From Actinomycetota bacterium (lineage in GTDB: Bacteria > Actinomycetota > Actinomycetes > S36-B12 > CAIYMF01): 64,000 nucleotides of DNA. Positions 1 through 64,000 of the stretch are shown here, one piece after another (within the stretch, counting starts at the first letter, position 1; the number at the start of each line of letters is the position of its first letter). The stretch spans positions 1 to 64,000 of the forward strand of contig JAPLAU010000008.1 in assembly GCA_026393115.1 (NCBI GenBank). Reading direction: 5' to 3'. The position numbers were made by a program, and so were the translations under genes. The notes below the pieces were generated by a model that was given only the letters and a program-made list of their open reading frames with translations, had not been told where the DNA came from and did not search any database.

Positions 1-86
1 GGTGCGCGAGGGGGGAGTTGAACCCCCACGCCCTTTCGGGCACACGGACCTGAACCGTGCGCGTCTGCCTATTCCGCCACTCGCGC
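1..86 (-). tRNA. tRNA-Leu (anticodon CAG)
   Basis: Read on the minus strand, a class II tRNA with acceptor stem GCGCGAG pairing CTCGCGC, anticodon loop TTCAGGT (anticodon CAG), a variable arm TGCCCGAAAGGGCG and a GTTCAAC T-loop. The long variable arm fits leucine. The discriminator A and two C residues are visible at the window edge, so a genomically encoded CCA is likely but its last base lies outside. Confidence 0.96.
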
Positions 87-195
87 CCAACCGGACTGCT
101 TAACCGGCGTGCCCACGCTAGCACCGGCAACGGCGCCGCAGGCACATGGGCCGACGTAACCGATGCCTGCGGCCCTCGCCGGTTACCATGGTCAA

Positions 196-942
196 ATGGG
201 CCTTTTGGACAGCTTCGAGCAGCGGCTCGAGCAGCTCGTCAACGGCAGTTTCGCCCGGGCCTTCAAGGCCGAGGTGCAGCCAGTTGAAATCGCGGCTGCT
301 TTGCAACGTGAGATTGACGATCGCGCAGCGGTCGTCAGTCGAGGGCGCACTGTCGTTCCCAACGTCTTCACGATCGATCTCTCGCCCCACGATTCCGAGC
401 GGTTAATGACCTATCGCGCACCCATGACTCTTGAGTTGGCCGAACTCGTGCGCACCTACGCTGACGAGCAGAAGTACAGCCTCAGTGGCGATGTCGAGAT
501 CGCGTTCGACTCCGATAGCGAACTTGAAACCGGAATCTTCCGTGTGCGCAGTGAGGCCAAGGCGTCGGTCACTGCGGTTCCCGATCGACCCATGGCACCC
601 CAACCACCCCTCAACGCCCCGCCGCCCACGGCTCCGTCACCGAGCACCTGGAGCAAGCCGGTCATCGCAGCACCGGCGCGCCTGGTCATTCGCGGAACGG
701 CCTATCCACTCACGCGCGCGACCACGGTGCTCGGGCGTGGAAGCGACGTCGACATTCGCATTGACGACCCCGGTGTCAGTCGTCGTCATTGTGAAATCAG
801 CACCGCCCCCATCGCCGCAGCGCGTGATCTGGGCTCCACCAACGGCACGCTGGTGAACGGCCAGCGCATCGCCGAAGTGGCGCTGGCCGACGGTGACATC
901 ATCACGATCGGCTCCACCGAGCTGGTCTTCCACACGGGGTGA
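196..942 (+). CDS. fhaA: FHA domain protein FhaA (DUF3662 + FHA)
   Basis: Cytoplasmic phosphothreonine-binding regulator of cell-wall growth. About 248 aa: an N-terminal DUF3662 domain (starts MGLLDSFEQRLEQLVNG, residues about 1-120), a Pro-rich linker, and a C-terminal FHA domain with the usual GRG, SRRH and DLGSTNGT motifs. I chose ATG 196 rather than the upstream ATG at 163 because family members begin with this MG-L-x-x-F sequence; there is no strong RBS for either. It is first in the operon with fhaB, pstP, rodA, pbpA and pknB. In mycobacteria FhaA binds the phosphorylated MurJ pseudokinase domain; a comparable pseudokinase lies at the other end of this window. Confidence 0.93.
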   Translation: MGLLDSFEQRLEQLVNGSFARAFKAEVQPVEIAAALQREIDDRAAVVSRGRTVVPNVFTIDLSPHDSERLMTYRAPMTLELAELVRTYADEQKYSLSGDVEIAFDSDSELETGIFRVRSEAKASVTAVPDRPMAPQPPLNAPPPTAPSPSTWSKPVIAAPARLVIRGTAYPLTRATTVLGRGSDVDIRIDDPGVSRRHCEISTAPIAAARDLGSTNGTLVNGQRIAEVALADGDIITIGSTELVFHTG

Positions 943-948
943 CGTGGC

Positions 949-1452
949 GTGTCTGATCTCGCACTCACCCTGCTGCGACTGGGCTTCCTGATCCTGTTGT
1001 GGGTCGGAGTCTTCGCCATCATTGGAGTACTCAGCCGCGACCTACGCGCGCCGCGCGACGCCAAGCCCGCAGGCATGCCACCCGCCATCGCAGCCGCACC
1101 ACCGACGCCTCAATCGAAGCAGTCGGCGAAGGCGCCTAGGGCCACCAAACGCAAGCGAGGCGCACCCACCATGTTGGTGGTCACCGAAGGCGCCCTGAGC
1201 GGAACGGTGGTGCCGCTTGGATCCGCCCCCATCACGATGGGCCGCGCCAGCGACAGCACTCTGGTACTCGACGACGACTACGCCAGTAACCGCCATGCGC
1301 GCCTCTACCCGCACGAGGGTAAGTGGATCGTGGAAGACCTCGGCAGCACGAACGGCACCTGGATTGAGCGCACGCGCATCACCTCACCAACCGTCATTCC
1401 TAACAATGTGCCGTTGAAGGTTGGGCGCAGCACCATGGAACTACGGCGATAG
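949..1452 (+). CDS. fhaB: FHA domain protein FhaB, membrane anchored
   Basis: 167 aa with GTG start six bases after fhaA. One N-terminal membrane segment (about residues 8-27) is followed by an Ala/Pro/Lys linker and a C-terminal FHA domain with GRASDS, SNRHARL and DLGSTNGTW motifs. The family (FipA in mycobacteria) is a phosphothreonine-reading partner of the PknA/PknB kinases and is linked to division proteins. Its tight spacing with fhaA and pstP indicates one transcript. Confidence 0.92.
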   Translation: MSDLALTLLRLGFLILLWVGVFAIIGVLSRDLRAPRDAKPAGMPPAIAAAPPTPQSKQSAKAPRATKRKRGAPTMLVVTEGALSGTVVPLGSAPITMGRASDSTLVLDDDYASNRHARLYPHEGKWIVEDLGSTNGTWIERTRITSPTVIPNNVPLKVGRSTMELRR

Positions 1453-1454
1453 CC

Positions 1455-2840
1455 ATGGCACTCGCGCTGAGGTACGCCGCCCGGTCACACATCGGACTTG
1501 TGCGTTCGGGCAACGAGGACTCCGGCTATGCCGGACCGTCGATGCTGGTCGTGGCCGACGGCATGGGCGGTCACGCCGCAGGCGAACTTGCCAGCGCCGC
1601 AGCCGTAGCGACCTTTGCCACCATCGACGCCGAGTACGACCGCAACGGCGAGAGCGACGTTCTTACCGACCTCGCGGCAGGGGTGGCCCAAGCAACCGAA
1701 GAGATTCGACGCGTCGTCGCCGACAAGCCGCAGTTGTCAGGTATGGGCACGACTCTCACCGCTATCGCGTGGCGCGCAGGTCTGGTGAATGTCGTGCACG
1801 TCGGTGACTCACGCGCCTACCTGCTGCGCGACGGCGAACTGCAGCAGATGACTCACGACCACACTTACGTGCAGATGCTCGTCGATACCGGTCGCATCAC
1901 CGCGTCAGAAGCACTCACACACAACCGTCGCAATCTCATTCTCAAAGCGATCGACGGAGTCAACGACGTTGAGCCTGATCTTCAAGCTCGCGAGGCACAA
2001 CTTGGCGATCGCTTCATGCTCTGTAGCGACGGACTCTGCGGAGTAGTGCCCGAACACATCCTCGCCTCACTACTTGCCGACGGCGACCCCACCTACGCCG
2101 TCACTGCGCTCGTCGACGCGGCCCTTGAGAGAGGCGCCCCCGACAACGTCACCGTGGTCGTTGCTGAAGTCGTCGAGGTTGACGACGACGCTGCCGCGTC
2201 ACTCGACGAAGCACTGCCCGTGGTCGTCGGGGCAGCGAGTGAATCGCGCACGCGTGAGCGACTGGCATCGGTCACTTTTCCCGCCGATGTCGAACCAGCA
2301 CTGCGCAATACTGCCGACCAGACGCAGTCGACTGAGCCAGTCGAACTCGACCTTGGCCTCACGCCCAGCCCTCGGCGTCGCCGTTGGTGGCTGCTCGTCG
2401 CCGCGATCGTGGTGCTACTCGCACTGATCGCCGCTGGTAGTGCTGGCGTGAATTCATGGAAGAACTCGCAGTACTTCGTCAAGGCATCCGATGGCAACGT
2501 CGTCATCTTCCAAGGCCTGAACCAGACGATTCCCGGCTTGATCTTGTCGACAGTCGCCGAGCAGCCGGTGCCCCCACTGCCCGTCGCCTCACTTCCCGAC
2601 ACCGAACGCCTCAATGTCGAACAAGGAATCACCGTAGGAAGTCTGCTGCAGGGTGAGGAGAAAGTCGCCACCCTGCGGGCAGCCGCGTCCTCGTGTGTCG
2701 CCCGCTGGGTGCAGGGCTGTCCCGGAGTCGCTCCGACCCCGACACCCACACCCACGCCCACGCCCACGCCCACGCCCAGTGTCACCGCCAGCCCCGCCCT
2801 GACTAGCCCTGCGCCCACCCCCACCGGACCGTCGCGATGA
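1455..2840 (+). CDS. pstP: PP2C-family Ser/Thr protein phosphatase PstP
   Basis: 461 aa. The cytoplasmic PP2C domain (about residues 1-240) carries the metal-binding motifs SGNEDS, VADGMGGH and VGDSRAYLLRDG, and GAPDNVTVVV near its end. A membrane segment follows at about residues 311-333, then an outside domain ending in a Thr-Pro repeat tail. It should dephosphorylate substrates of the PknB-type kinase of the same operon. The start lies three bases after fhaB and the stop overlaps rodA (ATGA). The (TP)n tail resembles that of the kinase at the end of the operon. Confidence 0.95.
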   Translation: MALALRYAARSHIGLVRSGNEDSGYAGPSMLVVADGMGGHAAGELASAAAVATFATIDAEYDRNGESDVLTDLAAGVAQATEEIRRVVADKPQLSGMGTTLTAIAWRAGLVNVVHVGDSRAYLLRDGELQQMTHDHTYVQMLVDTGRITASEALTHNRRNLILKAIDGVNDVEPDLQAREAQLGDRFMLCSDGLCGVVPEHILASLLADGDPTYAVTALVDAALERGAPDNVTVVVAEVVEVDDDAAASLDEALPVVVGAASESRTRERLASVTFPADVEPALRNTADQTQSTEPVELDLGLTPSPRRRRWWLLVAAIVVLLALIAAGSAGVNSWKNSQYFVKASDGNVVIFQGLNQTIPGLILSTVAEQPVPPLPVASLPDTERLNVEQGITVGSLLQGEEKVATLRAAASSCVARWVQGCPGVAPTPTPTPTPTPTPTPSVTASPALTSPAPTPTGPSR

Positions 2841-4231
2841 GCGTGCCGACGGAACTTCCCGCTTGGCAACCCACTCGTCGTAATGCCGAGGCGGGCCTGC
2901 TCGTGGTGGCGCTCGTCATCGGACTGGCCGCATGGGCAAACGTCGATCTGGTGATGCTCGGCGAACTCTCACCAACGTTCACGGTTTTTGCGATCGTCGT
3001 CATCGCCCTTGCCATCGTCGCTCACCTCGGTGTTCGTTTCGCCGCCACGTACGCCGATCCGGTATTGCTACCGGCCGTCTTCATGCTCAATCTGCTGGGC
3101 CTGACCATGATTCACCGACTCGATCTCGGTGAAGATGTGCGCGCCATCTCCAATGGCACCGCCACTCCCTCGCCTGACGTCACCACCCAACTCACCTGGA
3201 CGGCGCTCGGAGCCGCACTGTTCCTTCTGACCTTGCTCGTTGTGCGTGACCACCGACGCCTGCAGCGTTACACCTACACCTCGCTCTTCATTGGCTTGTT
3301 GTTGCTCGTGCTTCCGCTCGCTCCCGGAATCGGAGCCACCATCAATGGCGCAACCTTGTGGGTGCGCGTCGGACCGTTCTCGTTTCAACCGGCAGAGCTG
3401 GCCAAGATTCTGCTCACGATCTTCTTCGCCGGCTACCTCGTGGTGAAGAAGGATTCACTCGCACTCGTGCGCACTAAGGTGCTCGGTCTGGAACTTCCGC
3501 GTGGACGCGACCTCGGACCACTGCTCGTTGCATGGCTTGTGAGTCTGGGCGTGCTGGTATTCGAGCGAGACCTCGGAACCTCACTGCTGTTCTTCGGCCT
3601 CTTCGTCGGCATGCTCTACATCGCCACTCAACGCATTTCGTGGGTGGTGCTCGGCGGCCTGTTGTTTATCGCCGGATCGTTCGGCGCCTACTTCGCCTTC
3701 AACCACGTACGCGTTCGCGTGCAAGTGTGGCTCGATCCGTTTGCGTATCAATCCGAGCAGGGCTATCAGATTGTCCAGTCGATCTTCGGCCTGTCCAGCG
3801 GCGGCTTGCTGGGAAGTGGCTGGGGTCAAGGCTTTCCGCTGTTCGTTCCGTATGCCAAGAGCGACTTCATCATCTCCGCGTTCGGCGAGGAACTCGGCTA
3901 CACCGGTCTGGCCGCAATCCTGATGCTGTACGCCATCATCGTCACCCGAGGTATGCGCGCCTCTGTTGCGTGTCGCGATCCGTTCGGAACGTTGGTCGCC
4001 GCGGGTTTGTCGATCGTGCTCGCGCTTCAGGTGTTTGTCGTGGTTGGCGGCGTTACCCGCCTCATCCCACTGACCGGTCTCACCACTCCGTTCCTCGCGG
4101 CTGGCGGCTCCGCACTGATCGCCAACTGGATCATGATTGCGCTACTGCTGCGCATCAGTGACACCTCACGCAGACCCGATGCCATCGTGCTCTCACCCGA
4201 CGACGCACTCACGCAGGTGATGCGGTTATGA
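2837..4231 (+). CDS. rodA: FtsW/RodA/SpoVE-family peptidoglycan glycosyltransferase
   Basis: 464 aa polytopic membrane protein with about ten or more hydrophobic segments. SEDS-family hallmarks include RVGPFSFQPAELAK, FERDLGTSLLFFGLF and a C-terminal PLTGLTTPFLAAGGSAL stretch. SEDS proteins polymerise lipid II and pair with a class B PBP; the partner pbpA overlaps directly (ATGA at 4228). The position in the pstP-rodA-pbpA-pknB block favours RodA over FtsW. Confidence 0.95.
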   Translation: MSVPTELPAWQPTRRNAEAGLLVVALVIGLAAWANVDLVMLGELSPTFTVFAIVVIALAIVAHLGVRFAATYADPVLLPAVFMLNLLGLTMIHRLDLGEDVRAISNGTATPSPDVTTQLTWTALGAALFLLTLLVVRDHRRLQRYTYTSLFIGLLLLVLPLAPGIGATINGATLWVRVGPFSFQPAELAKILLTIFFAGYLVVKKDSLALVRTKVLGLELPRGRDLGPLLVAWLVSLGVLVFERDLGTSLLFFGLFVGMLYIATQRISWVVLGGLLFIAGSFGAYFAFNHVRVRVQVWLDPFAYQSEQGYQIVQSIFGLSSGGLLGSGWGQGFPLFVPYAKSDFIISAFGEELGYTGLAAILMLYAIIVTRGMRASVACRDPFGTLVAAGLSIVLALQVFVVVGGVTRLIPLTGLTTPFLAAGGSALIANWIMIALLLRISDTSRRPDAIVLSPDDALTQVMRL

Positions 4232-5676
4232 GTCGCCAAGTGCGTCGACTGGCCGCACTGCTAGGCGTTCTACTCGGCGCGCTGCTGCTGAACCTCACGT
4301 GGATTCAGGTACTGCACGCCGATGAATACCGAGCCCGCAGTGGCAACACGCGTCTGATTCTTGAGGAGTACAACCGCGAGCGCGGACCGATTTTGGTCAA
4401 TCGTTCGCAAGTTGCTCGCAGTGTGCGCACGGACGATTCGCTTAATTCCTTACGCGTGTACAAGCCCGGTGCCGAATACGCCCCCGCAACCGGTTTCTAC
4501 TCACTCGTTTACGGAGCCACCGGACTTGAGCGCACCGAAAACTCCGTCCTCTCCGGCAGTGACTCCCGCTTCTTCGTCGATCGCATTCAGCAACTGTTCG
4601 CGGGCACCAAGACCAAGGGTGGAGGAGTTGTCACCACTCTCAACTCCGCAGCGCAGGACGCGGCATGGGAGGGACTCGGCGGACGTAAGGGTGCTGTCGT
4701 TGCCATCAACCCAACAACCGGCGCGATTCTCGCTCTCGTCTCGTCCCCCTCCTTCGACCCCAACCTGCTCTCAAGTCACAAGCCCGACGAGATTCGGGCG
4801 TCGTACAAGGCACTTGAGTCCGACCCCGATAAGCCGCTGCTGAACCGTCCCCTCGCCATCACCTACCCGCCCGGTTCGACCTTTAAGTTGGTCACCACCG
4901 CCGCCGCCTTGGAATCGGGCAAGTTCACGCCGACGACGATCATTCCGGGGCCGGCCGAATACCAATTGCCCAACTCGACCAAGAAGTTGAAGAACTGGTC
5001 GGGCCAGCCCTGCGGACCTGACGGCAAGATCACTCTCGAGGAAGCACTCGCGGTTTCGTGCAACACCGCCTTTGCCTGGCTCGGAAATGAACTGGGCGCC
5101 GATGCTTTGCGCGCGGAGGCGGAGAAGTTCGGCTTCAACACCTCGTTCCAGGTACCGATGACAGCCGCCACTTCACGATTCCCGGCCAACCCCGACGCCG
5201 CTCAAACCGCGCAGAGCGCGATCGGGCAATTCGATGTACGCGCCACCGCGTTGCAAATGGCCATGGTCGGCGCAGCGATCGGCAACGGCGGCGTCACGAT
5301 GAACCCTTACCTCGTCGATCAGATTCTCGCCCCCGACCTGTCAGTGCTGTCGCAAACGCAGGCCTCGGTGTTCGCCCAAGCGATGAGCCAAGTTAACGCG
5401 GCGGCCGAACTGGCCATGATGGTCAACGTCGTTGACCACGGCACCGGATCGAATGCACAGATTCCAGGTGTGCGCGTCGGCGGTAAGACAGGCACCGCTC
5501 AAACCGGAAATGATCTGCCGCCCCATGCCTGGTTCGTCGGTGTCGCACCCGCAGAAGCACCCCAGATCGCTGTTGCTGTGGTGGTCGAAAACGGCGGCGG
5601 CTCACCCGAGATCAGCGGAAACAAGCTCGCCGCACCTATCGCCCGCGCCGTGATCGAAGCGGTGCTCGGAAGTTAA
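4228..5676 (+). CDS. pbpA: Class B penicillin-binding protein (PbpA)
   Basis: 482 aa D,D-transpeptidase. One N-terminal membrane anchor (about residues 8-25) is followed by a dimerisation region and the transpeptidase domain. Active-site motifs: STFK (Ser near 217), SCN (near 277) and KTG (near 420, in GGKTGTAQTG). It crosslinks peptidoglycan outside the membrane, probably with the overlapping RodA. No PASTA domains are present. Start overlaps the rodA stop. Confidence 0.95.
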   Translation: MSRQVRRLAALLGVLLGALLLNLTWIQVLHADEYRARSGNTRLILEEYNRERGPILVNRSQVARSVRTDDSLNSLRVYKPGAEYAPATGFYSLVYGATGLERTENSVLSGSDSRFFVDRIQQLFAGTKTKGGGVVTTLNSAAQDAAWEGLGGRKGAVVAINPTTGAILALVSSPSFDPNLLSSHKPDEIRASYKALESDPDKPLLNRPLAITYPPGSTFKLVTTAAALESGKFTPTTIIPGPAEYQLPNSTKKLKNWSGQPCGPDGKITLEEALAVSCNTAFAWLGNELGADALRAEAEKFGFNTSFQVPMTAATSRFPANPDAAQTAQSAIGQFDVRATALQMAMVGAAIGNGGVTMNPYLVDQILAPDLSVLSQTQASVFAQAMSQVNAAAELAMMVNVVDHGTGSNAQIPGVRVGGKTGTAQTGNDLPPHAWFVGVAPAEAPQIAVAVVVENGGGSPEISGNKLAAPIARAVIEAVLGS

Positions 5677-5721
5677 CCCACATTCGTCAGGCATGATGGA
5701 GTCACACAGTCAGGAGGGCTC

Positions 5722-7464
5722 GTGGACGAGGAAATGACCGCGCTCGGCGACCGGTACGAAATCGGTCCGGTGATCGGGCGTGGCGGCATGGCCGAAGTTC
5801 ATGAGGGCCGCGATGTGCGACTGGGTCGCCGCGTGGCCATCAAGATCATGCGCGCCGATCTCGCTCGCGACCCGTCGTTCCAAGCCCGCTTTCGGCGCGA
5901 GGCGCAGTCTGCGGCTGGCCTGAACCACCCCAACATCGTGGCCGTCTACGACACCGGCGAGGAAATCGTCGGTGACGGATCGCAGGCGATTCGGGTGCCC
6001 TTCATCGTCATGGAATACGTCGATGGAATGACGCTGCGCGAACTGCTCAATAGCGGTCGGCGCCTGCTTCCGGAAAGGGCTCTGGAGATCACGGCCGGGA
6101 TTCTCGCCGCGCTCGACTACAGCCACCGACATGGCATCGTGCACCGCGACATCAAGCCCGCCAACATCATGCTCACCCGCACCGGCGAAGCCAAGGTCAT
6201 GGATTTTGGAATCGCCCGGGCGCTGGCTGACTCCTCCGGCACAATGACGCAGACGTCTGCTGTTCTTGGAACGGCTCAGTACCTCTCGCCCGAGCAAGCA
6301 CGCGGCGAAATAGTCGATGCCCGCAGCGACTTGTACTCCACCGGCTGCCTACTCTACGAATTGCTCACCACGCGACCACCTTTCACCGGTGACTCGCCGG
6401 TTTCCATTGCCTACCAGCATGTTTCGGAAGCGGCGGTTCCGCCGTCGCAGGTTGATTCATCGGTTCCTGCGGCCGTCGACGCCGTGGTGATGAAGGCGCT
6501 GGCCAAAGACCCCGGTGATCGCTATTCCTCGGCCGCTGAAATGCGTGCCGACGTTGAACGAGCGATGGCCGGACTACCAGTCACCGCTGCCATGGTGCCG
6601 GCTGTGCTGGTGCACGAACCCACGATGGCGATGGCTGCCGTGGGCGCCGCTGCGGCGGCTCCTCCCCCCGAGCCCAGGCGCAGCCCCTGGGTGTGGATCG
6701 GAGTCACGATCGCTGTGCTTGCCCTGATCGGTGGCATCGCGCTGCTCGGCCTCAAACTCTTCGGTTCTCCCGAGGTCAAGAAGGTGGCCGTCCCCTCACT
6801 GAGCGGACTCACCGTCCCCGAAGCGCGCGCGAAGCTCGCTACCGCGGGGCTGGTGCTTGGGCAACAGACGCCGGCCACCTCACCTGACAAACCGAAGGAC
6901 ACGGTCATCGGCCAACAGCCGGCGGCGGGTGAACAAAGCGATGCCGGTCAACCGGTCAACGTCACCGTCAGCACCGGCAAGGAACAGACCACGGTGCCCA
7001 ACTTGGTAGGGCTCGCGTCAGTCAATGACGCTCGAGCGGCGCTCACCAACAACAAACTCATTCTCGGCAAGGTTACGGCGATTAATTCCGATCAGCCCGA
7101 GGGTTATGTGCTCTCCTCCGATCCCTCATCTGGAACACAGGTTCCCGAGGGCTCCTCGGTGGCGATTTCAGTCTCCAACGGCAAGGTCGCTGTTCCTGAT
7201 GTTCAAGGAAAGACCGAGGCTCAAGCGCGCAGTGATCTGGCCAATGCGGGCTTTGAGGTCAACGTGGTGAACCAGGAAGACGGAACAGTTCCGGCAGGCA
7301 CTGTGCTATCGCAGACACCCGACCCGACCACCATGGTCAAGAAGGGGTCGCTCGTCACGATCACGGTGTCGACAGAACCTCCGCCGCCACCGACGCCCAC
7401 ACCGACGCCCACACCGACACCGACACCGACGCCCACTCCGACGCCCACTCCCAGCGCAAGTTAG
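5722..7464 (+). CDS. pknB: PASTA-domain Ser/Thr protein kinase (PknB type)
   Basis: 580 aa with GTG start after an AGGAGG-type RBS at 5712-5717. The kinase domain (about residues 8-280) has the catalytic Lys in VAIKIM (41), HRDIKPANIM (about 140-149) and DFGIAR. A Pro/Ala juxtamembrane linker and one membrane segment (about 323-347) lead to three PASTA repeats (about 352-553) and a Thr-Pro tail. PASTA domains sense peptidoglycan fragments or lipid II. No second kinase (pknA) lies between pbpA and this gene, unlike mycobacteria. The operon ends here, tail to tail with pabA after 14 bp. Confidence 0.96.
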   Translation: MDEEMTALGDRYEIGPVIGRGGMAEVHEGRDVRLGRRVAIKIMRADLARDPSFQARFRREAQSAAGLNHPNIVAVYDTGEEIVGDGSQAIRVPFIVMEYVDGMTLRELLNSGRRLLPERALEITAGILAALDYSHRHGIVHRDIKPANIMLTRTGEAKVMDFGIARALADSSGTMTQTSAVLGTAQYLSPEQARGEIVDARSDLYSTGCLLYELLTTRPPFTGDSPVSIAYQHVSEAAVPPSQVDSSVPAAVDAVVMKALAKDPGDRYSSAAEMRADVERAMAGLPVTAAMVPAVLVHEPTMAMAAVGAAAAAPPPEPRRSPWVWIGVTIAVLALIGGIALLGLKLFGSPEVKKVAVPSLSGLTVPEARAKLATAGLVLGQQTPATSPDKPKDTVIGQQPAAGEQSDAGQPVNVTVSTGKEQTTVPNLVGLASVNDARAALTNNKLILGKVTAINSDQPEGYVLSSDPSSGTQVPEGSSVAISVSNGKVAVPDVQGKTEAQARSDLANAGFEVNVVNQEDGTVPAGTVLSQTPDPTTMVKKGSLVTITVSTEPPPPPTPTPTPTPTPTPTPTPTPTPSAS

Positions 7465-7478
7465 TAGGCCTTCAACGG

Positions 7479-8102
7479 TTACGCGTGGTGCACGACGGGC
7501 GCTAGTCCATGGCTTCGCTCAACCGCGCCTTCGTCTCCACACACGACAAGCCAGTTGGCGAGCATGCGGTGCCCGCCCTCAGTCAGCACCGACTCGGGGT
7601 GAAACTGCACACCTTCAACCGCGAGTTCGCGATGCCGCACCGCCATCACGATGCCGGTATCAGTGTCGCCGGTGATCTCAAGTTCGGCCGGCACGGTGTC
7701 ACGTTCGACGGCCAAGGAGTGGTAGCGCGTGGCCGTGAACGGGTCGGGTAGTCCGGCGAGGACTCCCTTTCCAGAGTGGTGCACGAGCGACGTCTTTCCG
7801 TGCAGCAATTCGGGCGCGCGTGACACGACCGCGCCATAGGCGACAGCGATGGCTTGATGTCCGAGGCACACGCCGAACAGCGGCACTTTTCCGGCACACT
7901 CGCGCACCATCTCCAGGCACACTCCGGCTTGCTCGGGGGTACCCGGGCCAGGTGACAAGAGCACTCCGTCGTAAGTCAACGCCTGGCGAGGAAGGACGTC
8001 GTCATTGCGCCGCACCGTGACCTCAGCTCCCAATTGCGCGAGGTACTGCACGAGGTTGAATACGAAGGAGTCGTAGTTATCGACGACGAGGATGCGGGGC
8101 AC
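7479..8102 (-). CDS. pabA: Glutamine amidotransferase, anthranilate / aminodeoxychorismate synthase component II
   Basis: 207 aa class I glutamine amidotransferase that supplies ammonia to a chorismate-using synthase. Visible motifs: N-terminal VDNYDSFVFNL, oxyanion loop SPGPGTPEQAG, nucleophile Cys79 in FGVCLGHQ, and His168/Glu170 in FHPES. It starts at GTG 8102, divergent from crgA. It stands alone here without a trpE or pabB partner, so folate (pabA) and tryptophan (trpG) roles, or a shared amphibolic one, cannot be separated. This place between pknB and crgA is conserved in Actinobacteria. Confidence 0.9.
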   Translation of the reverse strand: MPRILVVDNYDSFVFNLVQYLAQLGAEVTVRRNDDVLPRQALTYDGVLLSPGPGTPEQAGVCLEMVRECAGKVPLFGVCLGHQAIAVAYGAVVSRAPELLHGKTSLVHHSGKGVLAGLPDPFTATRYHSLAVERDTVPAELEITGDTDTGIVMAVRHRELAVEGVQFHPESVLTEGGHRMLANWLVVCGDEGAVERSHGLAPVVHHA

Positions 8103-8140
8103 GTACCCATCTTCTCACTGTGGGCAGGTACTCTCATGGT

Positions 8141-8422
8141 GTGCCAGAGTCGAAGCCGCGTCAGAAGACCCCCTACGTGCCGCCGCCCAAGAAGAAGGAC
8201 CCGGTCAAACTGGGGCCTTCCCGCTGGGTAGCCCCCACCATGGTGGCTTTATTTGTGCTCGGTCTGATCTGGATCGTGGTGTTCTATATCGCCGGATCCG
8301 ACGTCACCAGCGTCCCTCTCATGGGCGCGATCGCAGCGTTGCCCCACGGCAACCTGTGGAACGTTTTGGTCGGATTTGGTCTCATCGGCGGCGGTTTCAT
8401 CGTCGCGACACGCTGGCGCTAG
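8141..8422 (+). CDS. crgA: Cell division protein CrgA
   Basis: About 93 aa with two membrane segments (VAPTMVALFVLGLIWIVVFY and LWNVLVGFGLIGGGFIVA) after a basic N-terminus, ending TRWR as typical for the family. CrgA recruits and coordinates septal PBPs with FtsZ-ring proteins in Actinobacteria. I prefer GTG 8141 (VPESKPRQK) over the in-frame GTG at 8120, because family members start close to this lysine-rich stretch and 8141 leaves more room for divergent promoters. Divergent from pabA by only 38 bp. Confidence 0.9.
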   Translation: MPESKPRQKTPYVPPPKKKDPVKLGPSRWVAPTMVALFVLGLIWIVVFYIAGSDVTSVPLMGAIAALPHGNLWNVLVGFGLIGGGFIVATRWR

Positions 8423-8438
8423 TCGGGAAGTGCGTCCC

Positions 8439-8460
8439 TGAATCACACCGTTGTGATTCA
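8439..8460. terminator. Perfect 9-bp hairpin between convergent crgA and rhomboid gene
   Basis: TGAATCACA and TGTGATTCA form an uninterrupted stem around a CCGT loop. It lies 17 bases after the crgA stop and 33 bases after the rhomboid stop, so it could end transcription from both sides. There is no U-run, so a palindromic protein-binding site is the alternative. Confidence 0.55.
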
Positions 8461-8468
8461 TCCCCAGC

Positions 8469-8489
8469 TGTGGATAACCCTGTGGATAA
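8469..8489 (+). promoter_or_regulatory. Two tandem consensus DnaA boxes outside oriC
   Basis: Two exact TGTGGATAA nonamers start at 8469 and 8481, in the same orientation and 12 bp apart, in the crgA-rhomboid intergenic space. This is about 35 kb from oriC. Exact boxes at one-turn spacing suggest a DnaA-binding or titration site; function is inferred. Confidence 0.7.
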
Positions 8490-8492
8490 CTC

Positions 8493-9371
8493 TTAGGCGG
8501 GGATTCCGGGAATCGCGTCGAGCATGGCGTGGAGTTCGGCCGTTCGCCACATCGTGATCATGACCAGCAGGCCGAGAATCGCCAGAACTCCCAGAGTTTG
8601 CCACAGCAGCCTGCTCGCCCGCGGGGCGTAGACCATCACGGCGGCAACGGCGGCTCCCGTTGCCAGACCACCCAGATGCGCCCGCCAGTCGATTCCGCCA
8701 CCAACGAACCCAATGGCCACGTTGATGCCGATCAGGATCAGCACCTGACGAACGTCGAAGCCCACCTGACGGCCAGCCACCACCAAGGCACCCATGACAC
8801 CGAAGATCGCCCCACTGGCTCCCACACTGAGGGTGAGGGGTGCAGAGAAGGCGTACGAGGCCACAGCGCCACCAAGACCGGCCACCAGATAAAGCACGAG
8901 GAAGCGCCCGTGACCCAGAATCCGCTCAACCTGCGGCCCGATCGTCCAGAGCACCAGCATGTTGAAACCGATATGCAGCAGATTGCCATGCAAGAACATC
9001 GAGGTTGGCAGACGCCAGATTTCACCGTTGAGGGCAATGTCCGGCGGATACATACCAAAGCGCCCGGTCACCTGATCGACGCCAATGAGGAATTCGAGTG
9101 CGAACACCACCACGCAGATACCGACCAGCACCATCGAGACAATCGGCCTCTCGCCGATAGGAGCCCCGGCCGCTGTGGTGGGCATCCGCTGAGTCGCTCG
9201 GCCTTCGGCCACACATTCTGGACACTGGAAACCCACCGACGCGCTAATCATGCAGTCCGGACAAATGGGCCGCCCGCATCGCGTGCACGAGATGTACGTC
9301 TCGCGGTCGGGGTGGCGGTAACAGTGTGGGGCGGTGCCAAACGAGCTCTGGCCCGGCATTGGCACACTCAC
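8493..9371 (-). CDS. Rhomboid-family intramembrane serine protease with N-terminal zinc-binding domain
   Basis: 292 aa. Residues about 17-56 hold paired Cys/His motifs (CxxCGRPICPDC, CPEC) like a B-box zinc finger. Six or more membrane segments follow. The catalytic dyad is Ser186 in GASGAIFG and His232 in RAHLGGLATG; the HGNLLHIGFNM loop is also typical. It cleaves membrane proteins within the bilayer; the substrate is unknown. The next gene upstream overlaps its start by four bases, so the two are probably co-transcribed. A rhomboid gene near crgA and ppiA is normal in Actinobacteria. Confidence 0.93.
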   Translation of the reverse strand: MSVPMPGQSSFGTAPHCYRHPDRETYISCTRCGRPICPDCMISASVGFQCPECVAEGRATQRMPTTAAGAPIGERPIVSMVLVGICVVVFALEFLIGVDQVTGRFGMYPPDIALNGEIWRLPTSMFLHGNLLHIGFNMLVLWTIGPQVERILGHGRFLVLYLVAGLGGAVASYAFSAPLTLSVGASGAIFGVMGALVVAGRQVGFDVRQVLILIGINVAIGFVGGGIDWRAHLGGLATGAAVAAVMVYAPRASRLLWQTLGVLAILGLLVMITMWRTAELHAMLDAIPGIPA

Positions 9372-10789
9372 GATGATCCGTCCTCTCGCTCGCGCAGCGC
9401 GTTCTTCTTCTGCTCGAGATCTCTGAAAAAGTCCGATTCAGCGATCGCGCTTGCCTCTTCGGCCACCTTCTGACGATCGATGACCACCGTCAATTTCGTC
9501 ACCTGCTCACGCAGTTTGCGCTCACGTTCGACAATCTCAGTTCCCATCCGTTGGAATGCCCGCGCCAAGGTTCCCACCTCATCGCGTCGCGCGGCCGCAT
9601 CATCGAGCATCGTCGGATCGAAGCTGTCCTGCTCAAGAGCGGTGGCAGCCTTCGTCATCGTCTCAACCGGACGAACGATGCGTCGGCTCGCTAGTAAGCC
9701 AATCAGCAGACCGAGCCCAAGGACGCCCAAGCTCAGCAGCGCCTGCCGCACCGCCTGGCTGTTGCCCGGCGCATCAACTTCTGCTTGTGGCACCGCCGAT
9801 ACGAGGGTCCACCCCAGCTTGGGGAGAGATGACACAACCATGCTCCACGGCTGCTGTACACCCGTGAAGCCAGCTTGTTGGGTGGTGCGCACAATCTGGG
9901 CCGAGTCAGTGGGCGCTTGAGCCACCAGACTTGATGCCAACGTCTTTCCCCAGTCGGTGCTCTCGAGCGACGACAGATCGCGGTCACTGGGCTGCACCAG
10001 AACCTTGCCATTCTTGTCGAGCACGAACAGCAGACCGTTGTCGGTGAAATCTATCTTGCTGAAGGACTCACCAAGTGCTTGCTTAGTTGCCTCGAGACGA
10101 GTGGCAGCTTCCTTATCGATGTCATCGACGTAGACACCGGTGCCGATCATCCAGTTCCAGGGCGCGTACTTCAGCACGTACCCAACCTTGGCTGAAGGAT
10201 TCTCTTCGTTGAGTTTTACCCAGGCGTAGTCGAGATATCCGCTGCCCTTCTCATTGGCGATGTTCAGCAAATCGCGCACGACGAATACCCCATTGGGATC
10301 TTGCATCGACATGAGGTTCTTGCCCTGAAACTTGGGGTTGGGGTGTGCGATCGCTGTGCCCGTGCTGTTGTAGGCAAAGAAGTAATCATCTTTCCGAAAT
10401 CGCACGCCCTTGATAACCGCGAGCCCAGCCTTCTGCGCCTGAGCCTCGGTAATCTCACCGGCCGCTGCCGAGGCACGCAGTTGATCGAGTGCGGTAACGA
10501 TCGGCGATGCAACGTCCTTCAGCTCAGCCTTACGCACATCCATGGCCGTGGTACGGGCACGCTGTGTGTCGGCGTAGGCCTGATCGATCAACAACACGGT
10601 CGACCGTTGAGCGTTGGCCATCGCAGCAGCTGCGTCTGCCTCCGACGCATTGCGAGCTGCAAGGGCGGAATACACGGCCGTGACCAAACCACTGACAATC
10701 AGCACGATGGCGATCAGCATCGCGAGCCGCGACGACAACGACGACCAACGCGTGCCCTGAGTTGTCTCGGTTACCCGGTCATCCGCCAT
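9368..10789 (-). CDS. Cache-HAMP membrane sensor without output domain
   Basis: About 473 aa from ATG 10789. An N-terminal membrane segment (about 20-42) precedes an outside helical plus single Cache region (motifs DDYFFAYNSTGTAIAHPNP, NWMIGTGVYVDDI), a second membrane segment, and a HAMP domain (RRIVRPVETMTKAA onward). The C-terminus is a coiled coil ending near ESDFFRDLEQKKNALRE. There is no methyl-accepting, kinase or cyclase domain, so it is not a complete chemoreceptor. It overlaps the rhomboid start by 4 bp. The upstream in-frame extension to 10966 looks non-coding and includes the inverted-repeat copy. Confidence 0.85.
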   Translation of the reverse strand: MADDRVTETTQGTRWSSLSSRLAMLIAIVLIVSGLVTAVYSALAARNASEADAAAAMANAQRSTVLLIDQAYADTQRARTTAMDVRKAELKDVASPIVTALDQLRASAAAGEITEAQAQKAGLAVIKGVRFRKDDYFFAYNSTGTAIAHPNPKFQGKNLMSMQDPNGVFVVRDLLNIANEKGSGYLDYAWVKLNEENPSAKVGYVLKYAPWNWMIGTGVYVDDIDKEAATRLEATKQALGESFSKIDFTDNGLLFVLDKNGKVLVQPSDRDLSSLESTDWGKTLASSLVAQAPTDSAQIVRTTQQAGFTGVQQPWSMVVSSLPKLGWTLVSAVPQAEVDAPGNSQAVRQALLSLGVLGLGLLIGLLASRRIVRPVETMTKAATALEQDSFDPTMLDDAAARRDEVGTLARAFQRMGTEIVERERKLREQVTKLTVVIDRQKVAEEASAIAESDFFRDLEQKKNALREREDGSS

Positions 10790-10805
10790 CCGGCAATTGT
10801 CACAT

Positions 10806-10858
10806 CCCCCTCCGCATGGGGGGACCCCGAGCACGCATAGACGCAGTTTTCTTACCCC
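10806..10858. repeat. Left copy of a ~48-bp inverted repeat flanking the catabolic island
   Basis: The reverse complement of 10831-10858 (GGGGTAAGAAAACTGCG then TCTATGCGTGC) matches 23879-23906 with one mismatch in 28. After five unlike bases a further 15 of 15 match (10811-10825 against 23912-23926). Both copies also form a C-run/G-run hairpin around ATGCGGA. This copy sits in the 5' region of the Cache-HAMP gene. Confidence 0.9.
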
Positions 10859-10903
10859 AGCACCTCGCCAATGCCTCACTGGGCGTGACTGTGACAATGC
10901 AGC

Positions 10904-11608
10904 GTGACTACTTTCGTACTTCTCCACGGCGCCTGGCACTCCGGCTGGTCGTGGCTGCCCATGCAATCAGAATTGGCGTCCCTCGGATTCGACTCCATCG
11001 CCCTCGACCTTCCGGCTGGCGAACCTGAGGCCGGAGCTGACCGATACGCCGAGGTTGTCGCCGAAGCCGTCTCGGCCACTGACGACGACCTTGTAGTCGT
11101 CCCGCACTCACTTGCCGGCCTCTACGCGCCAATGGTCGCAACGCGCATCGGCGCTCGCGGAGTCGTCAATCTCGCAGCCCTCACGCCTGAGCCCGGTTCC
11201 TCGGGACTCAAGCAAAGCAAGGCACTTTCGGGCATCTACTGCGCGGAATACCGCATCGCCCCGATGACGCGCCACGACGACGGAAGCACCTCGCTACCCG
11301 AAGACATCGCTCGCGAGATGATGTACCACGATCTCGATGAGCCGCAGATCGTCGAAGCCCTGCAACACCTACGCCGCCAGTACTGGACTGCGTGGATCGA
11401 GCCCTACCCGCTCAACGAATGGCCGACCGGACTTCAGTATGCGCACGTGGCCTGCGAAGGCGACCGAGTACTCGGCGCCGAAGGAATGCACGACGGGGCC
11501 GCGCGCACCAACGCTCCGCTTACGTGGATTCCCGGCGGACACATTCCGATGCTGTCGCACCCACAGGAAGCAGCAGCAGCGGTCGTTGCGGCAACGCGCG
11601 CTTGGTAA
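10904..11608 (+). CDS. Alpha/beta-fold hydrolase
   Basis: 234 aa, GTG start. The oxyanion region LLHGAWHSGWSW at the N-terminus, the nucleophile elbow VVPHSLAGLYAP (Ser in HSLAG) and a C-terminal GGHIPMLSHP with the catalytic His give an alpha/beta hydrolase of the small-ester or plant methylesterase-like group. It is the leftmost gene inside the inverted repeat, convergent with the catabolic operon. It may hydrolyse an ester or ring-cleavage product of that pathway; this is inferred from context only. Confidence 0.85.
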   Translation: MTTFVLLHGAWHSGWSWLPMQSELASLGFDSIALDLPAGEPEAGADRYAEVVAEAVSATDDDLVVVPHSLAGLYAPMVATRIGARGVVNLAALTPEPGSSGLKQSKALSGIYCAEYRIAPMTRHDDGSTSLPEDIAREMMYHDLDEPQIVEALQHLRRQYWTAWIEPYPLNEWPTGLQYAHVACEGDRVLGAEGMHDGAARTNAPLTWIPGGHIPMLSHPQEAAAAVVAATRAW

Positions 11609-11659
11609 CTCTTCTTCCGCGCGACAAACCACTGATGCGTTCCGATTTACAACACGCGC

Positions 11660-12595
11660 TCAGATCTTCACCGCGTTGCGCCCCTTGAGTTTAAGCATTT
11701 CGCGCGCTTCATCCGGAGAAGCGATCTCGATGCTGAGCTCCTCAAGGATGCGTCGCGCCTTCAGCACCTGTGACGCATTGTCGGGTGCCATCTCACCCTT
11801 ACCCAAATACAGGTTGTCTTCCAGCCCCACGCGCACGCTTCCACCCATTAGTGCCGCGGTAGTCACAAAGGTCATTTGATGCCGTCCCGCACCAAACGCA
11901 GAAAGGTAATAGTCCTCGCCGAAAAGCTTGTCGGCAATGCTCACCATGTGCGTCAAGTTGTCGACGTCAGCGCCGATGCCGCCCAAGATTCCGAAGACCG
12001 CCTGGATGAAGAAAGGCGGCTCCACCCAACCCTTGTCGGCAACGTAAGCCAAGTTGTATAGGTGTCCGACGTCGTAGCACTCGAACTCGAAACGAGTTCC
12101 GCGTTCTTTGCCCAACACCCGCAGTGTGTGCTCGATTTGGGTAAAAGTGTTGGAGAAGATCGTGTCGGCGCTGCCGAGAAGATACGGCTTCTCCCACTCA
12201 TACTTCCACTCACGCTCCTTCTCCGCGGCCGGAGCGAAGTTGAAGTTCATCGAGCCCATGTTGCACGAAGCAAGTTCAGGCTCGAACTCCAGCGCCGCCT
12301 CAAGTCGTTGTTCCACCGTCATGCTCGTGGAACCACCAGTGGTGATGTTGATGACGGCATCGGTCTCGTGCGCGAGTACGGACACGAAAGGTCGGTAGAC
12401 CTCAGGGTCCGGCGAAGGACGCCCATTCTCCGGAACCCGCGCGTGCAAGTGCAGAATCGCCGCACCAGCGGCAACCGCCGCCTTCCCCTGTTCAATCATT
12501 TCATCGGCGGTTACCGGCAATCCACCCGACATTGACGGAGTGTGAATGGAGCCGGTCAGTGCGCAGCTGATGATGGCCTTATTCGCTCGCTTCAC
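11660..12595 (-). CDS. Beta-keto acid cleavage enzyme (BKACE, DUF849)
   Basis: 311 aa, GTG start with AAGGAG seven or so bases upstream. The family uses acetyl-CoA and Zn2+ to split a beta-keto acid into acetoacetate and a CoA ester. The zinc-site motif HLHARVPENGRPSPD, INITTGGS and the C-terminal GGSVRVGLEDNLYLGKG are visible. The prototype is 3-keto-5-aminohexanoate cleavage enzyme, but substrates vary widely. It is the last gene of the catabolic operon, so it probably handles a late beta-keto acid intermediate. Confidence 0.92.
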   Translation of the reverse strand: MKRANKAIISCALTGSIHTPSMSGGLPVTADEMIEQGKAAVAAGAAILHLHARVPENGRPSPDPEVYRPFVSVLAHETDAVINITTGGSTSMTVEQRLEAALEFEPELASCNMGSMNFNFAPAAEKEREWKYEWEKPYLLGSADTIFSNTFTQIEHTLRVLGKERGTRFEFECYDVGHLYNLAYVADKGWVEPPFFIQAVFGILGGIGADVDNLTHMVSIADKLFGEDYYLSAFGAGRHQMTFVTTAALMGGSVRVGLEDNLYLGKGEMAPDNASQVLKARRILEELSIEIASPDEAREMLKLKGRNAVKI

Positions 12596-12618
12596 GCTGT
12601 CTCCTTGAATAGGTCGAA

Positions 12619-13029
12619 CTAGAAATCGCTGATAATGCTGTGACTCACAACCTGCCAGCGGTCACCGTCGGGGCGAACGACCTCGTTAAGGCGCCCACTG
12701 GCTGCAACAACGGGTCCCGCATCTGAAGGCTGCAGACGGAAGTAGTACACCGTTGCGCTCAGCATTCCGCCGTCTAACTCCTCGACCTGCAGGTTCGTGA
12801 CGTGATGCTTGGTCACTCGACGCCCGTCGGGCATGGGCGCTGGCTGACGAGAGGCGTACATCTCGCGAATCACCACCGGATCCGACAAAGCGGTCTCGCC
12901 TACACCCACTGTTGCTTCGTGCATGATCTGCATCACCGCGTCTATGTCACAGCGATCGCACGCGTCGAAGTAGCGGGCGAAGTGCTGCAACAGACTGGCG
13001 TAGGTGTCAGCGTCGGCAACCAAGTTCAC
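12619..13029 (-). CDS. SnoaL-like / NTF2-fold protein
   Basis: 136 aa cone-fold protein of the SnoaL-like type (HFARYFDACDRCDIDAVMQI near the N-terminus, ending GDRWQVVSHSIISDF). Such proteins act as small isomerases, dehydratases, cyclases or hydroxylase subunits. No catalytic residue can be assigned from sequence alone. The GTG start overlaps the SDR stop by four bases, indicating coupled translation within the catabolic operon. Confidence 0.8.
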   Translation of the reverse strand: MNLVADADTYASLLQHFARYFDACDRCDIDAVMQIMHEATVGVGETALSDPVVIREMYASRQPAPMPDGRRVTKHHVTNLQVEELDGGMLSATVYYFRLQPSDAGPVVAASGRLNEVVRPDGDRWQVVSHSIISDF

Positions 13030-13766
13030 GATTGTGCGGCCGCCCGCTCAGCAATCCACACTGCACCCACCGGCACGATGGCGCCATTCGACGCGGTGTC
13101 GATGACATTCCAGATTTGCTCGGCACAGAGTTCCGGCGATGCGAATTCATTCGCGGCCTCAACCTGGCGGAAGTAGTTCACCAAGGGAACCTCATTGGGA
13201 TCTCGCGTCATCACGCTGCGCACGACGTCGGTCAGCACCGCGTACGGCACTACCGTCACGATGCGGTTGCCTGATTCGGGAGTTTGCTCCATCGCCACGA
13301 TCGTTCCCCAGTGCTGCATTCCGTCCTTGCCTGAGCAGTACTGCGCCATTCCCGGAACGTCCTTCTCCGCAGCGGGCGAGCTCGCGAGAATCAACGTCGC
13401 GCGGATCCCACGCAGGTGACAGGCGCGAAGGAAGGCCTGTCCGAGTGACGGTCCCGAGGCAGAGTTGAGAATAACGGCTAACGCATATTCAGCTGGTTCG
13501 AGATCAACGACTCGTCCGATCGGGTCGCCCGTACCGGAGCAGTGAAAGAAGATCGCGTGATCGGGCTTCTCAGCATCCAGTGCCTCGTCGATCGCTGAGA
13601 CAAAGACGCCCCACTGACGAGGATGCCCGAGGTCAATCTCCGTCCAGTGTCCGGCAGATTGACGGCGGCTGAACGTGTGAGCCACATTGATATCGGAAGG
13701 CACGTGGTTGAGGAAGGCCTCGCCGATGCCACTGGAAGCGCCGGTAACAAACAGGGATGTCGACAT
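13026..13766 (-). CDS. Short-chain dehydrogenase/reductase
   Basis: 246 aa. The Rossmann motif TGASSGIGEA at the N-terminus binds NAD(P), and YCSGK is the active-site YxxxK with a preceding Ser in ILASSPAA. It probably oxidises or reduces an alcohol/ketone in the catabolic pathway. It lies between gntR and the SnoaL-like gene, with a 47-bp gap after gntR. Confidence 0.9.
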   Translation of the reverse strand: MSTSLFVTGASSGIGEAFLNHVPSDINVAHTFSRRQSAGHWTEIDLGHPRQWGVFVSAIDEALDAEKPDHAIFFHCSGTGDPIGRVVDLEPAEYALAVILNSASGPSLGQAFLRACHLRGIRATLILASSPAAEKDVPGMAQYCSGKDGMQHWGTIVAMEQTPESGNRIVTVVPYAVLTDVVRSVMTRDPNEVPLVNYFRQVEAANEFASPELCAEQIWNVIDTASNGAIVPVGAVWIAERAAAQS

Positions 13767-13813
13767 GAGAGTCCTTTGAAGTTCGTGGAACTTACCTGGG
13801 CGTGTGGAAGATG

Positions 13814-14500
13814 TCAGGTGGCGTGCTTGAGTAACACGTTGGTCGTATGCGAAATGTGAGCGGTAAGTTTCGCGACTGCCAAGTCGGGGTCACCCGATTG
13901 AACCGCCTCGAAAATTGCCCGATGTTCACCAGCAATGTCGCGCTGGGTGTCGCCGCCGATCGGTTCGGACCATCTGCGATACAGGTCGGCCGAGTCGCGC
14001 AATGAACTGGCGATTTCGATCAGACGCGCACTTCCGCAGGCTGAGAGCAACTGCTCGTGATACACCGCGTGCACGCGCGTCCAGTCTTCGCTCATCACCC
14101 GGCGCCCGTCAATCTCCACATGTTGAGGTGTGTGCTCCAAGACGTAATGAGCGGCAAGCAGTTCCGAGCGCCACTCAACGTCGCCCCGCTCGACCGCTCG
14201 GCGCAGCGCCAACGTTTCAATGTCGAGCCGCACGGAAGTGAGATCAAGGAGGTCGCCGCGTGAGATGGGAGTTACCTGAAATCCCAACTGCGGCTGTGCA
14301 ACGACGAGTCCCTGTTCCGCGAGTCGCGTCAGCGCCTCACGAACCACGGAAAGACTGACGCCGTATTCCTGGCTGAGTACCGACGGACTCAATTTTGATC
14401 CGGGCCGGTAGAGGCCGTTGAGGATCGCGATCCGGACAGCGTTATACACCTCTTCGCTGCGCGTCTTCGCCTTCTTCCCCACGGTTGGCATCGTAGTCAT
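13814..14500 (-). CDS. GntR-family transcriptional regulator (FadR/FCD type)
   Basis: 228 aa. The N-terminal winged helix (LSPSVLSQEYGVSLSVVREA recognition region, residues about 20-80) is followed by an FCD ligand domain with likely metal ligands in HAVYHEQL, EHRAIF and HISHTT. FCD regulators usually sense organic acids. The RBS GGGAGGG stands just upstream of ATG. It sits inside the operon, between the permease genes and the SDR, so it probably controls the cluster. The operator is not identified with certainty. Confidence 0.92.
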   Translation of the reverse strand: MTTMPTVGKKAKTRSEEVYNAVRIAILNGLYRPGSKLSPSVLSQEYGVSLSVVREALTRLAEQGLVVAQPQLGFQVTPISRGDLLDLTSVRLDIETLALRRAVERGDVEWRSELLAAHYVLEHTPQHVEIDGRRVMSEDWTRVHAVYHEQLLSACGSARLIEIASSLRDSADLYRRWSEPIGGDTQRDIAGEHRAIFEAVQSGDPDLAVAKLTAHISHTTNVLLKHAT

Positions 14501-14530
14501 GAGACCCTCCCTCGGGCACAGTCAATGCGC

Positions 14531-15532
14531 TCACGCATGGGCCACCACCCCAGGTGTCAACGGCTCCTGCTGATCCCCATCGCCGGAGTCACGCATTCCT
14601 CGCACTTTTGCCCACGCTGAACGCGCTAGACCGACCACGCCGTCAGGCGCCACCGATATCACGAGGATGATCAGGACGCCGCTGAGAAGTGCCTGAATCA
14701 CTGGCTGATCTTGCAGTGAGCGATCGACGAGGTAGTAGATGATGAACGCTCCAATAACCGGCCCCCACACCGTTCCCATTCCACCGACGATCACCATCAC
14801 CAGAGCCGTGACAGTCCATCTGAGGTTGAACATCGAGTAGGGCTCGATTGACGCTTGATTGATGGCAATCGTCGAGCCCATGAGCCCGGTGAGAAACGCG
14901 CTGACGATAAAGGCCTTGGCTTTGACGCCTCGGGGGGAGACACCCAGAGCGGACGCTGCACCCTCATCATCACGAACCGCCATCAGGCGCAAGCCAAATG
15001 ACGAGTGCAAGATCAAGTACGTCACCACGCAACACAGCACCGCCAAAAACGCGATGAGTTGGAACTTCAACGTCTTGGAGGGAAGCGCGTCAAGCGGAAT
15101 GTTGAGGCCTCGAGCCTCCCCGGTCCAGTCCCAAGTGACCATCCAGCCGAGTGCGATGATCGCGACTGCCGATGTTCCGATCGTGAAATAGACGCCCGAC
15201 AGACGAAGCAGCGGGAGTGCCAGGAACCACGCGAGAAGCGCAGACAGTAAGCCGCCGCCGATTACCGCGAGGGGCCAACTCAACCCACCCTTGATCATCA
15301 TCATCGCCAGCGTGTAGCCACCGGCGCCGACAAACACCGAGTGACCAAGCGACAACTGCCCTCCGACACCACCAATGATGTTCCATGCCTGGGCAAGGCC
15401 AATCCAAATGAGCAAGTTGAGCAAGATCTCCTGAGGCCCGCGACCGATGTGGCCCGGCAAGTACAGCAACACCCCAAGAATGACCAACCACACAGCGATG
15501 CCTGAGCCGATGCGCTTCGGCGAGCCGATCAT
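14531..15532 (-). CDS. Branched-chain amino acid-type ABC transporter permease (LivM family)
   Basis: 333 aa with about eight to ten membrane segments, containing the LivM hallmark AWNIIGGVGGQLSLGHSVFVGAGGYT and GGMGTVWGPVIGAF. HAAT-family permeases import amino acids, but in catabolic clusters often aromatic acids or other carboxylates. It overlaps the stop of the LivH-type gene by four bases. It forms one transporter with the next three genes. Confidence 0.92.
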   Translation of the reverse strand: MIGSPKRIGSGIAVWLVILGVLLYLPGHIGRGPQEILLNLLIWIGLAQAWNIIGGVGGQLSLGHSVFVGAGGYTLAMMMIKGGLSWPLAVIGGGLLSALLAWFLALPLLRLSGVYFTIGTSAVAIIALGWMVTWDWTGEARGLNIPLDALPSKTLKFQLIAFLAVLCCVVTYLILHSSFGLRLMAVRDDEGAASALGVSPRGVKAKAFIVSAFLTGLMGSTIAINQASIEPYSMFNLRWTVTALVMVIVGGMGTVWGPVIGAFIIYYLVDRSLQDQPVIQALLSGVLIILVISVAPDGVVGLARSAWAKVRGMRDSGDGDQQEPLTPGVVAHA

Positions 15533-16449
15533 GCTGCCACCTCCGCGGGCGTTGCTGCATTGGGAGTGACAGCAGGTGTTTTAGGTTTGCGTGGCGTGGT
15601 GCGAACGAACAGTCCGCGCGGCCGAACCAACAGCAGGATCAGCAACAAGACGTTGACCGCGATCGGAGAGTAGACCGGACCAATCAGCCCGCCCACTGCA
15701 GCCGCGACGACGCCGACGAGCACACCGCCAACGAGAGTGCCGGGAACATTGCCGACACCACCCATGACAACGACGGTGAAGCCAAGAACAAGCATGGGCA
15801 AAGCATCGTTGGGATTCACCGACAATCCCGTTCCGTACACAATTCCCGCAAGAGCGGCGATTGATGCGGCGATTCCGAACGTCAACGCATGCATTTTGTT
15901 GATGTTGACGCCCAGCGTGCTGGCCGTCTCCGGATCGGACGCAGAAGCTCTCAAGGCAGCGCCGAAGCGAGTGCGCGTGAGAACCAACTGAGTCGCAATG
16001 ATCACGGCGACAGCCAGCGCGAAGGCAACCATGTTGACCGTAAGGATTGACATACCGAACACGCTGATGCTGTTTTGGGCCCATGGGGCCGACATCGACA
16101 ACGGGCTCGTGCCGAAGACATAGGTGAACAGTCCCTGACCCACGAGCAGCAGGCCGAAGGTGGCCACCAGCGGTGCCTCCAACGACTGACCGATCAGTCG
16201 CTGAAGGAGAAGCCGCTGGGTGAGGGCCGCGATCAAGAAGATCGCGGGCCCCACCACCAGGAAGGTCAGGAGCGGGTCCACCGGCACCTGGCGCGTGATC
16301 ACGATGGCGAAGTACGCCCCCGCAATCACGATGATCCCGTGCGCCAAGTTCACCACTCGCATGATTCCGAACACCAGCGAGAGGCCAAGCGCGACGAGGG
16401 CATACAGGCCTCCGAGGAGGGCACCGTTCACCAGAGCTTCGGCAGTCAT
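15529..16449 (-). CDS. Branched-chain amino acid-type ABC transporter permease (LivH family)
   Basis: 306 aa polytopic membrane protein. It has LivH motifs LVALGLSLVFGIMRVVNLAHG at the N-terminus and MGGVGNVPGTLVGGVLVG near the C-terminus, which match the EAA-like loop that contacts the ATPase. Start codon is 13 bp after the stop of the binding-protein gene. Works with the LivM-type permease. Confidence 0.92.
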   Translation of the reverse strand: MTAEALVNGALLGGLYALVALGLSLVFGIMRVVNLAHGIIVIAGAYFAIVITRQVPVDPLLTFLVVGPAIFLIAALTQRLLLQRLIGQSLEAPLVATFGLLLVGQGLFTYVFGTSPLSMSAPWAQNSISVFGMSILTVNMVAFALAVAVIIATQLVLTRTRFGAALRASASDPETASTLGVNINKMHALTFGIAASIAALAGIVYGTGLSVNPNDALPMLVLGFTVVVMGGVGNVPGTLVGGVLVGVVAAAVGGLIGPVYSPIAVNVLLLILLLVRPRGLFVRTTPRKPKTPAVTPNAATPAEVAA

Positions 16450-16462
16450 GTCAGTTCAATCC

Positions 16463-17755
16463 TTAGGGAGCCAGGCCGGGAACCGGCGCGAGCATCTTCG
16501 CGGTGGCCTGATCTGCCGGCCACACGATGGGCTGAGCATCGCCTTGCCACTGAACGGCGTTAACCGGAGTGACAGCGCGGTGGTCAGGGCCGATCGTGAT
16601 CTTCGCGAGCACAGTCGGCAGATCCTTCGTTGCCGCCAGCGCCGTGTTGATCGCGTCGGGTTCGGTGCTTCCCGCGCGAGTAATGGCATCGGCCATGATC
16701 TGCACCATGGCGTAGGCCGCGATTACACACGCTGTTCCGAGGCCGTCGCCGAACTGCGCCTTGTTTGCGTCGTACACGGCTTGGCCACCCTCGTTACCGT
16801 TCTTGGGTGCCCACCAACCGAATACCGAAGCTCCTTCAGCGAGCGGGCCAACGGCTTGGTTGAAGCCAACCGTTCCGGCCTTTTCGGGCCATGCAGTCTT
16901 GGGCTGGTACTTCAGCGCCTTCATCGCCTTCCACAGGGCAACGGCGTCCGGCGGGATGATCTGGGCGATGACAACGTCAGCGCCTGAGTCCTTGGCCTTC
17001 TGCACAAACTGGGTGAAGTCGGTCGTGCCGGGCGGGAAGTTAGAACGGCCAACGATGGTGTAGCCGTACTTGCTGGCCTGCTGTTCCCAGAGACCGCCCA
17101 TTGCCTTGCCGTCTTCCTCGGTGTCCGTGAAGAGGTAGACCTTCTTGTTGTTCTCCACCAAGTCCGATGCCTGGAAGTTGACCGCGGTCTGCTCGACCTC
17201 GTCAACAAAGACGTCGTATGCGTACTTCCAACCAGCAGCGCTGGCACCCTTCCACGCGAGCGTCGGGGTGAGAGATGAGATCGCAGGAATCTGCTCCTGA
17301 TCGGCCACCACCGAGAAAGGAATCGTCAGCGGCGGAGTTACCGAACCCAGCAGCGCAACGGCCTGATCATCAGTGATGAGCGACTTGGTCGTTGAGGTCA
17401 CGACGGTCGGGTCACTCTTGCTGTCCTTGATCACAAGTTTCAACGGACGCTTCGTGCCACCGACGTCGACGCCACCAGCGGCGTTGATCGCGGCGACTGC
17501 CTGCTCGTACCCAGCCTGAATTGGAGGTCCAAACACACCGAGCGGACCGGTGAGAGGCAGGGTGGTTCCGAGAACAATCGGATCCCCGGTGGCGCCGCCA
17601 CCTGAGTCTGATGCTGATGCCGATGCCGACGCTGAAGCGGATGTCGCGGCGGCGGACGAGGACGACCCGCCACCCGACGAACTACCGCAGGCAGCGAGGG
17701 TCATCGCCAGTGCCGCCACGGTTGAGACCGCGGCAACTGACTTCCTTCGATTCAT
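16463..17755 (-). CDS. Substrate-binding lipoprotein of HAAT ABC transporter (LivK-like)
   Basis: About 430 aa from ATG 17755. A signal peptide ends in a lipobox (MTLAACGS), so the mature protein would be lipid-anchored. A Ser/Ala/Gly-rich linker precedes a type I periplasmic-binding fold (DPIVLGTTLPLTGPLGVFG, QIIPPDAVALWKAM). The upstream extension to 17797 lacks signal-peptide character and was not used. The ligand is unknown; the neighbours suggest an aromatic or related carboxylate. Confidence 0.92.
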   Translation of the reverse strand: MNRRKSVAAVSTVAALAMTLAACGSSSGGGSSSSAAATSASASASASASDSGGGATGDPIVLGTTLPLTGPLGVFGPPIQAGYEQAVAAINAAGGVDVGGTKRPLKLVIKDSKSDPTVVTSTTKSLITDDQAVALLGSVTPPLTIPFSVVADQEQIPAISSLTPTLAWKGASAAGWKYAYDVFVDEVEQTAVNFQASDLVENNKKVYLFTDTEEDGKAMGGLWEQQASKYGYTIVGRSNFPPGTTDFTQFVQKAKDSGADVVIAQIIPPDAVALWKAMKALKYQPKTAWPEKAGTVGFNQAVGPLAEGASVFGWWAPKNGNEGGQAVYDANKAQFGDGLGTACVIAAYAMVQIMADAITRAGSTEPDAINTALAATKDLPTVLAKITIGPDHRAVTPVNAVQWQGDAQPIVWPADQATAKMLAPVPGLAP

Positions 17756-17812
17756 AGGTATGACCTTTCGTTGAGCCGCGGGACCGCCCCGAGGCACGAT
17801 GGACAGTGCGCC

Positions 17813-19270
17813 CTAGTGGGCCACTCCGAAATAGGCCTCGGACAACCGCTGGGGGTCATCGAGGGTGTGGGCAGGACCTTCATACGTGACGCGCCCACGA
17901 TCGAGCACATACGCGTGATCGGCGATCGCCAGACTGCGGTGTGCATTCTGCTCGATGAGCAGCACCGACAGTCCTTGATCGCGAATGGTGGCGATGGCTT
18001 CGTACACGGTGTCGACCGCAACCGGCGACAATCCGAGTGAGGCCTCGTCGAGAATGAGCAACCGTGGGTTCGACATCAATGCGCGGGCCATCGCAAGCAA
18101 TTGCTGCTGACCACCCGACATCGTTCCGGCAAGTTGCTCGCGTCGGTCGGCGAGAATCGGAAAGAGCGTGCAGAGTTCGTCGGCGCGAGCAAGACGGTGC
18201 ACCTTGTCGACGGTGTAACCACCGAGCATCAGATTGTCGTAAACAGTCAGGTCAGCGAAGATCTTGCGCCCCTCGGGACAACACGCAACTCCGCGTGTAA
18301 TGCGCTTATGCGGCGGCAAGGCGTTGACCAGCTCACCACCCATGCGCACCTCGCCCGAGGCCGCAGGCAGCAACCCGGTGATGACGCGTGTCATCGTGGT
18401 CTTGCCCGCACCATTAGCGCCGAGCACTGACACCACTTCACCTGGCTGCACGCGCAGCGTCACGTCGTCGAGCGCCACGGCCTTGCCGTACCGCGCGCTC
18501 ACACCGGTGAGTTCCAAGAGCGGAGCATCGGTGGCGTGCTGACGATGACGCTCATGGGTGCGCGACGTGGCTGAGCCTTCGCCCAGGTAGATGCTGCGTA
18601 CCACGGGATCGGCCGCCACCTCATCGGGAGTTCCCGCGGCCACCACCTTGCCCCAGTCGATCACGATTACTCGTTGCGCCAGTTCGCGAATCACGGTCTC
18701 GACATGTTCGACGACCATGAGCGCCACGCCCTCGGCGTGAACCTTGCGCACGATGTCAATCATTTGTTCTGTCTCATGTGCAACCAGCCCAGCGCCGACC
18801 TCATCGAGAAACAGCACTCGCGGATGAAGTGACAGCGCCCGCGCCAATTCCAGCCGCTTGAGATCCAGCAATCCCAAACTTCCCGCGGGACGCTTGGCTT
18901 TGTCGGCGAGTCCACACAGTTCGAGCACATCAACTTCGCGTAGTCGATCGCCACGCGCGAGGGTGCCCACATGCACGTTCTGCTCAACAGTGAGGCGCGT
19001 GAACGGTCGCGGTACTTGGTTCGCAAGCGCCACCCCATGTTGGGCGATCTTGTGCGTCGGCCAACCAAGAACCGATTTGCCGTCAAGCAGTACGTCACCC
19101 GAATCGGGCCGTACCTCACCCAGCAAGGTCTTTAGCAACGTGCTTTTGCCCGCGCCATTGGGACCCATGACACCCACCACGTCACCGGCTTCGATACTCA
19201 GATCGAGACCGTCGAGAGCAGTAACACCCCCGTACCGTTTGGTGAGTCCACGCGCCTCCAGCAACGCCAT
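17813..19270 (-). CDS. Fused LivG-LivF-type ABC transporter ATPase
   Basis: 485 aa with two complete nucleotide-binding domains in one chain. Domain 1 (about 1-235, LivG type) has Walker A GPNGAGKST at 36-44 and Walker B VLFLDEVGAGL, but its signature region reads LGLLDLKRLELARAL with no LSGGQ. Domain 2 (about 250-485, LivF type) has GANGAGKTT, MSGGQQQLLAMARAL and LLILDEASLGLSP. A short His/Arg-rich linker joins them. Most HAAT systems encode these as separate proteins. The gap to the monooxygenase stop is only 3 bp. Confidence 0.93.
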   Translation of the reverse strand: MALLEARGLTKRYGGVTALDGLDLSIEAGDVVGVMGPNGAGKSTLLKTLLGEVRPDSGDVLLDGKSVLGWPTHKIAQHGVALANQVPRPFTRLTVEQNVHVGTLARGDRLREVDVLELCGLADKAKRPAGSLGLLDLKRLELARALSLHPRVLFLDEVGAGLVAHETEQMIDIVRKVHAEGVALMVVEHVETVIRELAQRVIVIDWGKVVAAGTPDEVAADPVVRSIYLGEGSATSRTHERHRQHATDAPLLELTGVSARYGKAVALDDVTLRVQPGEVVSVLGANGAGKTTMTRVITGLLPAASGEVRMGGELVNALPPHKRITRGVACCPEGRKIFADLTVYDNLMLGGYTVDKVHRLARADELCTLFPILADRREQLAGTMSGGQQQLLAMARALMSNPRLLILDEASLGLSPVAVDTVYEAIATIRDQGLSVLLIEQNAHRSLAIADHAYVLDRGRVTYEGPAHTLDDPQRLSEAYFGVAH

Positions 19271-19273
19271 CGC

Positions 19274-20848
19274 TCAGACCGTTCCGCTCGCAGTTGCGTA
19301 CAACTTCCCGCGCAACTCCGTGACGGCCGCATCGAGTCCACCGAGTGCTCCGGCGTCGTAGATGTAGAAGTCCGGACGCACAATCACGGTGTCGGCATCG
19401 AGTTCCTGCAACCACGCGGCGTAATTGCCGTCGGCGTCGCCAACCTCGCTACCTTCGCCGAGACTGGTGAGGATGACACCGTTCTCCTCCGCCCACGCCA
19501 GATTGTCGGCGCTGAGTACGTCGGTAGGTGCGCCAGCGGTGCTGAGAACAGCCCAGCCGTAACCCAAGACGTGGTCGAAGAAGTCAGTCGTTGACCCCTT
19601 GGTCACCTGATACTGGTGCGACAGGAAACCAGCCGACGGGTGTGTGCCAATGACACCCGCAGTCAACGACGGCGGGGGCGGGGGCGGGGGCGCAAGCGTC
19701 GGATCCGCGATCGCAGCCTTCATTGCTGCGTCACGACCGGCGGCAGCTTCCGGGTCGAGTACGCAAATCACTTCACCGAGACCAACCGCAAAGTTGACCC
19801 AGTACTGCATGTTATTGCTGCGCTCAGGACCGTAGGTATCGAGCAGTTCGTCGGACGACCGACCCGAGAGCACCGCATCCATCTTCCACGCGATGTTCTG
19901 TGCGTCGCGAATTCCCGCGCACATGCCCTGACCAGCAAACGGAGGCGTCAGGTGCGCCGCGTCGCCAGCTATGAGCACCCGGCCCTTGCGCCACTCCTCA
20001 GGCTGAGCCCACATAGCGCGAAAGGTATAGACGGCGTGACGCTCGAGCACTGAGTTATCCGGGGTCAAACCCCAGGGCTCCATCCGCTCCCACGCCTTCT
20101 CAACCGTGTTGAGTTGTTCGATGGTCTCGTGTGGCAGACGCATGAATTCCCAACGACGGCGCCCGGGGCCACCTGGAACAATCGTGGTGGGGGCGGAGGG
20201 ATTGCACCACTGCCATGCGGGGGGATCAAATGTCATCGGCTCGTTCGGATTCATGTCAACAATGAGCCAGTCGAATGCGAAGCCGAGGTCGTGCATCTCG
20301 GCCTTCATCCAACGACGCACATAGCTGTTCGCGCCATCACAACCCACGACGTACTTTCCACGGAACGTCTTGGTCGCCATCGCACCGGCATCTTCCGGAC
20401 GCATCGAGCGCGCCGTGACTGTCACGCCATCAGCGTCTTCGGCAAGCTCTTGTACTTCCCAGCCGCGGAAGAGATCAACGTTGTCGATCGCCGCGAGGTA
20501 CGAGTCGAGTTCACCTTCGAGTTGGGGCTGCGAGAAGAAGTTCGACGTGTGCCATCCTGACGGGCCGACACCCGACCAGTCGAGGTCGAGCAACGTCTCC
20601 TTGTCGGCATTCACCCAGCGGTACACGTTGTCGTACTGCTCGATAATCGGGTTGGTGCGCGAGTCGAGTCCGACGGTCTTGAGCAAGCGTGCGATTTCGT
20701 GGTCGTAGTGCACCGCCCGCGGCAGGCCATACGGTCCCGGCCACTTCTCAACACAGGCAACGGAGTATCCGGCGTGGCCAAGTTTGAGTGCGAGGTATTG
20801 GCCAACGGGTCCATAGCCAACGATGACAACGTCGTACGTATCGGTCAT
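19274..20848 (-). CDS. FAD-dependent aromatic hydroxylase (MhpA/PheA-like)
   Basis: 524 aa flavoprotein monooxygenase. FAD-binding motifs: GYGPVGQYLALKLG at the N-terminus, VVGCDGANSYVRR mid-protein and GRVLIAGDAAHLTPPFAGQG. The closest functional type is 3-(3-hydroxyphenyl)propionate hydroxylase, which adds an ortho hydroxyl with NAD(P)H and O2. It probably makes the catechol-like substrate of the next enzyme. A run of Pro residues lies near residue 400. It is followed after 3 bp by the transporter ATPase. Confidence 0.9.
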   Translation of the reverse strand: MTDTYDVVIVGYGPVGQYLALKLGHAGYSVACVEKWPGPYGLPRAVHYDHEIARLLKTVGLDSRTNPIIEQYDNVYRWVNADKETLLDLDWSGVGPSGWHTSNFFSQPQLEGELDSYLAAIDNVDLFRGWEVQELAEDADGVTVTARSMRPEDAGAMATKTFRGKYVVGCDGANSYVRRWMKAEMHDLGFAFDWLIVDMNPNEPMTFDPPAWQWCNPSAPTTIVPGGPGRRRWEFMRLPHETIEQLNTVEKAWERMEPWGLTPDNSVLERHAVYTFRAMWAQPEEWRKGRVLIAGDAAHLTPPFAGQGMCAGIRDAQNIAWKMDAVLSGRSSDELLDTYGPERSNNMQYWVNFAVGLGEVICVLDPEAAAGRDAAMKAAIADPTLAPPPPPPPSLTAGVIGTHPSAGFLSHQYQVTKGSTTDFFDHVLGYGWAVLSTAGAPTDVLSADNLAWAEENGVILTSLGEGSEVGDADGNYAAWLQELDADTVIVRPDFYIYDAGALGGLDAAVTELRGKLYATASGTV

Positions 20849-20863
20849 GGTGACGACTCCTGT

Positions 20864-21784
20864 TTAGTTGTTCTGGGCGGCGATGAGTTCGGCAATATCG
20901 GCTGGCCGCAGGAAAGCTTCCGGAGGTTTGGGGCCCCACCGGTATAGTCCGCGCGGTCCCTCGGCGATCTGCGGAACCCACAGATCGTCATCGGTGATGA
21001 GGTCCATATCGCAGTAGTACTCGCTCATCGTTCCTGCGGGATCTTTCAGGTACCAGAAGAAGTTCGAGCCAGCGAAGTGTCGTCCGAATCCCCAGCCTTG
21101 ACGGTTCTCATCAGCGTTGAGGAGGTCTTCCGCGCCGCGACCGATGTCATCGACATCATCGACCTGCCACGACGAGTGGTGAGGGTATGTGGCGTCACCA
21201 CCGAAGATGCCGATGTTGTGGTGGTCTTCCGAGCAACGCATGAAGGCGTTGCTCTTCACGTTGGCGTAGTCACTGACCTTGAATCCCAAACCGTCTGAGA
21301 AGAAGCGAATGGTGCTCAGCGATTCCGGCGAGACGATTAATACGTGTCCGAGTTTGCGCGGCGTCACCCGACTTTCGCGCATCACACCATCAGCCCGAGA
21401 GTTGACCCGTTCAACGCGACCGGGGCCGTTGAAGGGCACCGCCTCAACTCGAGGCTGCTCAACGCGTTCCTGCACGACGACGACAACGCGCGTCTTGGTG
21501 ACCGGGTCGGCCGTCGTGAGTCGGTCGCCGTCGATCGCACTGTCAATGTCCATCGCCTTAAGCGACGATGCGATGCGATCGAGGTCGTCAGCGTTATCGG
21601 CACCCAGCTCGACGGTCGTGATCCGCCGATGTGAACCCTGCTCGAGGTACAACTGCTTGCCGCCGTCGAGTGTCGAGAACGAACCGTCACCATTGTCGGT
21701 GAGACCGAACTCGCTGTAGTAGGCGGTGACCTCAGCAAGGTTAGGTACCGCGTACGTGAAGGAACTCAATCGGTGAAGGGCCAT
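20864..21784 (-). CDS. VOC-family type I extradiol dioxygenase
   Basis: 306 aa with two VOC modules. The C-terminal module shows the expected Fe ligands His147 (GHVLIVS), His202 or 203 (HHSSWQV) and Glu255 (MSEYY), and the second-shell GRHFAGSNFFWYLKDPAG region with its His. It should cleave a catechol-type ring meta to the hydroxyl pair, after the neighbouring hydroxylase. The N-terminal module is degenerate, as in BphC-like enzymes. Only 15 bp separate its stop from the monooxygenase start. Confidence 0.87.
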   Translation of the reverse strand: MALHRLSSFTYAVPNLAEVTAYYSEFGLTDNGDGSFSTLDGGKQLYLEQGSHRRITTVELGADNADDLDRIASSLKAMDIDSAIDGDRLTTADPVTKTRVVVVVQERVEQPRVEAVPFNGPGRVERVNSRADGVMRESRVTPRKLGHVLIVSPESLSTIRFFSDGLGFKVSDYANVKSNAFMRCSEDHHNIGIFGGDATYPHHSSWQVDDVDDIGRGAEDLLNADENRQGWGFGRHFAGSNFFWYLKDPAGTMSEYYCDMDLITDDDLWVPQIAEGPRGLYRWGPKPPEAFLRPADIAELIAAQNN

Positions 21785-21793
21785 CCGGTTCTC

Positions 21794-22627
21794 CTAGAAG
21801 CCGTTGACGAGGTTGATGGTGAGGTCACCCACACCCTCGATTGAGCTCACAAGTGAGCCCTCAACGAGGAAGCGCTTCGGCGTGCGACCAGCACCGACAC
21901 CCTTGGGGGTTCCGGTGTAGATCAGGTCACCTGGGTAAAGGGTCAAACTCTGTGAGAGGCGCGAGACAAGTTCAGCAACCGGGAAGATCAGGTCGCTCGT
22001 GCGTCCGTCCTGCAGCACCTCGCCGTTGAGGGAGCACGAGATGGCAAGGTCATCTTTGTTGGCGAACTCATCGGGGGTCACGATCACGGGGCCGAGCGGG
22101 CTAAAGCCGGGGTAGGACTTTCCAATGGAGAACTGGGGAGCGGGTCCGCGCAACTGCACTGCACGCCACGAGAGATCCTGACCGATCGTGAGGCCGGCGA
22201 CGTGGTCCCACCCGTCCGCCACCGAGACGCCCCGGGCTTCCTTGCCGATCACGATCACTAGTTCGACTTCCCAGTCGACCCCATCGCTAGGGAGGGTGAC
22301 TGTTGCGTCCGGTCCGGTCAGCGACGACTGGAACTTCGCGAACACCACCGGGTGCTCAGGGATGTCGAGGTTGCTCTCGATGGCGTGCTCGCGGTAGTTC
22401 AGACCGATCGCGATCATCTGGCGCGGGGCAGGAACGGGGAGTTCGAGTGTGCCTTCTACCTTGGCCGCATCGGCGGGAATTGTTGCTGCCCAGACGGTGA
22501 ATTCGGCCCAACGGTCGTAGATCGCCTGCGGGTCCGCCGCGAAAGCGCCGCCACTCGCCTGCTCGACATCGACCCAGCCGTCGCCAACCGCAACTGCTAG
22601 ACGGCCATTTACATTCGCAATCCGCAT
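21794..22627 (-). CDS. Fumarylacetoacetate hydrolase-family protein
   Basis: About 277 aa from ATG 22627, which has GGAGAG about seven bases upstream; the in-frame ATG at 22684 lacks this. FAH-fold motifs include IAIGLNYREHA, the metal-binding WEVELVIVIGKEARGV and GDLIYTGTPKGVG. Members hydrolyse C-C bonds of diketo acids or act as hydratases and decarboxylases in meta-cleavage pathways. It is the first gene of the catabolic operon, just ahead of the extradiol dioxygenase. Confidence 0.9.
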   Translation of the reverse strand: MRIANVNGRLAVAVGDGWVDVEQASGGAFAADPQAIYDRWAEFTVWAATIPADAAKVEGTLELPVPAPRQMIAIGLNYREHAIESNLDIPEHPVVFAKFQSSLTGPDATVTLPSDGVDWEVELVIVIGKEARGVSVADGWDHVAGLTIGQDLSWRAVQLRGPAPQFSIGKSYPGFSPLGPVIVTPDEFANKDDLAISCSLNGEVLQDGRTSDLIFPVAELVSRLSQSLTLYPGDLIYTGTPKGVGAGRTPKRFLVEGSLVSSIEGVGDLTINLVNGF

Positions 22628-22909
22628 TGAAGACTCTCCGATGAGTTGACCGACCCGAGCCGGCACCGATGTGGTGTAGGTCACTAAATCAGCAAAGGAA
22701 TCGACCTGTCAAGAGAAAATCGACTTTTTGCTTTCTATCGATTCGGGAAGGGGCGATCGTTATTGCCCACCCGTCGTGGGGGTGCTGCGCTTCCGGGCTC
22801 CTGGTCACGGATTGCCCAAAGAAGCCGGGGACGAGGCTGCGAGGTGGGGGGGGGAGGGAGTCGGACCTTTCAGGCACGACGCGATCATGAGTCGCGTACG
22901 CTCACGGCC
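22628..22909. promoter_or_regulatory. Divergent control region of the catabolic operon and quinone-oxidoreductase gene
   Basis: 282 bp between divergent genes. It includes a relatively AT-rich stretch (22683-22745) with inverted arms GAATCGA (22698-22704) and TCGATTC (22738-22744), and a further ATCGAC in between. A G9 homopolymer lies at 22846-22854 followed by AGGGAG. The first part is the most likely place for the operon promoter and a GntR operator, but no -10/-35 pair can be assigned with confidence. Confidence 0.4.
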
Positions 22910-23860
22910 ATGCGCGCCGCTGTGCTTGTCTCGCCCGGATCGAGCCCTCGCACCATCGATTGCGCCGACCCCGCCGACGCTGAGGGGCGCGAACGCGTCA
23001 CGGTCACCGGCGCCGCCATTCCACCAGTTGAGCTGCTCATCGCATCCGGGGCGACCTACTTCGGAGTGCCACCCTGCCCCTACATTCCTGGTCTGCACGG
23101 CACAGGGATCACCGCCGATGGGCGCCGGATTCTGTTTGCTACCAGCGCTGGATTGGTTCCAGGCGAGGGCGGAAGCATGGCCGAGCAATGTCTGGTCGAC
23201 CCATCGCGCACTCTGGAATTGCCGGCGATTGACGCTGCGGTTGCGGCAGCCCTCGCCAACCCTGCACCTGCAGCACTCGGTGCCCTCGCGCGAGGTCGAC
23301 TTGCCGAGGGCGAGACAGTAATCGTGCTCGGAGCTTCAGGCGTCGTAGGTCAGATTGCCGTGCAGGCAGCACACGCTGCCGGTGCACGCGTGGTCGCAGT
23401 GGTTCGCGGTGAAGAAGACTGCGATGGCGCCCTCGCACGCGGCGCCGATGCGGCAATCGATAGCGCCCACCTTGACGTCGACCAACTCGCCGCATCTCTT
23501 CTTGAAGCGACCGACGGTGGTGCTCAGCTCGTGATCGACCCCGTCGCGGGAATTCCGGCACTCGCCGCTGCGCGCGCACTTGCGCCCGGCGGACGCCTCG
23601 TGAACCTCGGCGATTCGGCGGGAGCGTTGCTCTCTCTGCCATCCGCACTTTTACGAGGCCGAAGTATCGACGTCCTCGGATTCTCCACCTTGTCGCTCGG
23701 CTGGCCCGGTCAGTCGGCGCTCATGCACGAGGCATTCAACATGGTGCGCGCAGGCACCCTGTCGATCGATGTCGAAAGCGTGCCGCTCGATGACGCCGAA
23801 AAGGCCTGGGATCGGCTGTCAGCGGGACGCGTCGGAACGCGCCTCGTTCTCGTTCCCTAA
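22910..23860 (+). CDS. Zinc-binding dehydrogenase / quinone oxidoreductase-like protein
   Basis: About 316 aa from ATG 22910 (MRAAVLVSPGSSPRTIDCAD). MDR-superfamily features: an N-terminal GroES-like half with IPGLHGTG, and the nucleotide-binding VIVLGASGVVGQIAVQAAHAAGA, then RLVNLGDSAG. No zinc-ligand cysteines are evident, which fits quinone oxidoreductase-type members. It is divergent from the catabolic operon and is the rightmost gene within the inverted repeat. The longer frame from 22763 runs through the G-tract and is not supported. Confidence 0.87.
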   Translation: MRAAVLVSPGSSPRTIDCADPADAEGRERVTVTGAAIPPVELLIASGATYFGVPPCPYIPGLHGTGITADGRRILFATSAGLVPGEGGSMAEQCLVDPSRTLELPAIDAAVAAALANPAPAALGALARGRLAEGETVIVLGASGVVGQIAVQAAHAAGARVVAVVRGEEDCDGALARGADAAIDSAHLDVDQLAASLLEATDGGAQLVIDPVAGIPALAAARALAPGGRLVNLGDSAGALLSLPSALLRGRSIDVLGFSTLSLGWPGQSALMHEAFNMVRAGTLSIDVESVPLDDAEKAWDRLSAGRVGTRLVLVP

Positions 23861-23878
23861 CCTCGACGCGCCGAGTCG

Positions 23879-23935
23879 GGGGTAAGAAAACTGCGCCTAT
23901 GCGTGCCTAATGTCCCCCCATGCGGAAAAAGGGGG
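23879..23935. repeat. Right copy of the ~48-bp inverted repeat flanking the catabolic island
   Basis: Read on the plus strand: GGGGTAAGAAAACTGCG at 23879-23895, CTATGCGTGC at 23897-23906, and GTCCCCCCATGCGGA at 23912-23926. This matches the reverse complement of the left copy at 42 of 48 positions. Here the hairpin is CCCCCC(ATGCGGAAAAA)GGGGG. The copy lies just after the quinone-oxidoreductase gene, between it and convergent ppiA. Confidence 0.9.
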
Positions 23936-23960
23936 CAGGGAGCGGGAGCGGGAGGGGGAG
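23931..23960 (+). other. G-quadruplex-type G-tract array
   Basis: Five runs of three or more G separated by one to three bases (GGGGG, GGG, GGG, GGG, GGGGG) with GGGAGC repeated. This satisfies the standard G-quadruplex pattern on the plus strand. It lies between two convergent genes, so it could act on transcript ends; function is inferred. Confidence 0.6.
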
Positions 23961-23967
23961 AGGTGAG

Positions 23968-24492
23968 TTAGTCGGTGACGGTGATCTCGACCGAGTGCAA
24001 CACCACGTCGTCGAGCGGCTTATCGCCACCGTCGGTTGACACCTTGGCGATGGCGTCGACCACGTCGCGGCTGTCTTGGTCAGCAACTTCACCGAAAATC
24101 GTGTGCTTGAAGTTCAGCCACGTCGTGGGGGCCACGGTGATGAAGAACTGCGAGCCGTTGGTGTTGGGGCCTGCGTTGGCCATCGCCAACAGGTACGGCT
24201 TGTCGAAAACGAGTTCGGGATGCGTCTCATCGGCAAAGTTGTAGCCGGGACCGCCGCGGCCGGTTCCCGCAGGGTCACCGCACTGCAGCATGAAGCCGGG
24301 GATGATGCGGTGGAAGATCACGTCGGTATAGAGGGCTCCCTCGCCGGTCTTGCCGGTACGGGGGTCCTTCCACTCCTGACTGCCGTCAGCAAGCCCCACG
24401 AAATTGCGCACCGTCTTGGGTGCGTGGTCGGGGAAAAGCGTCACTCGGATGTCGCCTTTGTTGGTATGCATGGTGGCAGAGGTCGTTGTCAT
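23968..24492 (-). CDS. ppiA: Cyclophilin-type peptidyl-prolyl cis-trans isomerase
   Basis: 174 aa from ATG 24492 (MTTTSATMHTNKGDIRVTLF). Cyclophilin motifs: FHRIIPGFMLQCGDPAGTG with the active-site Arg, MANAGPNTNGSQFFIT and WLNFKHTIFGEV. No signal peptide is seen, so it is a cytoplasmic folding helper. It belongs to the conserved gyrA-ppiA-rhomboid-crgA neighbourhood, from which the rhomboid gene is here separated by the catabolic island. The in-frame extension to 24633 overlaps the divergent gene and was rejected. Confidence 0.95.
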   Translation of the reverse strand: MTTTSATMHTNKGDIRVTLFPDHAPKTVRNFVGLADGSQEWKDPRTGKTGEGALYTDVIFHRIIPGFMLQCGDPAGTGRGGPGYNFADETHPELVFDKPYLLAMANAGPNTNGSQFFITVAPTTWLNFKHTIFGEVADQDSRDVVDAIAKVSTDGGDKPLDDVVLHSVEITVTD

Positions 24493-24506
24493 GGGACGAT
24501 CCTGCC

Positions 24507-25964
24507 ATGACTCCTGATGTGATGCCGAACCCGGATACCCCCACCGACCGTCGCAAGGGTTACCGGTCGCATTCGCCTGCCGAGCGCGCCGCATACGGCA
24601 AGGCGGCCCGGAAGAAGACTCCTCGCGTCGCACTCGCTCACTTCAGTGCCACCTCTGATCGCGTCGATCCCATCGGATTGCTCGAGGAACAGGCCCAAAA
24701 CCGCTTGCCGGCACTTGTTCCGATTCGCTACGGCCGAATGGCCGCGAGTCCTTTCGCGTTCTTCCGCGGGGCGGCGCTGCCGATGGTGTCTGACCTGTCG
24801 ACCCTGCCCAACTCGGGCCTTCATGTGCAGTTGTGTGGTGACGCCCACTTGATGAACTTCGGTGCGTTCGGAACTCCTGAGCGTCGGTTGGTCTTTGACA
24901 TCAATGATTTCGACGAGACATCAGTTGGGCCGTTCGAGTGGGATGTCATGCGCCTGTGCGCGAGTGTGGCAGTCGCCTCACGTGAGCGCGGCGACGACAC
25001 CGCGACGACGGAGCAAGCTGTTCTCGCAACAGCAAGTTCGTACCGTGCCGAGATGGCGAAGTACGCCGGAATGAGCACCCTCGACGTGTGGTATTCCAGA
25101 TTTGACGTCGAGGTCTTCTTGAAACAGATCACCAAGGACCTAAAGCCGAGCAGGGCCCAAGGCATCAATACCAGCGCAGTCAAGAAGATGCGGTCCCGCG
25201 ACTCGGTGAAGGCTGCTGAACAGAACACGGAGATGGTCGACGGACTACCGCGCTTCATTTCGAATCCGCCACTGCAAATTCGCGGCACCGAGACTGGCCT
25301 CAGCGGGGTATCAACTCAACTCGGAACCCTCATCGACGAACTACACGGGCGCGCAAGTATTTACCGCAGAACCTTGTCGCCCGAGCGCCGACACCTGTTC
25401 GATGAATACCGAATTGTTGACGTGGCCATGCGCGTTGTCGGTGTTGGAAGTGTCGGAACTCGCTGCTACATCCTGTTGCTGATTGGCCGCGACGCGAACG
25501 ACCCGCTGATTCTTCAGGTCAAGGAAGCCAATAAGTCGGTGCTCGAGCGCTATTCGGTGAAGAGTCCCTTCGCACACCCCGGCGAGCGTGTGGTCATCGG
25601 GCAGAAACTCACTCAATCAGCGAGTGACCTCTTTCTGGGCTGGACTGACGGCCACCCGCCAGAGGGCGGCACGCGTTCCTTCTACATCCGTCAATTCCGC
25701 GACTGGAAGGGCAGCGTCGAGTACGCCGATCTCCAGGTGCCCGCGTTCACCTACTACGTCCGCACATGCGCGTGGGCGATCGCTAAAGCGCACGCCCGCA
25801 GTGGTGATCAGATCGCGATCAGCGCGTATGTGGGTAGCGGTAACGCATTCGATCGGGCGATGCTGTCGTTCGCCCTCGATTACGCCGACCAGACCGTCAC
25901 CGATCATGCGGCACTCATTGCGGCAATCGACGCTGGTCGCATCGAAGCGCGCACGGGTATCTAG
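24507..25964 (+). CDS. DUF2252 protein (kinase-like fold)
   Basis: 485 aa from ATG 24507; ATG 24522 is an alternative. DUF2252 proteins have an aminoglycoside phosphotransferase-like fold. Motifs resembling the catalytic and metal-binding loops are visible: CGDAHLMNFGAFGTP followed by VFDINDFDET. The biochemical role of the family is not established. Only 14 bp separate its start from the divergent ppiA start, so the promoters must overlap or lie within coding sequence. Confidence 0.9.
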   Translation: MTPDVMPNPDTPTDRRKGYRSHSPAERAAYGKAARKKTPRVALAHFSATSDRVDPIGLLEEQAQNRLPALVPIRYGRMAASPFAFFRGAALPMVSDLSTLPNSGLHVQLCGDAHLMNFGAFGTPERRLVFDINDFDETSVGPFEWDVMRLCASVAVASRERGDDTATTEQAVLATASSYRAEMAKYAGMSTLDVWYSRFDVEVFLKQITKDLKPSRAQGINTSAVKKMRSRDSVKAAEQNTEMVDGLPRFISNPPLQIRGTETGLSGVSTQLGTLIDELHGRASIYRRTLSPERRHLFDEYRIVDVAMRVVGVGSVGTRCYILLLIGRDANDPLILQVKEANKSVLERYSVKSPFAHPGERVVIGQKLTQSASDLFLGWTDGHPPEGGTRSFYIRQFRDWKGSVEYADLQVPAFTYYVRTCAWAIAKAHARSGDQIAISAYVGSGNAFDRAMLSFALDYADQTVTDHAALIAAIDAGRIEARTGI

Positions 25965-26380
25965 TCGTCGTCGGAATTGGTGATCGACTTCACCAACAAC
26001 ACCACACCCCACGGGCCAATCACCCAGATCGGCCAGAAGTAGCCCCAGCCCTCATCTCCATGCGGCGTGAGCAGCCAGATGAGTGTTGTCACGAGCGACG
26101 TCGTTAGCCACGAGATCCACATGTTGCGACGGGCCCTGCGGCGGTGCTCAAGTTCGGCCTCGTCGATGGGTGTAGGGAGTGCCGGCACGATTTCGTGCAT
26201 GGGAAGATCGGTGGTGAGCGCTTCGAGCTCACCGTAGGTGCGGGCGCTGGCTGCTCCGGCCATTCGTTCGTTGAACTCAGCATCGGTGAGCCGGCCTTGC
26301 GAGTAGGCCTCGCGCAACACAGCGATGATGCGATCGCGATCAGCATCACCGGCACGCAGGTTGGCCAGGTCACTCACCAT
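25961..26380 (-). CDS. DUF1707 membrane protein with 2TM domain
   Basis: 139 aa from ATG 26380. The N-terminal DUF1707 region (NLRAGDADRDRIIAVLREAY and GRLTDAEFNERM, a SHOCT-like helical motif) is cytoplasmic. Two membrane segments follow (about residues 85-102 and 109-127), and the protein ends in an acidic tail. DUF1707 is common in Actinobacteria; its role is unknown. It overlaps the end of the convergent DUF2252 gene by four bases. Confidence 0.87.
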   Translation of the reverse strand: MVSDLANLRAGDADRDRIIAVLREAYSQGRLTDAEFNERMAGAASARTYGELEALTTDLPMHEIVPALPTPIDEAELEHRRRARRNMWISWLTTSLVTTLIWLLTPHGDEGWGYFWPIWVIGPWGVVLLVKSITNSDDD

Positions 26381-26429
26381 TCCAGTGTAAATGCCTATTC
26401 GCTCAGCAGGATGCGCACTCGGCGATTCG

Positions 26430-26786
26430 CTAGCCGTTCGACAGGATTCCAATTTCGTATGCCAGGAAAGCAAACGCCAGCGCGATCGGAACTGCCCCGA
26501 GCATGAGCCCCTTTGCCCACGCTCGCTGACGCACTTTGCCCGAAGCGTGCGCTCGACCGCCCCTCACCAGGCACACGATGGGAAGCCCGAGGGCGATGGC
26601 AACGTATCCATAGAACGAGACAGCAGCCCACAGATCGCCTGAAGACGCGGCTCCTACCGAGGTGAGTACGAGAACCAACGCCCCTACGAATACGGCCACC
26701 ACCATCACCACCACAAATAGTGCGACGAAGGTCGCCTTCCACCGATCGAGGGTGGTGGGCGCAGAGTTCGTCTTGGCTTCGGTCAC
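26430..26786 (-). CDS. Small membrane protein, unknown function
   Basis: 118 aa with three hydrophobic segments (FVALFVVVMVVAVFVGALVL, a central AVSFYGYVAIALGLPIVCLV, and a C-terminal LMLGAVPIALAFAFLAYEIG). I do not recognise a family. It lies between the DUF1707 gene and the Vps62-domain gene, all on the minus strand with gaps of 31-49 bp, so they may share a transcript. Confidence 0.7.
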   Translation of the reverse strand: MTEAKTNSAPTTLDRWKATFVALFVVVMVVAVFVGALVLVLTSVGAASSGDLWAAVSFYGYVAIALGLPIVCLVRGGRAHASGKVRQRAWAKGLMLGAVPIALAFAFLAYEIGILSNG

Positions 26787-26817
26787 CTCCCCACCCTCGC
26801 AGACGGATACGTACGAC

Positions 26818-28755
26818 TTACTCCGCAGGGGCGCGCGCGTCCGCGCGCTCGCGCAGATCGAAGTACTGCAAGGTCAGCGCAACCGCTGCCACTGCGGTGA
26901 GGCCGGCAATAAGAATGGCCGCAATCGAGTTGGTTTGTTGGAACGACAAGTGCGTCACGAGCAGCAGCACCCCGCCCACGATTGCGCCGACGGAAACAGC
27001 GATGAAGCCACTGAATGCAGTGAGCGCCAGCGAACGCCAGCGGTGCCCCTTGGTTAACTCGGTGCTCCGGGACAGCGCCGCCCATGCACCAGTTTGCTCC
27101 ATCACGGCAGCCGAACTTCCCACTGACCAGCGAGCGACAAGCCACAGCGCCACAGGGATTCCGATGACAGTGACCGAGCACAGACTGACCACCACGTAGG
27201 CGATGACGAATGCGATGGCCCCAGCCGGTTGACGTACGGCAGCACCAAGGGCACTCAACCCGCTGACATTGCGCCCTTCACTTTCCCCCTTCATCACGTG
27301 GTGCACGGCCGAAACGGCGATGCCCAGCGCTGGCAGCAGAATCACTATCGGCAACAGCGCACTGGGCCACACCAACCACTCCCATCGTGGCGCGCCGATT
27401 CGAGCGACATCGCTCGTGTCACCGGGCATGAGCAGAAGCGTTTGCAACCACACCGTCAGTAGTGTCAGCGCCAAGAAGAACGCGCTGATCACACTGAACG
27501 TCACCCACCGCCTAGGCCACCAAGCAAATGCTGATGTCACGATCTGGCCCGCGCGACGCAATTGCGTGACCGGACGAGCATGCACGGGGCGCCACTTCGT
27601 ACTACGCCAGACCACCACGATCAGCGCGACGAGCACGATCAGCGCGCCTAGCGTCAACCAGGGACTGTCGAGCAGTTTGATGAAGAGCAATGAGCCACCG
27701 CCCGACAGGGCGCAAAACGCGTTTGCTGCCGGACCTGCCACCAGAGGTAGCGGCGACGCCGAGGCCCGCCCTTCCTCTTCCTGCCACGTCACGGGATTCG
27801 ACCACTGCGTCTTGGCGTTTGGTCCCGTCGGTCCGTTGTTGAATGAAGGCGCCTTCTGGCCCCACCGACCAGCGAAATCGAGCCACGCGAAGGTGCCTGT
27901 GCGCCCTGCCGCGCCACTCGGAATAACCACAACGTTCGGCTCAACAGCCTTGCCCGGGTACGCGGTGTTGTCGCAACCAAAGCCAGCAGCGGCACTCTTG
28001 CCGAACCAGTGTGCTTGCCCGTAGTAGGCGGCGTGAGAGCCCTGTCCCGGGTACACGGCGATGTGGTTGCCGACCTTGTGCAGTTTGGGGTCAGTCCAAT
28101 TCGAAACTTCCGAACCTTCGTGCTGAGCGAATGCCACACTGACCGGATCTTGGGTCAACGCCTGCTTCGGGGTCGATGCAGCAAAGAGCAACTGCACCAT
28201 TTCCCAGTCGCCTTCGTGCTTGTCGTTCCAGTCGTTGTAGACGTAGAAGAACCAGTACTGCAATGCAAGCTGATCCGGATGCGCTGCATCGGTTGCCACA
28301 TGTGAATAGACAGTCGGGCTGTCAGCAAATCCGCTCGCACGAAACCACGTTTCGTAATCGCAGTTCGGCGATAGCGGCTCACCCGGATAGTCGAGGTAGT
28401 ACCCCTGCGCTTTTCCCGCAAGATCTGCAGCCGAGGGTGCCTGCGTGAACACGTGGCCGTCAGGAGCGCGCAGACTCACCTCGGGGCGGCCGAGCACCGC
28501 CGACACTGCAACCGGGAGATAGGGCTCACCCTCACCACACGGCGTTGGTTGGTCTCGCACAACGACGATGGGCGCGTACTTGTCAGCCAGAGTCTGCTCA
28601 GGTGAGGTCGCACCGTGGGCTACGCCGGTCGTGATCACCGAGCCAGCGGTGAGAGCCAGCACTGCGAGAAGGCGCGCGATAAGCCCAGTTCGTCGCGATC
28701 GCTTCGTCGTCCTCACCTGCGCACTCCGTCCAGTGTGGGTTTCCAGTGTGCCCAC
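26818..28755 (-). CDS. Secreted Vps62-domain protein with C-terminal membrane region
   Basis: 645 aa, GTG start. A signal peptide (residues about 22-49, ending GVAHGA) precedes an outside domain of about 280 residues resembling fungal Vps62 (LADKYAPIVVV, LQYWFFYVYNDWNDKHEGDW, HIAVYPGQGSHAAYY). One membrane segment and a cytoplasmic loop follow, then five or so more segments in the C-terminal 250 residues. Vps62 domains in bacteria lack a known function. No catalytic residues can be named. Confidence 0.75.
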   Translation of the reverse strand: MGTLETHTGRSAQVRTTKRSRRTGLIARLLAVLALTAGSVITTGVAHGATSPEQTLADKYAPIVVVRDQPTPCGEGEPYLPVAVSAVLGRPEVSLRAPDGHVFTQAPSAADLAGKAQGYYLDYPGEPLSPNCDYETWFRASGFADSPTVYSHVATDAAHPDQLALQYWFFYVYNDWNDKHEGDWEMVQLLFAASTPKQALTQDPVSVAFAQHEGSEVSNWTDPKLHKVGNHIAVYPGQGSHAAYYGQAHWFGKSAAAGFGCDNTAYPGKAVEPNVVVIPSGAAGRTGTFAWLDFAGRWGQKAPSFNNGPTGPNAKTQWSNPVTWQEEEGRASASPLPLVAGPAANAFCALSGGGSLLFIKLLDSPWLTLGALIVLVALIVVVWRSTKWRPVHARPVTQLRRAGQIVTSAFAWWPRRWVTFSVISAFFLALTLLTVWLQTLLLMPGDTSDVARIGAPRWEWLVWPSALLPIVILLPALGIAVSAVHHVMKGESEGRNVSGLSALGAAVRQPAGAIAFVIAYVVVSLCSVTVIGIPVALWLVARWSVGSSAAVMEQTGAWAALSRSTELTKGHRWRSLALTAFSGFIAVSVGAIVGGVLLLVTHLSFQQTNSIAAILIAGLTAVAAVALTLQYFDLRERADARAPAE

Positions 28756-28791
28756 AGGAGTCGCACGAAGCGAAGCGGTAGACCGAACTAC

Positions 28792-30213
28792 CTATCCTGC
28801 GATCAACCACTCAACGACATCCGACGCGTGCCACGCGGCGCCGAACCGCAGCCACATGGCCGCAGCTGAATCGAGCTCTGAGCCCAGGGTGACCAGAGGC
28901 TGCTCGGTGTAGCCAGTCTTGCGGGTCTGGGCCAAGCCGACATTGGCAGTGAGGGCGTTGCACAGACACTGTCGCCCTACTGTGTCGTCGAGGTCGCCCC
29001 CCTTGCGAGTAAAGATCGCGATGGGTTCACTGGGGCAGCGGTACCCAATGTCGCCGCTCTCAGAAACGTACGGGGTGCGCAAGTAGCTCAAGTCGCACAA
29101 ACGGGGGCGCTCCTCGTACACCTCAGCGTCCGACAACGTCGTTGCCAGTTGCACCACCTTGAACGGAAAACCCGTGGGTGAGGCTAGGGCATCAGTGCGC
29201 ACGTTCAGAGTGTGGTCAGAGAGCTGCTGCAGAATCTCATGCCGAATCTCCGGTAGCATTCCCGATTCCTCGCAGAGAGCAAACAGGGTGCCGACCTGAA
29301 CTCCGGCCGCACCCTGCGCGCGCGCCTCAAGCAGCCGTTCGCGGGTGCCATAGGCGCCCGCCAGCCAGAAGGGTAGGCCCAGCGCCGCGATCTGCGCCAA
29401 GTTCACGTCGTCACGCGGGCCGTACACCGGCTCATTGAATTCGTCGAGCACCAACTGTCCTCGCGGGGGTGCGTTGTGCCCGCCTGCGGGAGAACCTTCA
29501 ATCACAAATCCATCGGGACGGGTGCTCTCATCGCGCGCGAGATACGAAGCGAGAACTGCGGCCGACACGATGGCCAAGAACTGCGGACGTCGCAACTGCG
29601 GCACCGGAACAGAAAGAACCTCAGCCGCGTCAATCTCAATGCGGTACTCCTGATCAGCCCCGTGCACGTCGATGGCAATCGAACCAACGCGTCCCTCAGC
29701 GAGATCGGTCACAAGGCGCGGAATGTCGCGCGGCACTCCCGCACCCATGAGCACGACATCAACATTGGCGAGCATGGCGCCGAGCACCGCGGCTGGAGTC
29801 GCGAGTTGGATCTTCTCCAGCAGGTTGACGCCCACAAGGCCGTCGTGGCCTTCCTTGGCAAGCCATACCTCTGCGAAGTTAGCCACGATCGACAGTTCCT
29901 GGCTGCGCCCCGTCTGACGCAACGTCATCTTGTCGACGGGCCGGTACGGCTGACCTTCCGCGCGACCACCGTCAAGGAAGAACCGGTCGAGAACGCGCTG
30001 TGCCATTTGTTGATCCGGGAAGACCGCAAGTGCGCGACGGGCATCGCCGTCGACATCACCATCTTGGAGCCGGCGCGCCAAGATCAGATCGAGGGCCGTT
30101 CCCGACACCACGCCGAGTTGCCCGGTCTGAGAAACCGCGCGCGCGAGTTGCCACGCCGATACTCCCGCGCCCATGCCACCTTGAATGACTTCGGGCAATG
30201 TGCTCGCACTCAT
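28792..30213 (-). CDS. Nitronate monooxygenase-like flavoprotein
   Basis: About 473 aa from ATG 30213, with GAGG about six bases upstream. A TIM-barrel FMN enzyme: IQGGMGAGVSAWQLARAV near the N-terminus, IEGSPAGGHNAPPRG with the catalytic-type His, and the phosphate-binding AQGAAGVQVGTLFALCEES. It is longer than the typical 350-residue enzyme, with an extra C-terminal Cys-containing region (VGRQCLCNALTANVG). It may oxidise nitroalkanes or serve as another enoyl-reductase-like oxidase. The promoter holds a large palindrome. Confidence 0.85.
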   Translation of the reverse strand: MSASTLPEVIQGGMGAGVSAWQLARAVSQTGQLGVVSGTALDLILARRLQDGDVDGDARRALAVFPDQQMAQRVLDRFFLDGGRAEGQPYRPVDKMTLRQTGRSQELSIVANFAEVWLAKEGHDGLVGVNLLEKIQLATPAAVLGAMLANVDVVLMGAGVPRDIPRLVTDLAEGRVGSIAIDVHGADQEYRIEIDAAEVLSVPVPQLRRPQFLAIVSAAVLASYLARDESTRPDGFVIEGSPAGGHNAPPRGQLVLDEFNEPVYGPRDDVNLAQIAALGLPFWLAGAYGTRERLLEARAQGAAGVQVGTLFALCEESGMLPEIRHEILQQLSDHTLNVRTDALASPTGFPFKVVQLATTLSDAEVYEERPRLCDLSYLRTPYVSESGDIGYRCPSEPIAIFTRKGGDLDDTVGRQCLCNALTANVGLAQTRKTGYTEQPLVTLGSELDSAAAMWLRFGAAWHASDVVEWLIAG

Positions 30214-30226
30214 CTGGCCTCCTCGG

Positions 30227-30257
30227 CCTACGATACCGTAAGTTACGCTACCGTAGG
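30227..30257. promoter_or_regulatory. 31-bp operator-like palindrome upstream of nitronate monooxygenase gene
   Basis: A palindrome centred at 30242, with 13 of 15 base pairs matching around a central G. Its outer arms are CCTACG and CGTAGG and its inner arms GTAA and TTAC. It starts 14 bp from the ATG, overlapping where the promoter or 5' end of the transcript should be. Size and form fit a TetR-family operator. No regulator gene is adjacent. Confidence 0.75.
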
Positions 30258-30356
30258 TTAGCAGGCCGAAGGTCATTCCGCGAGAGTCGTACGGTCCGAT
30301 CTCGCCAGCGCCTCACGGCTTTGGGCGGGACATCGCGTTCAGTGGTGCTATCCGGG

Positions 30357-30429
30357 TGGAGGCGAAGAGAATCGAACTCTCAACCCCCGCCTTGCAAAGG
30401 CGGTGCTCTGCCAATTGAGCTACGCCCCC
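30357..30429 (-). tRNA. tRNA-Ala (anticodon TGC)
   Basis: Minus-strand tRNA with acceptor GGGGGCG/CGCCTCC, D-arm GCTCAATTGGCAGAGC, anticodon loop TTTGCAA (TGC) and T-arm GAGAGTTCGATTCTC. CCA is not encoded (ACCC follows). In Actinobacteria tRNA-Ile and tRNA-Ala commonly sit together downstream of gyrA; here four genes separate them. Confidence 0.97.
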
Positions 30430-30446
30430 CGGGTTGTGCGGGTGAA

Positions 30447-30572
30447 TCAGCGCAGGTCGGGAACCTCGGTGGCCTGTGTCCACAGGTCATCCTCAGCCCG
30501 GCTTGCCGCAATCTGCCGGTAGACCACGTAGCCGATACCGGCTACGACTGCTAACGCCAGCAGTTTCTTCAT
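30447..30572 (-). CDS. DLW-39 family microprotein
   Basis: 41 aa (MKKLLALAVVAGIGYVVYRQ at the N-terminus, ending in EDDLWTQATEVPDLR). A short hydrophobic N-terminal helix is followed by the DDLW motif that names this actinobacterial family. Such proteins are found beside the tRNA-Ile/tRNA-Ala pair after gyrA, as here. Function unknown; a membrane-associated microprotein is likely. Confidence 0.9.
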   Translation of the reverse strand: MKKLLALAVVAGIGYVVYRQIAASRAEDDLWTQATEVPDLR

Positions 30573-30651
30573 GGGATCCCAGCCTTCGTCGTTGGGGTGA
30601 TGCGGATCCGAGCCTAGACGCTCTCACCCCACGCTGGTGCCAGTGGGTCGG

Positions 30652-31707
30652 TTACACCAGTTCGGGATAGTAGGCGCGCACCATGTCGGGGTAACTGCGC
30701 ACGTAGTAGTTCCACATCTGTTCGCCGAAGACCGGAACCGGCGTGCTGCCGATACCCGCCTCTCCCGCGAGCAATTCAGTGCGCTTGGCCATGAAGCCCG
30801 CATCGCGGTGCCGCGGGCTCGAAGCGACCGCCTCGGCAAATTCGTCGGCGAGTTCGAGCGGCGCCAGACTTGAGCGCAAGTCAGGTCCGTGGAAGTACGC
30901 GGCTGAGAATCGCGCCTCTTCAGTGATGACGCGGTGGTTGGTCGCCACGTAGTAATTTCCGGTCATCGACTGCAGCATTTCGCCGAGGTTGACCACGAAG
31001 GTTCCACGCTCGGGCGGCACGTCAATCCACTGGCCATCAGGGCTTTCGGCCTGCAACCCTGCGACGCCGTTCTGCGCCAGGATCGTCAAGAACCCTGCAT
31101 CGTGATGCGAGTTAACGCCCGCTTCCCCAGGCGGCGTTGGCGGGTAGCTGATGAGTTTCGCGAATGACAACGGCTTTTCACCAAACATCGTGGCAAACGT
31201 ATTTGCCGGCAACTTCAGGCCAGTAGCCAAGATCTGCATGAGTTCATCGGCAAGTTCACCCATGCGCGCAAAGTACTCATTCACTAAGTCGTGGAACCCC
31301 GGAAGTAGTTCGTCAGGGAGCCACTGGTTCGGACCGTCGAGTCGCAGGTACGCCGGCAGCGCGTTGGCGTCGTACGGTTCGTTCTCGGTCGAGAGGTCGA
31401 GTTGCTCGCGATAATCCACGCGATTGCCCGTCAGTTCAGCACCCACCCGCTCCCAACCGCGGAAGTGACGCGATTGTTGCTTGTCGATCAGTGCTTTGGT
31501 GTCTTCTGGCAAGGCGAAGAACTCTGCAAGGCCCGCGAAGTAGCGATCGAGGAATTCTGGCTCAATCCCATGGTCGACCAAAGTTAAGAACCCGACCTCG
31601 TGACAAATGCGCCGTAGTTCATCAGCAAAGGCTGCGCGCGCAGCGTCATCGCCATCGCGCCACTGCGCTAAGGACACGCGGGGAATCTCCGTGAAACTGG
31701 ACGTCAT
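30652..31707 (-). CDS. Isopenicillin N synthase-like 2-oxoglutarate/Fe(II) dioxygenase
   Basis: 351 aa. It has the DIOX_N region (residues about 1-110) and the 2OG-Fe(II) domain with the iron triad His201-x-Asp203 (SHHDAGFLTI) and His258 (TNHRV), and the cosubstrate Arg266-x-Ser268 (RFSAAYF). Bacterial members hydroxylate small molecules; the substrate is not known. Divergent from the following membrane-protein gene across 156 bp. It lies in the block that separates tRNA-Ile from tRNA-Ala and DLW-39. Confidence 0.92.
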   Translation of the reverse strand: MTSSFTEIPRVSLAQWRDGDDAARAAFADELRRICHEVGFLTLVDHGIEPEFLDRYFAGLAEFFALPEDTKALIDKQQSRHFRGWERVGAELTGNRVDYREQLDLSTENEPYDANALPAYLRLDGPNQWLPDELLPGFHDLVNEYFARMGELADELMQILATGLKLPANTFATMFGEKPLSFAKLISYPPTPPGEAGVNSHHDAGFLTILAQNGVAGLQAESPDGQWIDVPPERGTFVVNLGEMLQSMTGNYYVATNHRVITEEARFSAAYFHGPDLRSSLAPLELADEFAEAVASSPRHRDAGFMAKRTELLAGEAGIGSTPVPVFGEQMWNYYVRSYPDMVRAYYPELV

Positions 31708-31863
31708 ACCGACACGGTACTGAGCGACCGTCCCCTTGCGTCAAGCGGTTAGCTCTGTTGAAAGAGACACGCAGGTGCCGGTGTTTCGCATGGTGCGGAT
31801 GACCAGCCATCATGGGCGCATGACTATCCCGCTCCACTGCCTGCCCGTGGACGTCGCCGGCTG

Positions 31864-32661
31864 ATGGTGGATCTCTCGCGACGACCCACGTTCGAAAAGG
31901 CGACCTTGTCGCTCAGCAAAGCCCAGTTCGGGCTCATCTGCTTCGCCTTCACAGCCAATCTGGTGTTCATTCCGTCGGTATCGACCTACGTGATGAACGG
32001 CACGTGGGGCGGGCGCTCGGCGACCATGCAGTTACCCGACGTTGAGGAGTCCTTCCTGGGCTTCTCTGTGTCGTCGTACACGCTGATTACGTTGCATGCT
32101 GCGGCCGCGTTCGCGCTCGCAGCCGCGCTCCTCACTCAATTCATACTGACTCATCGCACCGTGCGAACCCAAAGAGTTGTCGCCGCGCATCGGACGCTCG
32201 GACCGATCATCCTGTGCACCCTGTTGCCACTCTTCCTCGTGTTTGCCTTCTCGATGAGTCTCTGGGTGATTCGTACACCGTTCAATCGAGTGATGTTCAC
32301 CGTGCTTCCGGTGATGATCATCTTCGCCATCGTGCGAGCCCTCGTGGGGCTGAGGCGTGGCGACCGCGATCTCCACGCCGATTCGATGTTTCTCGCCTTC
32401 ATGCTCCTCGAGTCCGCGCCGATCTACCGCATCGTCATGTTCGTCGTCGCCCGATTAGGTGGACAGGGGCTCGCACCCAACGGCGAACCAATTGATGCGG
32501 GCGCGCTGTTCCGCACCGTCATTGTGCTAGTGCTGCTGGCGGTGGGCTACTGGTCGTGTCGTCGACTGCGCCAGAACGCGTTTCCGTTGGCGATTATCGG
32601 TTCCGTGCTCGTCCTGTCGCTGGCCTTCCTGCCGTGGTCTCTCACCGGCGCCCCGTACTGA
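31864..32661 (+). CDS. Polytopic membrane protein, unknown function
   Basis: 265 aa with about seven hydrophobic segments, distributed over the whole chain, and a basic loop LRRGDRDLHAD. Layout resembles DUF2306-type membrane proteins, but I cannot confirm the family. It is the only plus-strand gene between tRNA-Ala and tRNA-Ile. A 14-codon frame (31820-31864) ends at TGATG exactly overlapping this ATG. Confidence 0.65.
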   Translation: MVDLSRRPTFEKATLSLSKAQFGLICFAFTANLVFIPSVSTYVMNGTWGGRSATMQLPDVEESFLGFSVSSYTLITLHAAAAFALAAALLTQFILTHRTVRTQRVVAAHRTLGPIILCTLLPLFLVFAFSMSLWVIRTPFNRVMFTVLPVMIIFAIVRALVGLRRGDRDLHADSMFLAFMLLESAPIYRIVMFVVARLGGQGLAPNGEPIDAGALFRTVIVLVLLAVGYWSCRRLRQNAFPLAIIGSVLVLSLAFLPWSLTGAPY

Positions 32662-32710
32662 ACACGTCCAATTCCTCGACGCCGCAGTGCAGCGGCGAAG
32701 CGAGCACTCT

Positions 32711-33625
32711 CTAGGCAAACTCTCCCGCACGGTACGCAGGGAAATACGCTTCACGTGCAGTTGGAGAGCGCAGTACCGCGGCTTGGTAGCCGCCGCGATC
32801 TAGGATGAATCCCGCGAGCCACGCTTCGCGGCGATGGGTCGCCCAACTGGCCTTGTACAGCGACAGGCCATCCGACGGATTCTCACTTGTGCCCGCGCCG
32901 CCCCCGAGGTTGAGCCAGCGATGTGTCGTGCGATAGTGCTCAACCGCCAGCCACACCAAGGCAGGAAGCGCGCCGAGTTGGTACCCCGCATTCGAAGCGG
33001 CCGCCAAGTGGCAGTGCACCACGTCACCCTGCGGGTAGCAGACCTGTGCTGCCAACAGAATTCCGTCACGTGACGCCGTGAAAATGGTCGCCCCGGGGAT
33101 TTCAAGTTGGGTCGCCAATGCCGTGGGCGTCAATGCGGGTATTCCACGAATTCCGCGTCTCTGTACCAATTCGCTGTAGAGGTCAATCCAGTCTTGGGCC
33201 AACTGCGGTGTCAGCGTGGCACGTTCAACGTCAAGGCGCTCAGCCGCGCGAGCCGCCTTTCGTCGCCTCGAACCCTGACCAATCTGATTGATGGGTAGTG
33301 CCAAGTCGATGGCGTAGTGCTGCTTGAAAGAACGCAGCAACTCAGGCTCGGAGGCGGCGAGCGCCACACGAGCGTCATCGGCAAATGGGTCGGACACCAC
33401 CACCAAACTCAGCAGGTCACCCCGCAAGTCGCTAATGTCCCGGCGAAGGCCGTGCCAGTTGCTGCACACGAAGAGCGGGTAACAGCCCATCGCATCGCGG
33501 GAGGAAGCCTTAGGTACTGCCCTCTCCAGAATCCAACTCCCCGAATGCGGCAACTCTCTGGGGCGGCCGAACTCGCTCAACGAATGTGCGTACAGCGGAT
33601 CGGCGTATCCCCGGAACTCAATCAT
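32711..33625 (-). CDS. GNAT / FemAB-like acyltransferase
   Basis: 304 aa. The C-terminal half resembles the GNAT-fold domain of FemAB-like (peptidogalycan, BioF2-type) proteins: TIFTASRDGILLAAQVCYPQ, YQLGALPALVWLAVEHYR, and LNLGGGAGTSENPSDGLSLY with KASWATHRREAW. These enzymes transfer acyl or aminoacyl groups. The ATG overlaps the stop of the methyltransferase by four bases, so the two proteins are made together and may modify the same product. Substrate unknown. Confidence 0.75.
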   Translation of the reverse strand: MIEFRGYADPLYAHSLSEFGRPRELPHSGSWILERAVPKASSRDAMGCYPLFVCSNWHGLRRDISDLRGDLLSLVVVSDPFADDARVALAASEPELLRSFKQHYAIDLALPINQIGQGSRRRKAARAAERLDVERATLTPQLAQDWIDLYSELVQRRGIRGIPALTPTALATQLEIPGATIFTASRDGILLAAQVCYPQGDVVHCHLAAASNAGYQLGALPALVWLAVEHYRTTHRWLNLGGGAGTSENPSDGLSLYKASWATHRREAWLAGFILDRGGYQAAVLRSPTAREAYFPAYRAGEFA

Positions 33626-34404
33626 GGGAGATTGACGTTCGCCGTTGACGCGCGAGATCCCTGGCGGCGGGCAATGTACAGGCCGTATCCGTGAAGACCT
33701 GGGTCAACGCGTCGAACAACCAGTCCTGCCAATGCGAACGCTGCCCGGTACTCGTCGTCAGTGAACAGCGCGATCTCCTGACGCGCTCTGGAGTAGACGA
33801 CACCCTCGTCGGGCGTTGCCACCAAACTGTGGATATCGAAGACGCAAATATCGCCGACCCGCCTCTGCACGTACATCGACGAGACTGCCAACTCGGGTTG
33901 ACCCACGACGTTATGGACAACTCGCCCGTCGATAAACGAATCGGGAAGCAGCCACGGTTCGACTATCAGAACGCCATCGGGTGAGAGGTGTTTCGTCATG
34001 TTCTGGATTGATCGCTGCAAGTCGCTCAACGTCAGCGCATAGCCGATCACTGCCATCAGGCAGGTCACGACATCGAATGTCTGCCCCAGATTGAAGTCGC
34101 GCATGTCAGCCACATGCAACGGGACTCCGGGTAGACGACCTCTCGCCTGCGCAATCAGTTCCGCACTGAGGTCTAAGCCGCTTACATCGAACTCGTCCCG
34201 GAGGTGTTCCAGATGCCTTCCGGTTGCACAACCGATATCCAGCAGTGTCGCCGCAGTTGGATTCTCGGCATTCAGCAGGGTTCGTAGTGTGGCCCCGTCG
34301 GCTGCATAGTCCTTGCCCGCGAAAAGCAGATCGTAGTAGCGGCCGCGAACGGTTCGGTCGTACCCGCCTTCCACCGATTCACTAGCACCGGAAGCTGTAC
34401 TCAT
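33622..34404 (-). CDS. Class I SAM methyltransferase, DesVI/TylM1-like
   Basis: 260 aa. SAM-binding motif I LLDIGCATGRHLEHL, then LDLSAELIAQARGRLPGVPL and HVADMRDFNLGQTFDVVTCL. The sequence IVEPWLLPDSFIDGRV and the C-terminal FTDDEYRAAFALAGL strongly recall the N,N-dimethyltransferases of amino-deoxysugars such as desosamine. No sugar-nucleotide genes are nearby, so the acceptor is not known. First gene of a two-gene overlap with the GNAT-like protein. Confidence 0.85.
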   Translation of the reverse strand: MSTASGASESVEGGYDRTVRGRYYDLLFAGKDYAADGATLRTLLNAENPTAATLLDIGCATGRHLEHLRDEFDVSGLDLSAELIAQARGRLPGVPLHVADMRDFNLGQTFDVVTCLMAVIGYALTLSDLQRSIQNMTKHLSPDGVLIVEPWLLPDSFIDGRVVHNVVGQPELAVSSMYVQRRVGDICVFDIHSLVATPDEGVVYSRARQEIALFTDDEYRAAFALAGLVVRRVDPGLHGYGLYIARRQGSRASTANVNLP

Positions 34405-34585
34405 GCCAAATCCGGCAATCCGCTCATCGGCAAGTGCCCCTCACTCATGAGTCCAGCGTCGCAGCGCAAAGTGCACTCGCGACAACAACGATTTTGGCAG
34501 TTCTGCGCTGCACAGGCTCAGTCACTAGTGCGAAAGAGTCACTGCGGTCAGCCAGACCTCACGGACGGCAATCTCAATGCGACGG

Positions 34586-34660
34586 TGGGCCTAGATGGAC
34601 TTGAACCATCGACCTCTTCCTTATCAGGGAAGCGCTCTAACCGAGCTGAGCTATAGGCCC
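34586..34660 (-). tRNA. tRNA-Ile (anticodon GAT)
   Basis: Minus-strand tRNA with acceptor GGGCCTA/TAGGCCC, D-arm GCTCAGCTCGGTTAGAGC, anticodon loop CTGATAA (GAT) and T-arm ATGGTTCAAGTCCAT. CCA is not encoded. It is the first element after the gyrA-DUF3566 operon, as usual in Actinobacteria. Confidence 0.97.
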
Positions 34661-34758
34661 GTCAACCCCGAAGGGCCCTGCTGAGACTACCGCAGTGGTG
34701 CGGCAGGTTCGGGAGGGAACCCCCCCTGCATGAGCGGTAGACCGAGTGGAAACGATGG

Positions 34759-34785
34759 ATGCGAGGGATGCGAGGGATGCGAGGG
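34759..34785. repeat. Three tandem 9-bp repeats (ATGCGAGGG)
   Basis: Three exact copies of ATGCGAGGG end two bases before the DUF3566 stop codon. The array lies in the 3' untranslated part of the gyrB-gyrA-DUF3566 transcript. No hairpin function is obvious. Confidence 0.9.
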
Positions 34786-34786
34786 A

Positions 34787-35266
34787 CTACGCCTCTTCGG
34801 CCAAGGTGAGTTCAAGTCCGCCGGAAATCCTGACCGCCAAGTTGTAGAGGAACGCAAAGAGAGTGGCCAGCACTGACAGCAGCACAATTTGAACGGCCGC
34901 CACCACCAGCGTGATTCCCATGACCCTTCCGAGCGATAGCACCGACTTGAGGTCGAACTGCGTGCTACCACTGCCGGCGATGTCGTTAACCGTTCGACTC
35001 AAGGCATCGAACACCGCGAGCTGGTCGAGGATGGACCACAAAATGGCAACGGCGACAAGCAGGATGATCGCGAATGCCAAGGTCAGCATGAACGCGGTCT
35101 TAAGCACGCTCCAGGGGTCAACCCGTGTGACCATAAGGCGGGCGCGGCGCACCGCTGTCGAACGCGGTGCGTCAGCGGCGGACTCACCGGGAGGGACACT
35201 GCCAGTCGAGGCGCCAGCCGCTACCGTCGGCACCCGCCCAGAACCGGTCGACACCTCGGATGTCAC
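34787..35266 (-). CDS. DUF3566 membrane protein downstream of gyrA
   Basis: 159 aa with a Ser/Ala/Gly/Pro-rich N-terminus and the DUF3566 region ([20 protein letters not shown] onward). Two membrane segments (about residues 57-79 and 115-141) flank an outside loop. The family is found directly after gyrA in most Actinobacteria; its function is not settled. Its ATG overlaps the gyrA stop, so expression is tied to gyrase. Confidence 0.92.
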
Positions 35267-37905
35267 TCGGTCTCCCCTCCCGGCTCCACTGTCTCGTCGT
35301 CTGTCTCGTCGTCTGTCTCGTCGTCTGTCTCGTCGTTCGCCTCGTCGTTCGCCACGACATCGGTGCTCTCAACGCCATCGGCGCTGACATCATCGATTTC
35401 GTTGTCCAACTCGTCGTCCAACTCGTCGTCTGACTCCAGTTCGGCCGACGCGCGAGCGACGGCAACCACTGCCTCACCCTCAGGAAGGGCCTGAAGTCGT
35501 ACGCCCATCGTGTCGCGTCCGGTGGCCTTGACCTCGGCGACACGCGTACGAATGACCACGCCGTTCGTTGCGATCGAGAAGATCTCATCGTCGGCGTCAC
35601 AGACCAACGCGCCTACAAGTCCGCCGCGCTCTTCGACCAGACGCATCGCACGAACACCCTGAGTTCCGCGTCCCTTGGCTGCCCACTCGTCAACCGAGGT
35701 GCGCTTTCCGAAACCTCCATCGGTGACCGTGACGAGGAAGGAATCTTCGGTGACAACATCCATCGACAGCAGGTGATCGTCGTCGGTCTTGAATCGCATT
35801 CCGATGACACCGCCGGTAGCGCGACCCATCGGACGCAATGTCGCATCGTTGGCAGTGAAGCGCACCGAATATCCCTTACGCGACACGAGCATGAGGTCGC
35901 TGCTGTCGTCGGCCAATTGGGCGGAAATCAGTTCGTCATCGTCGCGCAAGTTCATGGCGATGATTCCGCCACTGCGGTTGGAATCGAAGTCAGCAAGTCG
36001 AGTCTTCTTGATCATGCCGCCGCGCGTCGCAAGCACCAGGTACGGCGACTGCTGATAATCGCGCAGGTCGAGTACCTGTGCGATGGTTTCGTCGGGCTGG
36101 AACGCCAACAGGTTCGCCACGTGCTGACCACGGGCATCGCGACCGCTATCGGGCAAGTCGTATCCCTTCGCCCGATAGACGCGCCCCTTGTTAGTGAAGA
36201 ACAGAATCCAGTGGTGCGTCGTCGTGACGAAGAAGTGCTCAACCACGTCGTCACCACGAAGAGCCGCACCCTTCACGCCACGACCACCGCGTCGCTGCGC
36301 ACGATACATCTCGGTCGGTGTGCGCTTGGCATATCCACCGTGAGTGATGCTCACTACAACATCGCGCTCTTGAATGAGATCTTCATCGCGCATCTCACCC
36401 TCGTCGGCGACGAAACGTGTACGCCGCTCATCGCCAAAGCGTGCGACGATCTCGGCCAGCTCTTCGCTGACGATCAGACGCTGGCGGGGTTCACTGGCCA
36501 AGATGTCGTTGAAGTCAGCGATGCGTGCCATCAAGTCGTCGTATTCGCTTTGCAATTCACCGCGCTCAAGGGCCGCGAGCTTGCGCAACTGCATGTCGAG
36601 AATGGCGCGCGCTTGAATCTCATCGATCTCAAGCAATTCCTGCAAACGAATCTGCGCATCAGCTGCTGAATCACTCGCGCGAATCAAGGCGATGACTTCA
36701 TCGATGCGGTCAATCGCTGCCAGAAGTCCGCGCAGGATGTGGGCGCGTTCTGCAGCCTTGCGCAAGCGGTATTCGGTGCGACGACGAATGATCTGCAACT
36801 GGTGAGTGATCCAGTGCCGCACAAACGAGTCGAGTGGAAGGGTACGCGGCACTCCGTCGACCAACGCCACCATGTTGGCGCCGAACGTTTCCTGCAACTG
36901 GGTGTGCTTGTAGAGCTGGTTGAGCACCACCTTGGCGACGGCGTCCTTGCGCAGCACGATTTCAAGCCGCATCGTGTCGCCGCTGCTCTGGTCGATGACG
37001 TCTGCGATGCCCGACACCTTGCCGGTGTTGTGCAAGTCGACGATCTTGCTCAGCAGATTGTCGGGGTTGACCTGGTAGGGCAGTTCAGTAACCGCCAAAA
37101 TCGTGCGCCCGCGGTTGTCTTCTTGAACCTCGACGACTGCGCGCATGGTGATGAGGCCGCGTCCGGTGCGATACGCGTCTTCAATTCCGCGGCGACCGGC
37201 GATCAGTGATCCGGTCGGGAAGTCAGGACCCTTGATGCGCTCGAGCAGTGCCTCGAGCAGTTCCTCTCGCGAGGCTTCGGGGTGATCGAGTGACCACTGC
37301 ACGCCCTCGGCCACTTCGCGCAGGTTGTGCGGCGGAATGTTGGTGGCCATACCCACCGCGATGCCGGCGCTGCCGTTGACCAACAGGTTGGGGAATCGCG
37401 CAGGCAGAACCGTCGGCTCTTGGGTACGCCCGTCGTAGTTGGGGGCGAAGTCGACGGTTTCTTCGTCGATGTCACGCACCATTTCCATGGCCAGATGCGC
37501 CAGGCGGCATTCGGTGTAACGCGAGGCAGCGGCACCGTCATTACCCGGCGAGCCGAAGTTTCCTTGACCCTGCACCAAGGGGTAGCGCAAGACCCATGAC
37601 TGGGTCAGGCGCACGAGAGTGTCGTAAATCGCCGAGTCACCATGCGGGTGGTAGTTACCCATGACATCGCCGACAACGCGGGCCGACTTCGAGAAGTTGC
37701 GGTCGGGACGGTATCCGCCGTCGAACATCGCGTAGATCACGCGGCGGTGCACGGGCTTAAGTCCATCGCGCACATCGGGCAACGCGCGACTGACGATGAC
37801 ACTCATCGCGTAGTCGAGGTACGACCTTGCCATTTCGACCTGAAGGTCGATTCCTTCGACTCGGCCACCCGGGCCGAAGTCTTCCATTGTGGTGTCGTCG
37901 CTCAT
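35263..37905 (-). CDS. gyrA: DNA gyrase subunit A
   Basis: 880 aa. The breakage-rejoining core holds Tyr130 (AASRYTECR) and an unaltered quinolone-determining region ([11 protein letters not shown] with Ser91 and Asp95 in the positions of E. coli Ser83 and Asp87). C-terminal beta-pinwheel repeats contain the GyrA-box [10 protein letters not shown]. An unusually long acidic tail of about 60 residues carries repeated DETD and DELD units, encoded by an imperfect 12-bp tandem repeat at about 35283-35345. gyrB lies 14 bp upstream. Confidence 0.98.
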
Positions 37906-37919
37906 GTCTGCCCCTCGGC

Positions 37920-39899
37920 TCAGATGTCCAGGAAACGGACGTCGCGCGCGTTGCGCTGGATGAACGACCGGCGACTCTCCACGTCTTCACCCATGAGGGT
38001 CGTGAAAAGTTCATCGGCCATGGCGGCGTCTTCGAGCGTGATCTGCATGAGGACGCGCCGCTGCGGATCGACAGTGGTGTCGCGCAACTCCTCCCAGTTC
38101 ATCTCGCCCAGACCCTTGTAGCGCTGAATCGCTTCTTCCTTAGGCAGTCGCTTGCCCGCTGCCATCCCGGCTTCGACCAAAACGTCGCGTTCGCGATCGG
38201 AGAAGGCGTACTCGGGCTCTTCGCGCGACCACTTGATTTTGAACAACGGAGGCTGGCCGAGATACACGTGGCCGTGCTCAATCAGCGGTCGCATGAAGCG
38301 GAACAACAGCGTCAGCAACAGGGTGCGGATGTGCTGGCCATCGACATCGGCGTCAGCCATCAACACCAACTTGTGGTAGCGCAACTTGTCGACATCAAAC
38401 TCTTCATGCACGCCGGTTCCGAGTGCACTGATCAATGCCTGCACTTCGGTGTTAGCCAACACCTTGTCAATACGCGCCTTCTCGACATTGAGGATTTTTC
38501 CGCGGATGGGCAGAATCGCCTGAGTGGCTGGATTGCGTGCCCGCCGTGCAGATCCACCCGCACTATCGCCCTCAACGATGAACAACTCGCACTCTTCGGG
38601 CTCGCGCGAAGAGCAGTCGATCAACTTTCCGGGAAGGCCGCCGCCACCGAGCAATCCCTTGCGGTTGCGCGCCAGGTCGCGCGCCTTGCGAGCGGCCAGT
38701 CGCGCCAACGCAGCTGACGCCGCCTTGCGCGCAATCTCTTTACCTTCAGCCGGATTCTTTTCGAACCACTCGCCGAGGCGGTCGTTGACGACCTTCTGCA
38801 CGAACGTTTTCGCTTCAGTGTTTCCGAGCTTGGTCTTGGTCTGGCCCTCGAACTGCGGCTCGCGCATCTTCACGCTGACAATCGCCGCCAAACCCTCGCG
38901 CACATCTTCACCGGAAAGATTGGGGTCTTTCTCCTTGAGGATGTTCCAGTCGCGTGCGAACTTGTTGACCAACGTGGTGAGAGCTGAACGGAATCCCTCT
39001 TCGTGAGTTCCACCCTCAGTGGTATTGATCGTGTTGGCGAAGGTGTACACCGACTCGGCGTAACTGTTGTTCCACTGCATGGCAATTTCGACGCTGATGC
39101 CACGTTCGTCGTCTTCGGATTCGAAGTCGATGACCGTGGCGTGCGATGGCCCCCGTCGCGCATTGAGGTGCCGCACAAAGTCTGCGATTCCGCCTTCGTA
39201 GCAGTACACGACGTCAAGTGTTTGCGACGTCGGGTCTTCGTCGGCGCCATCAACTGCATCGTCAGAGCCCGGCGCTACTCGCGGCCGCTCGTCGTGCAAC
39301 TCGATGGTCAGACCCTTGTTGAGGAACGCCATCTCCTGGAAACGTCGTGACAGAGTCTCAAAATCAAAGTGCGTCGTTTCGAAAATCTGGTCGTCAGCCC
39401 AGAACGTGACGGTGGTTCCGGTGATGTCGGTGCTTTCACCCTTGGCCAGAGGTTCGGCGGGAACACCACGCTCGTACCGCTGGCGCCACACGAAATCGTC
39501 ACGGTGGATTTCAACATCGAGTTGCGTCGACAGTGCGTTGACCACAGAGATACCGACACCGTGCAGACCACCGGACACCGAGTAACCGCTTCCACCAAAC
39601 TTGCCCCCCGCGTGCAACACGGTCAGCACCACTTCGACGGCCGGTTTCTTCTCAATCGGGTGCATATCGACCGGAATACCGCGACCGTTGTCGACCACCT
39701 TGACGCCGCCGTCGGCGAGCAGGGTGACCGAGATGGTGTCGCAGTGACCTGCGAGCGCTTCGTCGACGCTGTTGTCGACCACTTCGTAGACCAAGTGGTG
39801 AAGGCCCCGCTCACCGGTTGATCCGATGTACATACCGGGTCGCTTGCGTACGGCGTCGAGACCTTCGAGGACAGTGATGTCGCTGGCGTCGTATGACAC
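37920..39899 (-). CDS. gyrB: DNA gyrase subunit B
   Basis: About 659 aa from GTG 39899 ([20 protein letters not shown]). The family usually starts here; the upstream frame to 40049 lacks conservation features. An AGGAG lies about 12 bases before this GTG, a long spacing. The GHKL ATPase has [15 protein letters not shown] and [10 protein letters not shown]; the TOPRIM domain has [14 protein letters not shown] and [12 protein letters not shown]. Forms A2B2 gyrase with the next gene. Confidence 0.97.
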
Positions 39900-40189
39900 G
39901 GGTGGCGGATCTCCTCGCGATGGACGGTGCGGTCGGCTCCGGGACGTTAGGCCCGTGCCATTAGTCCCAGACGACAGGTCGGGAACGAACACGCGGGGCC
40001 GAGACCAAGTCCGACCAGTGACCTCCATCCTAACGGGTGACGCAGACATCTCCTACCTCTGTGGACCCCGAGAGGGCCGTGTGGCGGAAATAGGCCATCC
40101 CGTACATGGGTACCCTCACGGGAATCGTCAATCGGGCGATTATGGGCTTTCTAGCCCGTTTGAGACGGCTTCCTACAGTTTCGTCTCGC
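39900..40189. promoter_or_regulatory. gyrB upstream region
   Basis: 290 bp between dciA and gyrB. It should hold the supercoiling-sensitive gyrase promoter. A short hairpin GGGCT(TTCT)AGCCC at 40144-40157 lies just past the dciA stop and may end that transcript. I see no open frame and no clear -10/-35 boxes. Confidence 0.4.
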
Positions 40190-40687
40190 CTAGCCGTAGG
40201 TGTCGCGCGGTCCTCGGCCCGGAACAGTGCGCAGACCCTTGACCCAACTCGGGGCAGCCGGCCCCAGAACAGTCACCGAGGTCACCGTCCCCGGCCCCAA
40301 TTCTTCGCTGAGCCGAGCCATCAATGTGGGCAGGAGCAGGCGCACCTGGGTGGCCCAGGCGGTGGAATCGGTACGCAAGAGCAAGGTGGTCTTCTCAGCG
40401 TCGTAGCCCTCGACCGCGACATGTGCGGCGATGTCGGGGCCGACTATTTCACTCCAGCGCCCGGTCAGGGCACCAACGGCGGCCTGCGGCTTCCAGCCAC
40501 GCTCGGCCAGCACATCCCCGACGGCTTCACCCACCAACACTGGATCGCGGCCAAACCCCGTGCCGCGCGGCGGCGGAGCAGTCGATCGCTTGTTGCTGGG
40601 GCTGGGCGCCGGCCCACCTGACCGAGCGGCCGCACGCGCGCGTTCAAGCGCTGCCTTCGCAGGATCGATCGGGTCAGATGACGCCAT
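40190..40687 (-). CDS. dciA: DUF721 protein, DciA-like helicase loader/operator
   Basis: 165 aa. A low-complexity Ala/Pro/Ser N-terminus is followed by the DUF721 domain (VGDVLAERGWKPQAAVGALT, WSEIVGPDIAAHV, LLLRTDSTAWATQVRLL). DciA proteins act with the DnaB helicase at replication start in bacteria lacking DnaC. The place between recF and gyrB is the standard one in Actinobacteria. Confidence 0.9.
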   Translation of the reverse strand: MASSDPIDPAKAALERARAAARSGGPAPSPSNKRSTAPPPRGTGFGRDPVLVGEAVGDVLAERGWKPQAAVGALTGRWSEIVGPDIAAHVAVEGYDAEKTTLLLRTDSTAWATQVRLLLPTLMARLSEELGPGTVTSVTVLGPAAPSWVKGLRTVPGRGPRDTYG

Positions 40688-40701
40688 GGCTACAGCCTGC
40701 C

Positions 40702-41838
40702 CTACAGGTCTGTCGGTCGGCGAACGGTTCCGGAATCAACCACTCGTTGGCCACCATCAATCACCGCCGGAACATCGGCCGCAACCGCTGCTGTCACCAG
40801 CACCTGTTCTGCCTCGACGACACGTTCTGCCAGGCGCTCGCGCCGGCCCACATCGAGTTCAGCGAACACATCGTCGAGAATCAGCACCGGGTCACCACCA
40901 TCGTCGGCGCGCCTGAGCAACTCATAGGAGCCAAGTCGCAGGGCAAGTGCGCACGACCACGATTCGCCGTGCGAGGCGTATCCCTTAGCGGGGAACCCAC
41001 CCAGCGAAATCAACAGGTCGTCACGATGGGGGCCCACGAGTGTGACTCCGCGAGCCAACTCTTCACGCCGTCGTGTGGCTACCGCGGCCAGAATCAGCGC
41101 GCGTACGTCGTCTCGAGTCAATCCCGGCTCGTCGATTCCTTCCACACTTGAGACGCGCGTCAGGTCGAGGTCACCACCGGTTGGGGCAACCGCGCTGTAG
41201 GCATCGCTGGCAGGAACGACGAGGTCGGCCACGAGGGCCGCTCTGGTAACAATCACCTCGGCGCCCACGGTTGCGAGTTGTTCATCCCACACCGACAGGG
41301 TTCCTTCGATATCGGCTGAACCCCGAGCCTGGCCAGCCGATTTCAATAAAGCGTTGCGCTGCTTAAGAATTCGGTCGTAGTCGGCACACACGCCGGCGAA
41401 ACGTGGCTGCCGCAACGACAGCAACTCATCAAGGAAGCGGCGCCGTTCAGCAGGATCACCCTTGACCAGAGCGAGGTCTTCCGGCGCAAACATGACCGTA
41501 CGAAGAACACCCACCACCTCACGAGCTCGGGTGACAGGCGCGCGATTGAGGCGGGCACGGTTGGCACGGCCTGGCACGATCTCGACTTCGACCAGCACGG
41601 CTCTGCCATCACGTTGAACTTCCACGCGTACGAGTGCCCGGTCAGCGCCACGTCGAACCAGCGCCAGGTCGGCAGACACGCGATGTGAGCTCAACGACGC
41701 GGCATATCCAATTCCTTCAACCAAATTTGTTTTACCCATGCCGTTACGACCCACGAATGTGGTGATGCCTGCATCGAGTTCAACCACCACATCGTCATAC
41801 GATCGGAAGTCGACGAGACCTACTTTGCTGACATACAC
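40702..41838 (-). CDS. recF: DNA replication/repair protein RecF
   Basis: About 378 aa from GTG 41838 ([16 protein letters not shown]). The upstream frame overlaps dnaN and is rejected. Walker A is GRNGMGKTN, the signature region is [14 protein letters not shown], and Walker B is [11 protein letters not shown]. RecF loads RecA at gaps and helps restart forks. It follows dnaN after 25 bp and precedes dciA by 14 bp in one transcript. Confidence 0.95.
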
Positions 41839-41863
41839 GCGCTGTGAACTGACCGCAGTACGG

Positions 41864-42991
41864 TCAGCCGACCCGCACGGGCATGAGCAGATAACGGAAT
41901 TCCGGCGACGGATCGGCACCGCGTTCGGCAGCCCCTGCAAGAACCGCGGGCTTGTTCGACACAGTGAAAGCAAACCGAACAACGGGAGCTTCGAGCACCG
42001 ACAATCCGTCGAGGAGGAAGCGGGGGTTGAACGCGATGTCGATGGCCTCCCCGTCAACCGTGGCGTCAAGGGATTCAACGGCCTGAGCATCGTCGCCGCC
42101 ACCGGCAGTCAGTGAAACTTCATCACCGGTGAAGTGAAGGCGAACCGGGGTGTTGCGTTCGGCAACCAACGACACACGCTTAACTGCTTCGACAAGTGCT
42201 GCGGTGTCAACCGATGCCACCGTGTTGCTCTCTGCCGGCAACAGGGTGCGGTACTTCGGAAATTCGCCGCCTAGTAGGCGCGTGGTGGTACTGCGTCCCC
42301 CACCGTGAATTCCGAGTAATCCTTCGTCCTGCCCCGAACCGGCGAGCGCGATGGTGACTGACTCTTGGGCGGCCAACGTTTTGGCGGTGTCAGCCAACAC
42401 TCGGGCTGGCACCAGCGCTGCAGCGTCGATGGACTGACTCTCAGGAACCCACGGCAACTCGCGCACGGCAAGCCGGTAGCGATCTGTTGCCGCCAGGGTA
42501 ATAACCGGACCTGTCATTTCCAGGCGAATACCGGTCAAGAAGCTGATCGTTTCGTCTGAACTTGCTGCCACGGCTACCTGAGCCACAGCCGACGCAAACG
42601 AGGGACCCGCCACCACGCCGGCACTAGTTGGCATCTGAGGCAGTGTCGGGTAGTCATCGACCGACATCGTCGGAAGTGTGAACGTCGAGCGCCCACAGTT
42701 GACGGTGACGCGTGATCCGTCAACCACCACCGTCACCGGTTGGGCTGGCAGGGCTCGCGCGATGTCAGACAACAAACGCCCGGGAACCAGAACCCGACCA
42801 ACCTCATCAACGACCGCTTCAGTTTCAACCCGCCCACTGACTTCATGATCGAAGCTGGACAACACCAGGCCGCCGTCCTGCGCCTCAATGAGCAATCCCG
42901 ACAGCAAAGGCTGGTTGGACCGCGTTGGCAGAGTGCGAGCTGCCCACGCAACGGCGTCGGCTAGTTGGTCACGTTCGACCCGGAACTTCAC
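41864..42991 (-). CDS. dnaN: DNA polymerase III beta sliding clamp
   Basis: 375 aa from GTG 42991 ([20 protein letters not shown]), with GGGAGA five bases upstream. Three clamp domains are recognisable; the C-terminus ends [11 protein letters not shown], a close match to the usual YLLMPVR. It forms the dimeric ring that tethers Pol III. No gnd gene lies between dnaN and recF, unlike some mycobacterial and streptomycete chromosomes. Confidence 0.97.
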
Positions 42992-43340
42992 AAGATCTCC
43001 CTTGAGGGGTGCTGCGCGGTGGAGGAGCCTGTCATTCCCGGTATGCACAGGAAGGGATCCCACTGCTGTGTGGATGTCATTCGATAGTTAAGTGTCATCT
43101 TCGTCTTAGCGCCTGTGGATGCTGTGGATAAGTAACGCGAGGGCAGGTCAGCCAGCGTGTCGCACTCCCCAGACCCTGTGGATAGAGCAGAAGCGATCGG
43201 TGGATGACTGTGGGCAGTGCGGGGGCTTATTGCAGACCCGAGTGGAGGAGTACCCGGTTGTCCACAGACACGGCGTGTAGTGGAGGGAGTGACTGCGAGG
43301 GAATAGCGGTTCATCCACAGACTGCTCCCCATCCTGTGGA
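42992..43340. other. oriC: Origin of replication, dnaA-dnaN intergenic part
   Basis: 349 bp non-coding with a cluster of DnaA boxes. TGTGGATAA at 43123-43131 is exact. Near matches occur at 43069, 43114, 43177 (TGTGGATAG), 43258 (TTGTCCACA), 43311 (TCATCCACA) and 43335 (TGTGGATCA). A relatively AT-rich segment at about 43074-43110 is the best candidate for the unwinding element. Actinobacterial oriC normally lies here. Confidence 0.9.
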
Positions 43341-44801
43341 TCATCCCTGCCGGGCTTGGGAACGGATACGTGAAGTGAGGTCAGCGACCTGGTTGTACAG
43401 GCTGCGTCGCTCGGCCATCAACTGACGAATCTTGCGATCAGCGTGCATGACCGTTGTGTGGTCACGGTTACCGAATTGTTGACCAATCTTGGGTAGTGAA
43501 AGGTCGGTGAGTTCGCGGCAGAGGTACATGGCGATCTGGCGGGCCGTGACCAGGACGCGGGAACGAGAAGACCCACAGAGGTCGTCGATCGTGACGCCGA
43601 AGTACGACGCGGTCTGGGCCATGATGATGGCCGCCGTGATCTCAGGGCCGGTTTGGTCGGGAATGAGATCTTTCAGGACGATTTCAGCCAGCGGAAGGTC
43701 AACGGGCTGCCGGTTGAGGTTGGCGAAGGCCGTGACCCGAATGAGGGCGCCTTCAAGTTCACGAATGTTGGTCGAAATCTTTGAAGCAATGTATTCGAGT
43801 ACCTCGGGAGGCACCGTGAGTCGCTCCTGCAGGGTCTTCTTGCGCAGAATGGCAATACGGGTCTCGAGGTCAGGGGGCTGAACGTCGGTGATCAGGCCCC
43901 ATTCAAACCGTGAGCGCATGCGGTCTTCGAAGTCTTGCAACTGCTTGGGTGGAAGGTCGCTCGTGACGACGATTTGTTTGTTGGCGTTGTGCAGGGTGTT
44001 GAAGGTGTGGAAGAACTCTTCCTGCGTCTGCACCTTGCCGGACAGGAACTGAATGTCGTCGACGAGGAGAACATCAACGTCGCGGTAGCGGCGTTGGAAG
44101 GCCGCCGCTTTGTCGTCACGAATCGAGTTAATGAACTCGTTCGTGAACTCCTCGGAACTGACATAGCGAACCCTGGCGCCGGCATACAAGCTGCGGGTGT
44201 AGTGCCCAATCGCGTGCAACAGGTGGGTTTTACCCAGTCCCGACTCGCCATAAATGAAGAGCGGGTTGTACGCCTTCGCGGGCTGCTCGGCCACGGCCAC
44301 CGCGGCGGCATGGGCGAAGCGGTTGCTCGAACCAATGACGAAGGTGTCGAACACATACTTGGGATTGAGGCGGCTGCCTTCATCTGAACGAGTATCAGGT
44401 GAACCCGTACCTGGTCGGGTGAAGTCCGGACTCAGCGCTTGACCGCCAGTCAGAGGGAAGTCTTCGACCACGGGAGTGGGTTCGGCGTACGTGGCGTCAG
44501 CCAACTCATCGGTGGCATCTTCATCCAGGCTCGGGGCAATCGAGGGATCAACCGTGACGGCGATGCGAATTTCGCGACCCAAAGTCTTAGACAGGGCGGC
44601 GACGACCACGGGCCGGAGGCGAGTTTCGAGGACGTCTTTGGTGAAGTCATTGGGAGCTGCCAACAGGGCGGTGTCTTCGACCAGGCCCAGGGGACGGGTG
44701 AGATTAACGAAGGCGCGATGCTGGGGGGTCATGTCGGTCTCGTTCATCGAGGCAACGGCCTTGGCCCAGAGGTCAGACAGATCAACGATCATTTCGGTCA
44801 T
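43341..44801 (-). CDS. dnaA: Chromosomal replication initiator DnaA
   Basis: 486 aa. Domain I (about 1-90), a variable acidic linker II, the AAA+ domain III with Walker [18 protein letters not shown] and Walker [14 protein letters not shown], and DNA-binding domain IV with the DnaA signature [18 protein letters not shown] 44801 has GGAAGGA about nine bases upstream. It binds the boxes on both sides of its own gene. The initial residues MTEMIVDL leave ATG 44792 as an alternative. Confidence 0.98.
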
Positions 44802-45243
44802 GCGCTACGTCCTTCCACCAGTCTCCAAGACCAGCCCACGAGGGCCAAGGCCCAGAGGTACAAACCGGACGAACCGCCCATGTCCACATGGTTATCCACA
44901 GGCTGTGGACGATGAACAGCGACCGGGGGAAGACACCAGGGCCACGATCGGGTGACCGTGAACCAGCGATGAACCGGAAGGTTGACACTAGTCGGTGTTT
45001 GGGCCCCCTATCAACCGCTATCCACAGTTGATTCTGAGATTTGCGGCGTGTCGTGCACAAGATCACAGTCAGGTACGCGACGATGAGCGATTACCTATCA
45101 ACCGGTGGTTCAGGGTTCCAGTTTGACCCGGGAGTCGTCGCGATCGTACGGTAGGTAGTCGCGAGCACGCCTAGCGTGCCCACCCAGCAGACCAATCGCT
45201 GGCCGAACGCGTCGGTCAGCACCTAATAGTGGAGTCACAAGAC
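44802..45243. promoter_or_regulatory. dnaA-rpmH intergenic region with DnaA boxes
   Basis: 442 bp between divergent dnaA and rpmH. An exact DnaA box TTATCCACA is at 44892-44900. Weaker boxes are at 44880 (ATGTCCACA), 44904 (TGTGGACGA) and 45018 (CTATCCACA). It should hold the divergent promoters of dnaA and of the rpmH-rnpA operon, with dnaA autoregulation likely. No further gene is seen; short frames on the minus strand are spurious. Confidence 0.75.
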
Positions 45244-45378
45244 GTGAAGCGCACATTCCAGCCCAACAACCGGCGTCGTGCCAAGACGCATGGTTTCCGT
45301 TTGCGCATGCGCACCCGTGCCGGCCGCTCCATCCTGGCCAGTCGCCGGGGCAAGGGCCGCGCGCGCCTCTCGGCTTAA
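45244..45378 (+). CDS. rpmH: 50S ribosomal protein L34
   Basis: 44 aa, GTG start ([20 protein letters not shown], then [20 protein letters not shown]). It is an almost invariant, highly basic ribosomal protein. First gene of the operon leading away from oriC, codirectional with replication; rnpA starts nine bases after its stop. Confidence 0.98.
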
Positions 45379-45387
45379 CCGGGCATC

Positions 45388-45738
45388 GTGCTCCCGGTCG
45401 CGCGCAGGCTGTCGTCGGGGACGGATATTCGCAACGTCGTTCGGCGTGGTTCTCGCGCGTCCAGCGGACTGGTGACCGTTCACCTCCTGTTGTCGACTTC
45501 CGAGGAAGTTCGACCTGCTCGAGCCGGTGTGGTCGTCGGGCGCAAGGTGGGGAATTCCGTTGTGCGCCATAGGGTTCAGCGCCGGTTACGCCATCTGCTG
45601 ATACCCCATGTCGATCAACTTCCCAGTGGTGCTGCCCTCGTCGTTCGGCCCCAGCCCGCGGCAGCAACCGCCAACAGCAGTGAACTCGGTGGCGATCTCG
45701 CTCGCGCGCTTCGCAAAGTGCAAGGAGGCCAGCGATGA
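45388..45738 (+). CDS. rnpA: Ribonuclease P protein component
   Basis: 116 aa, GTG start. The basic RNase P signature VVVGRKVGNSVVRHRVQRRL is visible at about residues 48-67. With the RNA subunit it matures tRNA 5' ends. It follows rpmH and overlaps yidD by four bases (ATGA). Confidence 0.96.
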   Translation: MLPVARRLSSGTDIRNVVRRGSRASSGLVTVHLLLSTSEEVRPARAGVVVGRKVGNSVVRHRVQRRLRHLLIPHVDQLPSGAALVVRPQPAAATANSSELGGDLARALRKVQGGQR

Positions 45739-46127
45739 GTCGCCTCTGGAATGGAATCTGTGCGACCTACGACCTGCTCTGGGTCCGGGGGCTTGGGAAG
45801 TTACTGGCCATGATCTTGATCGGACCGATCCTTGTGTACCAACGGTTAATCTCCCCCGTGCTACCGCCCTCGTGTAAATATCACCCGAGTTGTTCGCACT
45901 ACGCAGTCGATGCCTTGTGGGTGCACGGACCCTTTAAGGGACTGGCATTGGGCACCGCTCGGCTCGGTCGGTGCAACCCGTGGAGCGGCGGTGGAGTTGA
46001 TCCGGTACCGTCAAGGGGCAAGTGGCTTCCCGACGTCTTTGCTGACGGGCGGCCACGAACCCAACCTGCAAGTCCAACCGTGACGCCCGCGCACTCCACC
46101 GCGCCGACCACCTTCCCGGGAGCCTGA
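45735..46127 (+). CDS. yidD: Membrane protein insertion efficiency factor YidD
   Basis: 130 aa. The family core includes YQRLISPVLPPSCKYHPSCSHYA with the conserved Cys pair, and LGRCNPWSGGGVDPVP. YidD is a small amphipathic protein that aids YidC-dependent insertion. The C-terminal tail of about 35 residues, rich in Pro/Thr, is longer than the family core. It overlaps rnpA and directly abuts yidC. Confidence 0.93.
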   Translation: MSRLWNGICATYDLLWVRGLGKLLAMILIGPILVYQRLISPVLPPSCKYHPSCSHYAVDALWVHGPFKGLALGTARLGRCNPWSGGGVDPVPSRGKWLPDVFADGRPRTQPASPTVTPAHSTAPTTFPGA

Positions 46128-47093
46128 GTGTTTATCCTCGATTGGCTCGAGGTCGCAGTTTCGTGGGTCCTCGTTTCCTTCCACGCGCTGCTGTCGCCGA
46201 TTTTCGGTGCCGAAAACGGCATTACGTGGGCGTTGTCGATTGTCGGCCTAGTCATTATCATCCGGATTGCCTTGATCCCGGTCTTCGTCAAGCAGATCAA
46301 AGCGCAGCGTGGCATGCAGATGCTGCAGCCGCGGATGAAGGAGATTCAAAAGAAGTACGCGGGTGACCGCAACAAGCAGTCCGAAGAAATGATGAAGCTC
46401 TACAAGGAGACGGGCACCAACCCGCTCTCCAGTTGCCTTCCGCTCATTCTTCAGGCGCCGATCTTCTACGCACTTTTTCAAGTACTGCAAGGGATTGCGA
46501 CCCTTAATTTCAAAGGCGTATTCCAGTGGGAGCAGTACGCAGGGTTGGGTCAGCAAGCGCACGATGCGCTGCTCTTTGGTCTGGTGCCGCTCTACGCCAC
46601 CTTCAAGGATGCTGACGGAACACCGAATCCGACGGCGACTCACGTTCTGTGCGCAATCCTCGTGGTGTTGATGACAGCGACGACATTCATCACGCAGCGC
46701 CAACTGATGGTCAAGAACATGCCGGCCGGTAACCCGATGGCGCAGCAGCAGAAGATCCTGCTGTACGTCTTCCCGTTCATGTTCGCGATTGGTGGTTTCG
46801 GCTTCCCGGTGGGTGTGCTCATCTATTGGCTCACCACCAACCTGTGGTCGATGGGTCAGCAGTTCTGGGTGATTCGCAACAACCCCACTCCTGGTACCCC
46901 GGCACACGAAGCGCACCTCAAGCGCAAGGCCGATAAGGAAGCCGCGAAACTCGCGTCGCATGCAGCTCGCGACCCCGAGGTAGCCGCGCAGATTCAGACC
47001 GAAGAAGAAGCCGCCGCCGCGGCCGCCGAGGCAGCTCGCCTTCGCCAACAGCCCAAGAAGCAGTCGCGCAGCCAGCGCAGTAAGAAGAAGTGA
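46128..47093 (+). CDS. yidC: Membrane protein insertase YidC
   Basis: 321 aa, GTG start directly after the yidD stop. It has the five core membrane segments of the Oxa1 family, with the hydrophilic-groove Arg in VGLVIIIRIALIPVF, NPLSSCLPLILQAPIFYALF and GFPVGVLIYWLTTNLWSMGQ. The C-terminal tail is long, Ala/Glu-rich then strongly basic (QPKKQSRSQRSKKK). It inserts inner-membrane proteins alone or with Sec. Confidence 0.97.
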   Translation: MFILDWLEVAVSWVLVSFHALLSPIFGAENGITWALSIVGLVIIIRIALIPVFVKQIKAQRGMQMLQPRMKEIQKKYAGDRNKQSEEMMKLYKETGTNPLSSCLPLILQAPIFYALFQVLQGIATLNFKGVFQWEQYAGLGQQAHDALLFGLVPLYATFKDADGTPNPTATHVLCAILVVLMTATTFITQRQLMVKNMPAGNPMAQQQKILLYVFPFMFAIGGFGFPVGVLIYWLTTNLWSMGQQFWVIRNNPTPGTPAHEAHLKRKADKEAAKLASHAARDPEVAAQIQTEEEAAAAAAEAARLRQQPKKQSRSQRSKKK

Positions 47094-47098
47094 GAGAC

Positions 47099-47776
47099 AT
47101 GACTGACACGACGCAGCCGGAAGTGACCGAGTTGACCGAATTGACCGAATTGATCGAAGTGACCGAAGTGATTGAGACAACCGATTCAGTTGACTCAACT
47201 GACTCAGTTGAATCGACTGAATCGACTGAGGTAACCGACGAGACCCTCAGCGACGGTGAGGCTCCCAAGCCCGCCAAAGTAGGGGCGGCTGGACCGCGCC
47301 CCAGTGGCCGACTCGCCCAACTCGAACAAGAGGGAGATGTGGCCGCGGACTATCTCGAGGGCCTGCTCGATATTGCCGATCTTGACGGCGACATCGACAT
47401 GGACGTCGAAGGTGACCGGGCGATGGTCAGCATCGTCGGCGAGGACCTCGATCTGCTCGTCGGTAAGGGTGGAACTGTCCTGGATGCGTTGCAGGAGTTG
47501 ACGCGACTGGCGATCACTCGTGAAACCGGGGATCGGTCGCGCATGATGCTCGACATCGGTGGATTCCGGGCAGCACGGCGCGATGAACTCACTGAAATCG
47601 GCACAAAAGCGGCAAAAGACGCTAAGGCGGCGAATGAGCCGGTCAAGCTCAAGCCGATGACCCCGTTCGAGCGCAAGGTCGTTCACGACGCCGTGGCGGC
47701 CGAAGGCTGCGCCTCGGAGTCCGAGGGCGAGGAGCCGCGCCGATTCGTCGTGGTGCTCCCGCCTGCTTCCGACTAA
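47099..47776 (+). CDS. jag: RNA-binding protein Jag/KhpB (KH + R3H)
   Basis: 225 aa from ATG 47099; GTG 47090, overlapping the yidC stop, is an alternative. The N-terminal 50 or so residues are a Thr/Glu/Val/Asp-rich low-complexity segment encoded by near-repeated codons. It is followed by a KH domain (LVGKGGTVLDALQELTRLA) and a C-terminal R3H domain (PMTPFERKVVHDAVA, ending EPRRFVVVLP). It binds small RNAs and mRNAs in other bacteria. The usual Jag-N domain is missing. Confidence 0.93.
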   Translation: MTDTTQPEVTELTELTELIEVTEVIETTDSVDSTDSVESTESTEVTDETLSDGEAPKPAKVGAAGPRPSGRLAQLEQEGDVAADYLEGLLDIADLDGDIDMDVEGDRAMVSIVGEDLDLLVGKGGTVLDALQELTRLAITRETGDRSRMMLDIGGFRAARRDELTEIGTKAAKDAKAANEPVKLKPMTPFERKVVHDAVAAEGCASESEGEEPRRFVVVLPPASD

Positions 47777-47786
47777 TTCCGCTCGT

Positions 47787-47802
47787 CGTTTCACGTGAAA
47801 CC
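47787..47802. promoter_or_regulatory. parS: parS centromere site 1
   Basis: CGTTTCACGTGAAACC matches the parS consensus TGTTTCACGTGAAACA at 14 of 16 positions, with the inner 14-bp palindrome intact. The GTG start codon of rsmG (47795) lies in the middle of the site. ParB should bind it. Confidence 0.95.
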
Positions 47803-48478
47803 AGAGCCCGCTCCAACTGCAGTTCGTGAGGCGTTTCCGGACGCGATTGAGCAGTTGGAAGTGCTGCACGAACGCTTGGCAACCACGGGGGTCGAGCGCG
47901 GACTCATCGGTCCGCGGGAGGTTCCGCGGCTGTGGGATCGACACATTCTCAACTGCGCCGTCGTGACCGAACTCATTCCCGAGTCGGCGCAGGAGTTAGC
48001 TGATGTGGGTTCGGGAGCCGGACTACCAGGGCTTGTTCTGGCCGTCCTGCGGCCTACTATGTCGGTCACGCTGATTGAGCCACTTGAACGACGGAGCCTG
48101 TTCTTAAGTGATGTGGTGGACGAGATGGACCTCGGCAACCGCGTGGAGGTGCTGCGGGCACGCGCCGAGGATGTGCGTGGTCGCCAGTTCGCGGTTGTCA
48201 CCGCTCGGGCCGTTGCCCCACTGGACCGACTCTGTGGCTGGTGCCTTCCGCTACTGGCCCCCGGCGGGCGGCTGCTGGCCATTAAGGGCGCCAAGGCCCA
48301 CGAGGAAGTAGCGGCTGCGCGGCAGACGCTCGCGACGAGGAATTTCCGGGTCGAACTGTGCGGAAACGGCATCATCGACCCTCCGACCACCGTTGTGGTG
48401 CTCGACGTGGCAGGATCAACTCATTCGCACCCGACGGCCGCGCATCAGCGCAACGATCGTCAATTGAAGCAGGGGTGA
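47795..48478 (+). CDS. rsmG: 16S rRNA (guanine-N7) methyltransferase RsmG
   Basis: 227 aa, GTG start inside parS. Rossmann-type SAM domain with LADVGSGAGLPGLVLAV, the LIEPLERRSLFLSDV strand and VTARAVAPLDRLCGW. It methylates G527 of 16S rRNA; loss gives low-level streptomycin resistance in other bacteria. The C-terminal 25 residues after VVVLDVAG are low-complexity. Confidence 0.94.
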   Translation: MKPEPAPTAVREAFPDAIEQLEVLHERLATTGVERGLIGPREVPRLWDRHILNCAVVTELIPESAQELADVGSGAGLPGLVLAVLRPTMSVTLIEPLERRSLFLSDVVDEMDLGNRVEVLRARAEDVRGRQFAVVTARAVAPLDRLCGWCLPLLAPGGRLLAIKGAKAHEEVAAARQTLATRNFRVELCGNGIIDPPTTVVVLDVAGSTHSHPTAAHQRNDRQLKQG

Positions 48479-48480
48479 CC

Positions 48481-48615
48481 ATGTCCACCGACTTTCCGGG
48501 CAACGACGTAGGGCTTGGCTGGCCCGCAACTCCAAGTCAAGCCGCGCCGATGGAGTTGGTTGAGGTGCCGGGCTCGGATGTCGGTCTCGGGTGGGCCGGT
48601 GATGAGAACTCATGA
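48481..48615 (+). CDS. 44-aa peptide with duplicated PGxDVGLGW motif
   Basis: A short gene between rsmG and parA. ATG 48481 is two bases after the rsmG stop, with GGGGTGA just upstream, and its TGA overlaps the parA ATG. The peptide contains FPGNDVGLGWPA near the start and VPGSDVGLGWAG near the end, a direct duplication separated by about 23 residues. There is no membrane segment or signal peptide. I do not recognise a family. Perfect operon packing supports it as real. Confidence 0.65.
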   Translation: MSTDFPGNDVGLGWPATPSQAAPMELVEVPGSDVGLGWAGDENS

Positions 48616-49565
48616 CGAGCGACAATGTTTCACGTGAAACGGCCGACTACGGCGACAATCTCGGCGACACTCCCCTCGCCGCCGCAGCCGCATCGGCCGT
48701 TAACCTGACCTCGGGGCGCTTGCCAGCACTGCCACGGCCCGCGGAGACCCGCGTGATCGTCGTTGCCAATCAGAAGGGTGGAGTCGGGAAGACGACCTCC
48801 ACCGTGAATTTGGCAGCTGCGCTCGCACTCCAGCACCTTGAGGTGCTCGTGATTGACCTTGACCCCCAAGGAAATGCGTCGACGGCCCTTCGAATCGATC
48901 ATCACGGTGATGTTCCTGACATTGATGACGTGATCGTGGGAGGCGACCCGTTGAGTGACGTGGTGGTGCCTGCACCGGACTTCACCGGCTTGTGGTGTGC
49001 GCCGGCATCAATCGACCTCGCGGGTGCCGAAATCAGTCTTGTACCCATGGTGGCTCGCGAATCACGATTGGCTAAGGCGTTACAGCACTACCTCACCGAG
49101 CATGAGCAACGCCACGGCCGTCGCCTCGATGTGGTGCTCATCGACTGTCCACCCAGCCTGGGTCTTCTCACGGTGAATGCTTTCGTCGCAGGCCAGGAAG
49201 TACTCATCCCGGTTCAGTGTGAGTACTACGCACTCGAAGGTCTAGGCCAGCTACTGAGCAATCTCGATCTCATCCGCGCTCACTTGAATCCCCACCTGCA
49301 CGTGTCGCATCTGCTGCTTACCATGCTCGACGCGCGAACCCGACTTTCGGCAGAAGTGGTGGCGCAGGTGCGCGAGCACTTCGGAGATCTGGTGCTGCCG
49401 ACCGCGATTCCGCGCTCGGTTCGAGTGTCGGAAGCGCCCAGTTACCAGCAAACGGTGCTGACCTACGATCCAGGTTCCCCGGGTGCCTTGGCCTACCTCA
49501 ATGCGTCGCGAGAAATGATCCTGTGGAAACTGTACGCCAGTTATCCACAGGATCAAACATACTAA
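48612..49565 (+). CDS. parA: Chromosome partitioning ATPase ParA
   Basis: 317 aa. The deviant Walker A KGGVGKTT stands at 55-62, followed by [31 protein letters not shown] and [16 protein letters not shown]. The N-terminal NVSRET is encoded by parS site 2. It moves ParB-parS complexes using ATP-dependent nucleoid binding. Its 3' end holds an exact DnaA box. It overlaps the 44-aa peptide gene by four bases and precedes parB by 26 bp. Confidence 0.97.
48626..48641. promoter_or_regulatory. parS: parS centromere site 2
   Basis: TGTTTCACGTGAAACG matches the parS consensus at 15 of 16 positions. It lies within codons 5-10 of parA, encoding NVSRET. Sites in parA and at the rsmG start, about 840 bp apart, are usual near oriC. 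Confidence 0.97.
49541..49549. promoter_or_regulatory. Exact DnaA box inside the parA 3' end
   Basis: TTATCCACA falls in the last codons of parA, 43 bp before parB. It is an exact consensus box about 4.6 kb from the dnaA-rpmH boxes. It could couple parB expression or segregation to DnaA, or be a chance occurrence. Confidence 0.5.
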
Positions 49566-49591
49566 ATCCATATAAAAAGAAGGAAACGGAC

Positions 49592-50518
49592 ATGGCTCAG
49601 AAGAAGCGTGGACTCGGCCGCGGCTTGGGTGCGCTGATTCCCTCTGGACCAACGGCCGGGTTCAGCGAGTCGCCGGTCGGGCCAGGTGAGCCCGAGCCGG
49701 CTGCGGAAGTCCTCGTTGTCGTACCAGCCCGTTACCTCGACCTCCAGCCCACCGCGATTGTGCCGAACCCTCGGCAACCCCGTGAAGTCTTTGACGAAGA
49801 GGCGATGGCCGAACTCGTGCACTCCGTGCGCGAAATCGGCCTACTTCAGCCGATTGTCGTTCGACCCACGGCTGATCCCGAGGTATTCGAACTCGTGGCG
49901 GGCGAGCGGCGCTGGCGCGCCTGCCAGCAGGCCGGCCTCGACACGATTCCAGCCATCGTGCGCGACACGCCTGACGACGAACTGTTGCGCGATGCCCTGT
50001 TGGAAAACCTGCATCGAGCGAATCTCAATGCGTTGGAAGAGGCGGCGGCCTACCAGCAACTCCTTGATGACTTCTCGTGCACGCAGGAAGAGCTCGCGCG
50101 TCGCATTGGCCGGTCGCGTCCGCAGGTGAGCAACACCATTCGATTGCTGAAGTTGCCACCGCCCGTTGCGCGTCGAGTGGCCGCGGGGGTGCTCTCGGCT
50201 GGACATGCTCGAGCCATCCTCGCGCTCGATGATGACGAGGCGATGGAACGGCTTGCGACGCGCATTGTGGCCGAAGGACTCAGCGTGCGAGCCACGGAAG
50301 AAATCGTCGCCGTTGGCGATGGTGGAAGGGCAGCGCGCAAACCTCGAACTCGCACTGCGAAGCCGACTCCGGTTGAGGTTGTCGACGTGGTCGATCGTTT
50401 GAGCGAACTTCTTGAGACACGAGTGACAGCGTCAGGAAGTGCGCGCGGACGACTCGTGATTGAGTACGCATCGCTGGAAGACTTGCACCGCATCGTCGAC
50501 GTGATCGAGTCTGACTAG
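49592..50518 (+). CDS. parB: Chromosome partitioning protein ParB
   Basis: 308 aa from ATG 49592, with an AAGAAGGAAA RBS. The N-terminal basic region ([13 protein letters not shown]) interacts with ParA. The CTPase domain includes [15 protein letters not shown] and [16 protein letters not shown]; the HTH is [20 protein letters not shown]; the C-terminus dimerises. It binds and spreads from the two parS sites. Upstream in-frame ATG 49523 overlaps parA and is rejected. Confidence 0.97.
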
Positions 50519-50557
50519 TTCACGTACGCAGCCGAAAAGCGTTGATACACAAGGCTT

Positions 50558-51511
50558 CTATGCGTGTGCGCGAGTTCGCGCCACGTCAACAAGTGACGAT
50601 ACGACAGCTCCGAGGTCGCGCCCCGCTGCACTGACTGCTTGAGGAAAGAGTGACGTCTCGGTCATTCCCGGGGCGACGCACATTTCGAGTAGTACGACCC
50701 GACCGCTGACGTCAACGATGAGATCGGCACGCGATAGATCGCGCAGTCCGAGCTCGGTGTGTGCGGCGATGGCGATGCGTTGGGCCTCCGCGAGAATGGT
50801 GTCGTCAAGTCGCGCGGGCACGAAAAACTCAGTGCTTCCGGCGGTGTAGCGCGACTGGTAGTCGTAGAACGGACCGTCGGGACAAATCTCGACGGCAGGC
50901 AGGGCCGACACCTCGATTCCGTCATCGATGACGCAGACAGCGATCTCTGTTCCGTCGATGTACTCCTCAAGCATCACCGTGTCGCCGTAGGCGAAGGCGC
51001 CCACCATCGCGGTCGGAAGTTCCGAGGCATCGCGCACCACACTGACACCGAGCGCTGAGCCGCCTTTGGAAGGCTTGACGACGAGGGGGAGTCCCAAACT
51101 GCGAGTAAATGCTTCGAGAACGGCAGCGGCACCCAGTTCACGAAACGCTGCGTGCGGCAAAGCCACAGAACGCGGGACGGTGATTCCCTTATCGCGCAAG
51201 CGCGCTGACGAAGAGGATTTGTCGAATGCGGCGAGGCAGCCATCGGCCGACGATCCGACATACGCCACGCCGAGGGCGTCGAGCACATCGCGTAGTGCGC
51301 CATCTTCACCCGCAGCGCCATGCAGCAAGGGGACAACGCACGAGGGCGGATCGGTGCGAAGGGAGGTGAGCAGTGAGTCGTCAACATCGCGCACTTCAAC
51401 CTCGACGCCGTTGTCGCGAAGGGCTTCGGCAACGCGGCGTCCCGATCGAATCGAAACATCGCGCTCGGGCGACAGTCCGCCAGCGAGTACGAGCACGCGG
51501 GAGTTGGTCAT
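50558..51511 (-). CDS. D-Ala-D-Ala ligase-like ATP-grasp protein
   Basis: 317 aa from ATG 51511. ATP-grasp ligase with Ddl motifs GGLSPERDVSIRSG, HGAAGEDGALRDVLDALG, KPSKGGSALGVSVV, EEYIDGTEIAV and FYDYQSRY. The metal loop reads LLEMCVAPGMTETSLFP, where canonical Ddl has E-x-N-T-x-PGMT: the Asn metal ligand is replaced by Cys. Convergent with parB, and 25 bp after an aminotransferase gene. It may make a dipeptide other than D-Ala-D-Ala; a normal ddl may lie elsewhere. Confidence 0.85.
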   Translation of the reverse strand: MTNSRVLVLAGGLSPERDVSIRSGRRVAEALRDNGVEVEVRDVDDSLLTSLRTDPPSCVVPLLHGAAGEDGALRDVLDALGVAYVGSSADGCLAAFDKSSSSARLRDKGITVPRSVALPHAAFRELGAAAVLEAFTRSLGLPLVVKPSKGGSALGVSVVRDASELPTAMVGAFAYGDTVMLEEYIDGTEIAVCVIDDGIEVSALPAVEICPDGPFYDYQSRYTAGSTEFFVPARLDDTILAEAQRIAIAAHTELGLRDLSRADLIVDVSGRVVLLEMCVAPGMTETSLFPQAVSAAGRDLGAVVSSLVDVARTRAHA

Positions 51512-51536
51512 GGAGAGCCCTTCGGTGGGTGCGAGA

Positions 51537-52892
51537 TCACGCGAGGTTTGTGGGTGGGGTCTGCACCAGATCGTTAGAACCCTTGGTACCAATAGCATTC
51601 GGCGTGCGCCCGAACGTGTTGAGCAACTCAAGTTCACCCTCAATGACACCCGCGAGACGACGCACTCCCTCGCGAATGCGCTCGGGCTCGGGATAGCAGT
51701 ACGACAGCCGCATGTACTCGGTGCCGCTGCCATCGACGAAGAAGCCGGTGCCGGGAACATAGGCCACCAGAGCGGCAACAGCGCGTGGCAACATGGCGCG
51801 CGAATCAAGGCCCTCAGGCAATGTCACCCATGAGTAGAAGCCCCCCTGCGGAACGGTCCATTGCGTTCCTTCGGGCATGAGCGTGGCCAGGCTGTCGATG
51901 AGGGCGTCGCGTCGCTCGCGGTACAGCTCGCGGAAAATCTTGATTTGCTCAGTCCACGGTTGGGTCGCCAAATACTGCGAGACCGTGAGTTGGGAGAAGT
52001 TCGACGGGCACAGCACGGCTGATTCGGCGGCGAGTACCAACTTCTCGCGCACGCCGTGGGGTGCCACAGCCCAGCCGACTCGCAGGCCTGAGGCGATGGT
52101 CTTAGAAAACGACCCTAGGTACACCACCCCGTCTGCATCGTCGGCGCGAATCGCGCGAGGAGCGAAACCGTCGACGTAGGGTCCGTCGAATCCGAGCAAA
52201 CCGTACGGATCGTCCTCGAGCAGCAGGATGCCGTGCTTCTGGGCGACCGAGAGCACGTCGCTTCGGCGTTTTGGGCCTTGCGTGACGCCAGCCGGATTGT
52301 GGAACGACGGGATTGTGTAGATGAGCTTGGGTCGGCGTCCACTTGCGATCACCTGCGCGATGGCTTCTTCAAGGGCGACCGGATTCAACCCCTCATCATC
52401 CATGGCAACGTGCACGACGTCGCACTCATAGGCGCGGAAGACGCCCAGCGCGCCAACGTACGAGGGCGCCTCGACGAGCACAACGTCACCTGGGTCGCAG
52501 AACACCCGAACGACGAGGTCGAGTGCCATTTGCGACCCCGTGGTGACCACGACGTCGTCGGGATGAGCGGCAATGCCGACCGGAGCCATGATCTCCGACG
52601 CGATCTGTTCGCGGAGGCGCACATCTCCCTGACCAGACCCGTATTGCAGTGCGACGGCGCCGCGGTCGCGGATCAACGACGCCACCATGTCAGCGAAAGC
52701 GTCGGCCTGCAACGCCTGCACGAAAGGCATTCCGCCTGCCAGCGACACCACCTCAGGCCGCGATGCGACTGCGAACAGTGAGCGGATCTCGGAGGCTGTC
52801 ATCGAACGGGCACGCGTGGCGTACGACGAGACCCAGTGGTCAAGTCGATCGCCCTGCGTGACCGCGGTGGGGTCGGATGTGGAGCCAGTCAT
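51537..52892 (-). CDS. PLP-dependent aminotransferase (LysN / MocR-catalytic type)
   Basis: 451 aa fold-type I aminotransferase. PLP contacts include VTTGSQMALDLVVRVF, TIPSFHNPAGV, LLEDDPYGLLGF and the Schiff-base Lys in YLGSFSKTIASGLRVGW; the C-terminal YMRLSYCYPEP holds the carboxylate-binding Arg. No DNA-binding domain is present. Related enzymes act on 2-aminoadipate, aromatic or branched-chain amino acids. It is upstream of the Ddl-like gene in the same direction, so both may act on one amino acid. Confidence 0.9.
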   Translation of the reverse strand: MTGSTSDPTAVTQGDRLDHWVSSYATRARSMTASEIRSLFAVASRPEVVSLAGGMPFVQALQADAFADMVASLIRDRGAVALQYGSGQGDVRLREQIASEIMAPVGIAAHPDDVVVTTGSQMALDLVVRVFCDPGDVVLVEAPSYVGALGVFRAYECDVVHVAMDDEGLNPVALEEAIAQVIASGRRPKLIYTIPSFHNPAGVTQGPKRRSDVLSVAQKHGILLLEDDPYGLLGFDGPYVDGFAPRAIRADDADGVVYLGSFSKTIASGLRVGWAVAPHGVREKLVLAAESAVLCPSNFSQLTVSQYLATQPWTEQIKIFRELYRERRDALIDSLATLMPEGTQWTVPQGGFYSWVTLPEGLDSRAMLPRAVAALVAYVPGTGFFVDGSGTEYMRLSYCYPEPERIREGVRRLAGVIEGELELLNTFGRTPNAIGTKGSNDLVQTPPTNLA

Positions 52893-52943
52893 GGCTCTAC
52901 GATGCCGTATAAGGAAATATTCCGCGCACGGAGGGGGCCAGCG

Positions 52944-53069
52944 ATGAGAAGGTTCGGATGGTTGTTGGCCCTGCTCGTCATCGGCGCAACCGGGGGCTTC
53001 ATCGCCGCACTTCTGCGCCCGCGTGATCGAGCAGACTACCGGTCGAACTATCTGCCGCCTGCTGCTTAA
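52944..53069 (+). CDS. 41-aa single-pass membrane microprotein
   Basis: Starts MRRFGWLLALLVIGATGGFI after a strong GGAGGGGG RBS about ten bases upstream. One hydrophobic helix (residues 5-24) is followed by a charged tail RPRDRADYRSNYLPPAA. It is divergent from the aminotransferase gene. Its TAA overlaps the TAA of convergent cwlM in a TTAA at 53066-53069. I do not recognise a family. Confidence 0.65.
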   Translation: MRRFGWLLALLVIGATGGFIAALLRPRDRADYRSNYLPPAA

Positions 53070-54172
53070 GCGCGGTTTTCGGGACTGAAGTAGTTCACGA
53101 CGCCCTGAGAAATCGCGTCGGCGAGAACGTCGATGAATTGCTCATCGGTCAGACGACGGCGGTCAATGGGACTGGTGAGGTACCCGCAGCTGAGTCGAAC
53201 GGCGGGCATGCGCGTCAGTCGCAGCATCGCCCAGGTCTTGGGGTGAGTGCGGCAGTTCACCAAGTCAGTACGCGCGAGAACTTCGTTGAGAATGAGTTCA
53301 GCGGCGCGATTGCCGAGTACCGACGAGGCGCCGTATCGGTCGCCACCGTAGTAGTAGCTCGCAAAGCCACTTGCCTCTGCGCTGGCGTGAGTGTCGATGG
53401 TGAGAGTCAGGACGAGATCAGCGCCGTTGCGATTGGCAAACTCGGCGCGCACCGCCGGGTCAACCGGGCTTTCTCCTTCGTGCAGGGGAGGGCGGGTGAG
53501 CAGCACCGTGGTTCCTAGGGCAGCCAAACGCCCTTCGATGCGGGCAGCGATGAGGTCGACGAGGTGGCCGGCGACTACACCTCCAACGGATGGCCCAGGG
53601 TCTTGTGAACCGTGTGCGGGGTCAATGACAACCACCTTGTCGGCGACACCGGTGGTGACATCGTCGAGAACCATTTCCTCGCGCAACTGTGTGGGCGCGC
53701 CGCCTGCAACCGTGCGGCGCAACTGGGCCAGTGCACGGAAAACAGCGGGGCCGGCGGTTCCGTCGATGGGCATGCCGACGTTACGCTGGAAATCGCGCAA
53801 GGCACGCTCGGTGCCTTCGCCAAAGAGTCCGTCGACGCGGCCACAGTCAAAGCCCATGTCCGTGAGCCGTTGTTGAAGTTCAGCCACATCGTCGCCCGCC
53901 ATCTGACCGCCGAAGCGGTAAGTGAGAACGCGGTCGCCTAGCGACCAGCGGGCCTCTTCGAGGCGCCGGAACGTTTCGGGGCCAACGGCGCCATCGACTG
54001 TGAGTGAGCGGCTCTGCTGGAAGATGCGCACGGCCTCGTCGACAGATGCGTCGAATTCCAACGCCATGGAATCACCGAGGACTGGGCTCTCAAGCAGGCC
54101 AAGCCGAGCGAGGCGATCGCGAACCTCTACGACAGGAGGTCCGTGGTCGCCCCGCCGATAGACGGGTGCCAC
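53066..54172 (-). CDS. cwlM: CwlM-like N-acetylmuramoyl-L-alanine amidase family protein
   Basis: About 368 aa from GTG 54172, 10 bp after the trxA stop. Two peptidoglycan-binding domains (VDEAVRIFQQSRSLTVDGAVG; DDVAELQQRLTDMGFDCGRVDG) precede an amidase_3 domain. No signal peptide, as in mycobacterial CwlM. The domain keeps His in IDPAHGSQDPG and TIDTHASAEA, but the usual glutamates (E in the KEKDLNL-type site and in the VExGFLSN-type site) appear as Ala and Ser (VAGHL; RLSCGYLTSP). This suggests a regulator, as for mycobacterial CwlM and MurA, rather than an enzyme. Confidence 0.88.
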   Translation of the reverse strand: MAPVYRRGDHGPPVVEVRDRLARLGLLESPVLGDSMALEFDASVDEAVRIFQQSRSLTVDGAVGPETFRRLEEARWSLGDRVLTYRFGGQMAGDDVAELQQRLTDMGFDCGRVDGLFGEGTERALRDFQRNVGMPIDGTAGPAVFRALAQLRRTVAGGAPTQLREEMVLDDVTTGVADKVVVIDPAHGSQDPGPSVGGVVAGHLVDLIAARIEGRLAALGTTVLLTRPPLHEGESPVDPAVRAEFANRNGADLVLTLTIDTHASAEASGFASYYYGGDRYGASSVLGNRAAELILNEVLARTDLVNCRTHPKTWAMLRLTRMPAVRLSCGYLTSPIDRRRLTDEQFIDVLADAISQGVVNYFSPENRA

Positions 54173-54182
54173 CTGTGCCGAT

Positions 54183-54509
54183 CTACAAGTACTCTGCGAG
54201 CTCAGCGAGCAGCGCGGCCTTGGGCTTGGCGCCGATGACCTGCTTGACCAACTCGCCGCCCTTGTAGACATTAAGGGTCGGAATCGAGGTGATGCGCTCG
54301 GAAGCCGCAATCACCGGGTTCTCGTCAACGTTGAGCTTGGCGACGGTGATGGAGCCGGAGTGCGTCTCGGCGATTTCGTCGAGGATGGGTGCCACCATCT
54401 TGCACGGTCCGCACCACACGGCCCAGAAATCGACCAGCACCGGCTTGTCGCTCTTGAGTACATCTGCGTCCCACGACGCGTCGGTAACGGTCTTGGTGAA
54501 CTCGCCCAT
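54183..54509 (-). CDS. trxA: Thioredoxin
   Basis: 108 aa. I use ATG 54509, which has AAGGAG five bases upstream; the adjacent ATG 54512 is too close. The active site is WCGPC (Cys33, Cys36), and cis-Pro is in ITSIPTLNVYKGGE. It reduces protein disulfides in the cytoplasm with electrons from the neighbouring TrxB. Same direction as trxB, 70 bp downstream of it. Confidence 0.97.
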   Translation of the reverse strand: MGEFTKTVTDASWDADVLKSDKPVLVDFWAVWCGPCKMVAPILDEIAETHSGSITVAKLNVDENPVIAASERITSIPTLNVYKGGELVKQVIGAKPKAALLAELAEYL

Positions 54510-54579
54510 CATGTCTCCTTCGTGCCCGGCTCGCGCCGATCGATGTCTGTCAGCGTAGGCCACGGGGGCCGGCCCGTGC

Positions 54580-55545
54580 TCAGGGACTGTGGTGCCCGGC
54601 CAGCCAGCGTTCGGCGTCGAGGGCCGCAGCGCAGCCCGAACCGGCAGCGGTAATCGCCTGTCGGTAACTGTGATCGACGAGATCTCCGGCCGCGAAGACG
54701 CCGGACAGGGCCGATCCATTGCTCAAAACTCGAGTGGTGCGCCCCTCGACGTGGACGTACCCGTCGTCGTCAAGGTCGACCTGCCCGGCGACGAGCTCGG
54801 ACCGAGGATCATGGCCAATCGCCACGAATAGCCCCGTAGCGTCGAGTGTGCGGCTTTCGCCCGTGACCGTGTCGCGCAGAGCGAGCCCGCTGACTCGGTC
54901 GTCGCCGAGAACATCGACCACTTCGGTGTTCCAGACCAGATTGAGCTTGGGGTCGTTAAAGGCCCGCTCCTGCATGATCTTGCTTGCCCTGAGCGAATCG
55001 CGACGGTGCAACAGGTGCACGCGGGAGGCGAAACGGGTGAGGAAGGTGGCCTCTTCAATCGCGGAGTCGCCGCCGCCGACTACCGCGATTTCCTGTCCGC
55101 GGAAGAAGAATCCGTCGCAGGTGGCACACCAGGAGACTCCGTGGCCTGACAGCCGCTTCTCGTTGGGCAAACCGAGTTCGCGGTAGGCCGACCCCATGGC
55201 CAAGATGACCGCGTGTGCGTGGTGAGTAGCGCCTTCACCGTCGATGACCGTGTGCGGCCCGTCGTTGTTGAGTTCGATTGTGACGGCGTCGTCGGTGAGA
55301 ATTTCGGTTCCGAAGCGTTCGGCCTGTGCGCGCATCTCTTCCATCAACGCCGGGCCGGTGATTCCTTCGCGGAAGCCGGGGAAGTTCTCTACCTCGGTCG
55401 TGTTCATCAACGCGCCCCCGGCGGTGACCGAACCCTCGAGGAGCAGGGGCGCTAGTTGCGCGCGCGCTGCGTAGACGGCGGCGGTGTAACCGGCAGGGCC
55501 GGAGCCCACAATGATGACCTCACGTGGGTCGGATGTGGCGCTCAC
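54580..55545 (-). CDS. trxB: Thioredoxin reductase
   Basis: 321 aa, GTG start with AAGGAG six bases upstream. FAD-binding [16 protein letters not shown], redox site WCATCDG (Cys140, Cys143), NADPH-binding [15 protein letters not shown], and the C-terminal [20 protein letters not shown]. It transfers electrons from NADPH to thioredoxin. It lies 94 bp after the sigM/anti-sigma pair, which often answers redox or wall stress. Confidence 0.96.
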
Positions 55546-55639
55546 GTCGAACTCCTTCGCTGACGGTGATCCAAGGGCTTCATGTGCGCATAACGCGCAC
55601 GACGCTCTGTGGAATTCCCTTCAGTCTAGGGGACGTAGA

Positions 55640-56335
55640 TTACTGATCAGCAATGACGATCTGCTCAAGAATCGCTGCGTTCTCCGCACCGCAGTTGGTG
55701 GGAACAACCGAGACAGTCAGACCCTTTTCACCGGAGACGCGGCTGGTGATGACGCCGACCGCGGTTCCGCGGAAGGTGGCCATATCGATGGCCACGAGTT
55801 GGGCGGTGGGGGCGTCAGTGATCGCGTCGATGCAGGAGCCAATTGAGTGTGGTGAGGCTGCAAAGGTGCCTGCGAGCGCTGCGGCGTCGGCAGGCGCGAT
55901 GCGTGCCTCGCTCACCGCAGACGTGGCGCTGAGCCCTGCAGTGTTGAGTAATTCTGGAACTTCGGTAGCAAGGTTCGAGGCGCTGTACTCGGTGCCGCTG
56001 GCGAGAACCGGTCCGTCGGCATTGACGATGGTGACATCAGTTGATCGGAAGACGACGGCGCCGAGCGTCAGCAACAGAGCCACCGACGCGGCGACCGCGA
56101 GCGGAGCCATCCAGCGAGGTCGGCGGCGCGAGCTGATATCGATGACGTCAGCGGGAGTCTGTTGGATCAGAGCAGTCTGCGGGGGGAATCGTCTTTGAAG
56201 GTCAGCGACGAGGTCTGCGGGCATGGTGAGGGACGGCAGCGAACTGAGCAGCGAGATTACCGCCATGTCAGAGTCGTGGGGCGCCTCAAACCTCGCCTGG
56301 GCCTCGCGGTCTTCGAGCAGGATGGAATCGCTCAT
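55640..56335 (-). CDS. Anti-sigma factor of SigM
   Basis: 231 aa. A cytoplasmic N-terminal part of about 75 residues is followed by one membrane segment (MAPLAVAASVALLLTLGAVV) and an outside domain. No HxxxCxxC zinc motif is present in the cytoplasmic part. Two cysteines (SIGSCIDAI and VPTNCGAEN) lie in the outside domain and could form a disulfide. Its start overlaps the sigM stop by four bases, the standard layout for a sigma/anti-sigma pair. Confidence 0.8.
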   Translation of the reverse strand: MSDSILLEDREAQARFEAPHDSDMAVISLLSSLPSLTMPADLVADLQRRFPPQTALIQQTPADVIDISSRRRPRWMAPLAVAASVALLLTLGAVVFRSTDVTIVNADGPVLASGTEYSASNLATEVPELLNTAGLSATSAVSEARIAPADAAALAGTFAASPHSIGSCIDAITDAPTAQLVAIDMATFRGTAVGVITSRVSGEKGLTVSVVPTNCGAENAAILEQIVIADQ

Positions 56336-56997
56336 CGCGTTCCCACCTCCTTCACGAGGCTTTCGGCCGAACTCACCTGACTGTCAGGCAATGTTGGGAC
56401 GCGGCCGTCACTCTCGGGGTTCCGCAGATGACCCAAAGTGGCGGCTAGTTTCACTCTCCCGCGTGAACATCGGCTCTTTACCGTGCCTGGCGGGCAGTCG
56501 AGGATTACTGCTGCTTCCTCGACACTCCAGCCCTCAACGTCGATGAGAACCACGGCTGCGGCCTGATCGGGAGGTAGCGCTGCGAGGGCTCGATTGATCT
56601 CGAGGGCGGTTTCGCGCTCGTCCATAGCGTCGCGACGTACGGTAAGCCGACTAGCTTCCGGGGCGAGGTCGTCGTCGGGTAGGGCCACCGTGGGCCGCGA
56701 GGTGCGCCGTCTGACCCGATCGAGGCAGGCATTGACGACAATGCGGTGCAGCCACGTGGTGACAGCAGCATCGCCTCGATACGAGGCAGCATTGCGATAC
56801 GCCGAAATCAGCCCGTCTTGTACGGCGTCGGCCGCTTCCTCGGGATCGCCAAGGGTGCGTAGCGCGACTGACCAGAGCCGATCGCGGTGGCGGCGGAAGA
56901 GTTCGCCGAAGGCGTCAGTGTTGCCCTGGACGTGCAGAGCCATCAGTGCACGGTCATCTAATTCCGTGAGCGGGACACTCCCAGCGTCACTCTCCAT
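56332..56997 (-). CDS. sigM: ECF RNA polymerase sigma factor SigM
   Basis: 221 aa. Region 2 spans DAFGELFRRHRDRLWSVALR through DAVQDGLISAYRNAASYRGD; region 4 spans ALPPDQAAAVVLIDVEGWSV and GTVKSRCSRGRVKL. Its place between trxB and the MurJ/pseudokinase genes is that of mycobacterial SigM. Probably held inactive by the overlapping membrane anti-sigma protein. Confidence 0.92.
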   Translation of the reverse strand: MESDAGSVPLTELDDRALMALHVQGNTDAFGELFRRHRDRLWSVALRTLGDPEEAADAVQDGLISAYRNAASYRGDAAVTTWLHRIVVNACLDRVRRRTSRPTVALPDDDLAPEASRLTVRRDAMDERETALEINRALAALPPDQAAAVVLIDVEGWSVEEAAVILDCPPGTVKSRCSRGRVKLAATLGHLRNPESDGRVPTLPDSQVSSAESLVKEVGTR

Positions 56998-57112
56998 CTG
57001 TAGAGAGTACGGGGGATACCAGTGCCTACGTCACCCGGATGGGTGACAAGTGGATGAATAGTGGTGATTAGTGACGTTTTCGAGCCTGTCACGCTGCAGT
57101 TTTTGGGGGCTA

Positions 57113-58774
57113 TCACCCCAAAACGGCAACTTCGCTGATTCCGCCTTGATAGCCACCATCTGAGGTGGTGGGTACCCGAGTGAGCCACACCAGCACGTAG
57201 CGGGCCGTGACGGGCTTGGGGCTGCGCAGCACGATCTCACCGGGTGCGCTCGCTGCCGTTCCGAATCGTCGAAATGCGTCGGGGTTGTCACCGGGCTTGT
57301 CCGCGGTGCGTATTTCGACGTTGGTTCCCTTACCCAGCAGTGACAAGCGCACCGCCGAGATGGGTCGCGCGGTTCCGAGATCGAGCAGTAGGCCGACACC
57401 GGGTTTTCCTGACAGGTAGTCATCGCTGTACACAACCGTCGTCCAGGCCGTGTCTGTCTTGGAATCAATGGCGAGCGCGGTCTGGTTGGCGTTCTCTTGG
57501 CCATTACCCAGTGGGTCGTAATCGTTCACGCGAACGATGGGAAGCGGCCGTTCGACCTTGGCCACAGGCGACGGCGCGACGGACGGGGTGCTTACTAGCG
57601 GAGCAGCCGCAGACGGCCGAGCAATCACCGGGGCCGGCCCCTTGGAGACCAATTGCCAGCCCATGAGGGCCAGGCCCGCGACGGCGAGCAAAGCGATCAC
57701 CGAGGCGATCAGGCGGCGCCCCACGCGACGACGCGGAAGCGTTGTGGTGAGAGTGGGGATGGGAGTATCGCGAGCCGAACCTACCGAGCTTCGTAGTTCG
57801 GATGAGAGCTCGGCCATGGTTACAAAGCGGACGCTGTCCTTGGGGGCCTGAATTCCCGCGACGGAGCGAGCACAGAGGCTGTCAACAAGTGAAGGAACAG
57901 ACGGCGTGACGCGGCTTGGGAGTGGGACAGAACCTCCCATGCGGGGAGCAGCGGCCACGCCGCTGAGGGATCCGTAAGGCCATCGTCCGGTGACGCAGGC
58001 GTAGAGCAGTCCACCGACTCCGTTCACGTCGGACGTCGCCGGATCGGGATCGGGGTCGCACCCACGCAACACCGCCTCGACGCCAACACCACGCACTCGC
58101 ACGTCACCGTTTTCGGTGAGCAGTACCGAATTGGGGCGAACGCGTCCGTGAGCGATGCCCTCGAGGTGAGACGCCTCAAGGCATTCGGCAACCTCGGCAC
58201 AAATACGCAGCGCGTCGGCTGAAGACAATGGCGCATGGAGCCGTTCGGCCAACGAGTGACCGGGAATCCATTCGGTGACAACCGCGATGTGTGGTTCATT
58301 GTGAAAACGCACATCAACGACGTCGAGCACGTGAATGAGCCGACGGTCTGACACGCGGGCGGCCAGACAGGCAGCTTCACGCAGGTCTTCGGCGCGCTCG
58401 TCAGATGAGGGCAGGAGTCGCACGCCCACCTGACGCCCCAGCACGGGGTCGGTGGCCTGCCACACCTGAGACCCGGCGGCTTCACCCACGAGTACGTCGA
58501 GGTGATAACGCCACACAGCGTCGGCAACCGGTTGAGGCGCCGCCGCAGTTGAAGGGGTAGGAGGGTCAACGACCGACTCATGGGGCTGGGTGTCACCAGG
58601 TGCGCGGGGGGAGTCGACAGAGGTGGGTTGAGGGGCAACATCCTGCGTGTCATCGACAGCCCGAGGCTCGCTGGCCTTGGTCTGTGGGGCAGTACTGCCG
58701 TCGATGGTCACGTGGGTTCCCCGATACGTGGGCAAAGGGTTTTCCACCACGATACGTCCGATTGGGGGTTCCAT
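57113..58774 (-). CDS. Membrane pseudokinase with C-terminal discoidin-like domain
   Basis: 553 aa. A Pro/Thr-rich N-terminus is followed by a kinase-like domain (about 88-330). It is probably inactive: the VAIK Lys site reads VGVRLL, HRDxKPxN reads HGRVRPNSV, and no DFG is seen (VRGVGVEA). One membrane segment (about 355-377) leads to an outside domain resembling a discoidin/galactose-binding fold (NQTALAIDSKTDTAWTTVVY). In mycobacteria an equivalent kinase-like domain is fused to MurJ and recruits FhaA when phosphorylated; here it is a separate protein encoded just upstream of murJ. Confidence 0.85.
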   Translation of the reverse strand: MEPPIGRIVVENPLPTYRGTHVTIDGSTAPQTKASEPRAVDDTQDVAPQPTSVDSPRAPGDTQPHESVVDPPTPSTAAAPQPVADAVWRYHLDVLVGEAAGSQVWQATDPVLGRQVGVRLLPSSDERAEDLREAACLAARVSDRRLIHVLDVVDVRFHNEPHIAVVTEWIPGHSLAERLHAPLSSADALRICAEVAECLEASHLEGIAHGRVRPNSVLLTENGDVRVRGVGVEAVLRGCDPDPDPATSDVNGVGGLLYACVTGRWPYGSLSGVAAAPRMGGSVPLPSRVTPSVPSLVDSLCARSVAGIQAPKDSVRFVTMAELSSELRSSVGSARDTPIPTLTTTLPRRRVGRRLIASVIALLAVAGLALMGWQLVSKGPAPVIARPSAAAPLVSTPSVAPSPVAKVERPLPIVRVNDYDPLGNGQENANQTALAIDSKTDTAWTTVVYSDDYLSGKPGVGLLLDLGTARPISAVRLSLLGKGTNVEIRTADKPGDNPDAFRRFGTAASAPGEIVLRSPKPVTARYVLVWLTRVPTTSDGGYQGGISEVAVLG

Positions 58775-58813
58775 GCGTAGTCATAGCGGCGTCCGGGCTA
58801 ACCCGGAGGTGTG

Positions 58814-60577
58814 TTACCGGCCAAACTTTCGGCCGAGAACAGCCGACACTTCACGCACTTCAGGGATGCGCAGCACCCACGCCACACCGGCAAATACCGC
58901 GAGTCCGACGCAACTTCCTACGACGAGTTCGAGCAGAAGTCCCCAGCGACCGGCCTCAGAAACATAACCCGAGAGCGCTGTGACGACGCCCAGAGTGACC
59001 GCTGCGGTAACCACACCGGCGGCGCCGAGCTTGAGCAAGGTGCCCGCGGTCCTTCTGACTTCCAGTCCACCAAGCCGACGCGAAAGTAGCCACGTGGCAA
59101 GGATGAGAATGACCCAGTAGGCCACCGAGTACGACGCGGCCATCGACACGACCTTGGCGGAGTCAGGGACGAGGTAGAAGACCGGAACCATGATCGCTAG
59201 AAGCAGCACATTGAAGGCGACCGTTAACCAAAACGGTGTCTTGGTGTTCTCAAGCGCATACCAACCGCGCAACAGAATGTAGAAGAGCGTGAACGGGACG
59301 ATGCCGACGAGGAATGCCATGACGACCAAGCCGGTGTAGGTGGCTGACCCATTGGTCGCCGCACCGAAGCCGAAGATCAACCGGGTGAGTCGAGGTGCGA
59401 GCACCATCATGATCGCGCCGATCGGTACCACGATCGCCGCGGCAAGCCGAGCACTCGAGGCCAGACCATCTCCGACAGCTCGCAAGTCACCGTCATGGGC
59501 CGACCTGCTGATGCGCGGCAGCAACGCAGTGACGATGGAAACGGTGATCACTGAGTGCGGCAGGATAAAAATCAGGTGGGCTTTTTGGTACGTGGTCAAA
59601 CCCGCCGGCACGAGTGCGTTGTTCTCGGCAAGTACGTTGGCGAAGGTGGCCAGCCGGGTGATCACGACGTAGCCGAGTTGGTTGACGAGCACCAGTCCGA
59701 TAGTCCACACCGCGAGCGACCCCGTCTTGCGCAATCCGGTTCCGCGCCAGTCGAATCGTGGATGCCACATGTATCCAGAGCGCCACAGCACGGGAAGCAA
59801 AATGAGTGCTTGAGCGGCGACCCCGATCGTGGTTCCAATTCCGAGCCACGCAACTTGCCCTGGCTCGAGTACGCCATCGCTAGCAGCATTCGAGCCAGCA
59901 ACAGCGAGGAAGCCGAGAAACACCGCGATGGCGATGACGTTGTTGATGATGGGGGCGAACATCGGTGCGCCGAAATGTCCGCGCGCATTGAGTACCTGCG
60001 AAAACACGGTGTAGGCGCCGTAGAAAAGTATCTGGGGTAAGCAGAATTGGGCGAAGGCAACGGCCATCGCGCGCTGCGGTTCGGTGTAGGCACTTGTCGC
60101 GTACAGGCTGACGATCCACGGCGCGAGTACTACGGCGAGCACCGTGACAATGAGCAGGCCTGTGATCACCAGCGTCAGCAGTCGGTCGGCATAGGCATCG
60201 CCCGCGTCGACGTCATCTTTCATATGGCGTACGAGTTGCGGGATGAAGACCGCGTTGAGGGCGCCGCCGACGACGAGGATGTACACGATGTTGGGCAGTG
60301 TGTTTCCGAGCGAGTAAGCGTCGGCCACGATGAAGAAGCCCAAGGCTGCCGTCATCGCGATATCGCGGCCGACCCCGGTGATTCTCGACACCATCGTGCC
60401 GGCGGCCATTACCGCCGAGTTGCGCAGTAACCCGGCGGGCGCGGACTGCGGAAATGAAACGGCGACATCGCCGGGATCGGATTCACGAGCCGCCTCGGCG
60501 CTGGCTTCCTCAAAATCGTGAATGGAGGGCTGCGCAGCAGTCGGCTCGCTGTCTCCGGCCGTCCCGTTGTTGCTCAC
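58814..60577 (-). CDS. murJ: Lipid II flippase MurJ (MviN)
   Basis: 587 aa with about 14 membrane segments after a 50-residue acidic cytoplasmic N-terminus. MATE-like family features: MAAGTMVSRITGVGRDIAMT, ALNAVFIPQLVRHMKD, and the conserved TYQKAHLIFILPHSVITVSI region. It moves lipid II across the membrane for peptidoglycan synthesis. No fused kinase domain; the pseudokinase gene lies 39 bp downstream in the transcript. The start overlaps the DUF6049 stop by four bases. Confidence 0.94.
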   Translation of the reverse strand: MSNNGTAGDSEPTAAQPSIHDFEEASAEAARESDPGDVAVSFPQSAPAGLLRNSAVMAAGTMVSRITGVGRDIAMTAALGFFIVADAYSLGNTLPNIVYILVVGGALNAVFIPQLVRHMKDDVDAGDAYADRLLTLVITGLLIVTVLAVVLAPWIVSLYATSAYTEPQRAMAVAFAQFCLPQILFYGAYTVFSQVLNARGHFGAPMFAPIINNVIAIAVFLGFLAVAGSNAASDGVLEPGQVAWLGIGTTIGVAAQALILLPVLWRSGYMWHPRFDWRGTGLRKTGSLAVWTIGLVLVNQLGYVVITRLATFANVLAENNALVPAGLTTYQKAHLIFILPHSVITVSIVTALLPRISRSAHDGDLRAVGDGLASSARLAAAIVVPIGAIMMVLAPRLTRLIFGFGAATNGSATYTGLVVMAFLVGIVPFTLFYILLRGWYALENTKTPFWLTVAFNVLLLAIMVPVFYLVPDSAKVVSMAASYSVAYWVILILATWLLSRRLGGLEVRRTAGTLLKLGAAGVVTAAVTLGVVTALSGYVSEAGRWGLLLELVVGSCVGLAVFAGVAWVLRIPEVREVSAVLGRKFGR

Positions 60578-62718
60578 TCGTCCATCGTCCCATCGACCGG
60601 TGGCGCAGGCCTGCCGCGATGCGTTGACCCTCGTACGCGGCGACCGGCATTAATCAGCAGCAGAATCACGAGCACCGCGAAAGCAGCCCCGACAACCCAC
60701 GCCGCGGCACGCGAATAGGCCGATGAACCCACCTGCATCTGCGCCGGCGCGCCAAAGGCCGCACCGCCGGGTGCTGTGAGTCGAACCGTGAGCGACACGG
60801 GATCGCTACCAGTGACTCGGGCGGGTACTTCAACCAGCGTGGTGGATTGTGCGGGCACGGTGACCGGTTCGATCGCGGAGGTGCTCAGTCGCACGCTCGG
60901 GGTGGCTTGAATCGACAAACTCACGGTGACCGGTGAGTCGAGCGTGTTGGCGATGCTGATCGGGATGAAGCCGGTATCTCCGGGGAGTGTGACCGAGCCC
61001 TTCGACACGATGCGTACGCCAGACAGCATGCGGCTCACGTCTGCCCGAGCCGACGCGATGAGCGCGAGGCCGAGTGCACGGTCAGCTCGGAACGCCGATG
61101 ACGCCGAGCGGGCAAGCGATTCGTTGATGGCGGCAGTCGTGACAGCGGAGCCCGCGATCACGTCGCTTACGAGCGTTGTCGACGTTTGTGCTGCAGCGAT
61201 GCGCGACACGTAGTCGGAATTGAGTTCGGCCTTCGTTGCACTCGAGGGGTAGGGCTTCAAAGTGCGCGGAACGCTCGAAGGTTCAGCTCCGAGCAGAGCC
61301 GGCAGACTCGTTGGTCGCACCCACGGGACGGTAGTGATGGCGGTCAGCATTTCAGTGAGGAACGCCGAGTTGGACGACCACTGCAGGGGCGGAGCGATAA
61401 CCACAGTGCGTTGAGTGGCGGGTAGTTCAAGTCCAATGAGCGCGAGGTCACTGATTAGTCGCTGTCGGGCTTGCAGAATGTCGGCGGCGGATTCATGGGT
61501 ACCGGCCGCGATGGAACTGAGCGCCGGATCGCTGATAACGGCGGTGCCCGATCCCACACTGCTCGGCAGCGTCGTCAGTCCAGTTGGCGTGAAGTCGGAC
61601 TCACTGCGAAGTTGGCTGCCTGAGACCAACACCGCAAGGGGAGCGGCGTCGCTGATAGCGCGCAGAGTGGGCTCGTCGACAAAGCCGTTGTCGGGCCACG
61701 CCAGCGTCGACACCACAGGATGTCGAAGAGTGGCACTGGACCGCGGTGCGGCCGAGGTGATGGCACGAACGACTTCACGCACCATAGATCCGCGCACCAG
61801 GGCCACGTCATCGGGACACGCATACGGCAGGGCAAGAACCGCTGATTGGGCGGTGACACGACGCACTGCGTCGAGCCACGTTGCGGCCTGGTCGGAGGCC
61901 GTGCCCGCCACGAGTTGATTACCCTCGTGCACGCGATAGCCGGAGGTCATCGCATCGACGGTTTCGAGCAGTGCCGGGTCAACCAACCACGTCAGCGCGC
62001 TGCCGTGGGGACTTCCTGCATCGACGAGAACTCGCAGCCTGCCTCCGGGCGACACATCGCGCGGAATCTGATCATTGAGGAGAACGCCATCGCTGTCGAC
62101 CGCCGGCGTATCGGTCAGCGGCCACAGTGTGACGAGGCCGGTAACGGGGGTTTCAGCGGGACTTGGAAGCCATGGCAGGAATGTGCGCCCGAGGCCTACG
62201 CGCGTGAGGTTGCCGTCACCCGGATCGGACTGCGCCTCAACGGCGAGCAGGTACACACCGGCGCTGCCAAGTGCGAGTGTTGCCATGGGCACGGTGAGGA
62301 TGAACGGAGCTGTTTGCCCGGGCCGCAGATCGGCGATAGGGGGAGTGCGGGTTCCGCCAACGCCCGAACCATTAGGGGAACTGGTTCCGTTGCTGATGTC
62401 GACAAGTGTCTTGCGATCGGCGAGCGGTTCGCCGCCGACGCGCAATCGCACCGTGACGCCGAGAACAGTTTCGCCCGACGTGTTCGCCACCGTTCCGGTC
62501 AGCGTGAGGGTGTCAGTCGCAAGCGGCGCAAGCGGCGTGAGTGACGTGATCGCGATGGTCACGGGGGGCGGAGTTTCGGCGGCCACGCTGCTGGTGATCG
62601 CCGATGGAAGAATTACCGCAGCGAGGACGACAAGAACTGACAGTGCCGCCCTTCGAGTACGGCCTGCTCGCGTCACGCCTGCTTGTCTGGCGCGTGACTG
62701 CTCGCCTGCTCGCGTCAC
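60574..62718 (-). CDS. DUF6049 secreted/membrane-anchored protein
   Basis: 714 aa, GTG start overlapping the NUDIX stop. A twin-Arg-containing basic N-terminus and signal peptide ([20 protein letters not shown]) lead to a large outside part with beta-rich domains at both ends, and a C-terminal membrane anchor (about 664-684) with a basic tail. It matches the actinobacterial family represented by mycobacterial Rv3909, always beside murJ; function unknown. The first 22 residues show a duplicated VTRAG motif. Confidence 0.88.
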
Positions 62719-63497
62719 GCGCTGTCGGCCCCCGCGTGCCCCTCGTCAGCGTCACTCAACCCCGGCTTCAGGGCGCGGACATCGACGTGGAAGCCCGCAT
62801 CCGCAAGCAATCCGGGAACACGCTCCAACAGCCTGCGCTCGTCGGCATAGCCCAACCGCGTGGGCAGTTCCGCCACCGGAACCCAGGCCACTTCTTCCAC
62901 TTCAATGTCTTCGTCCGACAGGTCACCGCCCGTGGCTTCAAGCACGAAGTGGTGCACGGTCTTGTGAATGCGTCGACCTTCGGCCACGAACCAAAAATCA
63001 ATGACTCCGAGTGGGGCGATGACCCGTGAATAAATTCCGGTCTCTTCCTGCGCCTCACGAACGGCGGCCTGTTCGGCCGTTTCGCCTTCTTCCAGATGGC
63101 CCTTGGGCATCGACCACACCAGTCGCTTGCGACGATCGAGCCGGCCAATCAGAGCAGCCTCGATCTGACCGCCGTCGAGTCGCAGGACCAAGCCGCCCGC
63201 GCTGGTTTCCTCGACGCGGGTCAGGCGACGGGTGCGAGTCGACTTAGCGGCTGTCTTCGAGGCGGGTTTCGAGGCAGGTTTCGGGCCGGGTTTCGGGCCA
63301 GGTTTGTCGGATTGTGTGGTCGAACTCCTGCGCGAAGGCTTCCGGTTCGCGTTGGATGTGCGGTTATCCGTAGCCCGTTCAGGTTGAGGCGACGGCTCAG
63401 ACGCTGTACTGCCACCGACCGCATCGCGCTCTGAAGACGGGGTTGGCGAGCTCGTCGGCTTCGTCTCCCCGCCTCCCGGTTCAAGGGTGGTGGACAT
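62715..63497 (-). CDS. NUDIX hydrolase with long basic N-terminal tail
   Basis: 260 aa. The Nudix box (G-x5-E-x7-REUxEExGU) is intact in [20 protein letters not shown] followed by TGI, after WSMPKGHL. The first 90 residues are low-complexity with [17 protein letters not shown] repeats. Position before DUF6049 and divergent from cca corresponds to mycobacterial mutT4. It hydrolyses a nucleoside diphosphate derivative; the exact substrate is not known. Confidence 0.9.
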
Positions 63498-63552
63498 GGG
63501 GCAAGCCTACGGTGCGCGACCCACGGGGCCGACCACCGTAGGCTGAGACACC

Positions 63553-64000
63553 GTGTCGCCCATCCTCCGTCCGGCTCAGCAGCAGGCCCTTGGGGCCTGG
63601 CTTGACGCTGCCCCGGGTCTGGAGGAACTCGCCGGACGCTTCGAGGCCGCTGGCTGGGAGGTCGCGCTGGTCGGAGGCGCTGTTCGCGATCTGGTGACCC
63701 AGACGGATGCCGACGGTTCCCGCCCCGCACCCATTCCCGTCGACATCGACCTCACGACGAATGCGCACCCGCACGTGGTGCAGCAGCTTGTCGCCGGCTG
63801 GGCGACCGCCGTCTGGGATGTGGGCATCGCCTTCGGCACTGTCGGCGCCACCTACGGCGCCGTTCAATACGAAATCACGACGTACCGCACTGAGTTGTAT
63901 TCGGAAGATTCGCGCAAACCCGAGGTGGCGTACGGAACGTCGCTCGAGGACGATCTACTGCGGCGGGATTTCCGGGTCAACGCCATGGCAGTGCGTCTGC
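63553..64000 (+). CDS. cca: CCA tRNA nucleotidyltransferase, 5' part
   Basis: Truncated by the window end. GTG 63553 begins VSPILRPAQQQALGAWLDAA. The nucleotidyltransferase head domain has VALVGGAVRDL, the metal-binding DIDLTTNAHP (DxD), YEITTYRTELYSED and LLRRDFRVNAMAV. It adds or repairs the tRNA 3' CCA, which matters here because at least two of the three tRNAs in the window do not encode it. Divergent from the NUDIX gene across 55 bp. Confidence 0.95.
   Translation, partial: MSPILRPAQQQALGAWLDAAPGLEELAGRFEAAGWEVALVGGAVRDLVTQTDADGSRPAPIPVDIDLTTNAHPHVVQQLVAGWATAVWDVGIAFGTVGATYGAVQYEITTYRTELYSEDSRKPEVAYGTSLEDDLLRRDFRVNAMAVRL

Follow-up and report, generated by a model that had tools for sequence, protein, structure and literature searches.

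Why two exact DnaA boxes should stand in tandem beside a cell division gene, far from the replication origin, is the question raised by the locus described here, which lies in a 64,000-nucleotide stretch of an actinomycete genome (the whole stretch analysed, hereafter the window). To our knowledge, the coupling of replication initiation to division in actinobacteria is poorly understood.

Layout of the crgA–rhomboid gap

The cell division protein gene crgA (8120–8422, plus strand; PF06781, E 8.1e-22) and a rhomboid protease gene (8493–9371, minus strand; PF01694, E 2.2e-36) are convergent and enclose a 70-bp gap that contains a palindrome and two exact DnaA boxes, in agreement with the position given in the first-pass annotation. 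The two TGTGGATAA boxes, described there as starting 12 bp apart, both lie on the plus strand (box II, 8469–8477; box III, 8481–8489) and are separated by 3 bp. The assertion that they are unlikely to arise by chance was also upheld, the window holding five exact boxes against 0.11 on average and no more than 2 in 100 dinucleotide shuffles. The perfect hairpin sequence reported to adjoin the boxes is indeed a perfect palindrome, TGAATCACA-CCGT-TGTGATTCA, at 8439–8460, with 9-bp arms free of mismatches. What had been overlooked is that this palindrome is, to judge from its sequence, a known kind of protein-binding site: its core, AATCACACCGTTGTGATT at 8441–8458, matches without a mismatch the operator AATnACAnnnnTGTnATT published for the MerR-type regulator McdR/ResR (passages of PMC9040748), an identification that is new here. 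Also absent from the annotation is a third, weak and inverted DnaA-like box (box I, TCATCCCCA, 8458–8466, minus strand; two mismatches to TTATCCACA), which runs opposite to boxes II and III and bridges the palindrome and the box pair, sharing the last base of the operator and ending 2 bp before box II. Box III begins at an offset of 40 bp from the operator start, which is also the most frequent offset of the boxes of relatives.

The dnaA reading frame (stop to stop) occupies about 43341–44804 on the minus strand, and 14 single-contig genomes begin with a relative of it at 54–72% identity. It is flanked by DnaA boxes with 0–1 mismatch at 43123–43343 and 44892–45026, which likely mark the oriC region. 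The crgA gap is situated about 36 kb from dnaA, close to the 35 kb from oriC estimated previously, and holds a DnaA-box cluster near but outside oriC. Fourteen of the 20 single-contig genomes whose start was examined begin at dnaA, and in all 14 of them crgA is found 10–131 kb from dnaA, distances that assume circular closure. Because the McdR motif (at most two mismatches) occurs within 400 bp of crgA in 7 of these 14 genomes and a DnaA box in 9, nearness to dnaA appears to be a property of the locus more than of the unit formed by motif and boxes. Elsewhere in the window, one exact DnaA box lies between parA-like and parB-like genes (49541–49549), and near these genes are two GTTTCACGTGAAAC sites (47788–47801 and 48627–48640), presumably parS-like.

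The palindrome as a putative McdR/ResR operator

In mycobacteria, McdR (Rv1830) represses the division gene whiB2 via AATnACAnnnnTGTnATT, and binding of the purified Rv1830 protein to the whiB2 promoter has been described by a second group (passages of PMC9040748 and PMC10336103, respectively). The crgA site is the sole exact match to this palindrome in the 3.5-Mb genome that contains the window, in which five sites are found at one mismatch or fewer, against one for a reversed control pattern. As in mycobacteria, whiB2 has an McdR-like operator upstream of it, here with one mismatch and at a distance of about 50 bp (C30:46122–46139 of this genome; L130, 1499–1516), and no DnaA boxes adjoin this operator. 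Whereas the mycobacterial whiB2 operator is placed around the start point, that of the crgA gap has convergent genes on either side and DnaA boxes coupled to it; a scan of 8050–9450 for sigma-70-like promoters, covering this promoter type alone, found none, with 0.3 expected. Among the 99 genomes of the order, the palindrome pattern occurs with up to two mismatches in 44 and its reversed control gives no match, and relatives keep the palindrome as a sequence, beyond the mere pairing of a stem. Some matches to the pattern lie elsewhere, including upstream of whiB2 and nrdR (gene identities by tblastn). We regard the palindrome of the crgA gap as a putative McdR-binding site. Two other binders were considered and set aside, since the published palindrome of BldM (TCACcCgnncGgGTGA) and the published motif of FtsR both differ from it.

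A candidate gene for McdR is present in the same genome, where a garA-like gene, ftsR (NF050798, E 3.1e-81), a BFN-domain gene and a MerR-type gene stand in this order. As FtsR corresponds to Rv1828 (passages of PMC6683498) and McdR to Rv1830, the MerR-type gene is taken from its position to be McdR, a presumed orthology by synteny. Searches of NCBIfam and the Protein Data Bank with the candidate returned weak MerR-family matches only. Strong matches to it (E <1e-37) are found in 93 of the 99 order genomes, with weak matches only in three and none in three, and they accompany the crgA-site motif in 66 of the 69 genomes having it (the exceptions being G008, G046 and G058). McdR being nearly universal in the order, this co-occurrence is uninformative.

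McdR-like sites also occur away from crgA. At whiB2, none of nine scored sites has a DnaA box within −45 to +55, in a set that leaves out L141, L282 and L283 (loci short or off-centre). Upstream of nrdR (NrdR by tblastn), McdR-like palindromes (L110–L114, L122, L131 and L138) lie beside CTACTAGATGTAG, which we take to be NrdR-box-like, and seven of the eight operators are touched by a weak DnaA-like box. In two genomes of genus g4, the exact McdR motif is found together with DnaA-like boxes some 100 bp upstream of dnaX (L283 near 938 in G016; L282 near 1262 in G015), and this site is a second composite in both. In family f7, TTACACnnGTGTAA palindromes (L144, L146–L148, L150 and L151) are found, most of them in the neighbourhood of proC and a gene for a HAD-type phosphatase, and a similar palindrome near position 1510 of L121 and L128 overlaps the site where a small conserved gene, presumably DUF3263-like, starts. 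Finally, both genomes of the genus that includes the present one have a one-mismatch McdR motif flanked by genes for an MFS transporter and a secreted protein (L289, C17:11242 of the present genome; L290, G001:C117:5515).

Conservation and geometry of the unit beside crgA

Of the 99 genomes of the order, 90 have an identified crgA, and all 90 were examined over the stretch from 0 to 300 bp 3′ of its stop codon. The McdR motif is exact in 23 of these 90 genomes, has at most one mismatch in 51 and at most two in 69; a DnaA box is exact in 44 and has at most one mismatch in 73; and the two occur together (at most two and one mismatches, respectively) in 67. In the control stretches 300–600, 600–900 and 900–1200 bp 3′ of the stop codon, the motif at the same threshold is found in 2/90, 0/86 and 1/84 genomes and the box in 3/90, 4/86 and 1/84, with no exact box in any of them. 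The body of crgA contains the motif in 0/88 and a box with up to one mismatch in 13/88, none exact, and the stretch 300–600 bp 5′ of the stop codon contains the motif in 4/90, such a box in 11/90 (exact in one) and both in three. Weak boxes are commoner in the 5′ control stretches than in the 3′ ones, and the four motif matches 5′ of the stop codon are relocated units. Composites are present in six of the seven families of the order, and the unit is absent at crgA in all four genomes of genus g6, though crgA and McdR are kept, as well as in several genomes of families f4 and f7. In one g6 genome (G034), the palindrome pattern lies on another contig. Lack of conservation in close relatives had been named as evidence against a meaningful site, and it applies to the exact tandem pair, which with its 3-bp gap has a single occurrence in the 3.51-Mb genome and is present in 2 of the 17 genomes of the family (this genome included), whereas the box cluster is widely kept.

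The conservation extends to other orders of the class. Of 148 class genomes, 146 have crgA, 13 of which belong to the same order and 133 to others, 129 of the latter being examined; the counts refer to 126 genomes, with G135, G160, G209 and G225 left out together with three too short for 400 bp. Within 400 bp of crgA, the motif is found in 79 of the 126 with up to two mismatches, in 53 with up to one and in 19 exactly, a DnaA box in 108 with up to one mismatch and in 59 exactly, and motif and box together in 74. The control stretches at 400–800 and 800–1200 bp give 1/125 and 1/124 for the motif, the same for motif and box together, and 6/125 and 6/124 for the box. Composites occur in 20 of the 29 other families examined. 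The unit is absent at crgA in 7 of 12 genomes of family f27, a lineage that keeps crgA and McdR, and families f20 and f22 (12 genomes each) keep DnaA boxes with no McdR motif within three mismatches. Among 80 named loci, crgA is present in 74, of which 18 have the motif and 71 a box; the 18 are from Jiangella, Nocardioides, Aeromicrobium and MAGs, with no Nonomuraea or Streptomyces. The Streptomyces loci L030 and L068 have a crgA gap with DnaA boxes and without the McdR motif. In these two loci and in family f22, the boxes face one another with some tens of bases between them.

Sites with at most two mismatches within 400 bp of crgA, 71 in the order and 81 in other orders, were used to describe the geometry. 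Measured from the operator start, the boxes begin most commonly at 39–42 bp (55 and 59 boxes in the two sets), followed by 26–30 and 16–18 bp; in several families the middle box is reversed (offset 30, minus strand). Of the sites having a box, 67 and 76 in the two sets, 11 and 5 are mirrored as whole units. The spacing of the boxes from the operator is thus rigid, over many families and in mirrored copies. Within one mismatch, the box I position agrees with a DnaA box at 10/71 and 25/81 sites, and within two at 50/71 and 71/81; its commonest letters in relatives are TCCCCA, not TCCACA. Because of this weakness and this consensus, box I may be no DnaA box at all.

The unit has also changed its side relative to crgA. 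Four genomes of one family (G059, G077, G079 and G084) have no 3′ unit and carry one 5′ of crgA instead; in all four, crgA is succeeded by a co-directional trpG, and three have the rhomboid gene ahead of crgA. In this gene order crgA is therefore inverted in place, and the unit has stayed in the gap. An extra 5′ motif (two mismatches, no box) is present in G028, which has the 3′ unit. At three loci (L007, L008 and L009), the rhomboid gene is 1.4–1.6 kb off and the unit still adjoins crgA.

Possible function and comparison with known DnaA loci

Considering the sequence and its conservation, we read the crgA gap as a DnaA-binding locus close to oriC that has McdR as its partner and works in the manner of datA or DARS, and assign a probability of about 50% to this reading. 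Part of the earlier proposal, a DnaA locus outside oriC, gains support from boxes that are found class-wide at crgA and lie near dnaA; box spacing speaks against a DARS in the strict sense. In the predicted mechanism, the gap would be a composite of a palindromic McdR/ResR operator held at fixed spacing from a DnaA-box cluster. Once the locus has been replicated, DnaA would soon load onto the tandem pair in a cooperative manner, and this loading would titrate DnaA or alter its nucleotide state. McdR, positioned at the edge of box I, would permit or block the DnaA assembly, whereby initiation capacity would be tied to the McdR–WhiB2 division regulator circuit. We infer that both proteins bind, cooperate or compete, and affect DnaA activity; competition is as possible as cooperation, because the weak box I overlaps the edge of the operator. 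As the paired layout recurs in many actinobacteria, a paired site of the DnaA/McdR type may help to tie chromosome copying to division, and McdR gains a candidate target outside promoters. More tentatively, we speculate that, class-wide in actinobacteria, a single rigid module near oriC serves for the joint assembly of McdR/ResR and DnaA or for competition between them, and that through it a division and DNA-repair regulator would set the availability or nucleotide state of DnaA, as a counterpart of DARS and datA with a different partner. Several findings count against a DnaA-binding locus of the datA or DARS kind with McdR as partner: box I is weak, the unit is lacking at crgA in lineages that retain crgA and McdR (g6 and part of f27), families f20 and f22 have boxes but no motif, weak boxes are commoner in the 5′ than in the 3′ control stretches, the motif is found in only 7 of the 14 genomes that begin at dnaA, and the unit keeps the company of crgA, which a pure titration site does not need.

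The same company would be expected if DnaA and McdR controlled transcription of crgA, an antisense RNA or a flanking gene and so linked replication to the CrgA level. The unit keeps to crgA class-wide, even at the loci with a distant rhomboid gene, and McdR acts on a division gene as a transcriptional repressor (passages of PMC9040748). However, crgA usually has the unit at its 3′ end, the scan of 8050–9450 detected no sigma-70-like promoter (other types being outside the scan), and the unit can be mirrored and stays put upon inversion of crgA. We consider such control rather unlikely. Mirroring and inversion likewise weaken the link to crgA expression or termination put forward in the first-pass annotation and make a crgA terminator or 3′ element unlikely. 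It is less probable still that McdR-only and DnaA-only sites merely share a conserved gap without a joint function: families f20 and f22 do keep the boxes without the motif, and none of the nine scored whiB2 sites is near a DnaA box, but the operator–box offset is constant across many families, mirrored copies included, and the composite recurs upstream of dnaX in two genomes.

The perfect 9-bp arms would suit a palindrome that is mainly an RNA hairpin, acting as a terminator or roadblock between the convergent genes. Among 43 exact-motif sites, one free arm pair is complementary in 24, against 18.4 in shuffles (P 0.01, kinship uncorrected), but over 152 sites the free arm positions are not kept complementary (82 against 80.4, no excess), and the RNA fold surpasses that of shuffles only to a moderate degree (z −1.9 and −1.4). 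By the criterion of a GC-rich stem plus T-run, no terminator-like site was found, a T-run being absent; what is conserved is the sequence, beyond pairing, with its match to the McdR operator, and the unit occurs also 5′ of crgA. The hairpin interpretation was accordingly given up as highly improbable. We attach just as little weight to the palindrome being a BldD operator in place of an McdR operator. BldD targets whiB in Streptomyces through the box TNAC(N)5GTNA, which has the same half sites (passages of PMC4151990), and the present genome encodes a BldD-like protein; nevertheless, the crgA site reads TNAC(N)6GTNA, and five genomes (G021, G022, G025, G028 and G029; at least 93% complete) keep the site without a BldD_C match. 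BldD was rejected as the binder on account of this central spacing of 6 and of these genomes.

In the open-access literature, we found no paper joining McdR/ResR/Rv1830 with a DnaA box or crgA and none on DARS together with actinobacteria; the terms crgA and DnaA are absent from the McdR papers PMC9040748 and PMC10336103, and in passages of PMC3937824 crgA appears in a reference only. The proposed DnaA-binding locus with McdR as its partner can be compared with known DnaA loci. A DARS is defined by three DnaA boxes, box I being opposite to II and III (passages of PMC5742627). The crgA unit has the topology of DARS1 and DARS2 of E. coli, though its box I is weak (two mismatches) and may not be a real DnaA box, and shares with DARS1 the II–III gap of 3 bp. 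However, its boxes I and II are separated by 2 bp, where DARS1 and apparently DARS2 have 5 bp, and because of this spacing strict DARS membership was rejected; the partner also differs, a MerR-type protein being proposed for the crgA unit in place of IHF/Fis. E. coli DnaA in vivo favours boxes 2–3 bp apart, and the "double DnaA box" of this bacterium consists of same-direction boxes 3 bp apart, as in the crgA gap, but these sites lack the McdR operator and lie mostly at promoters (passages of PMC11317965). In both S. coelicolor and B. subtilis, DnaA-box clusters near oriC serve to repress initiation at the wrong time (passages of PMC4585315 and PMC5742627). These datA-like clusters are, like the crgA unit, intergenic and near oriC, whereas the fixed McdR operator is an addition of the crgA unit. 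The published S. coelicolor cluster may itself lie near crgA. Finally, datA of E. coli, as described in passages of reviews, combines a DnaA-box cluster with a second DNA-binding protein, as is proposed for the crgA unit, this protein being IHF in datA and putatively McdR in the crgA gap.
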